Positions 1-64,000 of a DNA stretch of 64,000 nt are shown in pieces. The DNA is from Lachnospiraceae bacterium. GTDB taxonomy: Bacteria; Bacillota; Clostridia; Lachnospirales; Lachnospiraceae. The notes below the pieces were generated by a model. The model searched no databases. It saw only the letters and a program-made list of their open reading frames with translations, and had not been told where the DNA came from. The DNA lies in assembly GCA_017500935.1 (NCBI GenBank), contig JAFVXW010000016.1, forward strand, positions 175,495 to 239,494. The letters are read 5' to 3'. Each line of letters begins with the position of its first letter. Position 1 is the stretch's first letter. The position numbers were made by a program, and so were the translations under genes.

Positions 1-1116
1 ATAGCGGCAGACCAGAGTATGGCAGCCTGGCAGAAAGGAAACGGACTTTATGACAGCTCCCTGCTGGTGTTTATGAATCTGAACACCGGAGTTGCCAAGG
101 AAATCACTGCGGGAAACGGAAATCTTATCATGCCCCTTGGATTTATGGGGGAAGATCTGATTTACGGTGTTTCCAGGCAGGAAGATGTGGGAGAGGATTA
201 TCTGGGCTATATGGTATTTCCGATGTACCGGATCGTCATTCAGGATATGAAAGGTAAAATCCTGAAGGATTACCAGCCGGAAGGACTTTATGTGACCGAC
301 TGCATGATCGATGAAAACCAGATCACTCTCACACGGATCAAAAAACAGGACGGTTTTTATACAGAGGCGCTTCCGGATCAGATCATGTATAACGAACAGA
401 TCGTGGCATCCAAAAACAAGGTGGAAACAGCTACAACCGAAAATATGGGCACGGTGGTGCAGATTGCGGTAAAAAATTCCTTTGAAACAGAAAAGATCAA
501 ATTTCTGACACCAAAGGAAGTGCTGTTTGAAGGAAAGCGTACGCTTACCCTGACCGGAAAAGAGATTGACGGCCGCTATTATGTCTATGGAACGGACGGT
601 GTTATGGATGTACGTTCAGATGCGGCAGAAGCGGTTATGCTTGCCTATGAGAATGCAGGGGTTGTGACAGATGAAGCGGGACGTTATCTTTGGAAGCGCG
701 ACAGAATTTTCACGGTAAACCAGATCATGGCAATTACCGGTGAAAGCGCGCAGGATGGCAAGAGCAGCCTGGCGGTATGTTTGGACAGCATTCTTCGTTT
801 CAACGGACAGATGCGTGACTGCCAGACAATGCTGGATAACGGCATGGATGCCATGGAAATCCTGCAGGACGGTCTGGAAGAACATACGATACTGAATCTC
901 AAAGGCTGCAGCCTGGACATGGTTTTATACTATCCTGACAGGGAACGTCCTGTACTGGCCCTGATGCGCGATAAAAGTGCAGTTCTGATCACGGGATTCA
1001 ATGAAAGAAATGTTGTTTTGATGGATCCAGCCAGCGGCAAAGTATACAAGATGGGCATGAATGATGCCCGTGAAATGTTTGAAGAGAACGGAAATAACTT
1101 TATTGCGTATTGGTGA
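1..1116 (+). CDS. C39-like, probably inactive domain protein, C-terminal part
   Basis: The reading frame is open to the first base, so the N-terminus lies outside the window. The first ~230 residues look like short beta strands with polar turns, as in a TolB-like or propeller surface protein. The last ~130 residues resemble a peptidase C39-like fold: a segment around GKSSLAVCLDSILRF, then PVLALMRDKSAVLITGF and VVLMDPASGKVY. In active members a Cys-Gly precedes the first helix and a His precedes the VVTGY strand. Here neither residue is in place (Ser replaces the His), so I infer a non-catalytic binding domain. No signal peptide can be judged. The product has no recognised function. Confidence 0.6.
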   Translation: MAADQSMAAWQKGNGLYDSSLLVFMNLNTGVAKEITAGNGNLIMPLGFMGEDLIYGVSRQEDVGEDYLGYMVFPMYRIVIQDMKGKILKDYQPEGLYVTDCMIDENQITLTRIKKQDGFYTEALPDQIMYNEQIVASKNKVETATTENMGTVVQIAVKNSFETEKIKFLTPKEVLFEGKRTLTLTGKEIDGRYYVYGTDGVMDVRSDAAEAVMLAYENAGVVTDEAGRYLWKRDRIFTVNQIMAITGESAQDGKSSLAVCLDSILRFNGQMRDCQTMLDNGMDAMEILQDGLEEHTILNLKGCSLDMVLYYPDRERPVLALMRDKSAVLITGFNERNVVLMDPASGKVYKMGMNDAREMFEENGNNFIAYW

Positions 1117-1147
1117 TTTAGTTGAGGATCTTTTCTTTGCTTTTCGG

Positions 1148-1179
1148 AGTCCGGGATACTTGGATAAGTATCCCGGACT
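1148..1179 (+). terminator. Hairpin after the C39-like gene
   Basis: A perfect 13 bp inverted repeat (AGTCCGGGATACT, 6-base loop, AGTATCCCGGACT) starts 31 bases after the stop. Only a weak T-rich tail follows, so it is a likely but not textbook intrinsic terminator. Confidence 0.6.
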
Positions 1180-1225
1180 GATATTATTTGTGAAAACAGG
1201 AATACAACCGTATTGTATTACCTGC

Positions 1226-1253
1226 TTGCATTTCCCCTCAATTATGCTATAAT
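1226..1253 (+). promoter_or_regulatory. Promoter of queT
   Basis: TTGCAT (1226-1231), a 16-base spacer and TATAAT (1248-1253) form a good vegetative promoter. Transcription would start near 1260 and run into the riboswitch-like leader. Confidence 0.65.
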
Positions 1254-1301
1254 GACAAAGTCGCCAAAGCCCGCAAACATGATAGGTTTTCGGCACAGAC
1301 C

Positions 1302-1343
1302 GGTGAGTTCGAAACCATCCTCACCTAAAACAAAACTAAGGAG
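1302..1343 (+). promoter_or_regulatory. Candidate preQ1-I riboswitch
   Basis: A stem GGTGAG (1302-1307) / CTCACC (1320-1325) encloses a 12-base loop TTCGAAACCATC. It is followed by an A-rich tail ending in AAAACTAAGGAG (1332-1343). This is the compact preQ1-I architecture: a small hairpin, an A-rich tail that lies in the minor groove, and a 3' end able to pair with the loop as a pseudoknot. The tail contains the Shine-Dalgarno AAGGAG, so ligand binding would block translation. The downstream gene is a queuosine-precursor transporter, which is the expected target. Class I is my reading; a class III aptamer using upstream sequence from ~1255 was not excluded. Confidence 0.65.
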
Positions 1344-1353
1344 AATCCATATT

Positions 1354-1842
1354 ATGAAAAACAGACCTGTTCTGTATCTCACCTATGCGGCAATGATTGC
1401 CGCTCTTTATGTTGTGCTCACCATGCTGGCTAATGTATTTGGACTGGCAAACGGAAGCATTCAGCTTCGCTTTTCAGAAGCACTTACCATCCTGCCCTAT
1501 TTTACCCCTACCGCAATTCCCGGACTTTTTGTCGGCTGTCTGATCAGCAATGTCGCCTCCGGTGCCGCCCTGCCTGATATCATTTTTGGCTCAATGGCAA
1601 CTTTGCTCGGTGCAATTGGAACCTATGCTCTGCGCAGACAGAATAAATGGTTTGCGCCGTTTTCCCCTATTCTTGCAAACACGATCATCATTCCTTTTGT
1701 CTTAAAATATGCATATGGCATTATTCCGATATGGTTTTCTGTGATCACGGTTGCCATTGGTGAGATCCTCTCCTGCGGTGTACTGGGAATGCTTCTTTTA
1801 TTTTCACTTTCCCGTTATCGAAGACATTTGTTTTCTGTCTAA
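1354..1842 (+). CDS. queT: QueT family queuosine precursor transporter
   Basis: This 162-residue, very hydrophobic protein has about five membrane segments and the QueT-type start TYAAMIAALYVVLTML followed by SIQLRFSEALTILPYF and GLFVGCLISN. QueT proteins are thought to be substrate-binding subunits of ECF importers that bring in preQ0/preQ1 for tRNA queuosine. No energising EcfAT genes are in the window, so the shared module must be elsewhere. The start at 1354 is preceded by AAGGAG 11 bases upstream. An in-frame extension to 1213 would translate through the riboswitch and is unlikely. The gene stands alone between two terminators. Confidence 0.85.
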   Translation: MKNRPVLYLTYAAMIAALYVVLTMLANVFGLANGSIQLRFSEALTILPYFTPTAIPGLFVGCLISNVASGAALPDIIFGSMATLLGAIGTYALRRQNKWFAPFSPILANTIIIPFVLKYAYGIIPIWFSVITVAIGEILSCGVLGMLLLFSLSRYRRHLFSV

Positions 1843-1874
1843 ACAAAAGAGCAAAATTTTAAGGTCCGACAAGT

Positions 1875-1916
1875 AAAAAACGAGCATACAAATCCGGGAA
1901 AAAGATTTGTATGCTC
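1875..1916 (-). terminator. Terminator of the dnaD-dnaC-prs operon
   Basis: A perfect 13 bp stem (1882-1894 with 1904-1916) has a 9-base loop. Read on the minus strand it ends in six T (1875-1880). It lies between the convergent queT and prs genes. Confidence 0.85.
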
Positions 1917-1958
1917 ATTATATTTACAGGATTCTATTTGGCAGGTTTACAGGAAACA

Positions 1959-3152
1959 TCAGTCATTATCAGACTGCTTGTTTTTATATTTGTTCAGTGC
2001 ACGCTGAATCTTGTCATTGGGGATGAGCAGATCGCTGATGGATGCATCATGGTTGAGAGTATCGATCAGGTAAGCGATATACTTGCTCATGTCACAATTG
2101 ACATACCATTCACGCTGTAACAGTTCAGGTGTCTGGTAAATTAAGTTGGTGGTCAGTACGCGGTCAATATAGCCCTTTTCAAATGCCTGGTCAAATTTTT
2201 CAAGACCGTTGGTGAACAGACCGAAGGTGGTGCAGATGAAGATCTTGCGGGCGCCTCTCTTTTTTAAGGCTGCTGCAACTTCCAGAACACTTTCGCCGGA
2301 GGAAATCATGTCATCGATGATGATCATGTCCTTGTTCTCAACGCTGGTACCTAAGAATTCGTGGGCAACAATGGGATTGCGGCCGTTGACAATCTGTGTG
2401 TAGTCTCTTCTCTTATAGAACATACCCATATCAAGACCCATTACGTTGGCGATATAGATAGCACGTCCCATGCCGCCTTCATCGGGGCTGATCACCATCA
2501 TATGGTCAGAATCAATCTGCAGATTGGGTTCTGCCTTGAGAAGGTTTTTGATAAACTGATATGCGGGCTGAACGGTTTCAAAGCCATGCAGCGGAATCGC
2601 ATTCTGCACGCGGGGATCATGTGCATCGAAGGTGATGATATTGTCAACACCCATGTTCACAAGTTCCTGAAGTGCGATCGCACAGTCCAGAGATTCTCTG
2701 GCGGTGCGCTTATGCTGTCTGCTTTCATAGAGGAAAGGCATGATCACGGTGATTCTTCTTGCCTTGCCGCCTACAGCGGAGATGATTCGTTTTAAATCCT
2801 GATAGTGGTCATCGGGAGACATATGGTTGGTGTTGCCGCTTACGGAATAGGTTTCGTTGTAATTGGTAACGTCCACAAGCAGGTAAAGGTCTGTTCCGCG
2901 GACGGATTCCATGATCACGCCCTTACCTTCACCGGAACCAAAACGCGGTACTTTGCTCTTTATGAGATAGGAATCTCTTTGATAACCGGAAAATGCCAGG
3001 CTGTCTTTATGTTCACTTTCACGCAGGGTTCTCCACTTTACAAGGTATTCATCGATGCGGTCAGCCATTTCGCCGCAGCCTCGTAAGGGAATAAGTCCAA
3101 GAGACCCAACGGGAATAGTTTCAAGATTTCTGGTTTCTTCGCGTACTGTCAT
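1959..3152 (-). CDS. prs: Ribose-phosphate pyrophosphokinase, long form
   Basis: It makes PRPP from ribose-5-phosphate and ATP for nucleotide, His, Trp and NAD synthesis. The PRPP-binding loop IIDDMISSG is at about residues 278-286. The flexible catalytic loop with SRQHKR is near 144-149 and the FDAHD segment near 175. The protein is 397 residues, against about 315 for the classical enzyme. It carries an N-terminal extension and a glycine-rich insert (RFGSGEGKG), as in the Lachnospiraceae-type variant. It is the last gene of a three-gene minus-strand operon and starts 9 bases after the stop of the DnaC-like gene. Activity is expected, but allosteric control may differ from the short enzymes. 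Confidence 0.93.
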   Translation of the reverse strand: MTVREETRNLETIPVGSLGLIPLRGCGEMADRIDEYLVKWRTLRESEHKDSLAFSGYQRDSYLIKSKVPRFGSGEGKGVIMESVRGTDLYLLVDVTNYNETYSVSGNTNHMSPDDHYQDLKRIISAVGGKARRITVIMPFLYESRQHKRTARESLDCAIALQELVNMGVDNIITFDAHDPRVQNAIPLHGFETVQPAYQFIKNLLKAEPNLQIDSDHMMVISPDEGGMGRAIYIANVMGLDMGMFYKRRDYTQIVNGRNPIVAHEFLGTSVENKDMIIIDDMISSGESVLEVAAALKKRGARKIFICTTFGLFTNGLEKFDQAFEKGYIDRVLTTNLIYQTPELLQREWYVNCDMSKYIAYLIDTLNHDASISDLLIPNDKIQRALNKYKNKQSDND

Positions 3153-3161
3153 GAGAGAGCC

Positions 3162-4133
3162 TCACTTTCTTCCAATAAGGTTTTTTTTGCACATTCGAAT
3201 ATCGGGACCGGTCAGTTTACAAAAGTCAAACTGGCTGATGATTCTGGAAAAGGTACGATCCTGATATCTGTTTCTGCAATCTTCCAAAGAAAGATTGGTG
3301 GAAATCAATATGGGTTTTTGGCGCAGCAGACGTTCATTGATGCATGTGAAAAAATGAGCGAGGGTGGCCGGAGTGGCCATCTCTGTACCAAGATCATCGA
3401 TCACAAGCAGGTCACAGTTATAAAGATCGCTGCAGAGAGCCGAAATTTCTTCCTGGGTTTTGTAATTGTAAGCATTGCGTGCAAGGTAATCAAACAGGCT
3501 GGAAGCGCTGAAATACAGAACGGAACAGCCCATTTCGATGCATTCGCGTGCAATACAGTTGGTCAGGAAAGTCTTACCCGTTCCCACTGTACCATAAAAG
3601 AAGAGATTTTGGTAGCTTGTTTTAAAATTAGTGCAAAAATTTTTGCATTTGTTTACTGTCTGGCGATAGGATTCCAGGGTTTCTCCCTGAAAGTATTCGT
3701 AGGACAGGGTATCAAAATTTTCGTTGTCCAGTGTCTTTTGCAGATTGGACTGCTCGTATAAAAGAGAGATCTCTGCCTGACGGAAGCAGTGACATTTCTG
3801 CCCCTGTATGTAGCCTGTGTCTTTGCAGTCCGGACAGTCATATACCGGGGAGAGAAAATCGCTGGGATAACCGTTTGATGTCAGGAGTCTGGCACGGTCC
3901 TGGGAGAGAACCTGCAGCTTTTCTTTCAGGGCAGAGAGCGCACCGGTATCGCCGGCAAGCATCTTTTTTCCCTGGGCAACAGCGATGGAGGCAACAGATT
4001 CATCCAGATGCTGATATCCTTCAACGGTTTCGTAAATATGACGGAGACGCGCTTCCTGCAGATGGCGGTTTTTGGTCTGGCGCTCTTCATACTGTCTCAT
4101 GATGGAATTGTATTGGGTTACGGTCAAAGCCAC
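3162..4133 (-). CDS. DnaC/DnaI-like helicase loader ATPase
   Basis: This 323-residue protein has a charged helical N-terminal region, a zinc-binding Cys cluster (Cys 100, 103, 114, 116), then an AAA+ core. The core has Walker A GTVGTGKT (181-188) and Walker B LLVIDDLG (about 242-249). The layout matches DnaI of Firmicutes, which delivers the replicative helicase onto DNA opened by DnaA. An IstB-like transposition helper is unlikely, because no transposase is near and the partner upstream is a DnaD-domain protein. It starts 11 bases after the end of the DnaD-like gene. Stated function is inferred from domain order and neighbours. Confidence 0.88.
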   Translation of the reverse strand: MALTVTQYNSIMRQYEERQTKNRHLQEARLRHIYETVEGYQHLDESVASIAVAQGKKMLAGDTGALSALKEKLQVLSQDRARLLTSNGYPSDFLSPVYDCPDCKDTGYIQGQKCHCFRQAEISLLYEQSNLQKTLDNENFDTLSYEYFQGETLESYRQTVNKCKNFCTNFKTSYQNLFFYGTVGTGKTFLTNCIARECIEMGCSVLYFSASSLFDYLARNAYNYKTQEEISALCSDLYNCDLLVIDDLGTEMATPATLAHFFTCINERLLRQKPILISTNLSLEDCRNRYQDRTFSRIISQFDFCKLTGPDIRMCKKNLIGRK

Positions 4134-4144
4134 GGTAATTCTCC

Positions 4145-5293
4145 TTAATTCTGTAAGAGTGCCTGTTCAAGAGCGTCAAAATCATAATTGCTGTGCATAA
4201 AACGGTTATATTCCGCCGCAGAGCTTGTGCGCGCAGGCTTGGCAGCCTTGTCTTTCTGGAAGGAGGCATCCAGACCGCTGATATCGGATACATGGTGTAC
4301 GCCTGCTTTATACCAGGAAGTCAGAATGCTGTCTGCATAGGCAAAACGGTGTTTGTCTGTGGCAAGCACGGTGCGGCCGCAGGCTTCCAGGATCACATCG
4401 GTGTCAAAACCGTATTCGCGGCTCCAGCGCAGAATATAGGCTACTTCGTTGCGGGTGGGAGTGCTGGTCTTGCCCAGAGCATTCATCACAGCATAAACAG
4501 TTCTGTCATAGCGGGAAGCGTGTCCCTGTGCTTCAGCCGGGGTGGTGACATTGGCTTCTGCCCAGGCAATGGCAACTTTTTCTATGTAGCGGAAGTCTTT
4601 TTTGCCGCGTTCCACGCAGTACTGCAGCAGATAATCGATCAGATCATCCGAAAAATGCAGGACATCGGAGAAAAACAGAAGAGACTTCATATCTGCAGGA
4701 CTTAATGTGCGTCCAAGATACTGTTCTGCGATAAAAATAAGCTGGGCAGTATTTTCCTGTTCTTTAAATACCTTTAACTGATCCAGCGAATATACCGGCT
4801 TTTCAAAAGAAACAGGAGCACAGACTGCAGCAGCGGTTCCGGAAAAGCTGCCTGTATTGGTCTGTACTGCACTGACCGGTGCTGTATTGGCAGGAATCTC
4901 AGCGGAAACTCTGGGAAGCGTCTGGACCTCAGGCTGCAGTATTGCGGTATCCGGCGCGGAAGGCTGTGAAAACACGGATTCTGCCGCCTGCTGTCTGGAA
5001 GAAAGACGCAGCATACGGATGCCGCACAGGCCGCCGTCGGGTGCATATTCCAGTGCCAGCACACCGCGCTTTTCCCAGTACATGAGTGCACGGATCACAT
5101 CTTTTTCTGTATGGTTGAAAAGATCTGCCATGTCAGAGACGGCGGGAGCGGTATTGGACTGCATCATGCGCAGCAGATAAAGGTATACCTTGATCTGGGC
5201 ATCGTTGGCATCTTTCATATATTCATCTATAAAAATGTTCGGAAGAATGGTTGCGTTCTGGCTGCCATCTCCGGTCAGGGAAATTGTACTCAT
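4145..5293 (-). CDS. DnaD-domain primosome protein
   Basis: The 382-residue product begins MSTISLTGDG at 5293, with GGGGTAAG upstream; a frame extension to 5473 runs through promoter sequence and is rejected. Residues ~20-110 form a winged-helix-like DnaD N-terminal domain (IDEYMKDANDAQIKVYLYLL). A low-complexity Ala/Pro/Gln/Thr linker follows, then two DnaD-like repeats: one around YLGRTLSPADMKSLLFFSD and ending DFRYIEKVAIAWAEANV, the second around TRNEVAYILRWSREYGF and ending YADSILTSWYKAGV. In Firmicutes such proteins (DnaD/DnaB) bridge DnaA at the origin and the helicase loader. Pairing with the DnaC-like gene supports that role. Confidence 0.88.
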   Translation of the reverse strand: MSTISLTGDGSQNATILPNIFIDEYMKDANDAQIKVYLYLLRMMQSNTAPAVSDMADLFNHTEKDVIRALMYWEKRGVLALEYAPDGGLCGIRMLRLSSRQQAAESVFSQPSAPDTAILQPEVQTLPRVSAEIPANTAPVSAVQTNTGSFSGTAAAVCAPVSFEKPVYSLDQLKVFKEQENTAQLIFIAEQYLGRTLSPADMKSLLFFSDVLHFSDDLIDYLLQYCVERGKKDFRYIEKVAIAWAEANVTTPAEAQGHASRYDRTVYAVMNALGKTSTPTRNEVAYILRWSREYGFDTDVILEACGRTVLATDKHRFAYADSILTSWYKAGVHHVSDISGLDASFQKDKAAKPARTSSAAEYNRFMHSNYDFDALEQALLQN

Positions 5294-5332
5294 TTTCTTA
5301 CCCCGTTTATGGTGCGTTTTTTGGTAAATGAA

Positions 5333-5361
5333 ATTATAGCACACAGGTTTTAAAAAGAAAA
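5333..5361 (-). promoter_or_regulatory. Promoter of the dnaD-dnaC-prs operon
   Basis: On the minus strand a consensus TATAAT (complement of 5333-5338) lies about 40 bases before the dnaD start. The -35 at 17-base spacing is poor (TTTTCT, complement of 5356-5361). A weak -35 would fit an activator- or repressor-controlled promoter. Confidence 0.55.
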
Positions 5362-5408
5362 CATCCAATTTCCCGCAAAGCCTTGTAAACACTGGGGTTG
5401 CGCTATGT

Positions 5409-5533
5409 TGTGGAAAATGTGGAAAGTGTGGATGGAAATAAAAAAGCCCGTAAATATCGCAAATTTCCGACAAAAAATATCCACAGTCTGAAACGTGGTT
5501 TTTCCACGCCCAGTCTGTGGATATTGTGGATAA
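5409..5533. other. Array of DnaA-box-like 9-mers
   Basis: Three 9-mers lie end to end: TGTGGAAAA (5409-5417), TGTGGAAAG (5418-5426), TGTGGATGG (5427-5435). Next come ATATCCACA (5477-5485, opposite orientation) and TTTTCCACG (5500-5508). Then two more abut: TGTGGATAT (5516-5524) and TGTGGATAA (5525-5533). The last is the exact complement of the consensus DnaA box TTATCCACA. A one-mismatch box TTATCAACA (5588-5596) sits inside murC. The array is about 50-200 bases upstream of the dnaD promoter. Binding by DnaA is inferred from the match, not shown. Two of the boxes also form the arms of the murC terminator hairpin. Confidence 0.7.
5471..5524 (-). terminator. murC terminator built from box-like arms
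   Basis: ATATCCACAG (5477-5486) and CTGTGGATAT (5515-5524) are perfect complements. An inner stem is CGTGG (5495-5499) with CCACG (5504-5508). On the minus strand the structure ends in six T (complement of 5472-5477), right after the murC stop. Confidence 0.65.
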
Positions 5534-5534
5534 C

Positions 5535-6920
5535 TTATCTGGAAAGCAGGTTTTCGCCGATATTTACTACATCTCCGGCACCCATAGTTATCAACAGGTC
5601 ACCGTTGATACAATTTTCCAAAATAAATTTTTCAATCTCGGAAAATGTATGAAAATAAAAGCATTCCTTGCCGGAATTTTGAATTCTGGACTGAATGTCA
5701 GCGGAACTGATGCCTAAAGTGTCAGTTTCGCGTGCGGCGTAAATGTCAGCAAGAATGACTTTGTCAGCCAGTGTAAGTGCTTTGGCAAAATCATCCAGAA
5801 ATGCCTTGGTGCGGGTGTAGGTGTGAGGCTGGAACACACACCAGAGCGTTTTGTGCGGATAATTGTGTGCGGCATGCAGAGTTGCGGCGATCTCGGTGGG
5901 ATGATGTGCATAGTCATCCACAATGGTGATGCCGTTTATCGTGCCTTTGTACTCAAAACGGCGGTCGGTTCCGTGGAAATGCAAAAGCGCCTGCGCAGCA
6001 GTGTCAATGGGCAGCTTAAGCAGATCGGAAAGCGCCAGGGATGCCAGGGCGTTGAGCACATTGTGTTCGCCGGGAACATTTAAGTGGATCATATGGTCCG
6101 GCAGGTCCTTACGGTGCAGGCAGAAAGTGGCATCCGCCAGATTGTCGTATTCGATATCTGTCGGGTAATAGTCGGAAGAAGGATCCAGACCGAAGGTGAT
6201 CACTTTGCAGGGAAGATCCTGTGTGATCTCCTGATAATTTTCAATGCCGCTGTTAATAATAAGAGCACCGTCTTTCGGGATCAGCTGGGCAAACCGGCGG
6301 AAGGAGCTGCGGATATCTGCAAGATCTTTAAAGAAATCCATGTGGTCTTCTTCTATATTTAAAATAATGCCGATCTTAGGGAAAAAGCTTAAAAAGCTGT
6401 TGGTATATTCACAGGCTTCGGTGACAAACACATCGGATCTGCCGACGCGGATATTGCCGTGAATGGAGCGCAGGATACCGCCTACGGAAATGGTGGGGTC
6501 AGTATTGGCCTGCAGCAGGATGTCAGCTGCCATGGAGGTGGTTGTAGTCTTGCCATGGGTGCCGCTGACTGCGATGGGAGTCTGGTAATTGCGCATCAGC
6601 TGTCCTAAAAAGTCTGCACGTGTCAGTGCAGGGATCTGTCTGCGCACAACTTCCTGAAATTCCGGGTTGTCTGCGTGAACAGCAGCAGTGTATACAACAA
6701 GATCGATATCATCAGTGATATTCTCTGCTTTCTGGGGACGGCCGTAATTGATATGTGCGCCTTGTTGTTCCAAAAGATCGGTCAGGGAGGAACGGTTCCA
6801 GTCAGAACCGGATACTTTAAAGCCTTCTGCCAGCAGAATCTCTGCCAGACCGCTCATGCTGATGCCGCCGATGCCGATAAAATAAACGTGAATGGGATTG
6901 TTGAAATCTACATGATACAT
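5535..6920 (-). CDS. murC: UDP-N-acetylmuramate--L-alanine ligase
   Basis: MurC adds L-Ala to UDP-MurNAc, the first peptide step of peptidoglycan synthesis in the cytoplasm. The 461-residue length is normal. The N-terminal Rossmann motif GIGGISMSGLAEILL is at about 14-28, the ATP loop SGTHGKTTTTSM near 112-123, the EEDHMDFF segment is in the central domain and DDYAHHPTEI opens the C-terminal domain. The start at 6920 (MYHVDFNNP) has AGGAAG upstream; a longer frame to 7106 adds a hydrophobic tail unlike the family. It is monocistronic and is followed by a hairpin terminator. Confidence 0.95.
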   Translation of the reverse strand: MYHVDFNNPIHVYFIGIGGISMSGLAEILLAEGFKVSGSDWNRSSLTDLLEQQGAHINYGRPQKAENITDDIDLVVYTAAVHADNPEFQEVVRRQIPALTRADFLGQLMRNYQTPIAVSGTHGKTTTTSMAADILLQANTDPTISVGGILRSIHGNIRVGRSDVFVTEACEYTNSFLSFFPKIGIILNIEEDHMDFFKDLADIRSSFRRFAQLIPKDGALIINSGIENYQEITQDLPCKVITFGLDPSSDYYPTDIEYDNLADATFCLHRKDLPDHMIHLNVPGEHNVLNALASLALSDLLKLPIDTAAQALLHFHGTDRRFEYKGTINGITIVDDYAHHPTEIAATLHAAHNYPHKTLWCVFQPHTYTRTKAFLDDFAKALTLADKVILADIYAARETDTLGISSADIQSRIQNSGKECFYFHTFSEIEKFILENCINGDLLITMGAGDVVNIGENLLSR

Positions 6921-7115
6921 GAAAGAATACTTCCTGTCGTTATGTTTTTTTAGTCTGCATTTCCATGCAGGAGCATAAAAAGCCCTTCTTTCTATTATAC
7001 GCAAAAAGACACAAAAAACCAATAGGTAAATATGCAAGTTTTTTCTTTTGACTGTGAATGGAAATTTTGTTGGAAATGTATGGGATAGCGCAGTAATGTC
7101 CAACAAAAAAACGTA

Positions 7116-7144
7116 TTCCCTTTTGGCAATGGGTATGATATAAT
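7116..7144 (+). promoter_or_regulatory. Extended -10 promoter upstream of spoVG
   Basis: TATAAT (7139-7144) is preceded by TGA, giving an extended -10. The -35 at 17 bases is weak (TTCCCT, 7116-7121). It implies a 5' leader of about 220 bases for spoVG. No sigma-H type sequence was found. Confidence 0.5.
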
Positions 7145-7169
7145 TTTATTACGTGAAGAAAACAATGCA

Positions 7170-7322
7170 ATGCAGTCTATACCGGCATTGCAGAAATCAA
7201 TCATTTTGAATGACGTATACATTGGCGATAATACTCAAATTCGAAACTGCATCATGGAAAGCCGGGGTACAATCAGGGCTGACTCCTTTCACAAGGTGAG
7301 GCACTATCAAAATCGTGATTGA
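7170..7322 (+). CDS. 50-codon frame in the spoVG leader
   Basis: The frame encodes a 50-residue peptide with VYIGDNTQIRNCIMESRGTI in the middle. The IGDNTxIxNCI spacing is like one or two turns of a left-handed beta-helix (hexapeptide repeat), as at the C-terminus of sugar nucleotidyltransferases. There is no good ribosome binding site. It may be a decayed end of such a gene, or chance. The spoVG leader would run through it. Confidence 0.25.
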   Translation: MQSIPALQKSIILNDVYIGDNTQIRNCIMESRGTIRADSFHKVRHYQNRD

Positions 7323-7373
7323 AACAACGACAGATACATCATCTGAAAAAGATATTTTAAGGAGGAACAGCAG

Positions 7374-7640
7374 ATGAAGATCACAGATGTACGAGTACGA
7401 AAGATTGCCAGAGAGGGAAAAATGCGGGCCATTGTGTCCGTTACATTTGACGACGAGTTTGTCGTACATGATATTAAGGTGATTGAAGGAGATAAGGGGT
7501 TGTTTATGGCAATGCCCAGCAAGAAAGCAACAGACGGTGAGTACAGAGATATTGCGCATCCCATCAGTCAGGAGATGCGGGAGACTATGCAGGGGATTGT
7601 TCTGGAAGCTTACGAGAAGGCATTGCAGGAAGCAGAATAA
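7374..7640 (+). CDS. spoVG: SpoVG family RNA/DNA-binding regulator
   Basis: The 88-residue protein starts [11 protein letters not shown] and contains the family core [30 protein letters not shown] and a closing helix ([23 protein letters not shown]). SpoVG proteins are small nucleic-acid-binding regulators affecting sporulation septation, capsule and virulence genes in Firmicutes. AAGGAGG lies 8 bases before the ATG. It has its own promoter and terminator, so it is a single-gene unit. Function in this organism is inferred from the family. Confidence 0.93.
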
Positions 7641-7659
7641 AATAAGCAGAAATGACCGG

Positions 7660-7699
7660 GCCGGTTTTTCGTAAATACAGCGAAAAACCGGCTTTTTTT
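7660..7699 (+). terminator. spoVG terminator
   Basis: A 12 bp stem GCCGGTTTTTCG (7660-7671) / CGAAAAACCGGC (7681-7692) is followed by seven T. Confidence 0.92.
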
Positions 7700-7767
7700 C
7701 ACTATTGCCTGCCTTTTGGGATTATGATAACATGAATACGGAATCTTTGTTTTTCGGAGGAGTAGGT

Positions 7768-8463
7768 GTGAAAGAAGAAGGCGGTATCTGGCGTCATGAA
7801 TTAAAATTTGTCTGTTCAGCCGGACAGCTTGCAGTGATACAAAGCCGGATCTGCGCACTGATGCAGAGGGATGCTCATGCCGGAGAGGACGGACGCTATA
7901 CGATCAGAAGCGTTTATTTTGATGATGCATGGGACAGCTGTTTTTCGGAAAATGAAGACGGAACCGATCCTCGGGAAAAGTTCCGGATCCGGATCTATAA
8001 TGCCAGTGCAGATAAAATAACCCTGGAATTAAAACAGAAAATGAGAGGAATGACGCGCAAGCAGTCATGTCCGTTGACCAGACAGCAGTGCATGGAAATG
8101 CTTGCAGGACAGGGGCCTGTCCTGAATGAGCAGATGCCCGCAGTTTTAAAAAAGTTTCTTCTGCAGCAAAAGACCAGAAGGCTTTTGCCCAAAGTGATCG
8201 TGGAATATGACCGCACGCCCTGGGTATACCGGCTTGGAAATGTGCGGGTGACTTTTGATGAAAACATTCATTCCTCCTGTGAGACGGACCGTTTTCTGGA
8301 ACCGGATTTTTCACGCAGGCAGATCATGCCGGCAGGATGGCATGTGCTGGAGGTCAAATATGACGATTTTCTGCCGGATCCGATCAGACAGGCATTGCAG
8401 CTGAATGTTTTGCAGCGGACCTCCTTTTCCAAATATTATCTTTGCAGAAAGTACAGACTATAG
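7768..8463 (+). CDS. VTC-domain polyphosphate polymerase-like protein
   Basis: The 231-residue protein is one VTC/CYTH-like tunnel domain. Visible strand motifs are RHELKF near the start, FRIRIYN, ITLELKQK, KVIVEYDR, VRVTFDENI, VLEVKYDDFLP and a final TSFSKYYLCRKY. In yeast Vtc4 this fold polymerises ATP phosphate into polyphosphate; the basic and acidic tunnel residues are kept here. I choose the GTG at 7768, because GGAGG lies 8 bases before it; ATG at 7705 or 7732 lacks one. It starts a compact run with a DUF4956 membrane protein 6 bases downstream, a common bacterial pairing. The reaction is inferred. Confidence 0.82.
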   Translation: MKEEGGIWRHELKFVCSAGQLAVIQSRICALMQRDAHAGEDGRYTIRSVYFDDAWDSCFSENEDGTDPREKFRIRIYNASADKITLELKQKMRGMTRKQSCPLTRQQCMEMLAGQGPVLNEQMPAVLKKFLLQQKTRRLLPKVIVEYDRTPWVYRLGNVRVTFDENIHSSCETDRFLEPDFSRRQIMPAGWHVLEVKYDDFLPDPIRQALQLNVLQRTSFSKYYLCRKYRL

Positions 8464-8469
8464 GAGTAG

Positions 8470-9153
8470 ATGGCGACAATGAGTTTTCAGGATATTTTTA
8501 AAAAATCATTTATCAGCAGTTATCAGACGGGGCAGATGGATCTGACCGCCGTGATCCTGACAATGGGAATCGTGTGTCTGCTGGGGGTATATCTGTTTTT
8601 TGCGCACCGTTTTCTGACAAGACGGCAGTTTTACAATAAGAATTTCGGAATTGCGCTGGCGGTGCTGGCGATCATTACCGCTTCCGTGATCTTGACGATC
8701 CAGTCCTCCATTGTGATCTCACTGGGTATGGTGGGCGCGCTGTCCATCGTGCGTTTCCGTACGGCGGTCAAAGATCCGATGGATCTGGTGTTTTTATTCT
8801 GGTCCATCAGTACCGGCATCATCTGCGGTGCAGGACTGTATGTGCTGGCAATTCTTGTGGCAGTGACGGCGACGGCTGCTATTTACGTGCTGGAGCTTGC
8901 GCCGGTGACAAAAGCTCCGATGCTTCTGATCCTGCATTTTCAGGATCAGTTGAATGAAGATACACTTTGGGAGCTGATCGGAACCTACAGCAAATATTAT
9001 AAGGTCAAATCGCGCAATCGCAGCCGTGGACAGGTCGATCTGGTTGTAGAAGTGAGCGTAAAGGATGACAGAGGCCTTGTCAATGAGGTGAGTGCCCTTG
9101 CAGGTATGGAAAGTGCGGCGCTTTTGTCCCATGACGGGGAGACCACCTATTGA
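8470..9153 (+). CDS. DUF4956 membrane protein
   Basis: The 227-residue protein has about four transmembrane helices in its first ~145 residues, including VILTMGIVCLLGVYLFF and IALAVLAIITASVILTI. The conserved stretch GMVGALSIVRFRTAVKDP follows the third. A soluble C-terminal domain of ~85 residues ends SHDGETTY. DUF4956 proteins accompany VTC-domain proteins and probably anchor or channel the product, but no function is proven. The start is uncertain: ATG 8470 is only 3 bases from GGAG, ATG 8479 is 12 bases away. The stop lies before the pth start. Confidence 0.82.
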   Translation: MATMSFQDIFKKSFISSYQTGQMDLTAVILTMGIVCLLGVYLFFAHRFLTRRQFYNKNFGIALAVLAIITASVILTIQSSIVISLGMVGALSIVRFRTAVKDPMDLVFLFWSISTGIICGAGLYVLAILVAVTATAAIYVLELAPVTKAPMLLILHFQDQLNEDTLWELIGTYSKYYKVKSRNRSRGQVDLVVEVSVKDDRGLVNEVSALAGMESAALLSHDGETTY

Positions 9154-9239
9154 GCCGCGTAAGCGCCTTCCTGCAGAGCGTGTTTGGATGGATGCACGTT
9201 GGCAGGGAAGATACATGGAAAAAAGACGGAGATGAAAAA

Positions 9240-9824
9240 ATGTTTGTGATCGCAGGACTGGGAAATCCCAGAAAAGAATATGAAAATACAAGACATAATA
9301 TTGGGTTTGATGTGATAGATATGCTGGCAAAGCGTCACAATATCAATGTGACGGAAAATAAGCACAAGGCACTGATCGGCAAGGGCTATATAGGCGGTTA
9401 TAAGGTGATTTTGGTAAAACCGCTGACTTTTATGAATTTAAGCGGCGAGAGTATCCGGGAAGTGCTTGATTATTATAAAGTGGATGCGCAGGAAGAGCTG
9501 ATCGTGATCAGTGACGACATCAGTCTGGAGCCCGGCTATCTTCGAATCCGCAAAAAAGGCAGTGCCGGCGGACATAACGGTTTAAAAAATATCATCCAGC
9601 ATCTGGGACATGACAAATTCTGCCGGGTGCGTATGGGTGTGGGACAAAAGCCCGACGGCTATGATCTGGCAGACTATGTGCTGGGACATTTTGGTGCAAA
9701 GGAACGAAAAGACGTGGATCTTGCCGGTGCAGCGGCCTGTGATGCCATTGAACTGATCATGGCAGACGGACCTGATGCGGCAATGAACCGCTTCAACAAA
9801 AAGAATCACGCAGCAGAGGCATAA
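9240..9824 (+). CDS. pth: Peptidyl-tRNA hydrolase
   Basis: Pth releases peptides from prematurely dropped peptidyl-tRNA. The 194-residue protein starts MFVIAGLGNPRKEYENTRHN, with the catalytic His in TRHNIGF, substrate-binding Asn in KPLTFMNLSG and the catalytic Asp in ISDDISL. KKGSAGGHNGLKN follows. The start at 9240 follows a GGAG; longer frames begin inside a charged non-conserved stretch. It is followed 1 base after its stop by mfd, as in many Firmicutes. Confidence 0.95.
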   Translation: MFVIAGLGNPRKEYENTRHNIGFDVIDMLAKRHNINVTENKHKALIGKGYIGGYKVILVKPLTFMNLSGESIREVLDYYKVDAQEELIVISDDISLEPGYLRIRKKGSAGGHNGLKNIIQHLGHDKFCRVRMGVGQKPDGYDLADYVLGHFGAKERKDVDLAGAAACDAIELIMADGPDAAMNRFNKKNHAAEA

Positions 9825-9825
9825 T

Positions 9826-12800
9826 ATGAACGTATTGACAGGACCCTTGCGGGAACTGGCGGAATTTGAACAGGGGCGGTCGCTTTTTTTAAAAGAGCAG
9901 GCCGCTGTTGGTTTTTCCGGCTTGTATGATTCCCAGAAACTGCATATGATAGCGGGACTTTCAGAGGATTTTCCGATGAAAGTCATTTTGACGTTCAGCG
10001 ATAAGCGGGCGCGGGAAATCTGTGAAGAATACCGGCTGTATGACCGCAGCGCCGTGTGTTATCCGGGGCGTGACCTGATCTTTTATCAGGCGGATGTGGC
10101 TGGCGGTGAGCTGACCAGAGAACGTATGAAAACGCTGCGCGGCATTTTGGAGGGGCGCCCCATGACGGTGGTGACCACCCTTTCTGCGCTGATGACGCCG
10201 CAGATACCGCTTGCAGATATTGCAAAGTTTGTGGTGGAGATCGACAGGCTGACAGAGATTCAGGAAGATGTGCTGACAAAGCGTCTGATCGCCATGGGAT
10301 ATGAAAAGGTGTATCAGGTGGAGCAGCCCGGACAGTTTAGTGTGCGCGGCGGCATTATCGATATTTTTGATATGACGGAGGAAAACCCGTACCGTGTGGA
10401 ACTGTGGGGCGATGAGGTGGATTCCATCCGCAGCTTTGATGTGCTTTCCCAGCGTTCCGTGGAAGATTTGAAAAGAATCTGCATTTATCCGGCAACGGAG
10501 CTGATCCTGTCAGAAGGACAGCGTTATGACGGTTTTCGGAAAATTGAGGCTGAAACAAAGCGCTTTGCCCAGACTTTGCGCGCAGAGTTTAAGACGGAGG
10601 AAGCGCACCGTATTGAAACCCAGATCCGCGAACTCAAAGAGTCTGCGGTGGAATTTGCGGGCGTGGTGAATCTGGAAAGCTTTGTGCGGTATTTTTATGA
10701 GGATACGGTATCGTTTCTGCAGTTTTTTGATCCGGCAGAGACAGCCGTTTTTCTGGATGAACCCCAGCGTCTTTCGGAGACAGCATCCGCCATGGAGCTG
10801 GAATTTCAGGAGAGTATGGTGCACCGTATGGAAAAGGGGTATATTCTGCCCGGACAGGCGGACCTTTTATATCCCTTAAAGGAAATTTCAGCATTTCTGA
10901 CCCGTTTCAGAATTGCTTCTCTGGCGGCGCTGGAGACAAAGAATCCGCTTTTTAAGCCGGCGCATAAGTTTGAGATCGCGGCAAGAAGCATTGCCTCCTA
11001 CAACAACAGTTTTGAAGCGCTGGTCAAGGATTTAAAACGGTATAAGAAAAACGGCAGCAGGGTTTTGTTTTTATGCAGCTCCCGCACCCGTGCCAGACGT
11101 CTGGCAGCGGATTTACGAGAACTGGAACTGACTGCATTTTACAGTGAAGACAGTGAAAGACAGGTACAGCCCGGCGAAGTGGAGCTTTTTTACGGGCATG
11201 TGGAAAAAGGATTTGAATATCCCCTGATTAAATTTGTGGTGCTTTCTGAGGGGGATGTTTTTGGCGCGCAGAAGAAAAAAGCAAAGAAGAAGCGTCAGTA
11301 CGAAGGAACAAAGATCCGTGATTTTGCGGAGCTGAAAGTAGGAGACTATGTGGTGCATGAAAGCCACGGGCTGGGTATTTATCAGGGGATCGAAAAAGTA
11401 GAAGTGGAAAAGGTGGTCAAGGACTACATCAAGATTTCCTACCGGGACGGCGGCAATCTGTATGTGCTGGCAACAGGACTTGACGTGATCCAGAAATATG
11501 CTTCCGCAGACGCGGCTAAAAAGCCCAAGCTTAACAAGCTGGGAACGCAGGAATGGACAAAGACCAAAACAAAGGTGCGTTCTGCGGTGGATGAGGTGGC
11601 AAAGGATTTGGTGGAGCTTTACGCAAAACGCCAGAACAGCCAGGGATACCAGTTTTCTCCGGATACGGTCTGGCAAAGAGAGTTTGAAGAGATGTTTCCC
11701 TTTGAGGAGACGGAAGATCAGTTAAACGCCATTGCCGCCGCCAAAAAAGACATGGAAAGCACAAAGATCATGGACCGTCTGGTGTGCGGCGACGTGGGCT
11801 ACGGCAAGACCGAGATTGCGATCCGTGCGGCATTCAAGGCTGTACAGGACGGAAAACAGGTTGTTTTTCTGGTGCCTACGACCATTCTTGCCCAGCAGCA
11901 TTACAATACATTTGTGCAGCGCATGAAGGAGTTTCCGGTGCGCATTGATCTGTTAAGCAGATTCCGGACACCGGCCCAGCAGAAGGCGACGCTGGAGGAT
12001 TTAAGAAAAGGATTTGTGGATATTGTGATCGGTACGCACCGCGTCCTGTCCGCAGATTTAAAATATAAAGATCTGGGGCTTTTGATCATCGATGAGGAAC
12101 AGCGTTTTGGCGTGACGCACAAAGAAAAGATCAAAAAAATGAAGGACGATGTGGACGTGCTGACGCTGACGGCGACGCCGATCCCGCGTACGCTGCACAT
12201 GTCGCTGGTGGGAATCCGCGATATGAGCGTGCTGGAAGAAGCCCCCAATGACCGCCTGCCGATCCAGACCTATGTCATGGAGCACAACGAGGAAATGGTC
12301 CGCGAGGCCATCGTGAGAGAGCTGTCCCGCGGCGGTCAGGTCTATTACGTGTATAATCGCGTGCACAATATTGCGGATGTGGCAGCGCAGATTCAGCAGC
12401 TTGTGCCGGAAGCCAACGTCTCCTTTGCCCACGGACAGATGCAGGAGCGCGAACTGGAACGTATTATGTATGATTTTATCAACGGTGAGATCGATGTGCT
12501 GGTGGCGACCACCATCATTGAGACCGGATTGGACATTTCCAATGTCAACACCATCATCATTCATGATTCCGACCAGATGGGCCTGTCTCAGCTGTATCAG
12601 CTGCGCGGCCGCGTGGGACGCTCCAACCGCACCGCCTATGCGTTTTTAATGTATAAACGGGATAAGATGTTAAAGGAAGTGGCGGAAAAACGACTTGCTG
12701 CCATACGGGAATTTACCGATCTGGGCAGCGGCTTTAAGATCGCCATGAAGGATCTGGAGATCCGCGGTGCTGGCAATCTGTTGGGCGAGCGCCAGCATGG

Positions 12801-13356
12801 ACATATGGCGGCCGTGGGCTATGATCTGTACTGCAAAATGTTAAACGATGCGGTCAAGACCGTGAAGGGAATCCAGTCGGTGCCCGATTTTGCAACCACG
12901 GTGGAGCTGGATGTGGATGCCTATATCCCGCCGTCCTATATTGTAAACGAACAGCAGAAGCTGGATATCTATAAGCGCATTGCAGGAGTGGAAACTGCTG
13001 CCGAGGGCGATGACATGCAGGAGGAACTGCTGGACCGTTTCGGGGAAGTGCCGGTGTGTGTTACCAACCTGATCCGGATCGCCCTGATCCGTGTCTGCGC
13101 CCATATGCTTTATATTACAGAGTTAAAGGGGAAACCCGGTCAGATCCGTTTTATTTTCCGGCCCGATGCGCGGGTACACGGAGAAAACATCCCGCAGCTT
13201 CTTATGCGGCACGGGGACAAACTGAAGTTTTCTGCAAAAGGTATTCCTGAGTTTACCTATACCTACAAACGAAACGGACTGGTGGAAAAAGACGCGGCGC
13301 AGCTTCTGGAGCTGACAGAAACAGTGCTTGCGGATATGCGCCAGCTGCTTTTATAA
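9826..13356 (+). CDS. mfd: Transcription-repair coupling factor
   Basis: Mfd removes RNA polymerase stalled at DNA damage and recruits UvrA. The 1176-residue protein has the full layout. A UvrB-like N-terminal module comes first. The CarD-like polymerase-interaction domain is around residue 505-570 (LKVGDYVVHESHGLGIYQGI). The motor follows, with Walker A GDVGYGKTEIA near 656, motif II DEEQRFG near 758 and TATPIPRTLHMS. Helicase motif VI appears as QLRGRVGRSNR. A C-terminal TRCF domain closes the protein. No frameshift is visible. Confidence 0.96.
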   Translation: MNVLTGPLRELAEFEQGRSLFLKEQAAVGFSGLYDSQKLHMIAGLSEDFPMKVILTFSDKRAREICEEYRLYDRSAVCYPGRDLIFYQADVAGGELTRERMKTLRGILEGRPMTVVTTLSALMTPQIPLADIAKFVVEIDRLTEIQEDVLTKRLIAMGYEKVYQVEQPGQFSVRGGIIDIFDMTEENPYRVELWGDEVDSIRSFDVLSQRSVEDLKRICIYPATELILSEGQRYDGFRKIEAETKRFAQTLRAEFKTEEAHRIETQIRELKESAVEFAGVVNLESFVRYFYEDTVSFLQFFDPAETAVFLDEPQRLSETASAMELEFQESMVHRMEKGYILPGQADLLYPLKEISAFLTRFRIASLAALETKNPLFKPAHKFEIAARSIASYNNSFEALVKDLKRYKKNGSRVLFLCSSRTRARRLAADLRELELTAFYSEDSERQVQPGEVELFYGHVEKGFEYPLIKFVVLSEGDVFGAQKKKAKKKRQYEGTKIRDFAELKVGDYVVHESHGLGIYQGIEKVEVEKVVKDYIKISYRDGGNLYVLATGLDVIQKYASADAAKKPKLNKLGTQEWTKTKTKVRSAVDEVAKDLVELYAKRQNSQGYQFSPDTVWQREFEEMFPFEETEDQLNAIAAAKKDMESTKIMDRLVCGDVGYGKTEIAIRAAFKAVQDGKQVVFLVPTTILAQQHYNTFVQRMKEFPVRIDLLSRFRTPAQQKATLEDLRKGFVDIVIGTHRVLSADLKYKDLGLLIIDEEQRFGVTHKEKIKKMKDDVDVLTLTATPIPRTLHMSLVGIRDMSVLEEAPNDRLPIQTYVMEHNEEMVREAIVRELSRGGQVYYVYNRVHNIADVAAQIQQLVPEANVSFAHGQMQERELERIMYDFINGEIDVLVATTIIETGLDISNVNTIIIHDSDQMGLSQLYQLRGRVGRSNRTAYAFLMYKRDKMLKEVAEKRLAAIREFTDLGSGFKIAMKDLEIRGAGNLLGERQHGHMAAVGYDLYCKMLNDAVKTVKGIQSVPDFATTVELDVDAYIPPSYIVNEQQKLDIYKRIAGVETAAEGDDMQEELLDRFGEVPVCVTNLIRIALIRVCAHMLYITELKGKPGQIRFIFRPDARVHGENIPQLLMRHGDKLKFSAKGIPEFTYTYKRNGLVEKDAAQLLELTETVLADMRQLLL

Positions 13357-13383
13357 GATACTTTATGATATATGGAGAGAACT

Positions 13384-13761
13384 ATGAAGATCATTATTCA
13401 AACCGGCATAATCTTTGCCATCTGCTGGTTATCGCAGATCATCGAGGCAATTCTGCCCTTTGATTTTCCTGCCAGCGTCATCGGCATGATCCTGGTATTT
13501 CTGCTTTTGCTTCTCAAAATACTGAAAGTGGAGCACATTAAGGAAAAAACAGATTTTATCCTGGGAAATATGTCCTTTTTCTTCCTGCCGGCAGGTGTGA
13601 GCATCATCCAGTATCTGGATGTGTTAAAAAATACGATCGTGCAGCTTTTTATCATCTGTCTGGTAAGTACCGTCCTGACCTTTGCCGCGTGTGCATACAG
13701 CATGAAAGCGGTAATGCGTCTGATGGAGCGCCGGGAAAAACAGAAAGGAGGCAGCAGATGA
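13384..13761 (+). CDS. lrgA: CidA/LrgA family membrane protein
   Basis: The 125-residue protein has four hydrophobic helices and the family segment FPASVIGMILVFLLLLL, then FFFLPAGVSIIQ. LrgA/CidA proteins are small holin-like membrane proteins tied to murein hydrolase activity, and in several bacteria to pyruvate transport. The start at 13384 has GGAGAG 3-8 bases upstream; ATG 13372 overlaps that site. The stop overlaps the lrgB start (ATGA), indicating coupled translation. Confidence 0.87.
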   Translation: MKIIIQTGIIFAICWLSQIIEAILPFDFPASVIGMILVFLLLLLKILKVEHIKEKTDFILGNMSFFFLPAGVSIIQYLDVLKNTIVQLFIICLVSTVLTFAACAYSMKAVMRLMERREKQKGGSR

Positions 13762-14450
13762 GTCCTTTTTTTGAACAGATTTTTTCTTCCCCCTATTTTG
13801 GCATTGCGCTGTCTGCCGGGGCTTTCTGGATCGGGGTAAAAGTACAGAAAAAGACCGGCTGGATCATCTGCAATCCGCTGGTCATTGCCATTGTGATCGT
13901 GGCGGGGCTTTTGCTTGCGTTAAAGATTCCCTATGAGTTTTACAATGAGGGCGGACAGATCATCAATATGTTTTTAGGACCCGCAACGGCATGTCTGGCG
14001 GTGTCCATTTACACCCGGCTGGAGCTTCTGAAAAAACACTGGCTTCCCATTGTGGTGGGAAGTGCCTGCGGCTCTCTGACATCCATGGCAAGTATCTGGG
14101 TAATGTGCCGGCTGTTTAAACTGGATGAAGTCATGACGGTATCCTTGCTGCCCAAATCCGTGACAACTCCGATCGCAGTCAGCATTTCCCAAAACGGCGG
14201 CGGTATGGTGCCTGTGACTATGATGGCGGTGCTGATCACCGGTATTTTGGGAAGTGTTTTTTCACCGCTTTTAATCCGGATCTTTAAGGTGGATGATCCC
14301 ATGGCAGCAGGGCTTTCCATCGGGGCATGTTCCCATGCGCTGGGAACTTCCAAAGCGGTGGAACTGGGGGAAACACAGGGGGCCATGAGCGGGCTTACCA
14401 TCGGCATCTGCGGTGTGATGACGGTGCTGTTTTCACTGTTTATGATGTGA
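13758..14450 (+). CDS. lrgB: LrgB family membrane protein
   Basis: The 230-residue protein has several hydrophobic segments and the LrgB core: FLGPATACLAVSIYTR, LLPKSVTTPIAVSIS and GACSHALGTSKAVELGE. With LrgA it forms the LrgAB/CidAB pair. GGAGG lies 9 bases before its ATG, inside lrgA, and the two genes overlap by 4 bases. No LytSR-type regulator is nearby. Confidence 0.9.
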   Translation: MSPFFEQIFSSPYFGIALSAGAFWIGVKVQKKTGWIICNPLVIAIVIVAGLLLALKIPYEFYNEGGQIINMFLGPATACLAVSIYTRLELLKKHWLPIVVGSACGSLTSMASIWVMCRLFKLDEVMTVSLLPKSVTTPIAVSISQNGGGMVPVTMMAVLITGILGSVFSPLLIRIFKVDDPMAAGLSIGACSHALGTSKAVELGETQGAMSGLTIGICGVMTVLFSLFMM

Positions 14451-14492
14451 AGATTTGCCAAAAAATATCTGGGTTTTGCAAAAATTATAGGA

Positions 14493-14550
14493 TTCACAGA
14501 ACATAAAAATATGGTAGAATAATTATAGTATGGGGTATCGCGCATATGCG
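14493..14550 (+). promoter_or_regulatory. Promoter and possible operator of the uxu operon
   Basis: TTCACA (14493-14498), 16 bases and TAGAAT (14515-14520) form a promoter. A perfect 10-base palindrome CGCATATGCG (14541-14550), flanked by GGTA and TACC, lies just downstream of the expected start site. Its position fits a repressor operator; the regulator is not in the window. Confidence 0.5.
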
Positions 14551-14615
14551 TACCTGACAGGCAGATACAACGCAAATCAATCGCAAAAAAGCAGCAATGA
14601 AAGGGGATTTTTCTT

Positions 14616-15683
14616 ATGCAGATGACATTAAGATGGTACGGTTCCAAATTTGATACCGTAACCTTAAAGCAGATCCGTCAGATTCCTGGCGTAAAAGGGG
14701 TTATCACCACACTTTATGATACCACTCCCGGTGAAGTATGGAGCAGAGAGCGCATCCGTGCATTAAAGGATGAAGTCGCTGCAGCAGGCCTTACCATTGC
14801 CGGTATCGAAAGCGTTAATATTCACGATGCCATCAAGACCGGTGCTCCCGAAAGAGATATGTATATCGACAACTATATCCAGACTCTGGAAAATCTGGGT
14901 GAGGAAGATATCCATCTGGTATGCTACAATTTCATGCCCGTTTTTGACTGGACCAGAACCGAACTGGCCCGTGAAAGAGAAGACGGCTCCACTGTTTTGG
15001 CGTATACCCAGGAAGCGGTTGATGCGCTGGATCCTGAAAAGATGTTTGAATCCATCGCAGGTGACATGAACGGCACTGTTATGCCCGGATGGGAACCTGA
15101 GCGTATGGCTAAGGTAAAAGAGCTTTTCAAGATGTACGAAAACATCGACGATGACAAGCTTTTTGAAAACCTGAAATATTTCCTGGAAAGAATCATGCCT
15201 GTCTGCGATAAGTATGACATCAACATGGCGATCCATCCCGACGATCCTGCATGGAGCGTATTTGGTCTTCCCAGAATCATTATCAATAAAGAAAACATTC
15301 ACCGTATGATGAACATGGTGGACAACCCTCACAACGGTGTGACTTTCTGTTCCGGTTCCTACGGCACCAACTTAAACAACGATCTTCCCGATATGATCCG
15401 TTCCTTAAAGGGCAGAATCCATTTTGCACATGTGCGCAACTTAAAGTTCATCACTCCTACTAACTTTGAAGAAGCTGCACATCTGTCTTCAGACGGTACC
15501 TTTGATATGTATGAGATCATGAAGGCACTGTATGACATCGGCTTTACCGGCCCGATCCGCCCCGACCACGGACGTATGATTTGGGATGAAGTTGCAATGC
15601 CCGGCTACGGTCTGTATGACAGAGCCCTTGGTGCATGCTACTTAAACGGTCTCTGGGAAGCAATTGAGAAAGGAACAAAATAA
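14616..15683 (+). CDS. uxuA: Mannonate dehydratase
   Basis: UxuA dehydrates D-mannonate to 2-keto-3-deoxygluconate. The 355-residue TIM-barrel protein starts MQMTLRWYGSKFDTVTLKQI. The family's metal-site region is MAIHPDDPAW and VTFCSGSYG, followed by FAHVRNLKF and RPDHGRMIWDE near the C-terminus. These are the His, Cys, His and Asp/His ligands. A GAAAGGGG site precedes the ATG. It is the first gene of the glucuronate operon and is followed 3 bases later by uxuB. Codon use (TTAAAG, GGCGGT, TTCCCC) suggests strong expression, as in its neighbours. Confidence 0.95.
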   Translation: MQMTLRWYGSKFDTVTLKQIRQIPGVKGVITTLYDTTPGEVWSRERIRALKDEVAAAGLTIAGIESVNIHDAIKTGAPERDMYIDNYIQTLENLGEEDIHLVCYNFMPVFDWTRTELAREREDGSTVLAYTQEAVDALDPEKMFESIAGDMNGTVMPGWEPERMAKVKELFKMYENIDDDKLFENLKYFLERIMPVCDKYDINMAIHPDDPAWSVFGLPRIIINKENIHRMMNMVDNPHNGVTFCSGSYGTNLNNDLPDMIRSLKGRIHFAHVRNLKFITPTNFEEAAHLSSDGTFDMYEIMKALYDIGFTGPIRPDHGRMIWDEVAMPGYGLYDRALGACYLNGLWEAIEKGTK

Positions 15684-15686
15684 ATC

Positions 15687-17300
15687 ATGAAATTAGATCA
15701 TGCATCCTTACAGAACAAGCAGCAGTGGGAAGAAAAGGGCTATAAGCTCCCCGCTTATGACCGCTGCAGCGCTGCAGCCGCAACCAAAGAGAATCCTTTC
15801 TGGATCCACTTTGGTGCAGGCAATATCTTCCGCGCATTTCAGGCCAATGTTGTCCAGAATCTGTTAAATGCAGGTGAACTGGACAGAGGTCTTGTGGTTG
15901 CCGAAGGCTTTGACTATGAGATCATCGAAAAAATGTATCGCCCTCATGATGACTATTCCCTGCTGGTTACCTTAAAGGCTGACGGCAGTATCGAAAAGAC
16001 CATCGTAGGCAGCATTATGGAATCCTGCATTCTGGATTCCGAAGACGATAAGGAATTTTCCCGTCTGCGTGAGATTTTTGAAAAGGATTCCCTGCAGATG
16101 GCTACTTTTACCATCACTGAAAAAGGCTACAGCCTGGTAAACGGCAAAGGTGAGCTGCTTGCTGCAGTGGAGGCTGATTTTACTGCCGGCCCTGCAAAAC
16201 CTGCAAGCTACATCGGTAAGGTGGTATCCCTGTTATATACGCGTTATTTATCCGGCAAAAAGCCCATCGCCATGGTGGCAATGGACAACTGCTCCCACAA
16301 CGGCGACAAGCTGTTTGCGGCAGTGAATACTTTTGCTGAAAAATGGGTCGCAAACGGCCTTGTGGAAGAAGGCTTTGCGGCATATATCCAGGATAAAAAC
16401 TGTGTATCCTTCCCCTGGACCATGATCGACAAGATCACTCCCAGACCTGACGCTTCCGTGGAAGCAATGCTCAAAGCTGACGGTCTTGAGGATCTGGAAC
16501 CTGTTGTAACCAGCAAAAATACCTGGGTGGCACCTTTTGTAAACGCAGAAGAGTGCGAATATCTGGTAATTGAAGACCTGTTCCCCAACGGTCGTCCCGC
16601 ACTGGAAAAGGGCGGTCTGATGTTTACCGACAAAGAGACCGTTGACAAGGTAGAGCGTATGAAAGTGTGCACCTGCTTAAATCCCCTGCACACCACTCTG
16701 GCTGTTTACGGATGTCTCCTTGGTTACACCAAGATCTCCGAAGAAATGAAAGATCCCCAGTTAAAGAAGATGGTGGAAGTGATCGGCTATCAGGAAGGTC
16801 TTCCCGTTGTGGTCAATCCCGGCGTGCTGGATCCCAAAGAGTTTATCGATACTGTACTGAATGTACGTATTCCCAATCCTTTCATGCCTGATACCCCCCA
16901 GCGTATCGCAACCGATACCTCCCAGAAGCTGGCGATCCGCTTCGGCGAGACCATCAAGGCATATCAGGCTGATGAGAACTTAAACGTGGCTGACTTAAAG
17001 CTGATCCCGCTGGTATTTGCAGGCTGGCTGCGTTATCTGATGGGTGTGGATGACAATGGCAATGCCTTTGAATTAAGCCCCGATCCTCTGCTTGAGAGCG
17101 TATGCCCTTATGTTGCAGGCGTTAAGCTGGGCGAAGCTTTTGATGCTGCAAAAGTGCTTGAGGATGTTCTTGGCAGAAAAGAAATCTGGGGTGTATGTCT
17201 GTACTGTAACGGTATGGCAGAGCTGGTATGTCAGTATTTTACCGAGCTGTGCGCAGGCGTGGGTGCAGTGAGAAAGACACTTGAAAAATATGTGGGTTAA
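15687..17300 (+). CDS. uxuB: D-mannonate oxidoreductase (fructuronate reductase)
   Basis: It reduces D-fructuronate to D-mannonate with NADH. The 537-residue protein belongs to the long-chain mannitol dehydrogenase family. The N-terminal nucleotide fold begins FWIHFGAGNIFRAFQANVV. The family motifs MVAMDNCSHNGDKL, VSFPWTMIDKITPRP and CTCLNPLHTTLAVYGCLLGY follow. Placement between uxuA and eda supports mannonate over mannitol or altronate as substrate, though a role as tagaturonate reductase (UxaB) cannot be excluded by sequence alone. The last 20 bases read into the short spacer before eda. Confidence 0.9.
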   Translation: MKLDHASLQNKQQWEEKGYKLPAYDRCSAAAATKENPFWIHFGAGNIFRAFQANVVQNLLNAGELDRGLVVAEGFDYEIIEKMYRPHDDYSLLVTLKADGSIEKTIVGSIMESCILDSEDDKEFSRLREIFEKDSLQMATFTITEKGYSLVNGKGELLAAVEADFTAGPAKPASYIGKVVSLLYTRYLSGKKPIAMVAMDNCSHNGDKLFAAVNTFAEKWVANGLVEEGFAAYIQDKNCVSFPWTMIDKITPRPDASVEAMLKADGLEDLEPVVTSKNTWVAPFVNAEECEYLVIEDLFPNGRPALEKGGLMFTDKETVDKVERMKVCTCLNPLHTTLAVYGCLLGYTKISEEMKDPQLKKMVEVIGYQEGLPVVVNPGVLDPKEFIDTVLNVRIPNPFMPDTPQRIATDTSQKLAIRFGETIKAYQADENLNVADLKLIPLVFAGWLRYLMGVDDNGNAFELSPDPLLESVCPYVAGVKLGEAFDAAKVLEDVLGRKEIWGVCLYCNGMAELVCQYFTELCAGVGAVRKTLEKYVG

Positions 17301-17316
17301 TGAACGGAGAATAAAG

Positions 17317-17955
17317 ATGAACGCTGTTTTGGAAAAACTTCATGAAATCGGTATCGTTCCTGTAGTGGTACTGGAAGATGCAAAAGATGCAAAACCCTTA
17401 GCACAGGCTCTGTGTGACGGCGGACTTCCCTGCGCGGAAGTAACCTTCCGTACTGCGGCTGCAGAAGAATGCATCCGTATTATGAGTCAGGAATTCCCTG
17501 AAATGCTGGTTGGCGCAGGCACTGTTTTAACCATCGAACAGGTTGACCGTGCGGTTGCAGCAGGCGCAAAATTTATCGTAAGCCCCGGTATCAATCCTAA
17601 AGTGGTAAGATACTGTGTGGAAAAAGGCATTCCGGTTACTCCCGGCTGCATCACTCCCAGCGAAGTGGAACAGGCCATCGAATGCGGTCTTGATGTGGTG
17701 AAATTCTTCCCGGCTGAGCAGGCTGGCGGTCTTGCCATGATCAAGGCAATGGCAGCTCCTTATGTTGGCATGAAGTTTATGCCCACCGGCGGCATCAGTG
17801 CCAAGAATGTAAAAGAATATCTGTCCTATGACAGAATCATTGCATGCGGCGGCAGCTGGATGGTTAAAGGCGATCTGGTAAAGGCAGGAGATTTTGCAAA
17901 GATCACCGAGCTTACCAAAGAAGCTGTTGAAATCGTAAAAGAGTGCAGAAAATAA
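17317..17955 (+). CDS. eda: KDPG/KHG aldolase
   Basis: Eda cleaves 2-keto-3-deoxy-6-phosphogluconate to pyruvate and glyceraldehyde-3-phosphate. The 212-residue class I aldolase shows CAEVTFRTAAAEE (catalytic Glu), LVGAGTVLTIEQ, FIVSPGINPKVV, TPGCITPSEVEQA and the Schiff-base Lys in VVKFFPAEQAGG. FMPTGGISAKN binds the phosphate. The start at 17317 follows CGGAGA; an in-frame extension to 17281 would overlap uxuB. An intergenic GC-rich hairpin follows before kdgK. Confidence 0.95.
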   Translation: MNAVLEKLHEIGIVPVVVLEDAKDAKPLAQALCDGGLPCAEVTFRTAAAEECIRIMSQEFPEMLVGAGTVLTIEQVDRAVAAGAKFIVSPGINPKVVRYCVEKGIPVTPGCITPSEVEQAIECGLDVVKFFPAEQAGGLAMIKAMAAPYVGMKFMPTGGISAKNVKEYLSYDRIIACGGSWMVKGDLVKAGDFAKITELTKEAVEIVKECRK

Positions 17956-18031
17956 ATGGTTCCGGCCGTGTCGGCGCGGCTTAAATGATGGATGAGATGC
18001 CGCACTGCGGCAGAATGAGAGGAAAATTATC

Positions 18032-19054
18032 ATGAGCAAAGTTGTTACATTTGGTGAGCTGATGCTTCGTCTGGCTCCCGAAGGCTATTATCGTTTTGTA
18101 CAGGTTGATACACTGGGCGCTACCTTTGGCGGCGGTGAGGCAAACGTTTCCGTTTCCCTGGCAAACTACGGATTTGATTCCGCATTTGTTACCAAGCTTC
18201 CCAAGCATGAAATCGGACAGGCAGCAGTAAACTCCCTGCGCAAATACGGCGTAGACACCTCCATGATCGCAAGAGGCGGTGACAGAGTTGGTATCTACTA
18301 TCTGGAAAAGGGCGCTTCCCAGAGACCTTCCAAGGTTATCTATGACAGAGCAGGCTCTTCCATTTATACTGCTTCCAAAGAAGACTTCGACTGGAAGAAG
18401 ATCTTTGAAGGCGCAGAATGGTTCCACTTTACCGGCATCACTCCCGCTTTAAATGACGATGTGGCTGAAATCTGTCTGGAAGCATGTAAGGCAGCAAAAG
18501 AAGCAGGCGTAAAGATCTCCTGTGACTTAAACTACCGCAAGAAACTCTGGAGCAAGGAAAAAGCAGGTCAGGTAATGGCTAAGCTTTGCGAATATGTGGA
18601 TGTATGTATCGCAAACGAAGAAGATGCTGCTGACGTATTCGGCATCCACGCAGCAAACACCGACGTTACCAGCGGTACCGTTAACCATGAAGGCTATAAG
18701 GATGTTGCAAAACAGCTGGCTGACCGTTTCGGCTTTGAAAAGGTTGCCATCACTTTAAGAGAATCTATCTCTGCAAACGACAACATCTGGTCTGCAATGC
18801 TGTATGACGGTAATGAATTTTACTTCAGCAAAAAATACAACATGCACATCGTTGACCGTGTAGGCGGCGGCGACAGCTTCGGCGGCGGTCTGATCGCAGC
18901 AAGCTTAAAGGGCTTTGAACCTCAGGCTATCATCGAGTTTGCAGTAGCAGCTTCCTGCTTAAAGCATTCCGTAGAAGGCGACTACAACATGGTTACCATG
19001 GACGAAGTTCTGACTCTGGCAGGCGGCGACGGCTCCGGTCGTGTACAGAGATAA
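18032..19054 (+). CDS. kdgK: 2-keto-3-deoxygluconate kinase
   Basis: KdgK phosphorylates KDG to KDPG. The 340-residue PfkB-fold kinase starts VVTFGELMLRLAPEGYYRF. It has the sugar-binding GGGEANVSVSLANYG and the C-terminal catalytic DRVGGGDSFGGGLIA with its base Asp. Its place between eda and uxaC fits KDG as substrate. GAGAGGAAAA lies ahead of the ATG. Confidence 0.92.
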   Translation: MSKVVTFGELMLRLAPEGYYRFVQVDTLGATFGGGEANVSVSLANYGFDSAFVTKLPKHEIGQAAVNSLRKYGVDTSMIARGGDRVGIYYLEKGASQRPSKVIYDRAGSSIYTASKEDFDWKKIFEGAEWFHFTGITPALNDDVAEICLEACKAAKEAGVKISCDLNYRKKLWSKEKAGQVMAKLCEYVDVCIANEEDAADVFGIHAANTDVTSGTVNHEGYKDVAKQLADRFGFEKVAITLRESISANDNIWSAMLYDGNEFYFSKKYNMHIVDRVGGGDSFGGGLIAASLKGFEPQAIIEFAVAASCLKHSVEGDYNMVTMDEVLTLAGGDGSGRVQR

Positions 19055-19073
19055 TTTGAATCAATAATGCGCT

Positions 19074-19118
19074 GCGCGCGGTCTTTTGGCGGGAAAATAC
19101 CTGCCGGATTCCGCGCGC
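19074..19118 (+). other. Two-tier hairpin between kdgK and uxaC
   Basis: GCGCGCGG (19074-19081) pairs with CCGCGCGC (19111-19118), and within it GGCGGG pairs with CCTGCC. There is no T-run, so it is more likely an mRNA processing or stability element inside the operon than a terminator. Confidence 0.5.
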
Positions 19119-19143
19119 TGTTGTGCTTAAGAGGGAAATAAGA

Positions 19144-20550
19144 ATGAAGAAATTTATGGATGAAAATTTTCTGCTGACCACTGAGACTGCGCAGAAACTG
19201 TATCATGAGTATGCGGAAGTAATGCCCATTCTGGATTACCACTGCCACTTAAATCCGCAGGAAATTTACGAAGACAGAAAATACGAAAACATCACCCAGG
19301 TATGGCTGGGCGGCGATCACTATAAATGGCGTCAGATGCGTTCCAACGGTGTAGAGGAGCGTTTTGTGACCGGCGATGCAAGCGACCGTGAAAAGTTTCA
19401 GAAATGGGCAGAAACCCTGGAAATGGCCATCGGCAATCCTTTGTACCACTGGAGCCATCTGGAATTAAAGCAGTATTTTGGCTATGAAGGTTACTTAAAC
19501 GGTGAAACCGCAGAAGAAGTATGGAATCTTTGCAATGAAAAGCTGGCACAGGATTCCATGACTGCGCGCAATCTGATCAGACAGTCCAATGTCACACTGG
19601 TATGTACCACCGATGATCCCGTGGATTCTCTGGAATGGCATGCAAAAATTGCGGCAGATGAAAACTTTGATGTGCAGGTGCTTCCTACCTGGAGACCTGA
19701 CAAGGCGATGTATCTGGAAAAACCGGATTATCTGACCTATCTGGGCAAGCTGGAAGCGGTGAGTGGTGTTAAGATCGACAGCTTTGCAGCCCTGATCGAA
19801 GCGCTGAAAATCCGTATGGATTTCTTTGCGGCACACGGCTGCTGCATTTCCGACCATGGACTGGCTTATGTGGCTTATGTGCCCGCATCTGCTGAGGAAG
19901 TGGAAGCTGTTTTTGCAAAACGTCTTTCCGGTGAGGCTGTGACTGCTTCCGAAGAGGCAAAATTCAAAACTGCATTTATGATCGCCATGGGCAGGGAGTA
20001 TAACAAAAAAGGCTGGGCAATGCAGATTCACTACGGCGTAAAACGTGACAACAACCAGAGACTGTTTAAACAGGTTGGTCCTGACGCGGGCGTTGACTGT
20101 ATCGCAACCAGCGCGCCGGCATCCGAACTGGCAGATTTCCTCTGTGCACTGGATATCACCAATGAACTGCCCAAGACCATTCTGTACTCCTTAAATCCCA
20201 TTGACAACGCAGCAATCGGCACGATCATCGGCTGCTTCCAGAACGATTCTGCAGTGGGCAAGATCCAGCACGGCAGCGGCTGGTGGTTCAATGACAACAA
20301 GACCGGTATGATCGACCAGATGGTGAGCCTTGCAAATCTGGGCCTGTTGGGCAATTTTGTAGGTATGCTCACCGACTCCAGAAGCTTTTTATCCTACACC
20401 CGTCATGAATATTTCCGCAGAATCCTCTGCGAACTTGTCGGCGGCTGGGTAGAAAACGGCGAATATCCCGCAGACTGGAAGACTCTGGAAAAGATCGTTA
20501 AGGGAATCTCCTACAATAACGCGGTGCGTTATTTTGGATTTGATCTGTAA
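19144..20550 (+). CDS. uxaC: Uronate isomerase
   Basis: UxaC converts glucuronate to fructuronate (and galacturonate to tagaturonate). The 468-residue amidohydrolase-fold enzyme starts MKKFMDENFLLTTETAQKLY. It shows the N-terminal metal motif LDYHCHLNPQEI, then TTDDPVDSLEWH, CISDHGLA and QIHYGVKRDNNQR. RSFLSYTRHEYFRR closes it. The start at 19144 has AGAGGG upstream. It completes the glucuronate route. No uxaA/uxaB (altronate branch) is in the window. Confidence 0.96.
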   Translation: MKKFMDENFLLTTETAQKLYHEYAEVMPILDYHCHLNPQEIYEDRKYENITQVWLGGDHYKWRQMRSNGVEERFVTGDASDREKFQKWAETLEMAIGNPLYHWSHLELKQYFGYEGYLNGETAEEVWNLCNEKLAQDSMTARNLIRQSNVTLVCTTDDPVDSLEWHAKIAADENFDVQVLPTWRPDKAMYLEKPDYLTYLGKLEAVSGVKIDSFAALIEALKIRMDFFAAHGCCISDHGLAYVAYVPASAEEVEAVFAKRLSGEAVTASEEAKFKTAFMIAMGREYNKKGWAMQIHYGVKRDNNQRLFKQVGPDAGVDCIATSAPASELADFLCALDITNELPKTILYSLNPIDNAAIGTIIGCFQNDSAVGKIQHGSGWWFNDNKTGMIDQMVSLANLGLLGNFVGMLTDSRSFLSYTRHEYFRRILCELVGGWVENGEYPADWKTLEKIVKGISYNNAVRYFGFDL

Positions 20551-20567
20551 GATAAGAGGGAATGTCC

Positions 20568-20810
20568 ATGAATATGAATCCCATGGCGCTTTTGGCGTTA
20601 AAGTCTTCCTTTGACAAATTCAAAAACAAACATCCCAGATTCATTCAGTTTATTCAGGTGATCACACAAAACGGCATCCAGGAAGGAACCGTGTTTGACT
20701 GCAAAGTGACTTTGCCGGACGGCAGGGAAATGCAGACCAATTTCAAGGTGACACAGGATGATCTGGATCTGTTTGAACAGCTGAAAAATTTAAGTAAAAA
20801 AGATGCATAA
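20568..20810 (+). CDS. Small protein of the uxu operon, unknown function
   Basis: The 80-residue product starts MNMNPMALLALKSSFDKF and ends in a charged helix (DDLDLFEQLKNLSKKDA). The N-terminal ~30 residues look like an amphipathic helix with two hydrophobic patches. The middle is a short beta-rich stretch (GTVFDCKVTLPDGREM). I do not recognise a family with certainty. ATG 20568 is preferred because AGAGGG lies 7 bases before it. It sits 17 bases after uxaC and before the operon terminator, so it should be co-expressed with glucuronate catabolism. Confidence 0.75.
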   Translation: MNMNPMALLALKSSFDKFKNKHPRFIQFIQVITQNGIQEGTVFDCKVTLPDGREMQTNFKVTQDDLDLFEQLKNLSKKDA

Positions 20811-20815
20811 AAAAT

Positions 20816-20854
20816 GGCGGCAGATTCCGGAAGGAGCCTGCCGCCTGACTTTTT
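20816..20854 (+). terminator. uxu operon terminator
   Basis: GGCGGCAG (20816-20823) pairs with CTGCCGCC (20838-20845), followed by TGAC and five T. Confidence 0.88.
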
Positions 20855-20863
20855 GCGGTTATT

Positions 20864-21721
20864 TTATTTGCCGAAAGCGTCCTGATTCTGGTTGGGGCTG
20901 GTACGCTTGCCGATGCGGGCAGCGCGCATTTCCAGTGCGGCACGGGAAATCTCGATGTCCTCAAGTGCTTCACGCTCGTTAAAGCAGCCTACTGTTACCA
21001 TGTCGCAGTCGCGCAGGGTTGCCCAGTTGAAGTTTAAGCCTACAAAAGGAGTAACACGGCCTGCAGCCATGGGTTTGATGGTCATAACAGGTTTTTTGGC
21101 ATTGCGGATAATCTGGTTGACAGTTTCCACTTCCACCTGCATTAAAAATCCCATGCAGTTGTACAGCTGGATGTAGGTTTCCACATCATAGTTGTTTAAA
21201 TCGCTGTATACGATCAGCTCAGGCATATGTGCGGAAAGACCGGGGATCAGGCCGTTGTCGCGGATCATCTGTGTATAGTCATCCAGACGCTGGATCTGCT
21301 GTTTGTTCTTGTTAACAAGCTGTTCTGCGGAGGAATGATGGATCAGGCAGAAGGTGGAGCCCAGTTCCTTGCTGCGTTTGATCATGGCTTCTGCTTCTTT
21401 GCGGGCAGCAGCGTTGTCATCCACGTTGATGATGGGAGTGTCGATCATGGTGATCTTTTTGCCTAATTTCTGCTCGGTTTCAAGAATGGCACGATGAATG
21501 ACGGGGGTCTGATTAAAGAGACCCATGATGGCATCGATACCATTGTTGACAAAAACTTCCAGCATACGGCAGACGGAATCGGTCTCGGCATGGCGTTCCT
21601 GGATCATTAAATCCGCAGAAGGGGTGCGGTGACTCCATCCGGCCATCCAGTTGGTGCCGATGAGCATACGGGGCAGGGAAATACCTGCAACGGTTGTGCG
21701 GGGAAAAAGTTCGTTGGACAT
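20864..21721 (-). CDS. Unknown protein, TIM-barrel-like
   Basis: The 285-residue soluble protein starts MSNELFPRTTVAGISLPRML. It alternates hydrophobic strands and helices: GIDAIMGLF, KKITMIDTPI, STFCLIHHSS, GLIPGLSAH, GFLMQVEVE, KPVMTIKPMAAGR and CDMVTVGCFNERE. This spacing resembles a (beta/alpha)8 barrel. KPMAAGR is reminiscent of aldo/keto reductases, but their NAD(P)H and Tyr-Lys motifs are absent. AGGAGG precedes the ATG. It is a single-gene unit, transcribed away from the MFS gene. No function is proposed. Confidence 0.8.
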   Translation of the reverse strand: MSNELFPRTTVAGISLPRMLIGTNWMAGWSHRTPSADLMIQERHAETDSVCRMLEVFVNNGIDAIMGLFNQTPVIHRAILETEQKLGKKITMIDTPIINVDDNAAARKEAEAMIKRSKELGSTFCLIHHSSAEQLVNKNKQQIQRLDDYTQMIRDNGLIPGLSAHMPELIVYSDLNNYDVETYIQLYNCMGFLMQVEVETVNQIIRNAKKPVMTIKPMAAGRVTPFVGLNFNWATLRDCDMVTVGCFNEREALEDIEISRAALEMRAARIGKRTSPNQNQDAFGK

Positions 21722-21755
21722 AAAAGTTCCTCCTCGAATTTGAGTTTATTTGGCG

Positions 21756-21808
21756 GAAATATCTTATTTTGATATTTTCATTATATATAACAGGAGAAAA
21801 AATGGAAA
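21756..21808 (-). promoter_or_regulatory. Promoter and inverted repeat of the TIM-like gene
   Basis: On the minus strand TTTCCA (complement of 21803-21808), 17 bases and TATAAT (complement of 21780-21785) form a promoter. An inverted repeat GAAATATC (21756-21763) / GATATTTTC (21771-21779) lies at the start site and could be an operator. Confidence 0.5.
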
Positions 21809-21870
21809 TAGATTTATTTGTTTTGTACAGCAACAGCTGACATTTCATATAAACAGGGCAAAGTAATCCA

Positions 21871-21899
21871 TTGTCTGTCATATTTCTCCATGATAAAAT
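21871..21899 (+). promoter_or_regulatory. Promoter of the MFS gene
   Basis: TTGTCT (21871-21876), 17 bases and TAAAAT (21894-21899), about 30 bases before the start codon. Confidence 0.55.
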
Positions 21900-21928
21900 A
21901 AGTAAAATGTATTATCGGGGGATTTTTT

Positions 21929-23161
21929 ATGAAACGTATTTTTCAGATGTATGCCGGTCTGCGCAAAGAAGTGTATATTCTGTGTTTTGGCCGGTTCGTG
22001 ACCTCCATGGGTGCCCTGATCTGGCCGATGCTGACGCTGATCTTAAAAAGCAAGCTGGGGTTTGATGCAGATGAGGTGGCACTCTGGTTTTTAGTTTTCA
22101 GTATTCTGCAGCTGCCGGTGGGGCTTCTTGGCGGCAAACTGACTGACCGTTACAATAAGCGCAATATCATCATCCTGTTTGACCTGATCTCAGTGGCAAC
22201 CTATATCATAACCGCATTTCTGCCGCTGACACCGGCGACGCTGTGTATTTATTTTGTGGGATCACTGTTCCAGCATATGGAATGGCCGGCATATGATGCG
22301 CTGATCGCGGAGATGACCAGCGATCATGACCGTGAAAAAGCATATTCTTTGCAGTATCTGGGAAGCAATCTGGGAATTGTGGCAGCACCTACCATCGGCG
22401 GACTTTTATTTAACAATTATCTGTGGCTGTCTTTTTTGATCAGCGGACTTGCGATCTTTACTTCAACCATGCTGATCTTTTTCTTCATTCCCAGCACTGT
22501 GGAAAAGGCAAAGCATAACAACACTTACGAGGAAAATCAGCAGGGAACGCTGATGCAGGTTCTGATGGAGCGCAAAATCCTGATCACTTATGTTCTGATC
22601 ACCTGTGTGTCCGCCATTGTGTATCAACAGTTTAATTATCTGCTGCCCATTCAGATGGATGCGATGTTTCTGGAGCAGGGGGCTGTGTATTTTGGAATGC
22701 TCACCAGCACCAATGCCTTTGTCGTGATTCTCTGCACCCCGCTTCTGACACAGCTGACGTTAAAGTGGGCGGATTTCGACCGCCTGCGTATGGGTGCGCT
22801 GCTGGAGATCATCGGTATCTGCTCTTTCTATTTTTACAGCGATACCCTGATTTTATATATGATCTCCATGGTGGTATTTACCCTGGGTGAGATCATGATG
22901 ACTCTGGGCAGAAGTCCTTATATTTCAAAGCGTATTCCTTCTTCACACCGCGGAAGATTTACATCCATCGTCAATATTTTCAGAACCGTAAGTTCCTCGC
23001 TGGGCAATACGGTTGTGGGAAAAATCGTGGTACTCTATTCTATTAAAAACGGCTGGATCTTTGTGGGGGCAGTCGGTATCGTGCTTGTTATCATGATGAC
23101 TCTCCACAAAAAAGAAGATATGAAGCAGTTTGCGCTGCTTTATAAAGAAGAAGGAAAATAG
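21929..23161 (+). CDS. MFS transporter
   Basis: The 410-residue protein has about 11-12 transmembrane helices. The first-loop MFS signature is GGKLTDRYNKRN, and the mid-protein loop VEKAKHNNTYEENQQGT separates two six-helix halves. The C-terminal half repeats a weaker signature around GRSPYISKRIPSSHRGRF. This is typical of the drug/efflux-like DHA1 branch, but the substrate cannot be read from sequence. GGGGGA precedes the ATG. It is not in an operon with the glucuronate genes, so a link to uronate uptake is not supported. Confidence 0.85.
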   Translation: MKRIFQMYAGLRKEVYILCFGRFVTSMGALIWPMLTLILKSKLGFDADEVALWFLVFSILQLPVGLLGGKLTDRYNKRNIIILFDLISVATYIITAFLPLTPATLCIYFVGSLFQHMEWPAYDALIAEMTSDHDREKAYSLQYLGSNLGIVAAPTIGGLLFNNYLWLSFLISGLAIFTSTMLIFFFIPSTVEKAKHNNTYEENQQGTLMQVLMERKILITYVLITCVSAIVYQQFNYLLPIQMDAMFLEQGAVYFGMLTSTNAFVVILCTPLLTQLTLKWADFDRLRMGALLEIIGICSFYFYSDTLILYMISMVVFTLGEIMMTLGRSPYISKRIPSSHRGRFTSIVNIFRTVSSSLGNTVVGKIVVLYSIKNGWIFVGAVGIVLVIMMTLHKKEDMKQFALLYKEEGK

Positions 23162-23204
23162 GACAGAAATGTACATTATCGTGAAAAAAATAGACTAAAG
23201 AGAG

Positions 23205-23232
23205 TTGCTTTCTTGATCGATTTTGGTATAAT
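23205..23232 (+). promoter_or_regulatory. Promoter of the isomerase-like gene
   Basis: TTGCTT (23205-23210), 16 bases and a perfect TATAAT (23227-23232). Confidence 0.6.
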
Positions 23233-23304
23233 CATTATTAGGATTACCTTTTAAAAGGTAAAGTGGGTCAAAATCTGACTCAAATAAAAAACAGGAGGGC
23301 TTTT

Positions 23305-24726
23305 ATGTTAGTTAATACAAAAGCAAAAGTAGGTGTATTTTCCATCGCATTAGGCGCTTATCTGCCTCAGTTCCCTTCTCTGGTGCCCGAATTTGAAGCA
23401 CAGTTCGAAGCATTCAAGAAGACAATCCCGGATACCGTTGAGATCATCGACGGCGGTATGGTTACCACCAAAGAACAGTCTCAGGCAGCTGGTGACAAGT
23501 TCCGCGCAGCAGACGTTGACCTTGTTTTCATGCAGCTTCTGACCTACGCTACATCCTACAACATGCTTCCCGCAGTAAAGGATCTGGATGTACCTGTAGT
23601 TTTAGTTAACGTTCAGAAATTAAAAGCACTTGATTATGATCACACCGATATCGCTTCCTGGCTTGGCGAAGGCTATGCCTGCGGCGCAGTTGGCGAAATG
23701 GTTGCTGACCTTGAAAGATACGGCAAGAGACATGCTGTTATCACCGGCGTAGTAGAAGGCGGAGATCCCCGCGTTCAGAAGCAGATCGAAGAATGGTGTC
23801 TGGCTGCAAACTGCAGAAGAAGATTCCGTCAGACCAACATCGCTCAGATCGGCAGACCTTACCCCGGCATGATGGACCTTTACATCGACGAGTCCAACCT
23901 GTACAGAAGAATGGGTCTTTACACCAAGCAGTTTGACTGGGAAAAGATGTGGGCGATCGCTGACAACATCACCGATGAAGAAGTGATCCGTGCTAAAGCG
24001 CAGGATATTCTTGATACCTTCGATATCGAAGGCGGCGGCAGCATCGAAGAAGTTTGGGAAATGGCTAAATACGTTGTTGCATTTGAACAGTGGGTTAAGG
24101 ATGAAGAACTGGGCATGATCGCTTCCCATTACGATGGCTATGCTACCGGCAAGGCAGGCGTTCTTGACTCCATGCTGATCCCTGCATTCTCCATGCTGAT
24201 CAAGCAGGGCACCGCTTGTGCAGTAGAAGGCGATATGAAGGTTGCTATGGCAATGAGCATCTTAAAGACTATCTCCGGCACCGGCCAGCTTGCAGAAATG
24301 TACTCCATCGACTTCAACGATGACATCTGCATTATCGGTCACAGCGGATCCGGCGATGCTGACTTCTCCCTTGAGAGAAAGCCTACCATGAAGATCATGG
24401 AAGTATTCCACGGCAAGACCGGCGGCGGCTACCTGACCCGTTTCTATCCTCCTACAGGCGATATTACATACCTTGCTATCACTCAGGACGGCAACGGCAA
24501 GTTCAAATTCATCGTTGCTGAAGGCGTGAACGAAGAAGGTAAAGTTCTTTCCATCGGCGATACCAACATGAGAACCCGTTTCTCCATCGATGCAAGAGAA
24601 TTCGTAAATCAGTGGAGTGAAGCAGGTCCTACCCATCACTATGCTGCAGCTCTTGGCAGACATGCTGATGTTATCGAAAAAGTTGCGAAGATCTTCGATG
24701 TACCTTGCCAGATCGTTTGCAAATAA
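23305..24726 (+). CDS. L-arabinose/L-fucose isomerase family protein
   Basis: The 473-residue protein has the three-domain outline of AraA/FucI-like isomerases, starting KVGVFSIALGAYLPQFPSL. VDLVFMQLLTYATSYNMLP carries a substrate-pocket motif. The C-terminal half has acidic and His residues in the metal-site order: CAVEGDMK, DFNDDICIIGHSG and GPTHHYAAALGRHA. True AraA substrate residues are only partly conserved, so sugar specificity is open. The start at 23305 follows AGGAGGG; a longer frame is rejected. The gene stands alone with its own promoter and terminator, with strongly biased codons suggesting high expression. Confidence 0.78.
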   Translation: MLVNTKAKVGVFSIALGAYLPQFPSLVPEFEAQFEAFKKTIPDTVEIIDGGMVTTKEQSQAAGDKFRAADVDLVFMQLLTYATSYNMLPAVKDLDVPVVLVNVQKLKALDYDHTDIASWLGEGYACGAVGEMVADLERYGKRHAVITGVVEGGDPRVQKQIEEWCLAANCRRRFRQTNIAQIGRPYPGMMDLYIDESNLYRRMGLYTKQFDWEKMWAIADNITDEEVIRAKAQDILDTFDIEGGGSIEEVWEMAKYVVAFEQWVKDEELGMIASHYDGYATGKAGVLDSMLIPAFSMLIKQGTACAVEGDMKVAMAMSILKTISGTGQLAEMYSIDFNDDICIIGHSGSGDADFSLERKPTMKIMEVFHGKTGGGYLTRFYPPTGDITYLAITQDGNGKFKFIVAEGVNEEGKVLSIGDTNMRTRFSIDAREFVNQWSEAGPTHHYAAALGRHADVIEKVAKIFDVPCQIVCK

Positions 24727-24742
24727 TTAAAAATACTTTTTG

Positions 24743-24770
24743 GGAGCAGGCTTGATGCCTGCTCCTTTTT
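24743..24770 (+). terminator. Terminator of the isomerase-like gene
   Basis: GGAGCAGGC (24743-24751), 5-base loop, GCCTGCTCC (24757-24765), then five T. Confidence 0.92.
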
Positions 24771-24826
24771 CGTGTAAAATGACACACAAAAGAGTATTAT
24801 TCTGATGGCTGAGGTAACAGGGTAAA

Positions 24827-26014
24827 ATGGAAATTGAAAACCGGGAAATAAAACAGAATACAGACTTTGACGATATCAATGCACATCAGGCACGGCGTGC
24901 TGCGAGACTTGCACGTTTAAGAGAAGAAAAAAGACGGCAGGAGCGGCGCCGCCGCATGATAAAAAAATATCTGCCGTTAGGGATTGGTGCGGCAGCGATA
25001 TTGATCCTGTGTATTGTGGGAATCTGTCTGGTCGTGAAAGGGAAACAGGATAAAGAACAGCTCGGAGTTTACGAAGAACAGACAGCGTCTGCAGAGACAG
25101 AAAGCAGTGCTGATCCGGCGGCGATAGAGAGTGAAACAGAATCTGCCATGCCGCAGGAATCACAGATGGCTGAGGAAGAGACTGTTAAAGAACCGGAAAC
25201 TTACAGCTTTGCATTTACACAGGATACTGCAGCGATCGTCAGTGAGGAAGTGATCAGCTCCCATGCGATTTTAGTCGATGAGAGTACAGATACTGTCATC
25301 GCACAGAAAGGGGCCACAGAACGGATCAGTCCGGCCTCTATGACCAAGGTTTTAACCGTGCTGACGGCAGCAGAACTGATCCCGGAAGAAAAACTGGATG
25401 ATACCTTTACCATGACATTGGAAATCACGGATTATGCATACGTCAATGACTGCAGCGGTGTGGGATTTTTAAAGGACGAGCAGGTTACAGTCAGAGATTT
25501 ATTCTACGGCACGATCCTGCCTTCCGGCGCGGATGCGGCAGTGGGACTGGCTTTTTATGCGGCAGGCTCCCATGAGGCATTTGTGGAAAAAATGAATGAG
25601 AAGCTGCAGGAACTGGGACTGGCCCAAACCACTCATTTTACCAACTGCGTGGGGCTTTATGACGAAGCACATTACAGCACTGTTTATGATATGGCAATTA
25701 TTATGAAGGCAGCCATGCAGAATCCCCTGTGCAGAGAGGTGCTGTCAGCCCATACCTATACAACAACACCCACACCGGAACACCCGGATGGAATCGTAAT
25801 CTCCAACTGGTTTCTGCGCCGGATTGAAGATAAGGACACCGGCGGCGAGGTGATCGGTGCCAAGACCGGATTTGTGGTACAGTCCAAAAACTGCGCGGTC
25901 AGCTATGGCAGTTTTGCGGGCGGAACGCCCTATATCTGCGTAACGGCAGGTTCCAGCAGCAGTTGGAGATGTATTTATGATCATGTAGAGATATATACCA
26001 GATATATTCCGTGA
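24827..26014 (+). CDS. D-alanyl-D-alanine carboxypeptidase
   Basis: The 395-residue membrane-anchored protein has a basic N-terminus, one transmembrane helix at ~45-68 (IGAAAILILCIVGICLVV) and an acidic Glu/Ser/Thr linker. The S11 penicillin-binding domain follows: SxxK as SPASMTKVLT, the second motif as SGAD, and KTG in GAKTGFV. Such enzymes trim the last D-Ala from peptidoglycan stem peptides and are extracellular. SxN is replaced by SGA, which is seen in some family members. It lacks the C-terminal amphipathic anchor of PBP5, so anchoring is by the N-terminal helix. Confidence 0.88.
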   Translation: MEIENREIKQNTDFDDINAHQARRAARLARLREEKRRQERRRRMIKKYLPLGIGAAAILILCIVGICLVVKGKQDKEQLGVYEEQTASAETESSADPAAIESETESAMPQESQMAEEETVKEPETYSFAFTQDTAAIVSEEVISSHAILVDESTDTVIAQKGATERISPASMTKVLTVLTAAELIPEEKLDDTFTMTLEITDYAYVNDCSGVGFLKDEQVTVRDLFYGTILPSGADAAVGLAFYAAGSHEAFVEKMNEKLQELGLAQTTHFTNCVGLYDEAHYSTVYDMAIIMKAAMQNPLCREVLSAHTYTTTPTPEHPDGIVISNWFLRRIEDKDTGGEVIGAKTGFVVQSKNCAVSYGSFAGGTPYICVTAGSSSSWRCIYDHVEIYTRYIP

Positions 26015-26074
26015 TATTTTAGAGGTAAGTTATTTTAAAAAAACAAAATATAGTAATGTACAGGAGGAATGAAG

Positions 26075-28042
26075 ATGAAACTGTCTTACAGAATTGGCTA
26101 TCCCTGTTGGCAGCCGGATGAAGGATTTGAACAATTGCTTTCGGTCATCCAAAAGTGGAAGAATGCAGTAGATGAAATCGCACTTTTTATTGATTATTCC
26201 CATCATGGCTACTATCCGCTGGAAGAGTACGAGGCACTGGTGCCGCTTTTGAAATCCCGTATGCAGGCGATCCGGGATGCAGGTATTCCGGGTGTGGGCA
26301 TCAATATCCTGTGCAGTATCGGACACCTGGATGAGGGGTTTGACTGGCTTACCCGTCCGCCTTTTCAGACAATGGTGGGACATGACGGCAGTACTTCCAT
26401 CAGCTGTATGTGTATGCGGGCACCGGAGTACATGCCTTATCTGAAGGCCAAGTATACAATCCTTGCACAGGCAAAACCTGATTTTATCTGGGTGGACGAT
26501 GATATCCGCATGCGTCATCACGGTGTGGAGTTTCCCTGCTTCTGCCATAATTGCGTGGAGACCTTTAACCGCCGGACAAAAAATGCCTTTACCCGTGAAA
26601 GTCTGGTAAAAGCATTGGATAGCGATAAAAATGGGGATTTGCGCCGTGAATTTTTACAATATAATAATGAAGCGCTGCAGAATATTATGACAGCAATCCG
26701 TGAAGCTGTTCATGCTGTGGATCCTGGCATAAAACTTGGACTGATGACCGGCGGTGTGCCGGGCAACAGCTACAGTCTGGCAGATCAGGAAGGATATCTG
26801 AAGGCACTGGGTGCAGAAATGATCCGCCCCGGCGGCGGCTTTTATACCGATGAACAGCCCATGCTTTTGATTGACAAAGCAGTAAATACTTCTGTACAAA
26901 ATGCATATGCGCAGGAGATTCCCGATAATCAGTATGAACTGGAGGATTTCCCGGATCCGACGCGCAAATCTGTACATATGCATCTTATGGAATTTGCAAC
27001 TGCTTTCATGGCAGGCTGTAACGGGATTGCGGTAGACAATGTGATCGTACCGTCTATGCCATATGAGCTTATGGATGCATTTGCCAATACCAGATCCATG
27101 TGGGATCAGATGGTGGATGCCATGAAGGGAATGCATATGCGTGGATATTATCCTGCTCTTATCCTTGATTGTGAGGCGGCACCCAATATTACTCACAGTA
27201 TCTTTTCCAATGGGGCGATGGAAGCTTATGGCAGGGAAATATCACTGACCGGAGCCGGTATTGCATGGACAGCATTGCAGAAGGATGCTGAAGTCTGTGT
27301 GATCAGCGGCGATATGATGGCTGCCGTACCAAAGGAAGAGATTCCGGAGTTATTTAGCCGCGGTGTGCTGATGGACACCGATGCTTTAAAACATCTGATC
27401 GCCCGCGGATATGGAGATCTGGCCGGCTGTGTACCCGGGAAGGGATATCACAGTGGTCTGGTGGAGCGATATGAGCAACATCCTGTCAACGGTCAGGCAG
27501 CAGGAATTCTGCGCAATGTATATATGAATTTCTGGGACAGAAGCGGTATTACCATTCATGAGCTGGAGCCGATGGAAGGTGCGGAGGTGATGAGCAGCTT
27601 CGAAACCATTACCGGTGTAAAATGCGGTGCTGCTTCCACTGCTTATGAAAACCGTCTGGGCGGGCGTGTTGCAGTGCTTGGTTATTTCCCCTGGACATTC
27701 CTTGAAGTGCCCGGCAAACGCGATTCATTGCCTGCATTGATGGACTGGCTGGCAAAGGGACGGTTTCCGGTTATGGTGGAAGGCAGTCAGCATGTGGTTC
27801 CCATGCTGCGTACTCCGGAAGATAAAAATGGATTTGTACTTTGGCTGATCAATGCTTCCTTTGATAAGACTCCGGCACTGAAGGTACGTATTGATGCCTC
27901 CTGTACCTTGCTTAGCGCATATGATGTATATGGAAAACAGATTGAGATTCCGGCAGAGGCAATATCAGCAGAAGACGGGTTTACCTATATTACGCCGCCC
28001 GCTATTGACGCATGGAATGCATTGCTGTTGATTGGAAAATAA
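26075..28042 (+). CDS. GH-like (beta/alpha)8 protein, unknown substrate
   Basis: The 655-residue soluble protein begins MKLSYRIGYPCWQPDEGFEQ. The first ~370 residues look like a glycoside-hydrolase barrel: DEIALFIDYSHHGYYP, DFIWVDDDIRMRHHG, then KLGLMTGGVPGNS and ALGAEMIRPGGGF. A pair of Cys motifs (CMCMRAPEYM, CFCHNC) could bind metal. The middle (~390-560) resembles an amidotransferase-like domain, as in GH42 enzymes, and a small beta domain ends it. I do not recognise the exact family. The start is ATG 26075, 7 bases after GGAGG; ATG 26069 is too close. No signal peptide is seen, so it is probably intracellular. Confidence 0.7.
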   Translation: MKLSYRIGYPCWQPDEGFEQLLSVIQKWKNAVDEIALFIDYSHHGYYPLEEYEALVPLLKSRMQAIRDAGIPGVGINILCSIGHLDEGFDWLTRPPFQTMVGHDGSTSISCMCMRAPEYMPYLKAKYTILAQAKPDFIWVDDDIRMRHHGVEFPCFCHNCVETFNRRTKNAFTRESLVKALDSDKNGDLRREFLQYNNEALQNIMTAIREAVHAVDPGIKLGLMTGGVPGNSYSLADQEGYLKALGAEMIRPGGGFYTDEQPMLLIDKAVNTSVQNAYAQEIPDNQYELEDFPDPTRKSVHMHLMEFATAFMAGCNGIAVDNVIVPSMPYELMDAFANTRSMWDQMVDAMKGMHMRGYYPALILDCEAAPNITHSIFSNGAMEAYGREISLTGAGIAWTALQKDAEVCVISGDMMAAVPKEEIPELFSRGVLMDTDALKHLIARGYGDLAGCVPGKGYHSGLVERYEQHPVNGQAAGILRNVYMNFWDRSGITIHELEPMEGAEVMSSFETITGVKCGAASTAYENRLGGRVAVLGYFPWTFLEVPGKRDSLPALMDWLAKGRFPVMVEGSQHVVPMLRTPEDKNGFVLWLINASFDKTPALKVRIDASCTLLSAYDVYGKQIEIPAEAISAEDGFTYITPPAIDAWNALLLIGK

Positions 28043-28045
28043 CGT

Positions 28046-28077
28046 AAAAAAACGCGGTTTTAAACCGCGTTTTTTTG
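28046..28077. terminator. Bidirectional terminator
   Basis: CGCGGTTT/AAACCGCG with A-run on one side and T-run on the other serves both the GH-like gene (plus) and the ABC exporter (minus). Confidence 0.9.
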
Positions 28078-28099
28078 TGGAAAAGAAAAATGTTCAGGA

Positions 28100-29833
28100 T
28101 TATTCAAACAGATCATTGTCTCTAAACTGCAGTGCGTACAGGTTTTTGTAAGTGCCGTCCAGAGCCATCAGTTCTTCGTGAGTACCGCGTTCTGTGATGT
28201 GACCGTTCATGACAACGGCGATCTCATCAGCATTGCGGATGGTGGAGAGACGGTGGGCGACAACCAGGGTGGTACGGCCTTTGCAGAGCTCGTCCAGTGC
28301 CTGCTGGATCAGGACTTCAGTGGTGTTGTCCAAGGCGCTTGTGGCCTCATCCAGAATCAGCAGTGCGGGATCTTTTAAGAAGACACGGGCAATGCTCAGA
28401 CGCTGTTTCTGACCGCCGGAAAGCTTGACGCCGCGTTCACCAATCTCGGTATCATAGCCTTTTTCCAGAGTCATGACATAGTCATGGATATTGGCGCGGC
28501 GTGCTGCTTCGTAGATTTCTTCGTCGGTGGCATCCAGTCTGCCGTAACGGATATTGTCGCGGATGGTGCCCACAAAAAGGAATACATCCTGCTGCACGAT
28601 ACCGATATTGCGGCGGACAGAGTCCAGTGTCAGGCTGCGCAGATCCTGACCGTCGATCAGAATGGAGCCGTCACCGGGCTGCAGCTTGTAAAAGTTGGGG
28701 AGCAGGTGACAGAGAGTGGTCTTGCCGCCGCCGGAGGGACCGACCAGGGCGAGCTTGCGGCCTTTTTCCAGACGCAAATTTACATTGTGAAGCACTTCTT
28801 TGGAAGTATCGTATGCGTAGGTGACATTTTTAAATTCGATCACACCTTCGACATCTTTAAGCTCTTTGGCATCGGGCGCGTCTGTTTCGGGTTCTTCATC
28901 CATGATCTCCACAAAACGCTTAAAGCCGCTGACACCGTTCTGATACTGCTCCATAAAGTTGATCAGGGTGGTGACAGGCTGGATGAACAGGCTGACAGAT
29001 ACGATAAAGGTGGAGTAATCGCCAAAGGAGATTCTGCCGGCATATAAGAACAGACCGCCTGCGATCAGGATAAATACATTGAAAATGTCGGTTACAAAGG
29101 AAGTGCCGGAAAAGAACTTACCCATTGCGCTGTAGGCACGGCGGGAAGCATCCACAAACAGGTCGTCGCCGGCGGCAAACTTTTCAATTTCCTTTTGGGC
29201 ATTGGTGTAGGCTTTGGTCACGCGGATACCGGTCACGCTGCTTTCGATGGCAGCATTGATGGTCGCGTTGCTCTTGCGGCGGTCATCGAAGGCCTGACGC
29301 ATACTTTTCTGGTAATGCAGCGTTACCACGACTAAGATCGGCACACAGCAGAAGATGATCAGGGTCAGGATCGGATCGATGGTGCACAGATACGTAAAGG
29401 ATAAGACGATCATCACGGAGCTGATCAGCAGGTTTTCCGGGCCGTGGTGAGCCAGTTCGCAGACTTCAAACAGGTCACTGGTCAGACGGGACATGATGCG
29501 CCCGGTTTCATGATTGTCAAAAAAGGTAAAAGGCAGTTTTTCCAGATGGGCAAACAGATCGCGGCGCATCTGGGACTGCATGCGGGTGCCGATCATATGG
29601 CCGTAATACTGGACGAAGTAACGCAGCAGCATACGGATGACATACAGCACAAGAACCAAAAGTCCTGCAATGACGATGGTGGTATACATCTTGTTGGGAA
29701 TGTAGTCATTGAGCATGCGGTTGGTGACAATGGGGTAGGTCATGCCGATCACGGAGATCAGCAGGGATGCAAGCATATCAAGAGCCAGCATCTTATAATG
29801 GGGTCTGTAGTAATGAATAAATCGTTTCAGCAT
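28100..29833 (-). CDS. ABC exporter, fused permease-ATPase
   Basis: The 577-residue half-transporter has six transmembrane helices in residues ~15-300. The ATPase follows: Walker A GPSGGGKTT near 367, Q-loop VQQDVFLF, signature KLSGGQKQRL near 478 and Walker B LLILDEATSALD. Such proteins are homodimeric exporters of drugs, lipids or peptides; the substrate is not predictable. The catalytic His of the H-loop is present in VVAHRLST. It is a single gene with no partner half-transporter adjacent. Confidence 0.92.
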   Translation of the reverse strand: MLKRFIHYYRPHYKMLALDMLASLLISVIGMTYPIVTNRMLNDYIPNKMYTTIVIAGLLVLVLYVIRMLLRYFVQYYGHMIGTRMQSQMRRDLFAHLEKLPFTFFDNHETGRIMSRLTSDLFEVCELAHHGPENLLISSVMIVLSFTYLCTIDPILTLIIFCCVPILVVVTLHYQKSMRQAFDDRRKSNATINAAIESSVTGIRVTKAYTNAQKEIEKFAAGDDLFVDASRRAYSAMGKFFSGTSFVTDIFNVFILIAGGLFLYAGRISFGDYSTFIVSVSLFIQPVTTLINFMEQYQNGVSGFKRFVEIMDEEPETDAPDAKELKDVEGVIEFKNVTYAYDTSKEVLHNVNLRLEKGRKLALVGPSGGGKTTLCHLLPNFYKLQPGDGSILIDGQDLRSLTLDSVRRNIGIVQQDVFLFVGTIRDNIRYGRLDATDEEIYEAARRANIHDYVMTLEKGYDTEIGERGVKLSGGQKQRLSIARVFLKDPALLILDEATSALDNTTEVLIQQALDELCKGRTTLVVAHRLSTIRNADEIAVVMNGHITERGTHEELMALDGTYKNLYALQFRDNDLFE

Positions 29834-30014
29834 GGTGTTTATTCTTCCTTTTGTCAGTATGATGATTCTATTTTATAAAGATGCTTTCTTTGCGTCAATG
29901 TATAAAATTGTACATCTGATGTGTATAAGGAAAAGAAAATTCCATAAATCACTGGAATACCGGAAAATGCTGTGATACTATTAAGAAAATGAGCGGCACA
30001 GGGAGGAACACGAT

Positions 30015-31106
30015 ATGGAAAAACTGACTGGCAAAGAGAGAATTTCCCGTTTGCTCCGGCACGAGCCGGTGGACCGCATTGGTTTATATGAGCATTTCTG
30101 GGGAGATACATACAAAGAATGGTGTGAAAATCAGGGATGCGGCGAAGATTTTACTGCTGAGTTTGGCTTTGATATGGATGAATGCTGGGCGACCAATCTT
30201 GTGGCCAGACTGGATTTTGAACCGGAGATCGTAGCTGAAACAGAAGATACCATAACCATGCTGGACGGAAACTGGGCAACCTTAAAGCGTCATAAAAAGC
30301 ATGATACCACACCGGAACACATCAACTTTTTTATTGATGACCGTGAAAAATGGGAAACGATGGTTAAGCCGCTTCTGACGGATGATACGCAGTTGGAAAA
30401 ACGTATCAATTTTAAGGCTTACCGTGAAAAAAAGCAGTTTTGTAAGGAACACGAGCTCTTTTTTGTATGGAGCGGCGTGAATGTATTTGAGTGCATTCAT
30501 CCGGTTGTGGGACATGAAGAAATGCTGGCAGCCATGATCTATGATCCGGAATGGATCGAGGATATGTGTCAGACCTATGCGGATCTGACGATCAAGGCGC
30601 AGAAGCTTTTGTTTGAGCGAGAAGGTCTGCCGGACGGTATCTGGTATTATGAAGATATGGGATATAAGGGCGCGCCTTTTATGTCTCCTGCCATGTATGA
30701 GCGTTTCCTGTATCCGGCACACAAGCGTACCTGTGATTTTGCACACAGCCTGGGACTGCCTGTTATCATGCACTCCTGCGGTTTTGTGGAACCGCTGCTG
30801 GACGGCATGATCAAAGCCGGTATCAACGGTCTGCAGGTTATTGAGATCAAGGCCGGTATGGATCTTCTGCGTATCTATGAAAAATACGGCGATAAGATCC
30901 TGCTGATGGGCGGTATCGATGTGCGTGAAGTATATCCCAATGATCTTGCACGTATCGATGCAGAGCTGGAGAAGAAGATTCCCAAGGTTATGGATAAAAA
31001 CTGCTACGTACTGCATTCTGACCATTCGATCCCTAAGACAGTCAATTATGAAGTATATAAATATTTCATCAAAAAAGGTCTGGAACTGGGAACCTACAAA
31101 GAATAA
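30015..31106 (+). CDS. Uroporphyrinogen decarboxylase family methyltransferase-like protein
   Basis: The 363-residue protein starts MEKLTGKERISRLLRHEPVDR. It has the UroD/MtaA barrel outline, with MHSCGFVEPLLDGMIKAGIN and DKILLMGGIDVREVYP. HSC followed ~80 residues later by Cys (KNCYVLHSD) fits the His-X-Cys...Cys zinc site of corrinoid:thiol methyltransferases (MtaA type). It does not fit haem-pathway UroD. No corrinoid protein is adjacent, so the partner is unknown. GGGAGG precedes the ATG. The stop is followed by a bidirectional terminator. Confidence 0.8.
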   Translation: MEKLTGKERISRLLRHEPVDRIGLYEHFWGDTYKEWCENQGCGEDFTAEFGFDMDECWATNLVARLDFEPEIVAETEDTITMLDGNWATLKRHKKHDTTPEHINFFIDDREKWETMVKPLLTDDTQLEKRINFKAYREKKQFCKEHELFFVWSGVNVFECIHPVVGHEEMLAAMIYDPEWIEDMCQTYADLTIKAQKLLFEREGLPDGIWYYEDMGYKGAPFMSPAMYERFLYPAHKRTCDFAHSLGLPVIMHSCGFVEPLLDGMIKAGINGLQVIEIKAGMDLLRIYEKYGDKILLMGGIDVREVYPNDLARIDAELEKKIPKVMDKNCYVLHSDHSIPKTVNYEVYKYFIKKGLELGTYKE

Positions 31107-31114
31107 GAAATATG

Positions 31115-31155
31115 AAAAAACGCTGTCGGCATCAAAATGTCTGACAGCGTTTTTT
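31115..31155. terminator. Bidirectional terminator
   Basis: AAAAAACGCTGTC (31115-31127) pairs with GACAGCGTTTTTT (31143-31155); it ends both the UroD-like gene and plsY. Confidence 0.9.
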
Positions 31156-31183
31156 AACGCACACTTTTTTTATAAACAGATAT

Positions 31184-31801
31184 TTACATCCAGGAAATCT
31201 TGTTTTCCTCGTGGTTGATCATGCGCTGAATGTTCTTTTTGTGACGGATGATCATCAGGACGGTAAAGATCAGCAAAGTTACGGTCATGGGAACAGAACC
31301 GGTGGTTACAAAGACGAAAACAGTGATCGCCACCGCGGAGCAGATGCTGGCAAGTGCAATGATCTTCCAGATATAGAGTACCAGCAAAAAGACCAGAAGC
31401 GGGAAGATAAACAGGATTAGTCCGTAACCGCCAAAGATACCCATGCCAAACAAAAAGCCGTACATGGTAGCAACTGCCTTGCCGCCTTTGAAATGGGCAA
31501 ACAGCGGGAAACAGTGTCCTGCTGCGGCTGCCAGACCGGCCAGGATCATGGGAAGCTCGCCCTGTCCAAACAGGGAGGCAAGAAAAATTGCCAGTGTGAC
31601 TTTTAAAATATCCATGGTCATAACCGCCAGACCGGCTTTTTTGCCAAGGACTCTTCCGGCGTTGCCGCCGCCTAAGTTTTTGCTGCCGAAATTGCGGATA
31701 TCGGTTTTGAAAAAGACCTTTCCAATGACCAGCGCGAAGGGAATGGAACCCAGCAGATAACCGATGACAATGGAAAGAATGATCGCGATCGTAGTTGTCA
31801 T
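31184..31801 (-). CDS. plsY: Glycerol-3-phosphate acyltransferase
   Basis: PlsY transfers acyl groups from acyl-phosphate to glycerol-3-phosphate, the first step of phospholipid synthesis. The 205-residue membrane protein has about five helices. The three catalytic loops are visible: GSIPFALVIGKVF, FGSKNLGGGNAGRVLG and GHCFPLFAHFKGGKAVAT. Length and motifs match the family. It starts 11 bases after degV ends, so both are one operon. Confidence 0.94.
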   Translation of the reverse strand: MTTTIAIILSIVIGYLLGSIPFALVIGKVFFKTDIRNFGSKNLGGGNAGRVLGKKAGLAVMTMDILKVTLAIFLASLFGQGELPMILAGLAAAAGHCFPLFAHFKGGKAVATMYGFLFGMGIFGGYGLILFIFPLLVFLLVLYIWKIIALASICSAVAITVFVFVTTGSVPMTVTLLIFTVLMIIRHKKNIQRMINHEENKISWM

Positions 31802-31812
31802 ATCCTAAAACC

Positions 31813-32643
31813 TCACTTTCTGACTGCCTGCACCACAATGCTGCCGGGACCGCCGTGGGTGATCAGGGAAGCGGACAGGTGGAACATTTCCACCAGAGTA
31901 CCGGGAAATTCGTTTCTGACCTGCTCACATACTTTGCGGGCCTGTTCTGCCACACCCGCATGGGAAATGCTGACAACGAAGTTTTCATTTACACCCAGTT
32001 TTTTCAGATGGGAAAAAATCGCATCCAGGGCAGTTTTGGTGGAACGCTTGATGGCAAAGGGGGTGATGCGCATTTTGTCCTCTGTCTGCGTCATCACAGG
32101 TACGATTTTGATAAGGCTGCCGATTTTGGCTGCAACGGGGGTAAGTCTGCCGCTTCTTTTTAAGAAATCAAAATCGGCGGGGATGACAAAGGAAACGGAG
32201 GATTCAATGCTGTGGTGCAGCTCCTGTAAAATTTCCTGAACCCGCATTCCCTTGTCGCGCAAAAGAGCAGCTTTCCCAACCAGATAATGATTGACTCCGG
32301 CCAGGGACTTGCAGTTTACGATGTGGATGTGATCGTTGTTTTCGAGGGTGTTTTTAATGCCAACGGCATTCTGATAGGTTCCGGATAAACCGTCGCCGAC
32401 AGTCAGATACAGGATGTCTTCGCTGGTGTCTTCAAAAAGCTCCAGAACATCACCGATGGCCGGCTGGGAAGAGGTGGGCACGCCGCCCTGTGCGATCAGA
32501 TCCAGAAAATGTTCCGGTGTAATATCCAGATAGTCCTTATAGTTCTCATCGTTGATCGCGACACAAACCGGAATGATGGAAACACCCAGTTGTTTGCCCT
32601 CCTCCAATGTATAAAGTGCGGAGGAATCTGCCATAATTTTCAT
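31813..32643 (-). CDS. DegV family fatty-acid-binding protein
   Basis: The 276-residue protein starts MKIMADSSALYTLEEGKQLG and has the family's lipid-site motif GVPTSSQPAIGDVLELF. DIL(Y)LTVGDGLSGTYQNAVG and FLKRSGRLTPVAAKIG follow. DegV/FakB proteins bind a fatty acid for phosphorylation by FakA, whose acyl-phosphate product feeds PlsY. The pairing with plsY in one operon supports that role. No fakA is in the window. Confidence 0.92.
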   Translation of the reverse strand: MKIMADSSALYTLEEGKQLGVSIIPVCVAINDENYKDYLDITPEHFLDLIAQGGVPTSSQPAIGDVLELFEDTSEDILYLTVGDGLSGTYQNAVGIKNTLENNDHIHIVNCKSLAGVNHYLVGKAALLRDKGMRVQEILQELHHSIESSVSFVIPADFDFLKRSGRLTPVAAKIGSLIKIVPVMTQTEDKMRITPFAIKRSTKTALDAIFSHLKKLGVNENFVVSISHAGVAEQARKVCEQVRNEFPGTLVEMFHLSASLITHGGPGSIVVQAVRK

Positions 32644-32773
32644 GTTTTTTCTCCTTTTGCTGCGAATATATAAGTTAAACGATAATTACCTATGTAGTAA
32701 CAAAAACTACATTAACACTTTTTGGAGAACTTGTAAATAATGAAAACTATTTTTTAATAAGGAATTAATAAAA

Positions 32774-32803
32774 CAGGCGGCTGCGCGATGCGCATGCCGC
32801 CTG
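32774..32803 (-). terminator. Terminator of the SDR/UxuA-like operon
   Basis: CAGGCGGC (32774-32781) pairs with GCCGCCTG (32796-32803); the minus-strand 3' side continues as TTTTATTAATT. Confidence 0.75.
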
Positions 32804-32818
32804 CTGAGGTTTTGGAGA

Positions 32819-33658
32819 TTATTCGTTTTCTTTGCTTTTTGCAACCATTTCCATGGCTTCCTGATATTCACGTTCCTTCCAGTCCGGGTCAAGCCAAACA
32901 GTCGGTTCTTCGCGTTCCCACATACCGGGAAGAACAAGCCCGCCATCCTGAAGAATGGAGATACCTGTGATGTAGGAAGCCTTATCGCTGGCAAGAAATG
33001 CGACCAGTTCGCCGACTTCTTCGGGGGTTCCCACACGTTTTAAGGGAATGGACTGGGTGATGAACTGATTGCGGACAGTATCCAGAGACTGCGGCCAGAT
33101 GCAGCCGGGAGCCACGCAGTTGACGCGGATGCCGTACTGGCTCAATTCCAGTGCCATGGACTGTGCGGCGCGTTCGATGCCGGCCTTGAAGCCGCCGTAC
33201 ATGTAATCATCGGGGAATGCGCGCTGCGCCCGGATACTGGTGATGAAAATAATATTGCCGGCAATTTTGTCAGCAACCATATGGCGTGCAGAGGCAGCGG
33301 CGCAGATAATATAGTTGCGGTAATTTAAGTTGTAGGCTTCATCCAGTTTTTCGGGGGTGGCTGTCAGGATACCGCCGCGGTAACCGCCGTTTGCTGCATT
33401 GCATACCATCAGATCCAGATGTCCAAGATCCTTGTGCGCCTGATCCACGATTTTCTGGGGAACATCGGAAATCTGCAGTTTTGCCTGATAAACAAAGCAT
33501 TTTCTGCCCAGAGCTTCAATCTCGCGCTGGGTATCAAGAGCTCCTTCTTTTCTGCTGTTATAGGTGATCGCAACATCATAGCCATGTCTGGCAAGTACGA
33601 TGGCAATCTGCTGTCCGATATTGTGGCTGCCGCCGGTCACAAGAGCTGTTTTGTTCAT
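32819..33658 (-). CDS. SDR oxidoreductase
   Basis: The 279-residue classical short-chain dehydrogenase starts MNKTALVTGGSHNIGQQIA (cofactor glycines). It has CNAANGG (NNAG variant), catalytic Ser in FITSIRAQ, the YGGFK form of YxxxK, and a C-terminal extension of ~40 residues. The start at 33658 has GGAGA upstream; 33676 lacks one. It is 28 bases downstream of the UxuA-like gene, so it may reduce a keto-uronate to the substrate of that dehydratase. That role, as an SDR-type mannonate oxidoreductase, is inference; an enoyl-ACP reductase FabL-like role is less likely here. Confidence 0.82.
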   Translation of the reverse strand: MNKTALVTGGSHNIGQQIAIVLARHGYDVAITYNSRKEGALDTQREIEALGRKCFVYQAKLQISDVPQKIVDQAHKDLGHLDLMVCNAANGGYRGGILTATPEKLDEAYNLNYRNYIICAAASARHMVADKIAGNIIFITSIRAQRAFPDDYMYGGFKAGIERAAQSMALELSQYGIRVNCVAPGCIWPQSLDTVRNQFITQSIPLKRVGTPEEVGELVAFLASDKASYITGISILQDGGLVLPGMWEREEPTVWLDPDWKEREYQEAMEMVAKSKENE

Positions 33659-33686
33659 ATGAGGTTCTCCAATCATAGAAAATCGT

Positions 33687-34760
33687 TTATTTACGGATGG
33701 TCTGCACTGCGTCTACAAGTCCTTTTAAGTAGGAGGTAAAAAATGCTTCACATGCATAATGACCGCCGACCATGTCGATCAGATGGTCATTCATGATCGC
33801 GCCGTCAAAGCCGCCGTCATGCAGAGCCTGGATCACTTCGGTCAGATTTGCATAGCCTGCATCCGGGAAGGTTTCATTAAAACCGCCGGGTTCGCTTAAA
33901 GGAGCGGTTACATTGCGTACATGGAGTTTGAACAGTTTCTTTTCTTTCAGCAGGTAATTGATAAATTCCACAGGAGTACATCCGGTCAGCGCACCGCCTT
34001 CCAGCCAGCAGCCTACACATAAGCATACGCCGATGTGATCGGAGTCGGCAATCTGCAGAGCACGCTTATAGCCTTCAAAATTGCCGAACATACAGCGGGG
34101 AACGCCTGCGATGGTGTATACCGGAGGATCATCGGGGTGGATACCGATATAGACATTGGCGCTTTCTGCCACAGGTACAACCTGTTTCATAAAGTATTCA
34201 TAGTTTTCCCAAAGTTCTTCTTCAGAGTATTCTCTTCCGTGGCTCAAAGGACCTTCAAAAATTTCGTCCATCCAGAAGCCTTTGTTGGGAGCACCCAGAT
34301 CAAGGCCGCCTGCAGTGGCACCGCCGCGTACTTCCCGTCTGATATTGCCGCGCCAGATGCCGTTGCCCATGTGCGCATAGGTAGAATAGCGGATACCGGC
34401 TTCGCCCAGATCGGAGATGTATTTTAAATATTTGTCGATCATGCTGTCGCGGTCGGGCAGACCAAGGGTGACAGCTGACATGTTGTGGAGCTCATCGCTG
34501 GCAAGGCGGTAGATCTTAAGCCCATGCTCGCCTAAAGCGTCTCGGATCGCTTTGTAGCAGCTGGCAGAATGTTCGGGAACCTGATGGGCACCGATCATGA
34601 CCCATTCAACGCCCATCTGCTGCAGAAAACGTACGCCGTCCATATCCAGATGGATACGTCCGCGCTCATCCTTCCAGATAGGGCCTTCCATCTTTGTGCC
34701 AACCTGTATACCGGGTTTGGAATTGAAATAACCGGGGATTGTGTTCATCGGAATTGACAT
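33687..34760 (-). CDS. UxuA-like mannonate dehydratase paralogue
   Basis: The 357-residue TIM-barrel protein starts MSIPMNTIPGYFNSKPGIQ. It shares the metal region with UxuA: YIGIHPDDPP, then CLCVGCW, FKLHVRNVTAPL and AIMNDHLIDM. It is clearly more divergent than the uxuA of the glucuronate operon; the Cys ligand region and the N-terminus differ. Its product is probably a 2-keto-3-deoxy sugar acid, but the substrate could be a different aldonate. AAGGAG precedes the ATG. It is first in an operon with the SDR gene. Confidence 0.75.
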   Translation of the reverse strand: MSIPMNTIPGYFNSKPGIQVGTKMEGPIWKDERGRIHLDMDGVRFLQQMGVEWVMIGAHQVPEHSASCYKAIRDALGEHGLKIYRLASDELHNMSAVTLGLPDRDSMIDKYLKYISDLGEAGIRYSTYAHMGNGIWRGNIRREVRGGATAGGLDLGAPNKGFWMDEIFEGPLSHGREYSEEELWENYEYFMKQVVPVAESANVYIGIHPDDPPVYTIAGVPRCMFGNFEGYKRALQIADSDHIGVCLCVGCWLEGGALTGCTPVEFINYLLKEKKLFKLHVRNVTAPLSEPGGFNETFPDAGYANLTEVIQALHDGGFDGAIMNDHLIDMVGGHYACEAFFTSYLKGLVDAVQTIRK

Positions 34761-34805
34761 TGCAAAGTTCTCCTTTCGGAAAGCTGATCTTACTCTGTTA
34801 TCCTC

Positions 34806-34834
34806 ATATTAATAAGTTAATGCAATGAATTCAA
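34806..34834 (-). promoter_or_regulatory. Promoter of the UxuA-like/SDR operon
   Basis: On the minus strand TTGAAT (complement of 34829-34834), 17 bases, TAATAT (complement of 34806-34811). Confidence 0.6.
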
Positions 34835-34891
34835 TAGAAAAATGTAAGATAAATTATGAAAAATTTTGGAATCGGATAAACCGTCAGAATT

Positions 34892-34923
34892 AAAAAACAG
34901 CCGGCCTTTTGCAAGGCCGGCTG
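34892..34923 (-). terminator. Terminator of the OFA transporter gene
   Basis: CAGCCGGCCTT (34898-34908), 4-base loop, AAGGCCGGCTG (34913-34923); six T follow on the minus strand. Confidence 0.9.
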
Positions 34924-34942
34924 TCTGATCAGTCAATGTTGA

Positions 34943-36262
34943 TTATTTCTTTTCGGGCTGGGATTTTACGAAGAACACGCTCAGAAGCAGTGCTACGATG
35001 TAAAGTGCGATGGTCACATACAGTACAGTCTGGTAACCGGTGGGGTTTAACATATAGCCGTCGATCTCAACGGGTTCACCGAAGTTGTTAACGATCCAGG
35101 AAGCTAACTGGTTACCGGTAAGACCTGCAAATGCCCATGCGGAAAGGGTGATACCGTGCAGAGCACTGATGCTGCCCATACCGTAGTTGTCGGAAAGCAG
35201 GGTAGGTACGTTGGAGAAACCGCCGCCGTAGCCAGCGTTTACTACCATGATCAGTACCAGAACCAGAGCTGCCAGCAGACCACTGTTAGCACCGTTGGAG
35301 ATACCGCCGGTAACAATGGTAAGTGCGGTCAGCACGATGGAAAGAACGAAGATCACCTTGAAGATGGTGTTTCTGTCTTTTAACTTATCAGCTGCTGCAG
35401 AGAAGCCAAGACGGCCTGCTGCGTTGAATACAGCGGATACGGTGGATACGATACCTACAGAAGCTGCAAGACCGATACATTTTACGATAGCCTTTTCCTG
35501 AGAGATCAGGGCAAGACCGCAGGTGATGTTGATGTAGAACATCAGCCAGATACCAACATAGTTCATGATAGGTCTGGTCTTGATAACTGCCATGATGCTC
35601 TGGCTTTCTTCCTTGGTCTGGGGTTCATGCCAGCCGGCGGGCTTAGCCAGTAACAGATGGCCTACAAACATCATTACGAAGTATACACAAGCAAGGATCA
35701 GGAACATCTTCCAGATACCGCCTTCGCCAAGGTTAGCGAGCATGGACTGCATGATAGGGCTTGCGATAGCCTTAGCAGCACCGAAACCTGCTACTGCAAG
35801 ACCGGTAGCCAGACCTTTCTGCTCGGAGAACCACAGCATCAGGGTTTTAACGGGAGACAGATAACCGGTACCAAGACCGATACCCATGATCAGACCGTAG
35901 CATACATAAATACCGATCAGGGCAAGTACGCTGCCTTTGTGCATACCGCCGTAGTAAATGAAGAAACCGGTACCAGCCATACCTGCTGCGAAGCAGATAG
36001 CAGCGATCAGGGAAGATTTGTGAATGTCTTTTTCAACGATATGTCCAAGGAATGCTGCGGACATGCCAAGGAAGAAGATTGCGAAGCTGAATGCCCATTC
36101 AGTTGCGCCTTTGGAGAAACCGATGTAATCAGCGATTTCCTGGCTGAAGATGGACCAGCAGTAAACAGTACCGATACTGCAGTGTAACAGCAGTGCGGGG
36201 ATTGCTGCACGGATCCATTTGTTGGTGCGCCAGCCACCTTTGGTTGTTTCTTTTGCGCTCAT
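34943..36262 (-). CDS. OFA family MFS transporter
   Basis: The 439-residue protein has 12 predicted helices and the OFA family start IRAAIPALLLHCSIGTVYCW, with IFSQEIADYIGFSKG after the first helix. GIGLGTGYLSPVKTLMLWF is the sixth-helix motif of oxalate/formate-antiporter relatives. The family carries mono- and dicarboxylates; the exact substrate is unknown. The start at 36262 follows AGGA; 36316 lies in the leader. Upstream of the UxuA-like operon but separated by a terminator and a new promoter, it may still serve the same acid substrate. Confidence 0.88.
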   Translation of the reverse strand: MSAKETTKGGWRTNKWIRAAIPALLLHCSIGTVYCWSIFSQEIADYIGFSKGATEWAFSFAIFFLGMSAAFLGHIVEKDIHKSSLIAAICFAAGMAGTGFFIYYGGMHKGSVLALIGIYVCYGLIMGIGLGTGYLSPVKTLMLWFSEQKGLATGLAVAGFGAAKAIASPIMQSMLANLGEGGIWKMFLILACVYFVMMFVGHLLLAKPAGWHEPQTKEESQSIMAVIKTRPIMNYVGIWLMFYINITCGLALISQEKAIVKCIGLAASVGIVSTVSAVFNAAGRLGFSAAADKLKDRNTIFKVIFVLSIVLTALTIVTGGISNGANSGLLAALVLVLIMVVNAGYGGGFSNVPTLLSDNYGMGSISALHGITLSAWAFAGLTGNQLASWIVNNFGEPVEIDGYMLNPTGYQTVLYVTIALYIVALLLSVFFVKSQPEKK

Positions 36263-36682
36263 TTTCTTTTGTCCTTTCTTGTTTTGCGCTCTGGGGCAGA
36301 TTCTGGTGGAAGACAAAACCTGCTGCAGAAAACAAAGGTAACATATTGTTTAGGAAAATTTCATACATTTCCTACCAACTTAATATTTTAGCACGCAGAT
36401 TAGTGATTTGCAACCGGATTCATGTTCGTAATTCAGTACAAGGCATTACTTTGATGAAAAATTAACATCTGCATTCTGCACAAAAAAACAGGTACAATTT
36501 ATACAGATGTGCAATTGCATTTTCTGCTTTATCGTGTTAAACTCCCCCCAAAGTGAATGATTTGTGTGTTTTTATCAGGAAATACCGTTTGCGGGTCAGT
36601 AGAGTCAGGCTTGCATCGTGAGCAGCGGTATTCAGAGCAATTTTCCAGCGCATAACCTGCGCAACAGACGGAGGATGAGAAA
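36263..36682. other. Divergent promoter region
   Basis: This 420-base spacer lies between the OFA transporter (minus) and ABC exporter (plus) genes. It carries a minus promoter (TTGCAA, complement of 36408-36413, 17 bases, TAAAAT, complement of 36385-36390). It also has a plus promoter candidate (TTGCAT 36515-36520, 17 bases, TAAACT 36538-36543). No gene was found. Confidence 0.55.
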
Positions 36683-39055
36683 ATGAAAATGGAAACAAAT
36701 CAGAAAAAGGACCAGGTGCCTCCAGCGGCGGAGCAGGCTCAAAGCAGCATCATTTTAAATGAGCCTTTTCGCGGATGCCAATTTGCCGCCAATAAGAAGC
36801 TGGAAGCCGATGACTGGACCAGGCTGGAAAAGGCGATCCCCCAGGGAGAGCGTTTGCTTTTTGTGATCGTGGGTGATCTGAGCATTAAGAGCAAATATGC
36901 GAAGTCTTTTCTGGCAGTTACTGACAGGCTGATCTATGGTTTTGATGCATCGTTTGAGGGAGGAGTAAAGACCCACTCCTATGATAAGGTCAAGAGAGCC
37001 TATGTCAAGCGTTATTACGGCAATGCCATGCTTGTTTTTTCCATGGATGACGGCGGCAAGGAGTTCGTGGATCTGACCAAGGAGTATACCAATTTTATCC
37101 GCTTTTCCTATAAGGTAACTTCTCTGTATGATGCGGCAGCGATCTTCATCCAGAATGTAGCTGCGGGAAAGAGTATTGAAGAAGAGATGCAGGTGGTGGA
37201 GGCTTCGTTTGAAAAGCAGTTCTGCGTATGTCCCAAATGCGGACGTGCACTGATCCGTCCCGGCGCCCCCTGTATGAACTGTCAGTCAAAAAACAAGATA
37301 TTCAACAAGCTGTTGGGATATGTGACTCCTTATACAAAGCAGCTTCTGGCATGTATGTTTTTATCTTTGGTGACCACGGCAGTAGCACTGGTGCCTCCCT
37401 ACATGACACAGATGCTGGTGGATGATGTGCTTCCCGGACGGGATAAGCAGGGACTTTTATTCTGTGTAGGGCTGCTTTTTGCAACTTATGTGGTGCAGTA
37501 TGGAATCGGCGCGATCCGTTCCTATTATCTGAAAATTACCGGCGATAAGATCGTTGCCGACTTAAGAAATGATGTTTACAATAAGGCGCAGCATCTGCCG
37601 ATGAAGTTTTACGACAGAACTTCCACCGGTTCCGTGATCAACCGTATCAGCGGTGATACGGCTACTATTCAGGCATTTGTGATGCGTATTACACAGGAAG
37701 TAGTGGTGCAGTTTTTTCTGTTGATCGGCATTATTGTGATCATGTTCTCCTTAAACTGGCAGCTGACACTGCTTTCCCTGATCCCCGTTCCCTTCGTAGT
37801 TGTGGGCGCAAGGATCTTCGGTAAAAAGATTCATCCCTTTTACCGTAGGATATGGAGACGCTGGTCTGCGGTTTCTTCCATTTTGACAGATACCATTCCC
37901 GGTATCCGTGTCATCAAGGCATTTGCCAATGAAAAAAGAAGCGTGCAGAAGTTTGAAGCCTACAATGCAGAATGGCTCAAAACGGACATCAAAGCCTCCA
38001 AGATCACGACATTGTTCCCCAATATCGTCGGATTTGTGATCACCTGCGGTTCCCTGCTGATCTGGGGTGTCGGCGGTAATCTGGTAATTGACAGTCCGGA
38101 ATTTGTATCTGCCGGTTTGCTGGTATCCTTTATTTCCTATACTAATATGTTCTACGGTCCGGTACAGTTTTTTGCAAACTTCAATGATTCCTATCAGAAT
38201 GCACTCAACTCCATCGAGAGAATCCTAGACATCATTGATGCGGAACCGGAAGCGGATTTTGCAAAGGGGCAGCACCCTGACAAACTTCACGGACGTATCG
38301 AATTTAAGAACGTGAGCTTTTCTTTTGATCGCTCCAAAAAGACGCTGTCCAATGTCAATCTGGTGATCGAGCCCGGTGATATTGTAGGTATCGTAGGAAC
38401 CACCGGTGCAGGTAAGTCTACACTGGTCAATCTGCTGATGCGTTATTATGATCACTACGACGGTGAGATTTTAATGGACGGTATTAATATCCGGGATATT
38501 GACATGGAATTTTACCGTTCTCAGATCGGTTATGTACAGCAGGAGCCTATGATGTTCCATGATTCCATTTTCAAAAATATCGCTTACGGCTGTGAGCGTG
38601 TGGATGTAGAATCTGTAATTCATGCGGCGGAGGTTGCCAATGCCCATGAATTTATCGCGAGAATGCCGGATGCGTATGACACTGTACTGGGTGAACGCGG
38701 TACCGGTCTTTCCGGCGGTGAAAGACAGCGCGTATCCATTGCCAGAGCTGTGTTACAGAATCCCAGCATCCTGTTTCTGGATGAGGCAACCGCTGCGGTT
38801 GACTCCGAGACAGAAGCACTTATTCAGGATGCGATCGACAGCCTGATCAGCGGAAGAACCACGCTGATGATCGCGCACAGACTTTCCACGCTGCGCAAGG
38901 CTAACAAGATCATTGTTGTGGACAAGGGCGAGATACTGGAAATGGGATCTCCTGAAGAGCTGATGGAAAAGAAGGGTAAGTATTACAAGCTTGTGCAGAT
39001 CCAGACCATGTCTGATCAGACCCGCAAGATGAAAGAGGAAGAGAGGTTTGACTGA
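36683..39055 (+). CDS. ABC exporter with PH-like and zinc-ribbon head
   Basis: The 790-residue protein has a soluble N-terminal part before a full exporter. Residues ~45-160 look like a PH-like beta domain (ERLLFVIVGDLS, FLAVTDRLIYGF, MLVFSMDDGG). A zinc ribbon follows with CPKCG and CMNC about residues 183-200. Six helices span ~215-510. The ATPase has Walker A GTTGAGKST near 573, signature LSGGERQRV and Walker B LFLDEATAAVD. Such headed exporters pair with DUF1854 proteins, as here (overlap TGATG). In some genomes the pair is near cyanophycin genes; none are here. Substrate unknown. GGAGG precedes the ATG. Confidence 0.85.
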   Translation: MKMETNQKKDQVPPAAEQAQSSIILNEPFRGCQFAANKKLEADDWTRLEKAIPQGERLLFVIVGDLSIKSKYAKSFLAVTDRLIYGFDASFEGGVKTHSYDKVKRAYVKRYYGNAMLVFSMDDGGKEFVDLTKEYTNFIRFSYKVTSLYDAAAIFIQNVAAGKSIEEEMQVVEASFEKQFCVCPKCGRALIRPGAPCMNCQSKNKIFNKLLGYVTPYTKQLLACMFLSLVTTAVALVPPYMTQMLVDDVLPGRDKQGLLFCVGLLFATYVVQYGIGAIRSYYLKITGDKIVADLRNDVYNKAQHLPMKFYDRTSTGSVINRISGDTATIQAFVMRITQEVVVQFFLLIGIIVIMFSLNWQLTLLSLIPVPFVVVGARIFGKKIHPFYRRIWRRWSAVSSILTDTIPGIRVIKAFANEKRSVQKFEAYNAEWLKTDIKASKITTLFPNIVGFVITCGSLLIWGVGGNLVIDSPEFVSAGLLVSFISYTNMFYGPVQFFANFNDSYQNALNSIERILDIIDAEPEADFAKGQHPDKLHGRIEFKNVSFSFDRSKKTLSNVNLVIEPGDIVGIVGTTGAGKSTLVNLLMRYYDHYDGEILMDGINIRDIDMEFYRSQIGYVQQEPMMFHDSIFKNIAYGCERVDVESVIHAAEVANAHEFIARMPDAYDTVLGERGTGLSGGERQRVSIARAVLQNPSILFLDEATAAVDSETEALIQDAIDSLISGRTTLMIAHRLSTLRKANKIIVVDKGEILEMGSPEELMEKKGKYYKLVQIQTMSDQTRKMKEEERFD

Positions 39056-39543
39056 TGGCACGTTTGTATATTGAATTTGACATGGCCCGTTTTACACGCA
39101 AGGACATCACGCATGTAGATATGGAGCTGTTTGACGGCCGTAAATTTGAAAATTTAGAGCCCAGGCGTCTGTTCCCTCTTTCCGGTATGGAAAAATACAT
39201 CACGCTGCTGGATGAAGAAGGAATTGAAAGGGCGATCATCCGTGATATGCGGACATTGCCGCCTAATGAGCGTCAGCTCATTGAAAGCTGCCTTGAGGAA
39301 TATTATCTGATCCCCAAGGTGACCAGAATCAATCTGTGTGAGGAAAAATACGGTGTTGTGACCATTGATGCGGAAACAGACCGCGGCCATGCGATCATTG
39401 AGATCCGCAATATTCTGCACGGCATGAAGCTTTTGTACAACAGCCGTGTGCTTTTGCGCGACGGCAATGACAACCGCTACGAGATTCCGGATATTTCCAA
39501 ACTCGATAAACACAGCATTTCGCTGATTGATTCGTTCCTGTAA
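39055..39543 (+). CDS. DUF1854 protein
   Basis: The 162-residue cytoplasmic protein starts MARLYIEFDMARFTRKDITH and has the family core LEPRRLFPLSGMEKYITLLD and LPPNERQLIESCLEEYYLIP. It ends with a beta-strand region (GVVTIDAETDRGHAIIEIRN). Its ATG overlaps the stop of the ABC exporter by one base, so the two are translationally coupled. It is inferred to be an accessory or regulatory subunit of the exporter; no biochemical role is established to my knowledge. Confidence 0.85.
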   Translation: MARLYIEFDMARFTRKDITHVDMELFDGRKFENLEPRRLFPLSGMEKYITLLDEEGIERAIIRDMRTLPPNERQLIESCLEEYYLIPKVTRINLCEEKYGVVTIDAETDRGHAIIEIRNILHGMKLLYNSRVLLRDGNDNRYEIPDISKLDKHSISLIDSFL

Positions 39544-39627
39544 ATATCACAGCCGGCTTTGCCGTACAGCTGTGTATAGCATGGCATATATCCGGCGATT
39601 CAAAAACTATGATAGGGGTATAAATAT

Positions 39628-39954
39628 ATGAAGCTTATTCTTGCGATTGTAAATAATGATGACAGTATGCGCGTTTCCGCAGCTCTGACCGAGAACGGTT
39701 TTGGTGTGACCAGACTTTCTACCAGCGGCGGTTTTCTGATGGTGGGCAACACTACACTTCTGATCGGTGTGGATGATGATAAAAAACAGAAAGCCATTGA
39801 TATCATCAAAAAGCATTGCCCTACCCGCAAGCAGGTCAATGCTTCCAACGCTTCCTATGGCATGGGCATGAGCCACATGAGTATTCCCGAAGAAGTGAAG
39901 GTGGGCGGCGCTACCATCTTTGTGCTGGAAGTTTCCGAGATGGAAAAGATTTAA
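39628..39954 (+). CDS. darA: Cyclic-di-AMP receptor, DarA/PstA type
   Basis: The 108-residue PII-like protein starts MKLILAIVNNDDSMRVSAAL and has STSGGFLMVGNTTLLIGVDD, the c-di-AMP-binding loop region of the family. Length and residues match DarA/PstA, trimeric proteins that bind c-di-AMP and signal nucleotide status to unknown targets. It lies 84 bases after the DUF1854 gene without a clear terminator between them, so cotranscription with the ABC exporter is possible. ATAGGGG precedes the ATG. Confidence 0.9.
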   Translation: MKLILAIVNNDDSMRVSAALTENGFGVTRLSTSGGFLMVGNTTLLIGVDDDKKQKAIDIIKKHCPTRKQVNASNASYGMGMSHMSIPEEVKVGGATIFVLEVSEMEKI

Positions 39955-40066
39955 GATACGCAGGCGCATGACAGGAGTCTTGGTGTCTGGGTCTGGCCGG
40001 AGGCTGTGACGTAGGCCTGTCCGGCAAACGTAGACTGAAAGAATCCTATATGCCCATTTTGCATGT

Positions 40067-40108
40067 AAAAAGTCCAATTTCGATCATTTGCTTGTCGAAA
40101 TTGGACTT
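40067..40108 (-). terminator. Terminator of the TrmH-like gene
   Basis: A 14 bp stem (40070-40083 with 40095-40108) is followed on the minus strand by T residues. It may also stop the plus-strand darA transcript. 39955-40213 holds nothing else. Confidence 0.75.
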
Positions 40109-40213
40109 GACCCGTTTATTGTTTTGGCAGCAAGCAAAATTGTAGAAATTACATATTTACATGTTTTTGGGGGCTTATAAAGTGTGAAGTAGCATGTATT
40201 ATTGGAAAATAAT

Positions 40214-41050
40214 TTATTTTGCTTGTTTCTTCCCCAGCTGCCAGAAGGCCACTGCGCTGGCAGCGGCTACGTTCAGAGAATCCACACCATGAGTCATGGG
40301 AATTTTGACTGTGTAATCGCAGTCTGCGATAGTGGTTTCTGCCAGACCGTCTCCTTCGGTGCCAAGGATAATAGCAAGCTTTTCTTCTGCCATCAGTGCA
40401 GGATCGTCAATGCTTACAGAATTGTCAGAGAGAGCCATGGCAGCAGTTTTAAAACCCATCGCTTTCAGATCTGCAATCCCCTGTTCAGGCCATGATGTCG
40501 ATTTTTTGCCAAAATAAGTCCACGGAACCTGAAAAACAGTTCCCATACTGACACGGCTGGCACGGCGGTAAAGCGGATCGCTGCAGGCGGGCGTTAACAG
40601 GACGGCATCCATGTTCAAAGCGGCTGCACTGCGAAAGATCGCGCCTACATTGGTGGGGTTCATGACGTTTTCCAGAACTGCAATACGGCGGGCTCCGGCA
40701 CAGACACTTTCAATTGTGGGGAGATTGCGGCGGCGCATGGCACACAGGACTCCTCTTGTCAGTGCAAAGCCGGTGAGTTTTGTCAGAACATCAAGTGCAG
40801 CGGTATATACCGGTACATCCGGGCAACGTTCCAGAAGTCTTTTGGCTTCGCCGTTGATATGCTTTGGCTCCAGCAGAAAAGAAACCGGTTCGTAACCGGC
40901 ATTTAGTGCCCGTTCCACCACGTTTGGGCTTTCAGCAATGAAAAGGCCGGCTTGCGGTTCATAAACGTGAGCAAGCTGGTTTTCGGAAAGACGGGCATAG
41001 ATATCAAGTTCCGGGGCGGTAAAGTCTGTGATTTCGATGATGTTTGACAT
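40214..41050 (-). CDS. TrmH/SpoU family RNA methyltransferase
   Basis: The 278-residue SPOUT enzyme has a substrate-binding N-terminal half and the trefoil-knot motifs NPTNVGAIFRSA, LGTEGDGL and PMTHGVDSLNVAAASAVAF in order. It would methylate ribose 2'-OH in rRNA or tRNA using S-adenosylmethionine; the target base cannot be assigned. AAGGAG precedes the ATG. It is monocistronic. Confidence 0.9.
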   Translation of the reverse strand: MSNIIEITDFTAPELDIYARLSENQLAHVYEPQAGLFIAESPNVVERALNAGYEPVSFLLEPKHINGEAKRLLERCPDVPVYTAALDVLTKLTGFALTRGVLCAMRRRNLPTIESVCAGARRIAVLENVMNPTNVGAIFRSAAALNMDAVLLTPACSDPLYRRASRVSMGTVFQVPWTYFGKKSTSWPEQGIADLKAMGFKTAAMALSDNSVSIDDPALMAEEKLAIILGTEGDGLAETTIADCDYTVKIPMTHGVDSLNVAAASAVAFWQLGKKQAK

Positions 41051-41120
41051 GAGGACTCCTTTGGTAATGTGCAGAGAGTATTGAACGTGTGACAGTATGA
41101 AAAAAAAGTGATTTCAATAC

Positions 41121-41155
41121 AAAGGCTGTGAAAAAGTTCATTTTTCACAGCCTTT
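41121..41155 (-). terminator. Terminator of the ManD-like gene
   Basis: Perfect 15 bp stem (41121-41135 with 41141-41155), 5-base loop; tail only moderately T-rich on either strand. Confidence 0.75.
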
Positions 41156-41188
41156 TGTATGTTTCATCAATCACAAAAAATACTTTAT

Positions 41189-42403
41189 TTATGCTCTCAT
41201 ACTGGTGCCGTCAGGCATGCGGCCAAGCAGCCAGTGAGGCTGGCTTAAGTCAACAGGATACTTCTTTGCTGCTTCTTCGTTGATGTCAATACCAAGGCCG
41301 GGTTTTTCATCCAGGTATGCAAAACCGTCCTTAATATAAGGAAGACCGGTGAATACTTCTTGGATTCTGGGATCGGTTTCAAAGCCGCACCATTCCTGAA
41401 TACCGAAGTTGTGGGTAGAGAAGTCAAGATGCAGGTTTGCAGCGTGGCCAACGGGAGAAACATCGCCGGGGCCGTGCCATGCGGTGCGCACATTGAACAG
41501 TTCGCACTGGCTTGCCAGATGCTTTGCGGGAGTGATACCGCCAATCTGGCTGATGTGGCAGCGGATATAGTCGATCCAGCGGTTCTCAATGACAGGACGC
41601 CATTCGGAAGGATTGTTGTAAAGTTCGCCCATTGCGATGGGGGTTGCGGATGCAGCGCGCAGCTGACCAAAATATGCAACATCTTCGGGGCCGAGCGGGT
41701 CTTCCAAGAAGAACAGACGGTAAGGCTCCAGCTGTTTTGCAAGGCGGATCACGGAGATGGGCTGCAGGCGTTCATGTACATCGTGCAGAATCTCCAGCTC
41801 TTCGCCGAAGTGAACACGGACATCTTCAAACATCTTTACAACGCTGCGGGCATAGGCTTCGGGGTCACAGTAAGCGCCGGGAACTGCTCCGGGAGGAGTC
41901 TTCATAAACTGGGTGTTGCCGCCGTAACCGCCGCACTGACAGCGGATATACTGGTAACCTTCTTCGATAAATTTCTGAATATTTTCGGACAGCTCTTTAA
42001 AGTCACGGCCATCTGCGTGGCGGTATACGGAAACCGCGGGACGGCATTTGCCGCCTAAGAGTCTGTAAACAGGCATGCCGGCTTCTTTGCCCAGAATATC
42101 CCAAAGTGCCATATCGCAGCCGGAGATCGCATTGTTCAAAACAGGACCGTTGCGCCAGTAAGAGGAATGTACTGCAGAACGGTATGCATCTTCTACATCA
42201 AGAGCATTGCGTCCTACCAGAAGCTGGGACATATAAGTTTCGATTGCTGTTACCACAGCGGCATGGCGCTGGGTAAAGGTTGCACAGCCAAGGCCGTATA
42301 AGCCGGGCTGGTTGGTGTCGATACGGACAACGATCAGGTTGCTGCCGGGCTGGGGAGCGGTCTGGATCGCGCGTACGCCTGTGATTTTCACTTCGCCGTT
42401 CAT
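41189..42403 (-). CDS. ManD/RspA-like enolase-superfamily dehydratase
   Basis: The 404-residue protein starts MNGEVKITGVRAIQTAPQPG. Metal ligands appear as ILHDVHER, FFLEDPL and MGELYNN (Asp, Glu, Glu). A conserved TAWHGPGDVSPVGHAAN and PVYRLLGGK are typical of the D-mannonate dehydratase (ManD) subgroup that includes RspA. Many members have low or no mannonate activity, so substrate is uncertain. It lies divergent from the GH2 gene, with its start 210 bases away. AGGAGG precedes the ATG. Confidence 0.82.
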   Translation of the reverse strand: MNGEVKITGVRAIQTAPQPGSNLIVVRIDTNQPGLYGLGCATFTQRHAAVVTAIETYMSQLLVGRNALDVEDAYRSAVHSSYWRNGPVLNNAISGCDMALWDILGKEAGMPVYRLLGGKCRPAVSVYRHADGRDFKELSENIQKFIEEGYQYIRCQCGGYGGNTQFMKTPPGAVPGAYCDPEAYARSVVKMFEDVRVHFGEELEILHDVHERLQPISVIRLAKQLEPYRLFFLEDPLGPEDVAYFGQLRAASATPIAMGELYNNPSEWRPVIENRWIDYIRCHISQIGGITPAKHLASQCELFNVRTAWHGPGDVSPVGHAANLHLDFSTHNFGIQEWCGFETDPRIQEVFTGLPYIKDGFAYLDEKPGLGIDINEEAAKKYPVDLSQPHWLLGRMPDGTSMRA

Positions 42404-42613
42404 GAGATATCCTCCTGATTAATGATTTGGCGGCATTTCCTGCCGCTTCTTTTGCTGATCCGTACATTCGTTTTTAACATTATACTTCATTTAAAACAGG
42501 CAAACAAGGCGAGAAAATTTGTTTTTTCTGTATTTTTTTATGTTTTTTAAAGCGGAAAACGATATAATCAGGATAAGGAAAAATGACTGAAAATGATACA
42601 GAAAGGATTGCGT

Positions 42614-45061
42614 ATGAAACAGACAGGACGGATTTATCTTAATGACGGCTGGCAGTTTTCGCCGGCATTTGAAGCGGCTATGCTGCAGGCGGATTTTGCC
42701 GCAGATACAATGGAAATGGTGCGGCTTCCCCATACAGTGACAAAAATGCCCTTTCACTATTTTGACGAGCAGATTTATCAGATGGTCAGTGCCTATCGCA
42801 GAGTGATCAGACCGCAGGAGCAGTGGAAGGGAAAACATGTTTTTCTGACGGTGGAAGCGGCAGGTCATGCGGCGGCAGTTTTTTTAAACGGCAATCAGAT
42901 TGCAGAGCATCACTGCGGATACACGGCTTTTACGGTGGATCTGGCAGAGCATCTTCTGTGGGATTGGGACAATGTGCTTGTGATCCGGGTGGACAGCCGG
43001 GAGAACTTAAACCAGCCGCCCTTTGGCAATGTGATCGACTATATGACTTACGGCGGGCTGTACCGCGAAGTATATCTGGATATCCGGGAAAAAAGTTATA
43101 TCCGGGATGTGTTTGCCAAAACAACAGGCATTGAGAGTGCAGACGGGGTATGCGCAAGTGCAGAACTTGTCTGTGAGGTTTCTCTGGAAAATGCAGACGG
43201 ATGCACGCTGCGTCAGGAACTGTATGAAAAAACGGCGGCCGACAGCGAGGACGGCTGCGGTAGTTTTGTTTGTGCGCTGGAAATGGCAGCGGCCGGATCA
43301 AAACGCATGGTACATAAGCTGGAACATGTAAAACTCTGGCACCCGGATCATCCGGCCCTTTATAAACTGCGGACCGTTTTGGTAAAAGACGGTCAGATTC
43401 TGGATGAGACCACTGCGCAGATCGGACTCAGAACCGTGGAATTTAAAGCGGACGGTTTTTATCTTAATGGAAAGAAATTCCGTATCAGGGGCTTAAACCG
43501 TCATCAGAGCTATCCTTATGTGGGATATGCGATGCCTGCCTCCATCCAGCGCCAGGATGCGTATGTTTTGAAAAAGGAGCTGGGGCTGAATGCCGTGCGT
43601 ACCTCCCATTATCCGCAGTCCCATCATTTTATGGATGCCTGTGATGAACTGGGACTATTAGTGTTTACAGAGATTCCGGGCTGGCAGCACATCGGCGATG
43701 AAGCCTGGAAAGCGCAGGCTGTAAAGAATACTGAGGATATGGTGGCACAGTACCGCAATCATCCTTCGATTTTTATGTGGGGTGTGCGGATCAACGAATC
43801 GCAGGATGATGATTCGATGTATCAGCTTACCAACGCGGCAGCCCATGCACTGGATGATACCAGACCGACAGGCGGTGTGCGCTGTATCAAACAAAGCTCC
43901 CTTCTGGAGGATGTTTATACCTACAATGATTTTGTACATGACGGCACCAATGCAGGAACAACTCCGAGAAAAAAAGTGACGCCCGACAGTCAGAAAGGCT
44001 ATATCATTACCGAGTACAACGGTCACATGTTCCCGACAAAGAGTTTTGATGCGGAAGAACACCGCACGGAGCATATGCGGCGGCATGCAGAAGTCGTAAA
44101 CAGCTATTACGGCCGGCAGGATGTGGCAGGCGGTTTTGGCTGGTGCATGGCCGATTATAATACCCATAAGGATTTTGGCAGCGGAGACCGGATCTGCTAT
44201 CACGGGGTACTGGATATGTTCCGCAATCCCAAGCTTGCAGCGGCAGTGTATGCTTCCCAGCAGGATATGCAGGCAGATGATCAAAAGGATGCAGTGGTTT
44301 TGGAGGTTTCCTCATCCATGGATATCGGAGAGCATCCGGCCTGCCTGTCAAAAGGCGTCTATGTGCTCACAAATGCAGACAGCGTGCGTGTATACAAAAA
44401 CGACCAGCTCATCGGGGAGTATGATCGCAGCAGCTCGCCTTACAAAAATCTTCCCCACGGTCCTATCTATATAGAAGATTTTATCGGTGATCTTCTGGAA
44501 AAAGGAGAGGGTATTTCCCATGCTTATGCGGCTGATCTGAAAAAAATCCTGACTTCCGCCAAGAAGCACGGAATGGCACATCTGCCGTTAAAAACCATTC
44601 TGCTTACCGCAAAATGCATGCTGTTCCATGGGCTGAAAATCGCGGATGCGGTATCGATGTATACCAAGTATGTGACAGACTGGGGGACAAATGTGACGGT
44701 TTACCGTTTTGAAGCCATCAAGGACGGTCAGGTTGTCAAAACAGTGGAGAAAAAGCCTGTCAATGCAGTGAAGCTGGATGTGAAAGTGTCACACACTGTT
44801 TTGCAGGAACAAAACACTTACGATACGGCAGCCGTGCGGGTGCGTGCGGTGGATGAATCCGGTGCGGTTCTGCCTTTTTATCAGGAACCGCTGTTTTTGG
44901 AGACGGAAGGACCGATTCGGATCATTGGCTCCTCCTATCTGCAGCTGCGCGGCGGTATGGGCGGAACCTATGTGAAAACCACCGGTGAAAAAGGCCGGGC
45001 AGTCCTGCGGATGCGCTCAGAATGTCAGGAACCGGTGGAGATTGTGTTTGAAGTGATTTAA
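42614..45061 (+). CDS. GH2 family glycoside hydrolase
   Basis: The 815-residue protein starts MKQTGRIYLNDGWQFSPAFE. It has the GH2 order: jelly-roll domain (VEAAGHAAAVFLNGNQIAEH), Ig-like domain, barrel with IRGLNRHQSYPYVGYAM, acid/base Glu in RINESQDD (about residue 399) and nucleophile Glu in IITEYNGH (about 463). Extra C-terminal beta domains follow. No signal peptide is visible, so it acts in the cytoplasm. Whether it cleaves galactosides or glucuronides cannot be read; nearby uronate genes suggest glucuronides but do not prove it. TATAAT is at 42563-42568; the -35 is weak. GAAAGGA precedes the ATG. Confidence 0.85.
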   Translation: MKQTGRIYLNDGWQFSPAFEAAMLQADFAADTMEMVRLPHTVTKMPFHYFDEQIYQMVSAYRRVIRPQEQWKGKHVFLTVEAAGHAAAVFLNGNQIAEHHCGYTAFTVDLAEHLLWDWDNVLVIRVDSRENLNQPPFGNVIDYMTYGGLYREVYLDIREKSYIRDVFAKTTGIESADGVCASAELVCEVSLENADGCTLRQELYEKTAADSEDGCGSFVCALEMAAAGSKRMVHKLEHVKLWHPDHPALYKLRTVLVKDGQILDETTAQIGLRTVEFKADGFYLNGKKFRIRGLNRHQSYPYVGYAMPASIQRQDAYVLKKELGLNAVRTSHYPQSHHFMDACDELGLLVFTEIPGWQHIGDEAWKAQAVKNTEDMVAQYRNHPSIFMWGVRINESQDDDSMYQLTNAAAHALDDTRPTGGVRCIKQSSLLEDVYTYNDFVHDGTNAGTTPRKKVTPDSQKGYIITEYNGHMFPTKSFDAEEHRTEHMRRHAEVVNSYYGRQDVAGGFGWCMADYNTHKDFGSGDRICYHGVLDMFRNPKLAAAVYASQQDMQADDQKDAVVLEVSSSMDIGEHPACLSKGVYVLTNADSVRVYKNDQLIGEYDRSSSPYKNLPHGPIYIEDFIGDLLEKGEGISHAYAADLKKILTSAKKHGMAHLPLKTILLTAKCMLFHGLKIADAVSMYTKYVTDWGTNVTVYRFEAIKDGQVVKTVEKKPVNAVKLDVKVSHTVLQEQNTYDTAAVRVRAVDESGAVLPFYQEPLFLETEGPIRIIGSSYLQLRGGMGGTYVKTTGEKGRAVLRMRSECQEPVEIVFEVI

Positions 45062-45095
45062 AAATGCAGAAAGACATATAGCAAGGAGAGAAAAC

Positions 45096-45518
45096 ATGAG
45101 AAAAAACTTACAGGAACGGATCACAGACGCGGTGACTTTTATGAAAAATCTGGATTTTGCCGCACAGCCTTTGGGAAAATATGAAGTGGATGCAGACTTT
45201 TATTATGTGCTGCAGGCTTATGACAGTAAAACCGAAGAAACTGCCCGTTATGAAGCCCACAGAAAATATGTGGATGTGCAGTTTATCGTGGAGGGATGCG
45301 AACGTATCGACATCGCACCGCTTAACGGACTTGCCGTGGAAACTGATTACGCAGAAGAAAAAGATGTGATGTTTTTACAGGCACCTGCACAGGCGGCACA
45401 GGCAGTGCTGACCGCAGGCGGTTATGTGGTGTTATACCCGGAGGATGCACACAGACCCGGCGTGGCTGTGGATAAACCGGCAGCAGTCAAAAAAATTGTG
45501 GGTAAAGTGCGCGTGTAA
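45096..45518 (+). CDS. YhcH/YjgK/YiaL family protein
   Basis: The 140-residue cupin-like protein has DADFYYVLQAYDSKTEE, EAHRKYVDVQFIVEG and YPEDAHRPGVAV. His and acidic residues form a likely metal site (HRKYVD, EDAHRP). EbgC is a family member that accompanies the GH2 enzyme EbgA, so pairing with the GH2 gene 34 bases upstream is meaningful. Other members are linked to sialic acid use. AAGGAGAG precedes the ATG. The function here is inferred. Confidence 0.85.
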   Translation: MRKNLQERITDAVTFMKNLDFAAQPLGKYEVDADFYYVLQAYDSKTEETARYEAHRKYVDVQFIVEGCERIDIAPLNGLAVETDYAEEKDVMFLQAPAQAAQAVLTAGGYVVLYPEDAHRPGVAVDKPAAVKKIVGKVRV

Positions 45519-45554
45519 ACGGGAAGGGATTTGCCTGTACTTGAAAAAAATAAA

Positions 45555-45605
45555 AATAAGCCTCAGGCTGCCGGGGCGGTCCGGTGTCCTGGGGCTTATT
45601 TTATG
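45555..45605. terminator. Bidirectional terminator
   Basis: AATAAGCCTCAGG (45555-45567) pairs with CCTGGGGCTTATT (45588-45600) apart from one mismatch, with A/T runs on both sides. Confidence 0.8.
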
Positions 45606-46113
45606 TGTAGGAAAAAGGCAGTACTGCCTTTTCCAATTCCAATAGCTTGATTTTTCTGTCAAGTCCGCCAGCGTATCCTGTCAGGCTGCCGTCACTGCCG
45701 ATGACGCGATGGCAGGGAATGATTAGGGAAATGGGATTGTGCCCGACAGCGCCGCCCACGGCCTGGGCAGACATATGGGGGAGTCCCTTTTGACGGGCGT
45801 AGACAGCTGCAATCTGTCCGTAGGTCATGGTCTGACCATAGGGGATGGTGAGCATGATTTCTGCCACTGCTTTGCGAAATTCGGTTGTTTTTAAGAACAG
45901 CGGCGGTGTGAAATCCGGTATTTTTCCGGCAAAATACAAATCCAGCCATCTGGCTGTAAGGTCAAAAACAGGCAGAGTGCATTCTGTGTGATCAGGAGAG
46001 AGTGTTGCTGCCACATATTTTTGATCTTCAAACCACAGGCCGGTCAGCGCCTGACCGTTGCTGGCAAGAATGATACCGCCCAAAGGAGAGTCATAGTGGT
46101 GTATATATTCCAT
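45601..46113 (-). CDS. ogt: Methylated-DNA--protein-cysteine methyltransferase
   Basis: Ogt removes alkyl groups from O6-alkylguanine by transfer to its own Cys. The 170-residue protein has the acceptor motif IPCHRVIG, preceded by PYGQTMTYGQIA and AQAVGGAVGHNP. Length is normal. No Shine-Dalgarno is seen before the ATG at 46113, which lies 20 bases after a terminator-like hairpin, so translation may be weak or leaderless. The stop is followed directly by the bidirectional terminator. Confidence 0.93.
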   Translation of the reverse strand: MEYIHHYDSPLGGIILASNGQALTGLWFEDQKYVAATLSPDHTECTLPVFDLTARWLDLYFAGKIPDFTPPLFLKTTEFRKAVAEIMLTIPYGQTMTYGQIAAVYARQKGLPHMSAQAVGGAVGHNPISLIIPCHRVIGSDGSLTGYAGGLDRKIKLLELEKAVLPFSYT

Positions 46114-46130
46114 AATAAAAATTGGGTTTT

Positions 46131-46161
46131 GAAAAAGGTCATCCCGGCTGGGATGACCTTT
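46131..46161 (-). terminator. Terminator of the SDR gene at 46180
   Basis: AAAGGTCATCCC (46134-46145), GGCT loop, GGGATGACCTTT (46150-46161); T-run on the minus strand. Confidence 0.88.
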
Positions 46162-46179
46162 GATCTGTTTGTGGATGAA

Positions 46180-46944
46180 TTATAAGGTTGCACCGAAATC
46201 GGTAACCAGTACCTGACCGGTGATCGCACGGGATTCATCACTTGCAAGGAACAGAAGAACATTTGCAACGTCTGCAGGCATGCAGGGGCTTACGGAAAGG
46301 TTCATATGCTTTCTCATCTGGCCGAACATGTTCTGGTCAAGAGTTGCGGGATTGGTGTTCATGGTCATAGGAGTGATGATGGTGCTGGGATTTACAGAGT
46401 TGCATCTGATGCCGGTACCGGTGAAACGGATTGCGGTGTGCTTGGTCAGACCGATAACAGCAGCTTTGCTGGTTGCATATGCTGCGCCGCCGGTACCGAA
46501 TGCGCCTGCAACGGAGTCAAGGTTGATGATGGAACCGGAATTGTTTTTCATCATTTCTTTTACAACGGCTCTGGTGCAGTACATGCAGCCCTTGGTGTTG
46601 ATGCCAAGAACCCATTCCAGATCTTCTTCTTCAAAACGTTCGATGGGCTTTAAGCCTTCTTCCAGAACGCCTGCGTTGTTAACCAGAACATCAACTCTGC
46701 CGTAGGTTTCAACAACCTTGGCAACCATGTTTTCAACCTGTTCTGCATTGGAAACATCGGTAGAGATGGGCAGAACTTCGCCGCCGTTTTCTCTGATCTT
46801 TGCAGCAACTTCTTCAAGCTGAGGCATTCTGCGCGCGGTGATAACAACCTTTGCGCCTTCTTTTGCGAATAATTCAGCAGTAGCAGCACCAACGCCGGAG
46901 TTACCGCCGGTAATAATAGCAACTTTTCCGTCTAAACGTCCCAT
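46180..46944 (-). CDS. SDR oxidoreductase
   Basis: The 254-residue protein has IITGGNSGVGAATAE (cofactor), NNAGVLEEG, LDSVAGAFG and catalytic YATSKAA. The C-terminus ends TGQVLVTDFGATL. It resembles the 3-oxoacyl-ACP reductase/glucose dehydrogenase branch, with cofactor preference not readable. It is a single gene. GAAAGGAG precedes the ATG. Its codons favour TTC/AAC and GCA strongly, suggesting high expression. Confidence 0.85.
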   Translation of the reverse strand: MGRLDGKVAIITGGNSGVGAATAELFAKEGAKVVITARRMPQLEEVAAKIRENGGEVLPISTDVSNAEQVENMVAKVVETYGRVDVLVNNAGVLEEGLKPIERFEEEDLEWVLGINTKGCMYCTRAVVKEMMKNNSGSIINLDSVAGAFGTGGAAYATSKAAVIGLTKHTAIRFTGTGIRCNSVNPSTIITPMTMNTNPATLDQNMFGQMRKHMNLSVSPCMPADVANVLLFLASDESRAITGQVLVTDFGATL

Positions 46945-47153
46945 GGGAATGAATCTCCTTTCAGATATGAAAAATATTTGTTAAAAAAATAACTATACTT
47001 ATATAAATAGTATAAGCGCAAAAAGTGCTTTCGTCAATGGGGGATGATTGTTATAATGAAGCCAGCAGGCGCGATTTGGTGCATGTATAGGCAGGAAAAA
47101 TATCTGACATGAAATGGAACGGCCATTTCCGGTAATTACGCAGGAGTACAGCA

Positions 47154-48173
47154 ATGCAGACCACATATTATTACGATAAACTAAACAAGCAGCAGCAAAA
47201 AGCCTATTATGCCATGAAAGCAGGCTTGGAGTTGTTGGCGCCGTCTTTTCAGGTGCCAAGGCTTGACGGAAAGGAACTGGCGGATATTTATTTTATGCTG
47301 CGGCTGGATCATCCGAAGATTTTTTATACGGTGACATTCAAATACCGCTATTATCCGGATTCCGAATATGTGGAGCTGATCCCGGAATATCTGTTTCCAA
47401 AGGCCAAGATTCAGGATCATCAGGCGGCGATGGAGGCGCGGATCAAAAAGCTTGCCAAACAGGCCGAAGGGCTGGATGAAAAGGGAAAAGAGCAGTTCAT
47501 TCATGATTTCATCTGTCAGAATGTGCATTATGACAAGTTAAAAAAGCCTTATTCCCATGAGATCATCGGGGCGCTGGGGCATGGTGTTGCGGTGTGTGAG
47601 GGAATTGCAAAGGCAGTCAAAGTGCTGTGTGATGCGCTGAATATCTGGTGCATCATTGCGCTGGCAGAGGCAAATCCGGAAAAGAATATCAAATACCGCC
47701 ATGCGTGGAATGTGATAAAGATCGGCGGCACATATTATCATCTGGATGCGACCTTTGACAATACGCTGAGTAAGGATGAAACGATCAGGTATGACTATTA
47801 CAACCTGAGTGATACACAGATTTTTAAGGATCACGAGCCGCTGGTGTGGAAAGTACCTGCGTGTACGGACGGCGATCATTTTTATTATAAAGAGAAAAAA
47901 CTGGTGTTTACCAAATATGAAGATGTGCGCAAAAGAGCCCTGCAGGCAGTCAAAAAAGAAAAAACGCTGCTGTTTTGCTGGCGCGGCGGTTATCTGACCC
48001 GCGAGGTATTGGGTGAGCTGATACAGATTTTTGAAGAGGAAGCTGCCAAAAAAGAAAAGCATGTGCGGCTGTCCTTAAACTGGCCGCAGGCGGTTTTGTG
48101 CGTTTCCTTCCAGAAGCAGCTGCCGGAAACGCAGGTGGTGCAGGAAGAACAGGAACTGGCAGAGATTATGTAA
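47154..48173 (+). CDS. Transglutaminase-like domain protein
   Basis: The 339-residue protein has a papain-like triad in its centre: VAVCEGIAKA (Cys), YRHAWNVI (His) and YHLDATFDN (Asp), the transglutaminase-core order. A preceding helical ~100 residues and a basic C-terminal tail flank it. No signal peptide is seen. Such proteins in Clostridia are mostly uncharacterised; cross-linking or peptidase activity is possible. AGGAG precedes the ATG. It leads an operon with the amidohydrolase and GDPD genes, 9 bases before the next. Confidence 0.8.
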   Translation: MQTTYYYDKLNKQQQKAYYAMKAGLELLAPSFQVPRLDGKELADIYFMLRLDHPKIFYTVTFKYRYYPDSEYVELIPEYLFPKAKIQDHQAAMEARIKKLAKQAEGLDEKGKEQFIHDFICQNVHYDKLKKPYSHEIIGALGHGVAVCEGIAKAVKVLCDALNIWCIIALAEANPEKNIKYRHAWNVIKIGGTYYHLDATFDNTLSKDETIRYDYYNLSDTQIFKDHEPLVWKVPACTDGDHFYYKEKKLVFTKYEDVRKRALQAVKKEKTLLFCWRGGYLTREVLGELIQIFEEEAAKKEKHVRLSLNWPQAVLCVSFQKQLPETQVVQEEQELAEIM

Positions 48174-48182
48174 GGAGCAGTT

Positions 48183-49877
48183 ATGAAGCAGATTTATTAT
48201 AATGGAAAGGTTTATACCGGCAGTCTGCCGCTGGTGCAGGCGTTTGCAGTGGAAGACGGCCAATTTGTGTTTGCCGGATCTGATGAAGAAGCAAAAAAAC
48301 TGGCACAGCAGCCGGATCAGCTGGTGGATCTGGAAGGCAGATTTGTCTGCAGCGGTTTCAATGACAGCCACATGCATCTTCTGGGACTGGGAAAAATGCT
48401 GACGCAGGCGAATCTGGCAGCACATACGGACAGTCTGGAAGGAATGCTTTCTTATTTGAAAGAATATGCAGCTTTAAAAGAAGATGCATCGGAAGCTGAA
48501 AGCAGTTCATGGATATTGGGCCGCGGCTGGAATCAGGATTATTTTGCGGATGCAGACAGGATGCCGGACAGACATGATCTGGACAAAGTGTCTGCGCAGC
48601 GGCCGGTGTGTATCATCCGCGCCTGCGGACATTGTCTGGCAGTCAACACGAAGGCGCTGGAGCTTTTGGGCATAACAAAAGAGACACCCCAGCCGGACGG
48701 CGGGCGCATCGGTATGGAGAAGCTGGAAAGCAGCGGTACAAAAGGCAGTGATATCAAAAAAGGCGAAACAGAGCTGTTTCCTGACGGCCGTTTTTATGAC
48801 AATGCCATGGAGTTAGTTTATGCCGCCATCCCGGCACCGGAATTGGAGGAGATCAAAGCTATGATCCGCGCAGCCTGCCGGATGCTCAATTCCTATGGCA
48901 TCACCAGCTGTCAGTCAGATGATTACTGTGTATTTGCCAATGTTTCGCCGGAAGTGATCAATCAGGCTTTTGCAGAACTGGAAAAAGCAGGAGAACTGAC
49001 TGTGCGTGTCTATGAACAGAGCAATCTCACCACGCTGACAGAATTGCAGAAGTTTGTGGAGGCAGGAAATGTAACCGGCACCGGCAGCGATCATTTTCGT
49101 TTTGGTCCTTTAAAAATGCTGGGAGACGGCGCGCTCGGCGCAAGAACGGCATTTTTGTCACAGCCCTATGCCGATGAACCGGCAACCTGCGGCATTCCGG
49201 TTTTTTCAAGGGAAACCTTTGAGGAAATGATCGGATATGCCCATGCAAACGGTATGCAGGCAGCAGTACATACCATCGGCGATGCCTGTCTGGACTGGGT
49301 GCTTTCCGCTTATGAAAAAGCACTGCAGGCACAGCCGCGCAAAGATCACCGTCACGGTATTGTGCATTGTCAGATCACCCGGCCTGATCAGCTGCAGAAG
49401 ATACAGGATCTGAATCTTCATGTCTATGCGCAGAGCATTTTTCTGGATTATGATATTAATATAGTAGAAAGCCGTGTGGGAAAGGAGCTGGCATCCACCA
49501 GTTATTCCTGGAAAACGCTGGCAGAAGGCGGCGTGCGTGTCTCAAACGGTTCCGACTGCCCGGTGGAGCTTCCCGATGTGATGGCAGGAATCCAGTGCAG
49601 TGTGACCAGAAGACGGCTGAAGGATACGAAAGAACAGCAGGCGTATCTGGAAAAAGAAGCATTTTCCGTGCAGGAGGCGCTGGATAGCTTTACAAAAAAC
49701 GGAGCCTATGCCAGCTTTGAGGAAAATAAAAAGGGACAGATCAAAGAGGGCATGCTGGCAGATTTTACCGTGCTTGCAAAAAATCCCTTTGAAACCGATC
49801 CTTATGCATTAAAAGACATTAAAATCTGCAGTGTTTATCTGGGCGGAAAAGAAATATACAGCGGAGGACAGAATTGA
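48183..49877 (+). CDS. YtcJ-type amidohydrolase
   Basis: The 564-residue protein has metal motifs in order: FNDSHMHLLG, then HTIGDACLD, HCQITRP and NGSDCPVELPDVM. The layout is that of the YtcJ/exoenzyme-regulatory amidohydrolases, cytoplasmic hydrolases of unknown substrates (amide or lactam bonds). A beta-sandwich is formed by both termini. AAGGAG precedes the ATG. Its stop overlaps the GDPD start by one base (TGATG). Confidence 0.88.
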   Translation: MKQIYYNGKVYTGSLPLVQAFAVEDGQFVFAGSDEEAKKLAQQPDQLVDLEGRFVCSGFNDSHMHLLGLGKMLTQANLAAHTDSLEGMLSYLKEYAALKEDASEAESSSWILGRGWNQDYFADADRMPDRHDLDKVSAQRPVCIIRACGHCLAVNTKALELLGITKETPQPDGGRIGMEKLESSGTKGSDIKKGETELFPDGRFYDNAMELVYAAIPAPELEEIKAMIRAACRMLNSYGITSCQSDDYCVFANVSPEVINQAFAELEKAGELTVRVYEQSNLTTLTELQKFVEAGNVTGTGSDHFRFGPLKMLGDGALGARTAFLSQPYADEPATCGIPVFSRETFEEMIGYAHANGMQAAVHTIGDACLDWVLSAYEKALQAQPRKDHRHGIVHCQITRPDQLQKIQDLNLHVYAQSIFLDYDINIVESRVGKELASTSYSWKTLAEGGVRVSNGSDCPVELPDVMAGIQCSVTRRRLKDTKEQQAYLEKEAFSVQEALDSFTKNGAYASFEENKKGQIKEGMLADFTVLAKNPFETDPYALKDIKICSVYLGGKEIYSGGQN

Positions 49878-50638
49878 TGAAGCTTACATGGGAAAACAAA
49901 ATGATGGTGGCCGGACATCGCGGAGACTGCTATAACTGGCCGGAAAATACGATGGAAGGATTCAGGGCAGCCATCGAAGCGGGCGCTGACATGATCGAAA
50001 CGGATGTGCGTCTGACCAAAGACAATGTGCTGATCCTGATGCATGATGACAAAGTGGACAGAACAGCGGATGGCAGCGGTTTTGTAAAAGAGAAGACCTT
50101 TGCAGAAATGCGCAGGCTGAATGTCGGTGAGAGAAGCAATCCCATGCAGGTGCCCACGCTGGAAGAGCTGCTTGTGCTTCTGAAAGAAAAGGATGTGCTT
50201 TTAAATCTGGAGATCAAGGAATATTACAGTGCAGAAAATGTGGACAGATGCCATCTTTGCATCGATGAATGTGTAAAACTCATTGAAAAATATGATTTTT
50301 CCAAAAAAATGCTTTTCAACAGTTTTGATGCGCATGTGCTGGAATATATCCACAAAAAATACGGCGGCAGATATTTGCTTCACGGTTTTTATCCTTATTC
50401 CATTATGCACAATGTGGAAGGCAATCCGGATGAGTATCTGTATTGTGCCTGCATTTTTGATGACAGAAACAAACTGCTTTATGAAGAGCTCAATGCCAAG
50501 GGGATCGAACCCTGGATCGGTGCGGGTGTGACCAGAAAAACGCATTTAAAGGAATGCTTTGAGATGGGAGCAAAGCTGGTGACCACCAACAATACCGCAG
50601 ACTGCATCGCAAAATTAGACGGCGTCGGAGCAAGATAA
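49877..50638 (+). CDS. Glycerophosphodiester phosphodiesterase
   Basis: The 253-residue protein shows the GDPD signature AGHRGDCYNWPENTMEGF, IETDVRLTKD and MHDDKVDRTADGSG (His, Glu, Asp, His), then LLNLEIKEYYS and a C-terminal WIGAGVTRK barrel strand. It frees glycerol-3-phosphate from glycerophosphodiesters. There is no signal peptide, so it acts in the cytoplasm. The ATG at 49877 overlaps the previous stop; the TTG at 49874 is an unlikely start. Confidence 0.92.
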   Translation: MKLTWENKMMVAGHRGDCYNWPENTMEGFRAAIEAGADMIETDVRLTKDNVLILMHDDKVDRTADGSGFVKEKTFAEMRRLNVGERSNPMQVPTLEELLVLLKEKDVLLNLEIKEYYSAENVDRCHLCIDECVKLIEKYDFSKKMLFNSFDAHVLEYIHKKYGGRYLLHGFYPYSIMHNVEGNPDEYLYCACIFDDRNKLLYEELNAKGIEPWIGAGVTRKTHLKECFEMGAKLVTTNNTADCIAKLDGVGAR

Positions 50639-50640
50639 GG

Positions 50641-50701
50641 AAAAACCCCGCAGGCGGCAAACATCACAAGACAGTGAATTTGCCGCAGGGCGGGGTTTTT
50701 T
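50641..50701. terminator. Bidirectional terminator
   Basis: AAAAACCCCGC (50641-50651) pairs with GCGGGGTTTTTT at 50690-50701, with an inner CGGCAAA/TTTGCCG stem. Confidence 0.88.
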
Positions 50702-50731
50702 ATGCGCATTCATACGCACTTTTTATGCGGA

Positions 50732-51940
50732 TTACCACTCGTTGATATAACGTTTCAGATCCAGATAGATGCCGGAAGTCCAGCCTAACATTTCGGGCAT
50801 TTCATACTCATCGGTAACCTTGATGGAACCGTCGGTGACATTGTATTTTTCCCAGAGTGTGCCGGTTTCTTCAAAGATCTTTTCGATGGCGCGGACATAT
50901 TTGGTGGCGATGCGCACAGCATCTTCCTTGTAGCCGTAGTTGTCAAGCGCATGCACTACGATGTAGTGAAGGGGAGCCCAGCCGTTGGGGTAATCCCACT
51001 GGAATTTTACTTCGCGTTCGATGGGCTGGCAAACTGCAAGACCGTATTCCATTTCGATGAGAGGCAGCAGTTTTACAGTGGAGGCAGCTTCTTCGGGAGT
51101 GGCGATCTTTGCCCACAGAGGATAGAAGGATGCGCAGGAGAAAACAGGGCTGAAGGTATCTTTTACAAAATTGCGGTCACGGAAGGTTTCGCCGTCAAAC
51201 ATGGTGGTGCGGATTCTGTAGCTGCGCCAGTCAGCACGGTCTTTCCAGAAGGTTTCCTCGCCGTTTTCAAGCTCTGCCGCAAAGAATGCCATATTGCATT
51301 CCATAGTATAAAGAATGCTGTTTAAGTCAATAAAATTGCATTCCGTCTGGTAATATTCGCAGCGGGGATTGAAGTCCCAGCCGCTTTCTGCATCGGCCAT
51401 GAAATTTTCAACGATATCCTCATCGCTGCGGTCGGAGAGGTCAAGACCGTGCAGACGCTCGCGGATCATGTCTGCAAAGCCCTTGATATTGCCGTTTTCC
51501 ATATTATAGCCGTGGCGGTTTAAGCCGGTGGGGGTGATACGTCTGGTCATCCAGAAATCGTATTCCTTTGTCAGCATGTTGTAGGCCATGGAAAGCCATA
51601 CTTTATCTTTGTATACCTCATACAGATCTCTCACCATGCCGGAGAGAAAAGGAGGCTGGGAACGGCCAAGAAGGCTGACATTGCTGCCGTTTGGCATGTA
51701 GCCGAACTTATCCAGCAGATAAAACATGTTTTCCACGGTGCTTTTTACCAGAGCTTCCCTGCCGCAGAGGAAAAGTCCTTTGGCGGTAAAGAAGGTATCC
51801 CAGTAATAAACTTCCTGAAACATGCCCTTTACGGAAGGTACAAAATATTCGTAGGGAAGGCCGATGAGCTTGTCGTTGCCGACACGTTCCAGACGTACGG
51901 TGTCATCCCAGTGTTCTTTGATATAGTTGACTAATTTCAT
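50732..51940 (-). CDS. GH37-like (trehalase-family) glycosidase
   Basis: The 402-residue protein has both trehalase signatures in altered form: EVYYWDTFFTAKGL and QWDYPNGWAPLHY. NGSNVSLLGRSQPPFLSGM lies between. The (alpha/alpha)6 barrel is compact, shorter than E. coli TreA. Without a signal peptide it is cytoplasmic. Trehalose is not certain: relatives act on other glucosides. The start at 51940 (MKLVNYIKEHWDD) has GGAGAG 6 bases upstream; 51946 is too close. Confidence 0.78.
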   Translation of the reverse strand: MKLVNYIKEHWDDTVRLERVGNDKLIGLPYEYFVPSVKGMFQEVYYWDTFFTAKGLFLCGREALVKSTVENMFYLLDKFGYMPNGSNVSLLGRSQPPFLSGMVRDLYEVYKDKVWLSMAYNMLTKEYDFWMTRRITPTGLNRHGYNMENGNIKGFADMIRERLHGLDLSDRSDEDIVENFMADAESGWDFNPRCEYYQTECNFIDLNSILYTMECNMAFFAAELENGEETFWKDRADWRSYRIRTTMFDGETFRDRNFVKDTFSPVFSCASFYPLWAKIATPEEAASTVKLLPLIEMEYGLAVCQPIEREVKFQWDYPNGWAPLHYIVVHALDNYGYKEDAVRIATKYVRAIEKIFEETGTLWEKYNVTDGSIKVTDEYEMPEMLGWTSGIYLDLKRYINEW

Positions 51941-52022
51941 GTACATCTCTCCTTTTTATAAAATAGGGATTAAACTATTTTGATTGTACCCCAGAGGACG
52001 CAAAAAAGAAAGCCTGGATTTG

Positions 52023-52064
52023 ATTTTTATGCGAATTAATGGCACAAAAACGTATTTTTATGCG
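52023..52064. repeat. Two 11-base direct repeats
   Basis: ATTTTTATGCG occurs at 52023-52033 and 52054-52064, 31 bases apart, upstream of both the GH37-like gene and the aminotransferase gene. A third TTTTTATGCG is at 50720-50729. They may bind a regulator in direct-repeat fashion. Confidence 0.45.
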
Positions 52065-52079
52065 CTTTTAAGGTTGACG

Positions 52080-52107
52080 TTGTTCCGCAGAGCCATTATA
52101 GTATAAT
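52080..52107 (+). promoter_or_regulatory. Promoter of the aminotransferase operon
   Basis: TTGTTC (52080-52085), 16 bases, TATAAT (52102-52107). Confidence 0.5.
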
Positions 52108-52171
52108 TTAGGTTAATGTTGCTGTAAAAGCAAAAACAGACATATAAGATACAAGAAAAGAGGAATATGAC

Positions 52172-53350
52172 ATGCCCAGACTCAGTGACAGAGTACAGAA
52201 ATTTACAGATTCCGTCATCAGAAGAATGACCAGAATCAGTGACGAATACGGCGCGATCAACCTTTCTCAGGGATTCCCGGATTTTGATCCTCCCAAGGAA
52301 ATCATGGATGCACTGGCAAAAGTGGCTTACGAAGGCCCCCACCAGTATCCCATTACCTTTGGCGCAGAGAATTTCCGTGAAGCGCTGGCAAGAAAACAGA
52401 GCAAAGCAGCAGGCAGAACCATCAATCCCGAAACCGAGATCGTAGTAACCTGCGGCGGTACCGAGGCAATGATGGCTACCATGATGACCATCGTAAATCC
52501 CGGTGACAAAGTAATGGTATTCTCACCTTTTTATGAAAACTACGGTGCGGATGCGATTTTATCCGGTGCGGAACCTATTTATATCCCTCTGGTTCCCCCT
52601 ACCTATGAATTTGATATCAATCTGATCGAGGAAGGCTTCAAACAGGGTGCAAAAGCGATCATCATTTGTAACCCTTCCAATCCCTGCGGTAAGGTATTCT
52701 CCAGAGAAGAGCTGATGGCGATCGGTGAGCTGGTATTAAAATATGATGCCTTTGCCGTAACCGACGAAGTGTATGAGCATATGGTTTATGCGCCCAATGT
52801 GCATACCTGTATGGCTTCTCTGCCCGGTATGTATGAGCACACCATCACCTGCAACTCCCTGTCCAAGACCTTCTCCATCACCGGATGGCGTCTGGGCTAT
52901 GTGATCGGTCCTGAAGATGTGATCGAAAACTGCAAAAAAGTACATGATTTCCTGACTGTAGGCGCGGCAGCACCTCTGCAGGAGGCTGCAACCGTTGGTC
53001 TGAATTTCCCGGATTCCTATTACGAGGAACTGCTTGCGACCTATACCGAAAAGCGTGCATACTTCCTGGAAGGTCTTGACCGTATTGGCTTAAAGCACAA
53101 CATTCCCCAGGGTACATACTTTGTAATGGTTGACATTTCCGATTTCCTGGCACTGCCTCAGTTTGAAGGCTATTCCGATCTGGAATTCTGCGAATGGATG
53201 ATCAGAAATATCGGTGTGGCATCTGTACCCGGTTCCAGCTTCTTTAAAGAGCCTGTCAACAATCTGATCCGTCTGCATTTTGCAAGAGAAAAGTCTACCA
53301 TTGATGAAGCGATCAGTCGTCTGTCCAAACTGCAGGAGCTGTTAAAATAA
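52172..53350 (+). CDS. PLP aminotransferase class I/II
   Basis: The 392-residue fold-type I enzyme has INLSQGFPDFDPPKEIMDAL, CGGTEAMMATMMT, the PLP-contact NPSNPCGKVF and VTDEVYEHMVY. The Schiff-base Lys lies in CNSLSKTFSITGWRLGY. It resembles kynurenine/aspartate-type aminotransferases, but amino-donor specificity is not readable. GAGGAATATGAC precedes the ATG. The stop overlaps the next start (TAATG). Confidence 0.9.
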   Translation: MPRLSDRVQKFTDSVIRRMTRISDEYGAINLSQGFPDFDPPKEIMDALAKVAYEGPHQYPITFGAENFREALARKQSKAAGRTINPETEIVVTCGGTEAMMATMMTIVNPGDKVMVFSPFYENYGADAILSGAEPIYIPLVPPTYEFDINLIEEGFKQGAKAIIICNPSNPCGKVFSREELMAIGELVLKYDAFAVTDEVYEHMVYAPNVHTCMASLPGMYEHTITCNSLSKTFSITGWRLGYVIGPEDVIENCKKVHDFLTVGAAAPLQEAATVGLNFPDSYYEELLATYTEKRAYFLEGLDRIGLKHNIPQGTYFVMVDISDFLALPQFEGYSDLEFCEWMIRNIGVASVPGSSFFKEPVNNLIRLHFAREKSTIDEAISRLSKLQELLK

Positions 53351-54423
53351 TGAATGCAAGAGCTGTTTATTATTGTAATTATTCCATCGGTCCGGATGCT
53401 TATGAAGAAGTGACCGGTGTCTGCAGCATTTACGGCAGCCGAATCCTTTTGATCGGCGGCAAAAAAGCCATGGCAGCCGGACTTCCCCGCCTGATGGAAA
53501 AAATCGCAGGCAGCGGGCTGGAAATTGTCGAGACCGTACAGTTTGAACATGACTGTACCTATGCGCAGATCGAGCGGCTGGCTTATCATGCCAAAAAACT
53601 TCAGGTGGACATGATCTTTGGCATGGGCGGCGGTAAGGCTTTGGATACTGCAAAGGGGGCAGGATGGAAACTGGGGATTCCGGTTTTCACATTCCCTACC
53701 ATTGCGGCAACCTGTGCAGCGACCACGGCGCTTTCTGTTGTATACAAAGAAGACGGTAATTTTGACAGTTTTTATTTCAACAAAAGACCTGCATACCATG
53801 CGTTTATCGATCTTTCCATTATCGCGGATGCCCCTGTAAAATATCTGCAGGCCGGCATGGGCGATACCATCGGTAAGTTTTTTGAAAGTCATTTCAGTGC
53901 CAGAGGCGATCAGCTGGAGCACAGCTCCGCTTTGGGCGTGACCATCAGCAATATGTGTTACGAGCCGCTTTTGACTTACGGTGCGCAGGCTATGAAGGAC
54001 TGTGAAGATCACATAGCCAGCATTGCGCTGGAGCAGGCAGTGCTTGCCAACATTGTCAGCACCGGTCTTGTATCCTTGATGGTGCTGGATGATTATAACT
54101 GTGCCATTGCACATTCCGTATATTACGGTCTGGTGCTTTTGCCGGGATTTGAAGAAAAATGGCTTCACGGCAATGTGGTTTCCTACGGCGTGCTGGTACA
54201 GCTTGCGGTGGATGATAATCTGGAAGAAGCAAGACGTCTGAAGGCGTTTTTGCAGACGCTTAAGATTCCCACGACACTGGCAGAAATGGATGTGCCTGTG
54301 GAACGTGAATATCTGCAGCCTGTTCTGACAGAGACTGTGTGCGGCCCTGATATGGAGCATATCCCGTATCCTGTGACTGAAGAGATGATCTTTAAGGCAA
54401 TGCGGATTGTGGAAGCATTATAA
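53350..54423 (+). CDS. Iron-containing alcohol dehydrogenase-like protein
   Basis: The 357-residue protein has the Fe-ADH/glycerol dehydrogenase layout: dinucleotide loop FGMGGGKALDTAKG near residue 97. TFPTIAATCAATTALSVVY follows, with metal ligands in the C-terminal helices (AIAHSVYYGL and WLHGNVVSYG; Asp near 167). It would interconvert an alcohol and a ketone or aldehyde with NAD(H). Overlap of one base with the aminotransferase gene suggests a joint pathway, for example transamination followed by reduction. That is inference. Confidence 0.82.
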   Translation: MNARAVYYCNYSIGPDAYEEVTGVCSIYGSRILLIGGKKAMAAGLPRLMEKIAGSGLEIVETVQFEHDCTYAQIERLAYHAKKLQVDMIFGMGGGKALDTAKGAGWKLGIPVFTFPTIAATCAATTALSVVYKEDGNFDSFYFNKRPAYHAFIDLSIIADAPVKYLQAGMGDTIGKFFESHFSARGDQLEHSSALGVTISNMCYEPLLTYGAQAMKDCEDHIASIALEQAVLANIVSTGLVSLMVLDDYNCAIAHSVYYGLVLLPGFEEKWLHGNVVSYGVLVQLAVDDNLEEARRLKAFLQTLKIPTTLAEMDVPVEREYLQPVLTETVCGPDMEHIPYPVTEEMIFKAMRIVEAL

Positions 54424-54484
54424 AATGAGAAAAAAGCGGGCGGCGGCTTTTGACAGCCGCAAATACAATAGGAGAAATATATTT

Positions 54485-55828
54485 ATGAAAGGCAAGAGCG
54501 TTAACACAAAGAACTTATTAAAGTTCATCCTGGGCTCTGCGTTTGGTGTACTGATGTTTATGGTACCTATTCCGCAGGGAGAATCTTTTACCACCCTTTT
54601 GGAATTCTGTAAGAATTTCTTAAAGACACTGTTTGGCGGAAGTCTGATTTATTTTCTGGTAGCATTTGTACTGATCGGTACTCTGGGCAGTGTCTATGAT
54701 TACTTCTGCAAACCTGAGTGGATCCGTAAGAATCATTTCCTGACCAAGGCTTTTGTTACCACACCTTTTTATCTGGTATCCAAGGTAGTTGGTGCGGTTG
54801 TGGTTTGTATGTGTGCATTCGGTTTTGGTCCCGAATTTATCACTTCCATCGATACCGGTGCAACCATGGTGGATCTGTGCTGTACTCTGATCTGTATCGT
54901 ACTGAGCTTTAGCTTTATGCTTCCTTTCCTGACCGACTGCGGCATTATGGAATTTTTAGGGGTGATCACCAGACCTGTGGTTCGCCCTCTGTTTAAGGTT
55001 CCCGGCCGTGCATCCGTCGACCTGATCGCGTCCTGGTTCGGCGCTTCCAATGCAGCGGTTATCCTGACCCGTGAACAGTACATGAAAGGATTCTATACCA
55101 AGAGAGAAGCAGGCTATATCATGACCAACTTCTCTTTGGTTTCCATTCCTTTTTGTCTGCTGATCGCTGACACTATCGGTATTGCAAACTTATTTCCTGC
55201 ATTTTACCTTTGCATCTGTCTTGTGGGAATTGTGCTGGCGATCATTATTGCCAGAATCCCTCCTATCTGCAAACTGCCTGATACTTATCAGGAAAAAGTC
55301 GGCAAACAGATCAATGAAGATTATGAAAGTGAAGACGGTCTGTTCAATTATGCAGTGGAACTGGGCTGCAAGAGAGCAGAAAACTTTACTGTCATGACTG
55401 TTTTAAAGGGCGGTCTGGAAGTTGTTGTAGGTATGCTCTTTGACCTGATTCCCATCGTATTATCCTGGGGTACTGTTGCGTTGATCATCGCAACCTACAC
55501 ACCTTTCTTTGACTGGATCTCTTATCCCATGGGTCTGTACATGCAGCTTCTGGGCGTGGAAGAAGCATTCGCAGTTGCTCCCGCAACTTTAGTTGGCTTC
55601 ACAGACATGTTCATTCCTGCTCTGCTTATCGGCGGCGTGGAATCTGTTAAGACCAAGTTTATCATCGGTGTTCTGTCTCTGGTACAGATCATTTACCTGA
55701 CCGAAGTTGGTGCCATCATCATCAAGAGTGAGATCCCGCTGAAACTGGGCAAGCTGTTCATTCTCTTCCTGGAAAGAACCATCATTGCGATCCCTCTGAT
55801 CGTACTGTTTGCAAATCTGGTTTTATAA
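54485..55828 (+). CDS. YjiH family membrane protein (Gate domain)
   Basis: The 447-residue protein has ~9-10 hydrophobic helices. The family core reads TGATMVDLCCTLICI, FLTDCGIMEFLGVITRPVV and SWFGASNAAVILTREQYMKG. A second Gate-like part ends the protein (ATLVGFTDMFIPALLIGGV). YjiH proteins are nucleoside-recognition-like transporters with unknown cargo. The start at 54485 follows AGGAGA; the frame to 54407 reads through a spacer with a GCGGC/GCCGC hairpin (54443-54460). As third gene in the operon, it likely transports the substrate or product of the two enzymes. Confidence 0.85.
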   Translation: MKGKSVNTKNLLKFILGSAFGVLMFMVPIPQGESFTTLLEFCKNFLKTLFGGSLIYFLVAFVLIGTLGSVYDYFCKPEWIRKNHFLTKAFVTTPFYLVSKVVGAVVVCMCAFGFGPEFITSIDTGATMVDLCCTLICIVLSFSFMLPFLTDCGIMEFLGVITRPVVRPLFKVPGRASVDLIASWFGASNAAVILTREQYMKGFYTKREAGYIMTNFSLVSIPFCLLIADTIGIANLFPAFYLCICLVGIVLAIIIARIPPICKLPDTYQEKVGKQINEDYESEDGLFNYAVELGCKRAENFTVMTVLKGGLEVVVGMLFDLIPIVLSWGTVALIIATYTPFFDWISYPMGLYMQLLGVEEAFAVAPATLVGFTDMFIPALLIGGVESVKTKFIIGVLSLVQIIYLTEVGAIIIKSEIPLKLGKLFILFLERTIIAIPLIVLFANLVL

Positions 55829-55869
55829 TCTGATGATGCCTTGCGGCATTCTGACATTTGTTATGATTT

Positions 55870-55907
55870 CCCCTGTCACAGCCTGTTGGCTGCGGCAGGG
55901 GATTTTT
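55870..55907 (+). terminator. Terminator of the aminotransferase operon
   Basis: CCCCTG (55870-55875) pairs with CAGGGG (55896-55901), with inner CAGCC/GGCTG, then ATTTTT. Confidence 0.85.
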
Positions 55908-55935
55908 GTATTGAGGCAAGTATCTTAACAACAAA

Positions 55936-56511
55936 TTACTCTGCGATAAACTTGCATTTCCAGTCTCCGTGCAATATAAGCGGCTGGTCAGCTTTACTGG
56001 AACCGACCAACTCATAAATATGCAGAGTGTAACTTCCGACAGGAAGGGAATCGAGAAAAACAGGGATTGTCACTAAACTGCCTGAAAGTATATTCATATT
56101 GGCGTTTTCTTCTGCTATGACGGTCTCTCCCTGTTCATCTATGATCTCATAGCTTTGGATACCAAAGCTGTCAAATTCTCTGTACGGAAATGCATCCGGA
56201 TTTAAGAGATGCAGTTCAACGGAAAGTACATTTCCTGCTGCGACAGCCTGCACATTCACTTCCTCCGTTGCCTGCTCATAGGTTGACCCAATAACAGCAC
56301 CGTCCCATCTGCGGATGTCTTTGAAAAATCCCTTCAAGATTTCTGCTTCTGCAAGAACAGTGATTCCGGTGATGCACAGACAAACTGCCAGTGCAGCTGC
56401 TGCGGCAGCAGGAAAATGTCTTCCGGGTTTCTTTTTACAGATTTCTTTTGCTTCTATTATATAATTGTCACCGATATTCCCGATCATTTCATAAAATTGT
56501 TCCTTTGTCAT
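55936..56511 (-). CDS. Membrane protein paired with ECF sigma factor
   Basis: The 191-residue protein has a ~28-residue cytoplasmic part (MTKEQFYEMIGNIGDNYIIE), one transmembrane helix (AAAAAALAVCLCITGITVLA) and a beta-rich extracellular domain. The ATG overlaps the stop of the sigma factor gene (ATGA), the usual arrangement for sigma and anti-sigma. The N-terminal helix would bind the sigma. The family was not recognised, so the anti-sigma role is inference. The last residues include a WKCKFIAE end. Confidence 0.7.
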   Translation of the reverse strand: MTKEQFYEMIGNIGDNYIIEAKEICKKKPGRHFPAAAAAALAVCLCITGITVLAEAEILKGFFKDIRRWDGAVIGSTYEQATEEVNVQAVAAGNVLSVELHLLNPDAFPYREFDSFGIQSYEIIDEQGETVIAEENANMNILSGSLVTIPVFLDSLPVGSYTLHIYELVGSSKADQPLILHGDWKCKFIAE

Positions 56512-57068
56512 ACCATAAATCCCCTTTCTTTCAGATAATCCTGTAATTTGGCTCTGATTCTGCAAAGTGTCATGGAAACACTGTTTTCACGCATGCCATG
56601 CTGGCGGGCAATATTGCCAATACTGTCGGAATACCAGTATCTGCACACGAAGATGCTTCTTCTTTTTGGAGGAAGTGTTTCCAGAAAAGAATTGATGGTC
56701 TGCAGCAGTTCTTTATATTCCGTTTCCTGTTCCACGCTACAGGCTGTAGGGAGGCATTCCGAAAGCTCGTCCAGAATTGCCGGGATTTCATTGCCGCCTC
56801 TTTTGCCGGCGTGGTTTTGCCGGTAGCGGTTGAAAGCATGGTTTCTGGTGATCTTTCCGAGGAATGCAGCCAGCCTCTTTGGTCTGTGAATCGGCATGGC
56901 ATTCCAGGCGCTCAGCCAAGTGTCGCTGACACATTCCTCCGCATCCTGGGCATTCCCAAGGATATTGAATGCAATGGATGTACAGTAGCGGCCGTATTTT
57001 TTTGCAGTATGTTTGATGGCATTGGGATCTCTTTTCCAATACAGGTCTACGATTTTCTCGTCTTCCAT
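56508..57068 (-). CDS. ECF-type sigma factor
   Basis: The 186-residue protein has sigma region 2 (residues ~10-80: AEECVSDTWLSAWNAMPIHR, AFLGKITRNHAFNRYRQ). Region 4 is near the end (LPPKRRSIFVCRYWYSDS, HGMRENSVSMTLCRIRAKL). The helix-turn-helix would read -35 elements. AGGAGG lies 6 bases before the ATG at 57068; 57107 is a weaker in-frame alternative. The 57069-57320 spacer shows no clear sigma-type motif, so autoregulation is unproven. Confidence 0.9.
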   Translation of the reverse strand: MEDEKIVDLYWKRDPNAIKHTAKKYGRYCTSIAFNILGNAQDAEECVSDTWLSAWNAMPIHRPKRLAAFLGKITRNHAFNRYRQNHAGKRGGNEIPAILDELSECLPTACSVEQETEYKELLQTINSFLETLPPKRRSIFVCRYWYSDSIGNIARQHGMRENSVSMTLCRIRAKLQDYLKERGFMV

Positions 57069-57320
57069 AAAAATCCTCCTTTGTATCTTCTTCACCAATA
57101 TACACAACTTTGGAATGGAAATCTCACAGAAACGGAGAAAAAATTCAACTGTTGGTTACAGAAAAGGCTATCCATATGCTCGCTTCTGGAAACAGGGGGA
57201 GAATGTTAGAGTGTGTATAAAGAAACAAGGAAAGGAGCGGAAGATATGATGGAAAAGGGAACATAGGGGTTGGTGAGCGTTCGCAACTATGATAAGATTA
57301 GGAAAAGTGAGGAGAAAGAT

Positions 57321-58253
57321 ATGACGATCAATGAAAACATTCGTGCACTGCGGTTAAAGAACAGACTTTCGCAGGAAAAACTGGGAGAACTTTTAGGAGT
57401 TTCCGGACAGGCGGTCTCAAAATGGGAACAGACTCTTACTTCACCGGATATTTCCCTGCTGCCCATGTTGGCAGAAGTGTTTGGCGTAACGATTGATGCT
57501 TTGTTTGAGGGGGTACAGGCGAGAAAATTTCCCGGTTATCAGGGGAAAAAAGGCGAGTTATTTGCTGCATACACGCATGAAGGCGGTACAGAAGAAGATT
57601 TCAGAAAGGCCTCTGACTGTTATGGGGAGATCATTCTTAGCGGCAGTGCAACCGCAGAGGACTATCTGTGTTACGGAATGCTGCACAGAGTAAGAGGTAT
57701 GCGGGATATTGAAAAAGCGCTTTATTTTTACCGCAAACTGATCTCTGATTTTAATGATAAACGTGATATTCACTGGATGGCTGCTCATCAGGCAATCACC
57801 AACCTGCTTACTGATCTGGGGCGTATTGAGGAAGCCGTCAAAGAACATAAAAAGTGGCGGGATACGGAACCTGACTGTGCATGGGCACATGTGTCTTACA
57901 GCTATGCGCTGGAATGTGCAGGGGATCTTAAAGAGGCGTTGGAAGAAATTGAGCTTGCACTAAAACTTGATGCCAACGACTGCAATGCCCAGACAGCAGC
58001 CGGTGATCTTTGCGGAAAACTTGGACGCTGTGAGGAAGCCATTGCACATTGGACCAAAGCTTATGAATTGGATCCGACCTGTATTTCCTGCCTGTTTTCC
58101 AAAGCGGAGATGTTTGCCCAAAACGGTCAGAAAGCACAGGCAGTGGAAACTTTTGAAGAGATATTAAACTGGCTGGAAGCAAACGGCTATGATATGGAAC
58201 TGGAAGGAACCTATCCGAGACAGCGTATTGCGGAAATCTTGGGAGAAGTATAA
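57321..58253 (+). CDS. XRE-type HTH regulator with TPR repeats
   Basis: The 310-residue protein has an N-terminal HTH (NIRALRLKNRLSQEKLGELL, VSGQAVSKWEQ, residues ~5-60). The rest consists of TPR-like helical pairs, visible from AHVSYSYALECAGDLKEALE onward. The layout resembles peptide-responsive or stress regulators, but no cognate peptide gene is seen. AGGAGA precedes the ATG at 57321; 57270 starts in leader sequence. It lies divergent from the ECF operon, with the radical SAM gene 14 bases downstream. Confidence 0.88.
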   Translation: MTINENIRALRLKNRLSQEKLGELLGVSGQAVSKWEQTLTSPDISLLPMLAEVFGVTIDALFEGVQARKFPGYQGKKGELFAAYTHEGGTEEDFRKASDCYGEIILSGSATAEDYLCYGMLHRVRGMRDIEKALYFYRKLISDFNDKRDIHWMAAHQAITNLLTDLGRIEEAVKEHKKWRDTEPDCAWAHVSYSYALECAGDLKEALEEIELALKLDANDCNAQTAAGDLCGKLGRCEEAIAHWTKAYELDPTCISCLFSKAEMFAQNGQKAQAVETFEEILNWLEANGYDMELEGTYPRQRIAEILGEV

Positions 58254-58267
58254 CAATAGGAGGCATC

Positions 58268-59131
58268 ATGCATTTTACGGATGCAAAAGGAATTCTGTCG
58301 GCTCAAAATGGTATGAACATATACCGCGGCTGTACGCATGGCTGCATTTACTGTGATAGCAGAAGTAAATGCTATGGATTTACTCATGATTTTGAAGATA
58401 TTGAAGTCAAACAGAATGCGCTGCAGCTTCTGGAGCAGGCACTGCGTTCCAAACGGAAAAAATGCATGATTGGAACCGGGGCAATGTGCGATCCGTATAT
58501 GCACTGCGAGGATCAGCTGCAGCTGACCCGCCGCTGTCTGGAACTGATCGACAGATATGAATTCGGACTGGCGATCCAGACCAAATCCAATCGGATCCTG
58601 CGGGATCTGGATCTGTTAAAAAGCATTAACGAAAAGGCAAAATGTGTGGTGCAGATGACATTGACCACCTATGATGAAGCGTTGTGCAGGATTTTGGAAC
58701 CCAATGTCTGTACGACAAAAGAACGCTTCGAAACACTGCAGATCTTAAAGGAAAACAACATTCCTACTGTGGTGTGGCTGTCGCCGATTTTACCTTTTAT
58801 CAATGACACCAAAGAAAATATCGAAGGGATTCTGGATTACTGCGTGCGTGCAAACGTGCGCGGTATCCTTTGCTTTGGCATGGGCATGACGCTGCGCGAA
58901 GGCAACAGGGAATATTTTTATGCCGCGCTTGACAGGCATTTTCCAGGGCTTCGCAAAAAATACCACGATACATACGGTTATGCCTATGAGGTGACAAGCC
59001 CAAACCATGCAGAATTGATGAAGATTTTTAAAAGTACCTGTAAAAAACATGGAATCATGCACACGCTTGACGACTGTTTTGCTTATTTGCATGAATTTCC
59101 GGAACGCTATGAGCAGATGAGTCTGTTTTGA
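58268..59131 (+). CDS. SPL-type radical SAM protein
   Basis: The 287-residue protein has a [4Fe-4S] motif CTHGCIYC about residues 21-28 and an SPL (spore photoproduct lyase)-like barrel: GTGAMCDPYMHCED, LAIQTKSNRILRDLDLL, VVWLSPILPFINDTKE. Spore photoproduct lyase itself is about 340 residues with another C-terminus, so this is a related enzyme of unknown substrate. AGGAGG precedes the ATG. Its coupling with the HTH-TPR regulator may be simple read-through. Confidence 0.85.
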   Translation: MHFTDAKGILSAQNGMNIYRGCTHGCIYCDSRSKCYGFTHDFEDIEVKQNALQLLEQALRSKRKKCMIGTGAMCDPYMHCEDQLQLTRRCLELIDRYEFGLAIQTKSNRILRDLDLLKSINEKAKCVVQMTLTTYDEALCRILEPNVCTTKERFETLQILKENNIPTVVWLSPILPFINDTKENIEGILDYCVRANVRGILCFGMGMTLREGNREYFYAALDRHFPGLRKKYHDTYGYAYEVTSPNHAELMKIFKSTCKKHGIMHTLDDCFAYLHEFPERYEQMSLF

Positions 59132-59145
59132 ATTAATTACTGTGA

Positions 59146-59179
59146 GGAGAAATTGAGTGTTAGATCAATTTCTCCTTTT
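59146..59179 (+). terminator. Terminator of the radical SAM gene
   Basis: GGAGAAATTGA (59146-59156) pairs with TCAATTTCTCC (59165-59175), then TTTT. Confidence 0.85.
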
Positions 59180-59224
59180 GTGCATACAAAATATATACAG
59201 CGTAAATATAATAGAAATACAATA

Positions 59225-59252
59225 TTGACAAAACAGTGGCATATGTTACCAT
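59225..59252 (+). promoter_or_regulatory. Promoter of the toxin-antitoxin operon
   Basis: TTGACA (59225-59230), 16 bases, TACCAT (59247-59252). CATAT is repeated around the -10 (59240-59254), where autorepression by RelB would be expected. Confidence 0.55.
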
Positions 59253-59279
59253 ATAAATGAGAGTGGAAGGAGAGTGTTT

Positions 59280-59540
59280 ATGGCGCAAGTATTAGTAAGT
59301 ATCCGAATGGACGAAGAACTGAAAAAGAGCATGGAACAGACATGTCAGGAGTTAGGTATGAATATGACAACGGCATTTACAATCTTTGCAAAGAAAATGA
59401 CAAGGGAAAACAGAATTCCCTTTGAAGTTTCGGTCGATCCATTCTATTCAGACAGTAACCTTGCCCATCTGCGCAGAGGTATTAAGGCACTGAACGCTGG
59501 TCAGGGAACAGAACATGATCTGATAGAAAGCGACGAATGA
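59280..59540 (+). CDS. RelB/DinJ family antitoxin
   Basis: The 86-residue protein starts MAQVLVSIRMDEELKKSMEQ, a ribbon-helix-helix DNA-binding strand and helix, then LGMNMTTAFTIFAKKM. The C-terminal half (DPFYSDSNLAHLRRGIKALN) is the toxin-binding part. It neutralises the adjacent YoeB toxin and represses the operon. AGGAGAG precedes the ATG at 59280; a GTG at 59274 is in frame. The stop overlaps the toxin start (ATGA). Confidence 0.9.
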   Translation: MAQVLVSIRMDEELKKSMEQTCQELGMNMTTAFTIFAKKMTRENRIPFEVSVDPFYSDSNLAHLRRGIKALNAGQGTEHDLIESDE

Positions 59541-59797
59541 GAAAAATCTGGACAGATGAAGCGTGGGAGGATTATTTATCCTGGCAGATACAGGATAAAA
59601 AGACCCTGAAGCGGATTAACATTCTGGTAAAAGAAATTGAAAGAGGTTATTTTAGCGGAGTTGGCAAGCCGGAGCCGTTAAAAGGTGAATTCAGCGGTTT
59701 TTGGAGCAGACGTATTGATCATGTAAACCGATTGGTATATCGGATAAATGGTGATTGTCTGGAGATTGTATCCTGTAAAGGTCATTACGAGGAGTAA
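59537..59797 (+). CDS. yoeB: Txe/YoeB family toxin
   Basis: The 86-residue protein shows the YoeB outline: IWTDEAWEDYLSWQ, DKKTLKRINILVKEIER, GKPEPLKGEFSGFWSRRI and the C-terminal catalytic HVNRLVYRI ... CKGHYEE. YoeB is a ribosome-dependent mRNA endonuclease. The residues expected for catalysis (Glu, Arg, His, Tyr near the end) are present, so it looks functional. ATG overlaps the antitoxin stop by 4 bases. Confidence 0.92.
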   Translation: MRKIWTDEAWEDYLSWQIQDKKTLKRINILVKEIERGYFSGVGKPEPLKGEFSGFWSRRIDHVNRLVYRINGDCLEIVSCKGHYEE

Positions 59798-59805
59798 AAA
59801 CGGCA

Positions 59806-59836
59806 GAAGTTCTGTTGTGGAGAGAGGCAGAACTTC
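59806..59836 (+). other. Hairpin between yoeB and the GH106-like gene
   Basis: GAAGTTCTG (59806-59814) pairs with CAGAACTTC (59828-59836). No T-run follows, so it is not a clear terminator and may tune expression between the two units. Confidence 0.4.
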
Positions 59837-59865
59837 AGCTGTTTGAAAAAGAGCAGGAGGCTACT

Positions 59866-62718
59866 ATGCGCGATATCGAAAAAATCATGGCACAGCCTGA
59901 AATGGAATACAGACCCCGCACCTACTGGGGATGGCTGGAAAATATTACGCCGGAGGAAACCCGCTGGCAGGTTGACCGCATGGCAGAAGCAGGACTTGGC
60001 GGTTATGTAATGCATGCCCGCGGAGGACTTACCATGCCCTATGCAGGTAAACAGTGGATGGACAGCGTGCGTGCCATGGTCGAACAGGGAAGAAAATACG
60101 GCATGGTGACCATTGTGGATGACGAACACGGATGGCCAAGCGGTTTTGGGGCAGGCAAAGTCAACGGTAAAGGGGAGAAATATCAGCTGAAATATTTAAA
60201 AACCGAACTGGTACCTGCCGATGCACCGAAAAAAAAGCATACTCTCGGCATATGGGCGCGGGAAAACGGTATGGAGCGGCGTGTTTATGTGGAGATCGAT
60301 CCCTACTATGTTGATAACATGGATCCGGATGTGGTGGATGCGTTTTTGGAAGCCTCGTATGAAGATTATAATAAAGAAGCAGGAAGTGAATTTGGAAACG
60401 GCGGTGTTTACGGTGTATTTTCGGATGAACCGCAGACTGCCCGTTATGAGACACCCTGGTCGGATATTTTACCGGAACTTTTTGAAAAAGAATACAGCTA
60501 TGCACTTTTGCCCGAACTTTACAAAGTGTTTGAAAATGTACCCGGCTGTGAAAAACTGCGCTGTGATCTGTATGGACTGATGGGGAAATGTTTTGCAAAA
60601 AATTATGCGGGCAGGATCGGAAGATGGTGCGAAGCCCATGGCCTGGCATTTCTCGGACACACCTGTATTGAAGAGGAATTTGTAGGGCAGCTCCGCTGTG
60701 CGCTGGCGACTATGCCCTTTTATGAGTACATGACTGTACCCGGTATTGACTGGCTGACCCGCTCAAGGTTAAACAATATGGTCATTTTGCAGGTAACCAG
60801 TGCCGCTGCCCAGTTGGGAAAAAAGCGTGTACTCAGTGAAATGTTTGGCTGTGCAGGTTGGAGTGTAACTCCTGAAGAAATGAAGTGGATCGCACAGTGG
60901 CAGCATATGTTGGGAATCAATGACCAGCTGCAGCATCTGGGACTGTATTCTCTGCGCGGTTCCAGAAAAAGAGAATATCCGGCGTCCATTTTCTATCAGC
61001 AGCCCTGGTTTCAGAAAATGAAACCTTATAATGATCACTTTGCCCGTATCAGCAAACTGATCGCGGAAAGTACGCAGATCACTGATTTACTGGTGCTGCA
61101 TCCGATGCATTCCGCATGGGCAAAATATGATGGTACTTTGCATGCGCTGGATGATATGCAGAAAGATTTCTGGAAACTTTTGGATGATCTGCTGGGCATG
61201 GGACTTAGCCCGCATCTGGGAGATGAAGTGTTAATGAAACGTCATGGAAGAGTGACGGGAAAACAACTGGAAATCGGATCATGTCGTTATAGTACTGTTC
61301 TGATTCCGCCCATGGTGACCATGGACAGCAATACCTGCAGATTGCTGCGGGAATTTGCACTGGCAGGCGGAATGGTGTATGTGCTTGGTGAACTTCCGGG
61401 TATGCTGGATGGAGAAAAGGCAGAAGTGGATATTCCCTGTACTGTGATCAGTAATTTGGAAGAACTTTTGCAGACTCATACATCTCAGGTGCGTCTGCGC
61501 GGCGGTAATGGATTTACCTATATTACCCGCTGGAACTGGAGGGGACAGGAATTTTATTATGCAGTTAACAATGATCTGCACAATGCTGTCGATTTTTCTC
61601 TGGACTGCGCAGAAGAGATTTCTCTGTATGAATATGAACCAATGGAGAATAAATTATCACAGACTCCTTATGATATAGAAAAAATACATCTGGAGGGAGC
61701 GCAGGCACTGCTGCTTTTTGCAGGTGAAAAGGCGGAAGTGATAACGCAAAAAGAAAACAAATACATCGATAATGCTGTATGTCTTGACGGCAAATGGAAA
61801 ATAAGCCGGGTGACGGACAATGCAATGACATTGGATTTTTGCCGTCTTTCTCTGGACGGTATTCATTATGGTGAAGAAGAGTACATTCTGGATATTCAGA
61901 GACGTCTTCTGACAGACAGTAAAAACCGGAATGTCTGGCTTAAATTTACTTTCCGGTCTGAATTTGATACTGACCTGAATCTTCTGGTGGAAAATCCTGA
62001 AAAGTGCAGAATCACGGTAAACGGCAGTGCAGCAGGGGAAGCCAGTGGCTGGTGTATTGACAAATGTCTGGAAATGATTCCGATTTCTGTACAAAAAGGA
62101 GAAAATGAGATCATCATAGAGCGCCTTTTTGAAAATGATGAACGTGTTTATTTTGTCAAAAACAATGAAATACATGAAGCGGAAGCGAACCGTGTCACAG
62201 TAAATACAGAGTTGGAAAGTGTTTACTTGTGGGGGCAGTTTGGGGTAAAAGGGACTGTACTGTGCAAGGAGGCTCCCCGACGTACCGTTGCAGCAAAACG
62301 GGGCAGTTTTGTTATCTATCCACTGCCCGAACACGCAGACATTTCCTGTCTGGAACAGGAAGGATTTCCCTTTTTTGCAGGAGAAATTACATTAAGCAAA
62401 ACATTTGCATGTGAAAAAGACGGCAGTGCACTGATAAAATTTGCCCGCCCGGACACCGGAATCACAGAAATCTGTGTAAATGGAGAGAAAAAGGCATTTT
62501 TCTGGGCACCCTATGAAATGCCGGTGCAGTTACAGAAAGGAAACAACGAAATCAAAGTAACACTGACCAACAGCTGCAGAAATATGTTCGGGCCGCATTA
62601 CAGTAAAGAATGTGATCCTTACGGTGTAGGACCGCACAGTTACGGATTGGAAACACAGGAAATGTACTTTGTGCGATTTGGCGTGGAAGGCGGCATAAGG
62701 ATTTATGAGGAAAAATAG
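59866..62718 (+). CDS. GH106-like glycoside hydrolase
   Basis: The 950-residue protein starts MRDIEKIMAQPEMEYRPRTY. Its first domain is a barrel: WGWLENITPEETRWQVDRMA, GLGGYVMHARGGL, VDDEHGWPSGFGAGKVNGKG and EMFGCAGWSVTPEEMKWIA. The pattern resembles GH106 alpha-L-rhamnosidase relatives. Several beta-sandwich domains follow (VWLKFTFRSEFDTDLNLL, KGENEIIIERLF, GNNEIKVTLTNSC). There is no signal peptide. Substrate unproven. AGGAGG precedes ATG 59866. The last 14 bases overlap the PfkB kinase gene, suggesting coupled translation and one pathway. Confidence 0.75.
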   Translation: MRDIEKIMAQPEMEYRPRTYWGWLENITPEETRWQVDRMAEAGLGGYVMHARGGLTMPYAGKQWMDSVRAMVEQGRKYGMVTIVDDEHGWPSGFGAGKVNGKGEKYQLKYLKTELVPADAPKKKHTLGIWARENGMERRVYVEIDPYYVDNMDPDVVDAFLEASYEDYNKEAGSEFGNGGVYGVFSDEPQTARYETPWSDILPELFEKEYSYALLPELYKVFENVPGCEKLRCDLYGLMGKCFAKNYAGRIGRWCEAHGLAFLGHTCIEEEFVGQLRCALATMPFYEYMTVPGIDWLTRSRLNNMVILQVTSAAAQLGKKRVLSEMFGCAGWSVTPEEMKWIAQWQHMLGINDQLQHLGLYSLRGSRKREYPASIFYQQPWFQKMKPYNDHFARISKLIAESTQITDLLVLHPMHSAWAKYDGTLHALDDMQKDFWKLLDDLLGMGLSPHLGDEVLMKRHGRVTGKQLEIGSCRYSTVLIPPMVTMDSNTCRLLREFALAGGMVYVLGELPGMLDGEKAEVDIPCTVISNLEELLQTHTSQVRLRGGNGFTYITRWNWRGQEFYYAVNNDLHNAVDFSLDCAEEISLYEYEPMENKLSQTPYDIEKIHLEGAQALLLFAGEKAEVITQKENKYIDNAVCLDGKWKISRVTDNAMTLDFCRLSLDGIHYGEEEYILDIQRRLLTDSKNRNVWLKFTFRSEFDTDLNLLVENPEKCRITVNGSAAGEASGWCIDKCLEMIPISVQKGENEIIIERLFENDERVYFVKNNEIHEAEANRVTVNTELESVYLWGQFGVKGTVLCKEAPRRTVAAKRGSFVIYPLPEHADISCLEQEGFPFFAGEITLSKTFACEKDGSALIKFARPDTGITEICVNGEKKAFFWAPYEMPVQLQKGNNEIKVTLTNSCRNMFGPHYSKECDPYGVGPHSYGLETQEMYFVRFGVEGGIRIYEEK

Positions 62719-63613
62719 AATTTTCATTATCGGGGCCGCAATTCTGGATGTACTGGTGACACCTGCGGAACCGGAAGTATTTGAAAACGGTTCCTATCCG
62801 GCAGAAGAGATTCGGATTGCTTTTGGCGGTGATGCGCAGAACGAAGCATTTGTGCTGGCAAGACTTGGAAAAGCAGTGTCTCTGAATGCGGTGGTGGGAA
62901 AAGATGCGCAGGGGAAAATGATACGGCAGCGATGCAGGGAAAATAACATTGAATTGGTGGAAGGACAAAACAACAGTGACATACAGACCGGCGTCAATGT
63001 GGTTTTGGTCCGTCAAAACGGTGAGCGCAATTTCCTGACCAATCGTAACGGGAGTCTTCGAAAACTGAAGTTGTCAGATGTGCAGATGCCTTTTCCGGAG
63101 GATACAGGGATTTTATGTTTTGCCAGTATTTTTGTTTTCCCGCACCTGACCGGGAAAGAAATGGCAGTTATCTTTGAACAGGCTAAGGCACAGGGAATCA
63201 CGGTCTGTGCTGACATGACAAAGCGCAAACAACAGGAAACCATTGCAGATCTGGAAGAAGCCCTGGTTTATGTGGATTATCTGTTTCCAAATGAAGAAGA
63301 GGCCTGTCTTATCAGTGGAGTAGATTCGACAGAGCAGGCAGCTTATTTACTGCGCCGGGCAGGAGCAAAAAATGTGATCATCAAATGCGGAAAACGCGGC
63401 TGCTATGTGCTTGCACAAAATGCAGATGACGGATATTATGTGCCGGCACAGGAGGCTGTGTGTGTAGATACCACCGGAGCAGGCGACAGTTTTGCAGCGG
63501 GATTTCTTTATGGACTGTCCGAAGGCTGGGAAATGAGAAAATGTGCAGAATTTGCAAACAGCTGCGGTGCAAAGGCGGTTGGATATGTTGGAGCAACCAC
63601 CTGGTGTGAATGA
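62705..63613 (+). CDS. PfkB family carbohydrate kinase
   Basis: The 302-residue kinase starts MRKNRIFIIGAAILDVLVTP and has AFGGDAQNEAFVLARLGKAV. The C-terminal motif VDTTGAGDSFAAGFLYGLSE carries the catalytic Asp, with IIKCGKRGCYV before it. The outline is ribokinase-like; the substrate sugar is unknown. Overlap of 14 bases with the GH106-like gene suggests the kinase phosphorylates a sugar released by that enzyme. AAGGA lies upstream of the ATG, inside the GH gene. Confidence 0.85.
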   Translation: MRKNRIFIIGAAILDVLVTPAEPEVFENGSYPAEEIRIAFGGDAQNEAFVLARLGKAVSLNAVVGKDAQGKMIRQRCRENNIELVEGQNNSDIQTGVNVVLVRQNGERNFLTNRNGSLRKLKLSDVQMPFPEDTGILCFASIFVFPHLTGKEMAVIFEQAKAQGITVCADMTKRKQQETIADLEEALVYVDYLFPNEEEACLISGVDSTEQAAYLLRRAGAKNVIIKCGKRGCYVLAQNADDGYYVPAQEAVCVDTTGAGDSFAAGFLYGLSEGWEMRKCAEFANSCGAKAVGYVGATTWCE

Positions 63614-63674
63614 TAATGTGTTGGTATTGTGTTGATTGTGTTTGATTGTATTGGAATTAGTGCAAAAATAAGTG

Positions 63675-63703
63675 TTGACTTTTGCAAATGCCCGTGATAA
63701 GAT
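63675..63703 (+). promoter_or_regulatory. rRNA-type promoter P1
   Basis: TTGACT (63675-63680), 17 bases, TAAGAT (63698-63703). Confidence 0.75.
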
Positions 63704-63783
63704 AGCCAACGTTGCTGCTGACAAGCGCAGCGGAAGCGAAAAAACGCTTCGAAAAAAAGTTTAAAAAAACTTAAAAAAAGTTG

Positions 63784-63812
63784 TTGACAAACAAGAAACG
63801 ACATGCTAAAAT
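63784..63812 (+). promoter_or_regulatory. rRNA-type promoter P2
   Basis: Perfect TTGACA (63784-63789), 17 bases, TAAAAT (63807-63812), with A/T-rich tracts upstream like an UP element. Confidence 0.85.
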
Positions 63813-64000
63813 AGCCAAGTCGCTTGAAACGACAACAAACGCCAGTTCGAGAGAACTGGAAGTACCTTGACAAATAAACAGTAATGCAACCCTGAATAAT
63901 TCCACCGATAAGGCTTTGCCTAATCGGATTGACAAACAGGACACAGGTAAGTCCTGACTGGAAAATTCAGAAGAACAAAAACCTAAAACAAACAGTAGAA

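Follow-up and report, generated by a model that had tools for sequence, protein, structure and literature searches.

The DNA at the junction of murC and a dnaD-like gene in a Lachnospiraceae bacterium carries a dense array of DnaA-box-like 9-mers, and we consider it probable (about 0.7) that this array serves as a conserved element through which bound DnaA regulates the dnaD–dnaI operon in the order Lachnospirales. We infer both the binding of DnaA and its effect on dnaD–dnaI transcription from sequence arrangement and conservation. The stretch analysed, referred to here as the window, comprises 64,000 nucleotides at the end of a 239-kb contig (C84:175495-239494) in a 3.56-Mb draft genome. Three genes follow one another on the minus strand: murC (5535..6920, 461 aa, Mur ligase domains), the 3' end of which holds part of the element, a dnaD-like gene (4145..5293, 382 aa, Pfam DnaB_2, 2.8e-40) and a gene for a DnaI/DnaC-like helicase-loader AAA+ ATPase (3162..4133, 323 aa, IstB 4.2e-16 and Bac_DnaA 1.8e-9). 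These Pfam domain matches agree with the gene calls of the first-pass annotation. The closest DnaD proteins among named genomes were mostly labelled Lachnospiraceae, several of them Eisenbergiella. The dnaA gene lies on another contig (C83), with one box cluster upstream and another between dnaA and dnaN, and, within the limits of the draft assembly, the earlier description of the array as far from any dnaA gene is correct. Because oriC lies with dnaA, dnaN and their box clusters on contig C83, the array was ruled out as oriC. Among 12 genomes tested, dnaA and the dnaD locus shared one contig in nine, at a distance of 0.10-0.67 Mb (taken for G114 across the contig ends, a circle being assumed).

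Eight DnaA-box-like 9-mers lie within 5409-5596 (188 bp) and form the densest cluster of the window. Re-reading of the sequence bore out the positions first given, namely seven boxes in 125 bases and an eighth in murC, together with the runs of three and of two boxes placed end to end. The three minus-strand boxes nearest dnaD, which we call module B (5409..5435), have a 9-bp period and consist of TTTTCCACA (5409-5417), CTTTCCACA (5418-5426) and CCATCCACA (5427-5435), the last two with two mismatches each. At the murC end, box 1 of module A is the perfect consensus TTATCCACA (5525..5533, minus strand), as had been claimed, 1 nt past the murC stop codon and end to end with box 2, ATATCCACA (5516..5524, minus strand). 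Between the modules lie an inverted box, again ATATCCACA (5477..5485, plus strand), and a weak box-like 9-mer inside a hairpin, TTTTCCACG, with two mismatches (5500..5508, plus strand); 9-mers resembling the latter were found in 5 of 11 relatives within the genus, the level at which this comparison was made. The eighth box, TTATCAACA (5588..5596, plus strand), is inverted and lies within the murC coding sequence at codons Leu-Leu-Ile-Thr. The array gave the best 200-bp cluster score of the window, 14, against a mean best score of 5.1, never above 7, when the window was resampled 200 times under a Markov-1 model. Nine copies of the exact core doublet TGTGGANNNTGTGGA are present in the 3.56-Mb draft genome, three of them inside the array. 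At least three boxes at an average distance below 100 bp, the definition of a DnaA-box cluster in the covered part of PMC7561715, are present here. Elsewhere in the window, the second-best cluster (seven boxes with at most two mismatches, score 9) is found at 50239-50411 within the open reading frame 49874-50638. A perfect TTATCCACA and TTACCCACA, 30 bp apart, are found at 45467-45505 between the open reading frames 42593-45061 and 46180-46944, around which the listing covered frames of at least 180 aa.

The array was then compared across the genus, family, order and class. All 13 genus genomes, the window's own included, had a match to the dnaD gene, and 12 of the 13 had the array. In the remaining one, G003 (L031/L047), no good box was detected in the 230 nt between the contig start and dnaD, where module B would be expected; this stretch is repeat-like, reflecting either an assembly break or a real loss. 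The family was sampled with one genome per genus, and DnaD was found in 148 of 150; the other two, G032 (67% complete) and G045, had no DnaD match and no clear MurC. Loci were read for 130 of the 148 DnaD-bearing genera (30 including the window's own, plus 100), and tblastn placed murC upstream of dnaD in 129, the exception being L249 in G087. At least three boxes were present within 300 nt after the murC stop in 118 of the 129, with a mean of 5.2 boxes per 300 nt, compared with 0.79 in an inner stretch of murC and 0.17 in base-shuffled sequence. The order sample comprised 29 loci beyond the window's own, drawn from 55 matching genomes and including three from the family; 24 of the 29 had at least three boxes in 250 bp and 26 showed murC. 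Matches came from 64 of 79 class-sample genomes, and among the 27 returned dnaD loci lying outside the order none had murC within 1.5-kb flanks or more than two boxes per 250 bp. The first-pass annotation had called for a comparison across relatives, and the array proved to be kept at genus and family level and across much of the order. These results suggest that the element is characteristic of Lachnospirales.

Across the family, the boxes fall into the two modules seen in the window. Module A has a fixed position relative to the murC stop and consists of two head-to-tail boxes 9 bp apart, often with a third box at +21 to +26 and often with an inverted box at about +48. Further downstream, module B comprises at least two boxes in a 9-bp tandem. 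Under a strict box definition, the 129 family loci included 88 with the pair at the stop, 80 with the downstream 9-bp tandem and 75 with an inverted box at +35 to +56 past the stop; under a relaxed definition the pair was counted in 93 of 126, three loci having been dropped where the codon motif was not found. Across the 91 family genera examined that have the pair, conservation at each base of box 1 was 92-100%. The boxes of both modules share a similar motif with those of 13 dnaA-region loci of the same family. Their packing differs: 226 of 331 close spacings (same strand, up to 14 bp) at murC–dnaD were 9 bp, compared with 1 of 15 at 12 dnaA loci, three of which are truncated immediately before dnaA where the contig begins, and where 11-12 bp prevailed (10 of 15). 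The end-to-end packing picked out in the earlier note as unusual is thus special to this locus in this comparison; the cooperative DnaA filament that the note read from it would be a possible consequence.

The box inside murC was exact in 99 of 126 family genera and in 13 of 25 order-sample loci, but in none of the 28 class-sample genomes that lie outside the order and for which loci were retrieved (59 genomes matched). Measured between starts, its distance to the pair at the stop was 62-64 nt in 92 of the 93 genomes having both. In 106 genomes with the pair, synonymous identity at the Leu, Ile and Thr codons was 0.84, 0.98 and 0.76 (expected 0.30, 0.45 and 0.36), whereas it was 0.36, 0.45 and 0.40 (expected 0.24, 0.38 and 0.30) in 48 genomes without the pair and 0.29, 0.18 and 0.28 (expected 0.31, 0.27 and 0.30) outside the order. 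Synonymous constraint peaks at the murC box where the pair sits at the stop. The Ile codon was ATA in all 93 family genera with the pair and in 15 of 33 without it (Fisher 3.7e-13); within the order sample alone, the association between the pair and an exact murC box was not significant (p 0.43). The first-pass annotation had placed the eighth box correctly in murC but rated it as a near-match, a rating that falls short of the codon-level constraint: the box is a true part of the element and appears to constrain the murC codons. Constraint is also seen around it. Within the genus, the last ~30 murC codons are constrained, with a peak of 0.85 against 0.60 in a 15-codon stretch, and an AT-rich stretch of the murC 3' end is synonymously constrained in the genus and weakly outside it. 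Family-wide, further synonymous constraint beyond the DnaA box is found at Ala-Gly, Val and Glu codons at about 5540-5625.

The same DNA contains a likely intrinsic terminator of murC (5471..5524, minus strand), recognised by its fold, by a terminator scan and in relatives. The 5' and 3' arms of its stem are module A box 2 (5516-5524) and the inverted box (5477-5485), which together form an inverted repeat. The region 5465-5535 folds at -31.2 kcal/mol (z -6.4), and a terminator-like site was also found there by the scan. Where both arms were present (74 genomes), an average of 4.0 of the five bases within the boxes paired, compared with 2.28 when partners were dealt among genomes (highest of 2000 deals, 2.72). 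At least five T were present in 67 of the 74 within the 10 nt counted from base 6 of the inverted box (the T of the box itself included), so that a stem-loop followed by a T-run, as in an intrinsic terminator, is found. Since box 2 and the inverted box form the stem, two of the seven boxes have a double use, which the first-pass annotation had missed, and the terminator alone may be what maintains the inverted box. Directly past the terminator T-run and upstream of dnaD, TTGTCGAAAAA occurs in G001, G005, G006, G007, G009, G011 and G012, and the window carries a changed version of it; we take this sequence to resemble a Spo0A box.

Downstream of module B, a scan for a sigma-70 consensus pair found no promoter, and an extended -10 motif was used instead. 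In the window, the putative dnaD promoter has, as read from the sequence, an extended -10, TGTGCTATAAT, at 5333..5338 (minus strand) with no good -35, at a distance of 70 nt from module B. We analysed 155 genomes of the family and order samples for the last 9-bp tandem (module B, or the module A pair where B was missing) followed at 30-110 nt by a TGnTATAAT-like motif. The 9-bp tandem was missing from 24 genomes, 33 had a tandem but no -10 motif in range, and 98 of the 131 with a tandem could be measured. The tandem-to-(-10) distance was within 1 nt of 49, 59, 69 or 79 in 66 of these 98, and in this share of the measurable genomes, from the 155 analysed, the boxes thus hold a conserved place relative to the putative promoter. 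Among 48 non-overlapping sister pairs from a MurC tree, 26 differed by at least 4 nt and the differences clustered near 10, 20 and 30, although five were exactly 9, the change expected if a single box were gained or lost. The cosine score of the sister pairs was 0.65 at 10 bp against 0.33 at 9 bp, and none of 20000 jittered sets was as periodic; the promoters were called by motif, and this test is not fully blind, since the period was chosen after an earlier spacing analysis. The spacing between modules A and B also showed a period, of 11 bp, in the raw data (R 0.6, n=72), which was gone in sister contrasts (27 changed pairs, p 0.23), and a loop between A and B is accordingly unsupported.

Loci in which the layout is broken help to separate a tie to murC from a tie to dnaD. 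The murC–dnaD gap was measured in the 79 of 129 family loci with a dnaD start found; six had a gap of 0-64 nt with no box in it, and none of these six kept the murC box. In 20 family genera the first tandem stood more than 20 nt past the murC stop, 12 of them without an exact murC box and eight with it, and the proposal that displacement of the array mostly goes with loss of the murC box was withdrawn. Five of 13 family genera lacking a tandem keep the exact murC box. In G087, no murC was present in the 2.5 kb upstream of dnaD, and two 9-bp box triplets, partly degenerate, were seen by eye before a TATACT upstream of dnaD. In G164 (L269, from another family of the order), ~1 kb is inserted between murC and the array, which adjoins dnaD; the murC of this genome has no box and, by eye, ends in another hairpin. 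The opposite arrangement was found in G042 (L212), where an open frame of ~516 codons, transporter-like by eye, lies between the array and dnaD. There the array stays with murC, which counts against a strict tie to dnaD.

A search for tandem boxes in 12 genomes revealed a second recurrent site, consisting of a box, 44 nt and two end-to-end boxes. With at most two mismatches this pattern was found in 69 of 150 family genera, in one copy each except for one genome with two, while a reversed control pattern matched none of the 150. It occurred in 4 of 245 class-sample genomes, two of them of the window's family, one being the window's own. In 15 of 30 loci examined (29 genomes), the next open frame downstream was hpf-like, identified by eye and presumably encoding a ribosome hibernation factor, and started 278-476 nt from the first base of the element. 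In the window's own genome the element lies upstream of the hpf-like gene (L386, G000:C53:34000-34070); the other loci are among L363-L372 and L376-L395, and some lie near genes that appear mecA-like by eye. The finding of a second recurrent element supports the idea that several conserved DnaA-box elements exist in Lachnospiraceae.

Control of the dnaD–dnaI promoter by DnaA is favoured because the last tandem is helically phased to the -10 and because in G087 and G164, whose dnaD is separated from murC, boxes adjoin dnaD. An upstream regulator, unlike a mere sink, would require phasing to a promoter that combines an extended -10 with a poor -35, which again points to DnaA acting on dnaD–dnaI. 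The suggestion in the first-pass annotation that DnaA controls the supply of its own loading partners is favoured by the same observations, with G042 as a counter-case. We propose that a DnaA assembly would be held beside the promoter by module A, with the inverted box in murC, the two boxes at the stop and in many cases a further one at +21 to +26, together with module B, whose two or three boxes lie end to end and usually ~50-80 bp upstream of the extended -10. The direction of the effect is the least certain part of this proposal, and we lean only slightly towards activation from upstream rather than repression. If DnaA activates, its rise would lead to more loading partners; DnaD is reported, in the part of PMC5295017 covered, to inhibit cooperative DnaA binding in B. 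subtilis, and activation of dnaD would then make a balancing loop. Titration of DnaA may be a by-product. A strict reading is opposed by G003 without a good box, by the 24 of 155 genomes without a tandem and by the 33 more without an extended -10. A bolder version, which we regard as possible but doubtful, is an order-wide switch with its own 9-bp DnaA register and a murC-coded site that would set loader supply to DnaA activity, in a homeostatic loop tying initiation to the end of the murC transcript, and that would, with the second element, form a Lachnospiraceae-specific DnaA network outside oriC.

The array might instead serve mainly to soak up free DnaA near the origin, a role proposed for the six DnaA-box clusters of B. 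subtilis, its place beside dnaD being incidental, as the first-pass annotation had also considered. Such a sink would account for the many good boxes, for the location of the locus 0.10-0.67 Mb away from dnaA wherever both shared a contig (9 of 12 genomes), for the second conserved cluster elsewhere in the genome and for the array that stayed with murC in G042, and deletion of six clusters in B. subtilis leads to early initiation (PMC5295017 and PMC13220808, in the parts covered). It would, however, need neither helical phase to a promoter nor a murC partner box at exactly 62 nt, and it leaves unexplained the boxes beside dnaD in G087 and G164 with murC away and the 27 dnaD loci outside the order without boxes; we therefore judge it unlikely, though deserving some weight. 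That a protein other than DnaA reads TTATCCACA at this locus is suggested by the rarity of 9-bp packing at dnaA loci, but the box motif resembles that of the dnaA-locus boxes and we know of no other reader of this motif, which makes such a protein a quite improbable candidate.

The opposed orientation of boxes at a fixed spacing (the murC box and the pair, 62-64 nt start to start) recalls boxes I and II of DARS, which are likewise opposed in the portion of PMC8682772 covered, and would fit a DARS- or datA-like locus where exchange or inactivation acts on the ATP/ADP state of DnaA. Here, however, the opposed boxes are either 53 nt apart (the murC box and the pair) or the arms of a terminator, and the promoter phasing is left unexplained, so that we give this reading very little credence. 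Still less probable is that the inverted repeat past murC merely happens to resemble DnaA boxes as a by-product of termination: the stem of box 2 and the inverted box, the pairing of its inner bases across genomes and the T-run speak for it, yet it explains two of the eight boxes, while box 1, the murC box and module B lie outside the stem and are conserved, and genera with a short gap retain boxes although they lack the inverted arm. The idea of a second unwinding site or a cryptic origin, to which the AT-rich, synonymously constrained murC end adjoining the boxes in the genus had drawn attention, was dropped as exceedingly improbable, since that stretch is constrained mainly in the genus and weakly beyond it, and box clusters flank dnaA as usual. 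Taken together, regulation of dnaD–dnaI by DnaA bound at the array is the reading that we prefer.

If so, the element would give a concrete control point for replication initiation in most of the sampled Lachnospiraceae genera, with ~130 natural variants (moved, lost or split) available for comparison, and it offers a clear case of a coding sequence apparently constrained by a replication-initiator site. For C. difficile, the sole relative from the Clostridia dealt with in the literature covered, the regulation of DnaA activity is stated to be unknown (PMC7561715). We recognised no description of DnaA boxes at murC–dnaD in the open-licence literature, of which coverage was partial. A term search of the available text of a review of DnaA as a transcription factor (PMC8203912) returned no dnaD, dnaI or 'helicase loader'; dnaN, dnaQ and dnaB are named in it.

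Several known systems resemble the element in part. B. subtilis has six DnaA-box clusters outside oriC, the joint loss of which causes early initiation (covered parts of PMC5295017 and PMC13220808), and the present array is likewise a DnaA-box cluster outside oriC. The descriptions of those clusters that were covered make no mention of the features found here, namely packing at 9 bp, a box within a gene and overlap with a terminator. According to a figure legend in the part of PMC4447404 covered, the ten strongest DnaA regions of B. subtilis are dnaA, dnaA-dnaN, ywcI/vpr, gcp/ydiF, trmE/jag, ywlC/ywlB, yqeG/sda, yydA, codV and rplB, a set that excludes murC, dnaD and the dnaB-dnaI genes. The sda promoter of B. 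subtilis also has a DnaA-box array upstream, and individual boxes are needed there for full activation by DnaA (same source, as covered); in the present case, the target genes are replication partners and the two-module layout reaches into the upstream gene. E. coli DARS1, DARS2 and datA are, in the passages of PMC8682772 covered, conserved non-oriC box loci of fixed arrangement with opposing boxes, the DARS core being three uniquely arranged boxes with I and II opposed, and the murC–dnaD element differs from them in its promoter phasing. Finally, the oriC clusters at dnaA in the same family have a similar motif but a spacing mostly of 11-12 bp, whereas the boxes at murC–dnaD are packed at 9 bp beside no dnaA gene.
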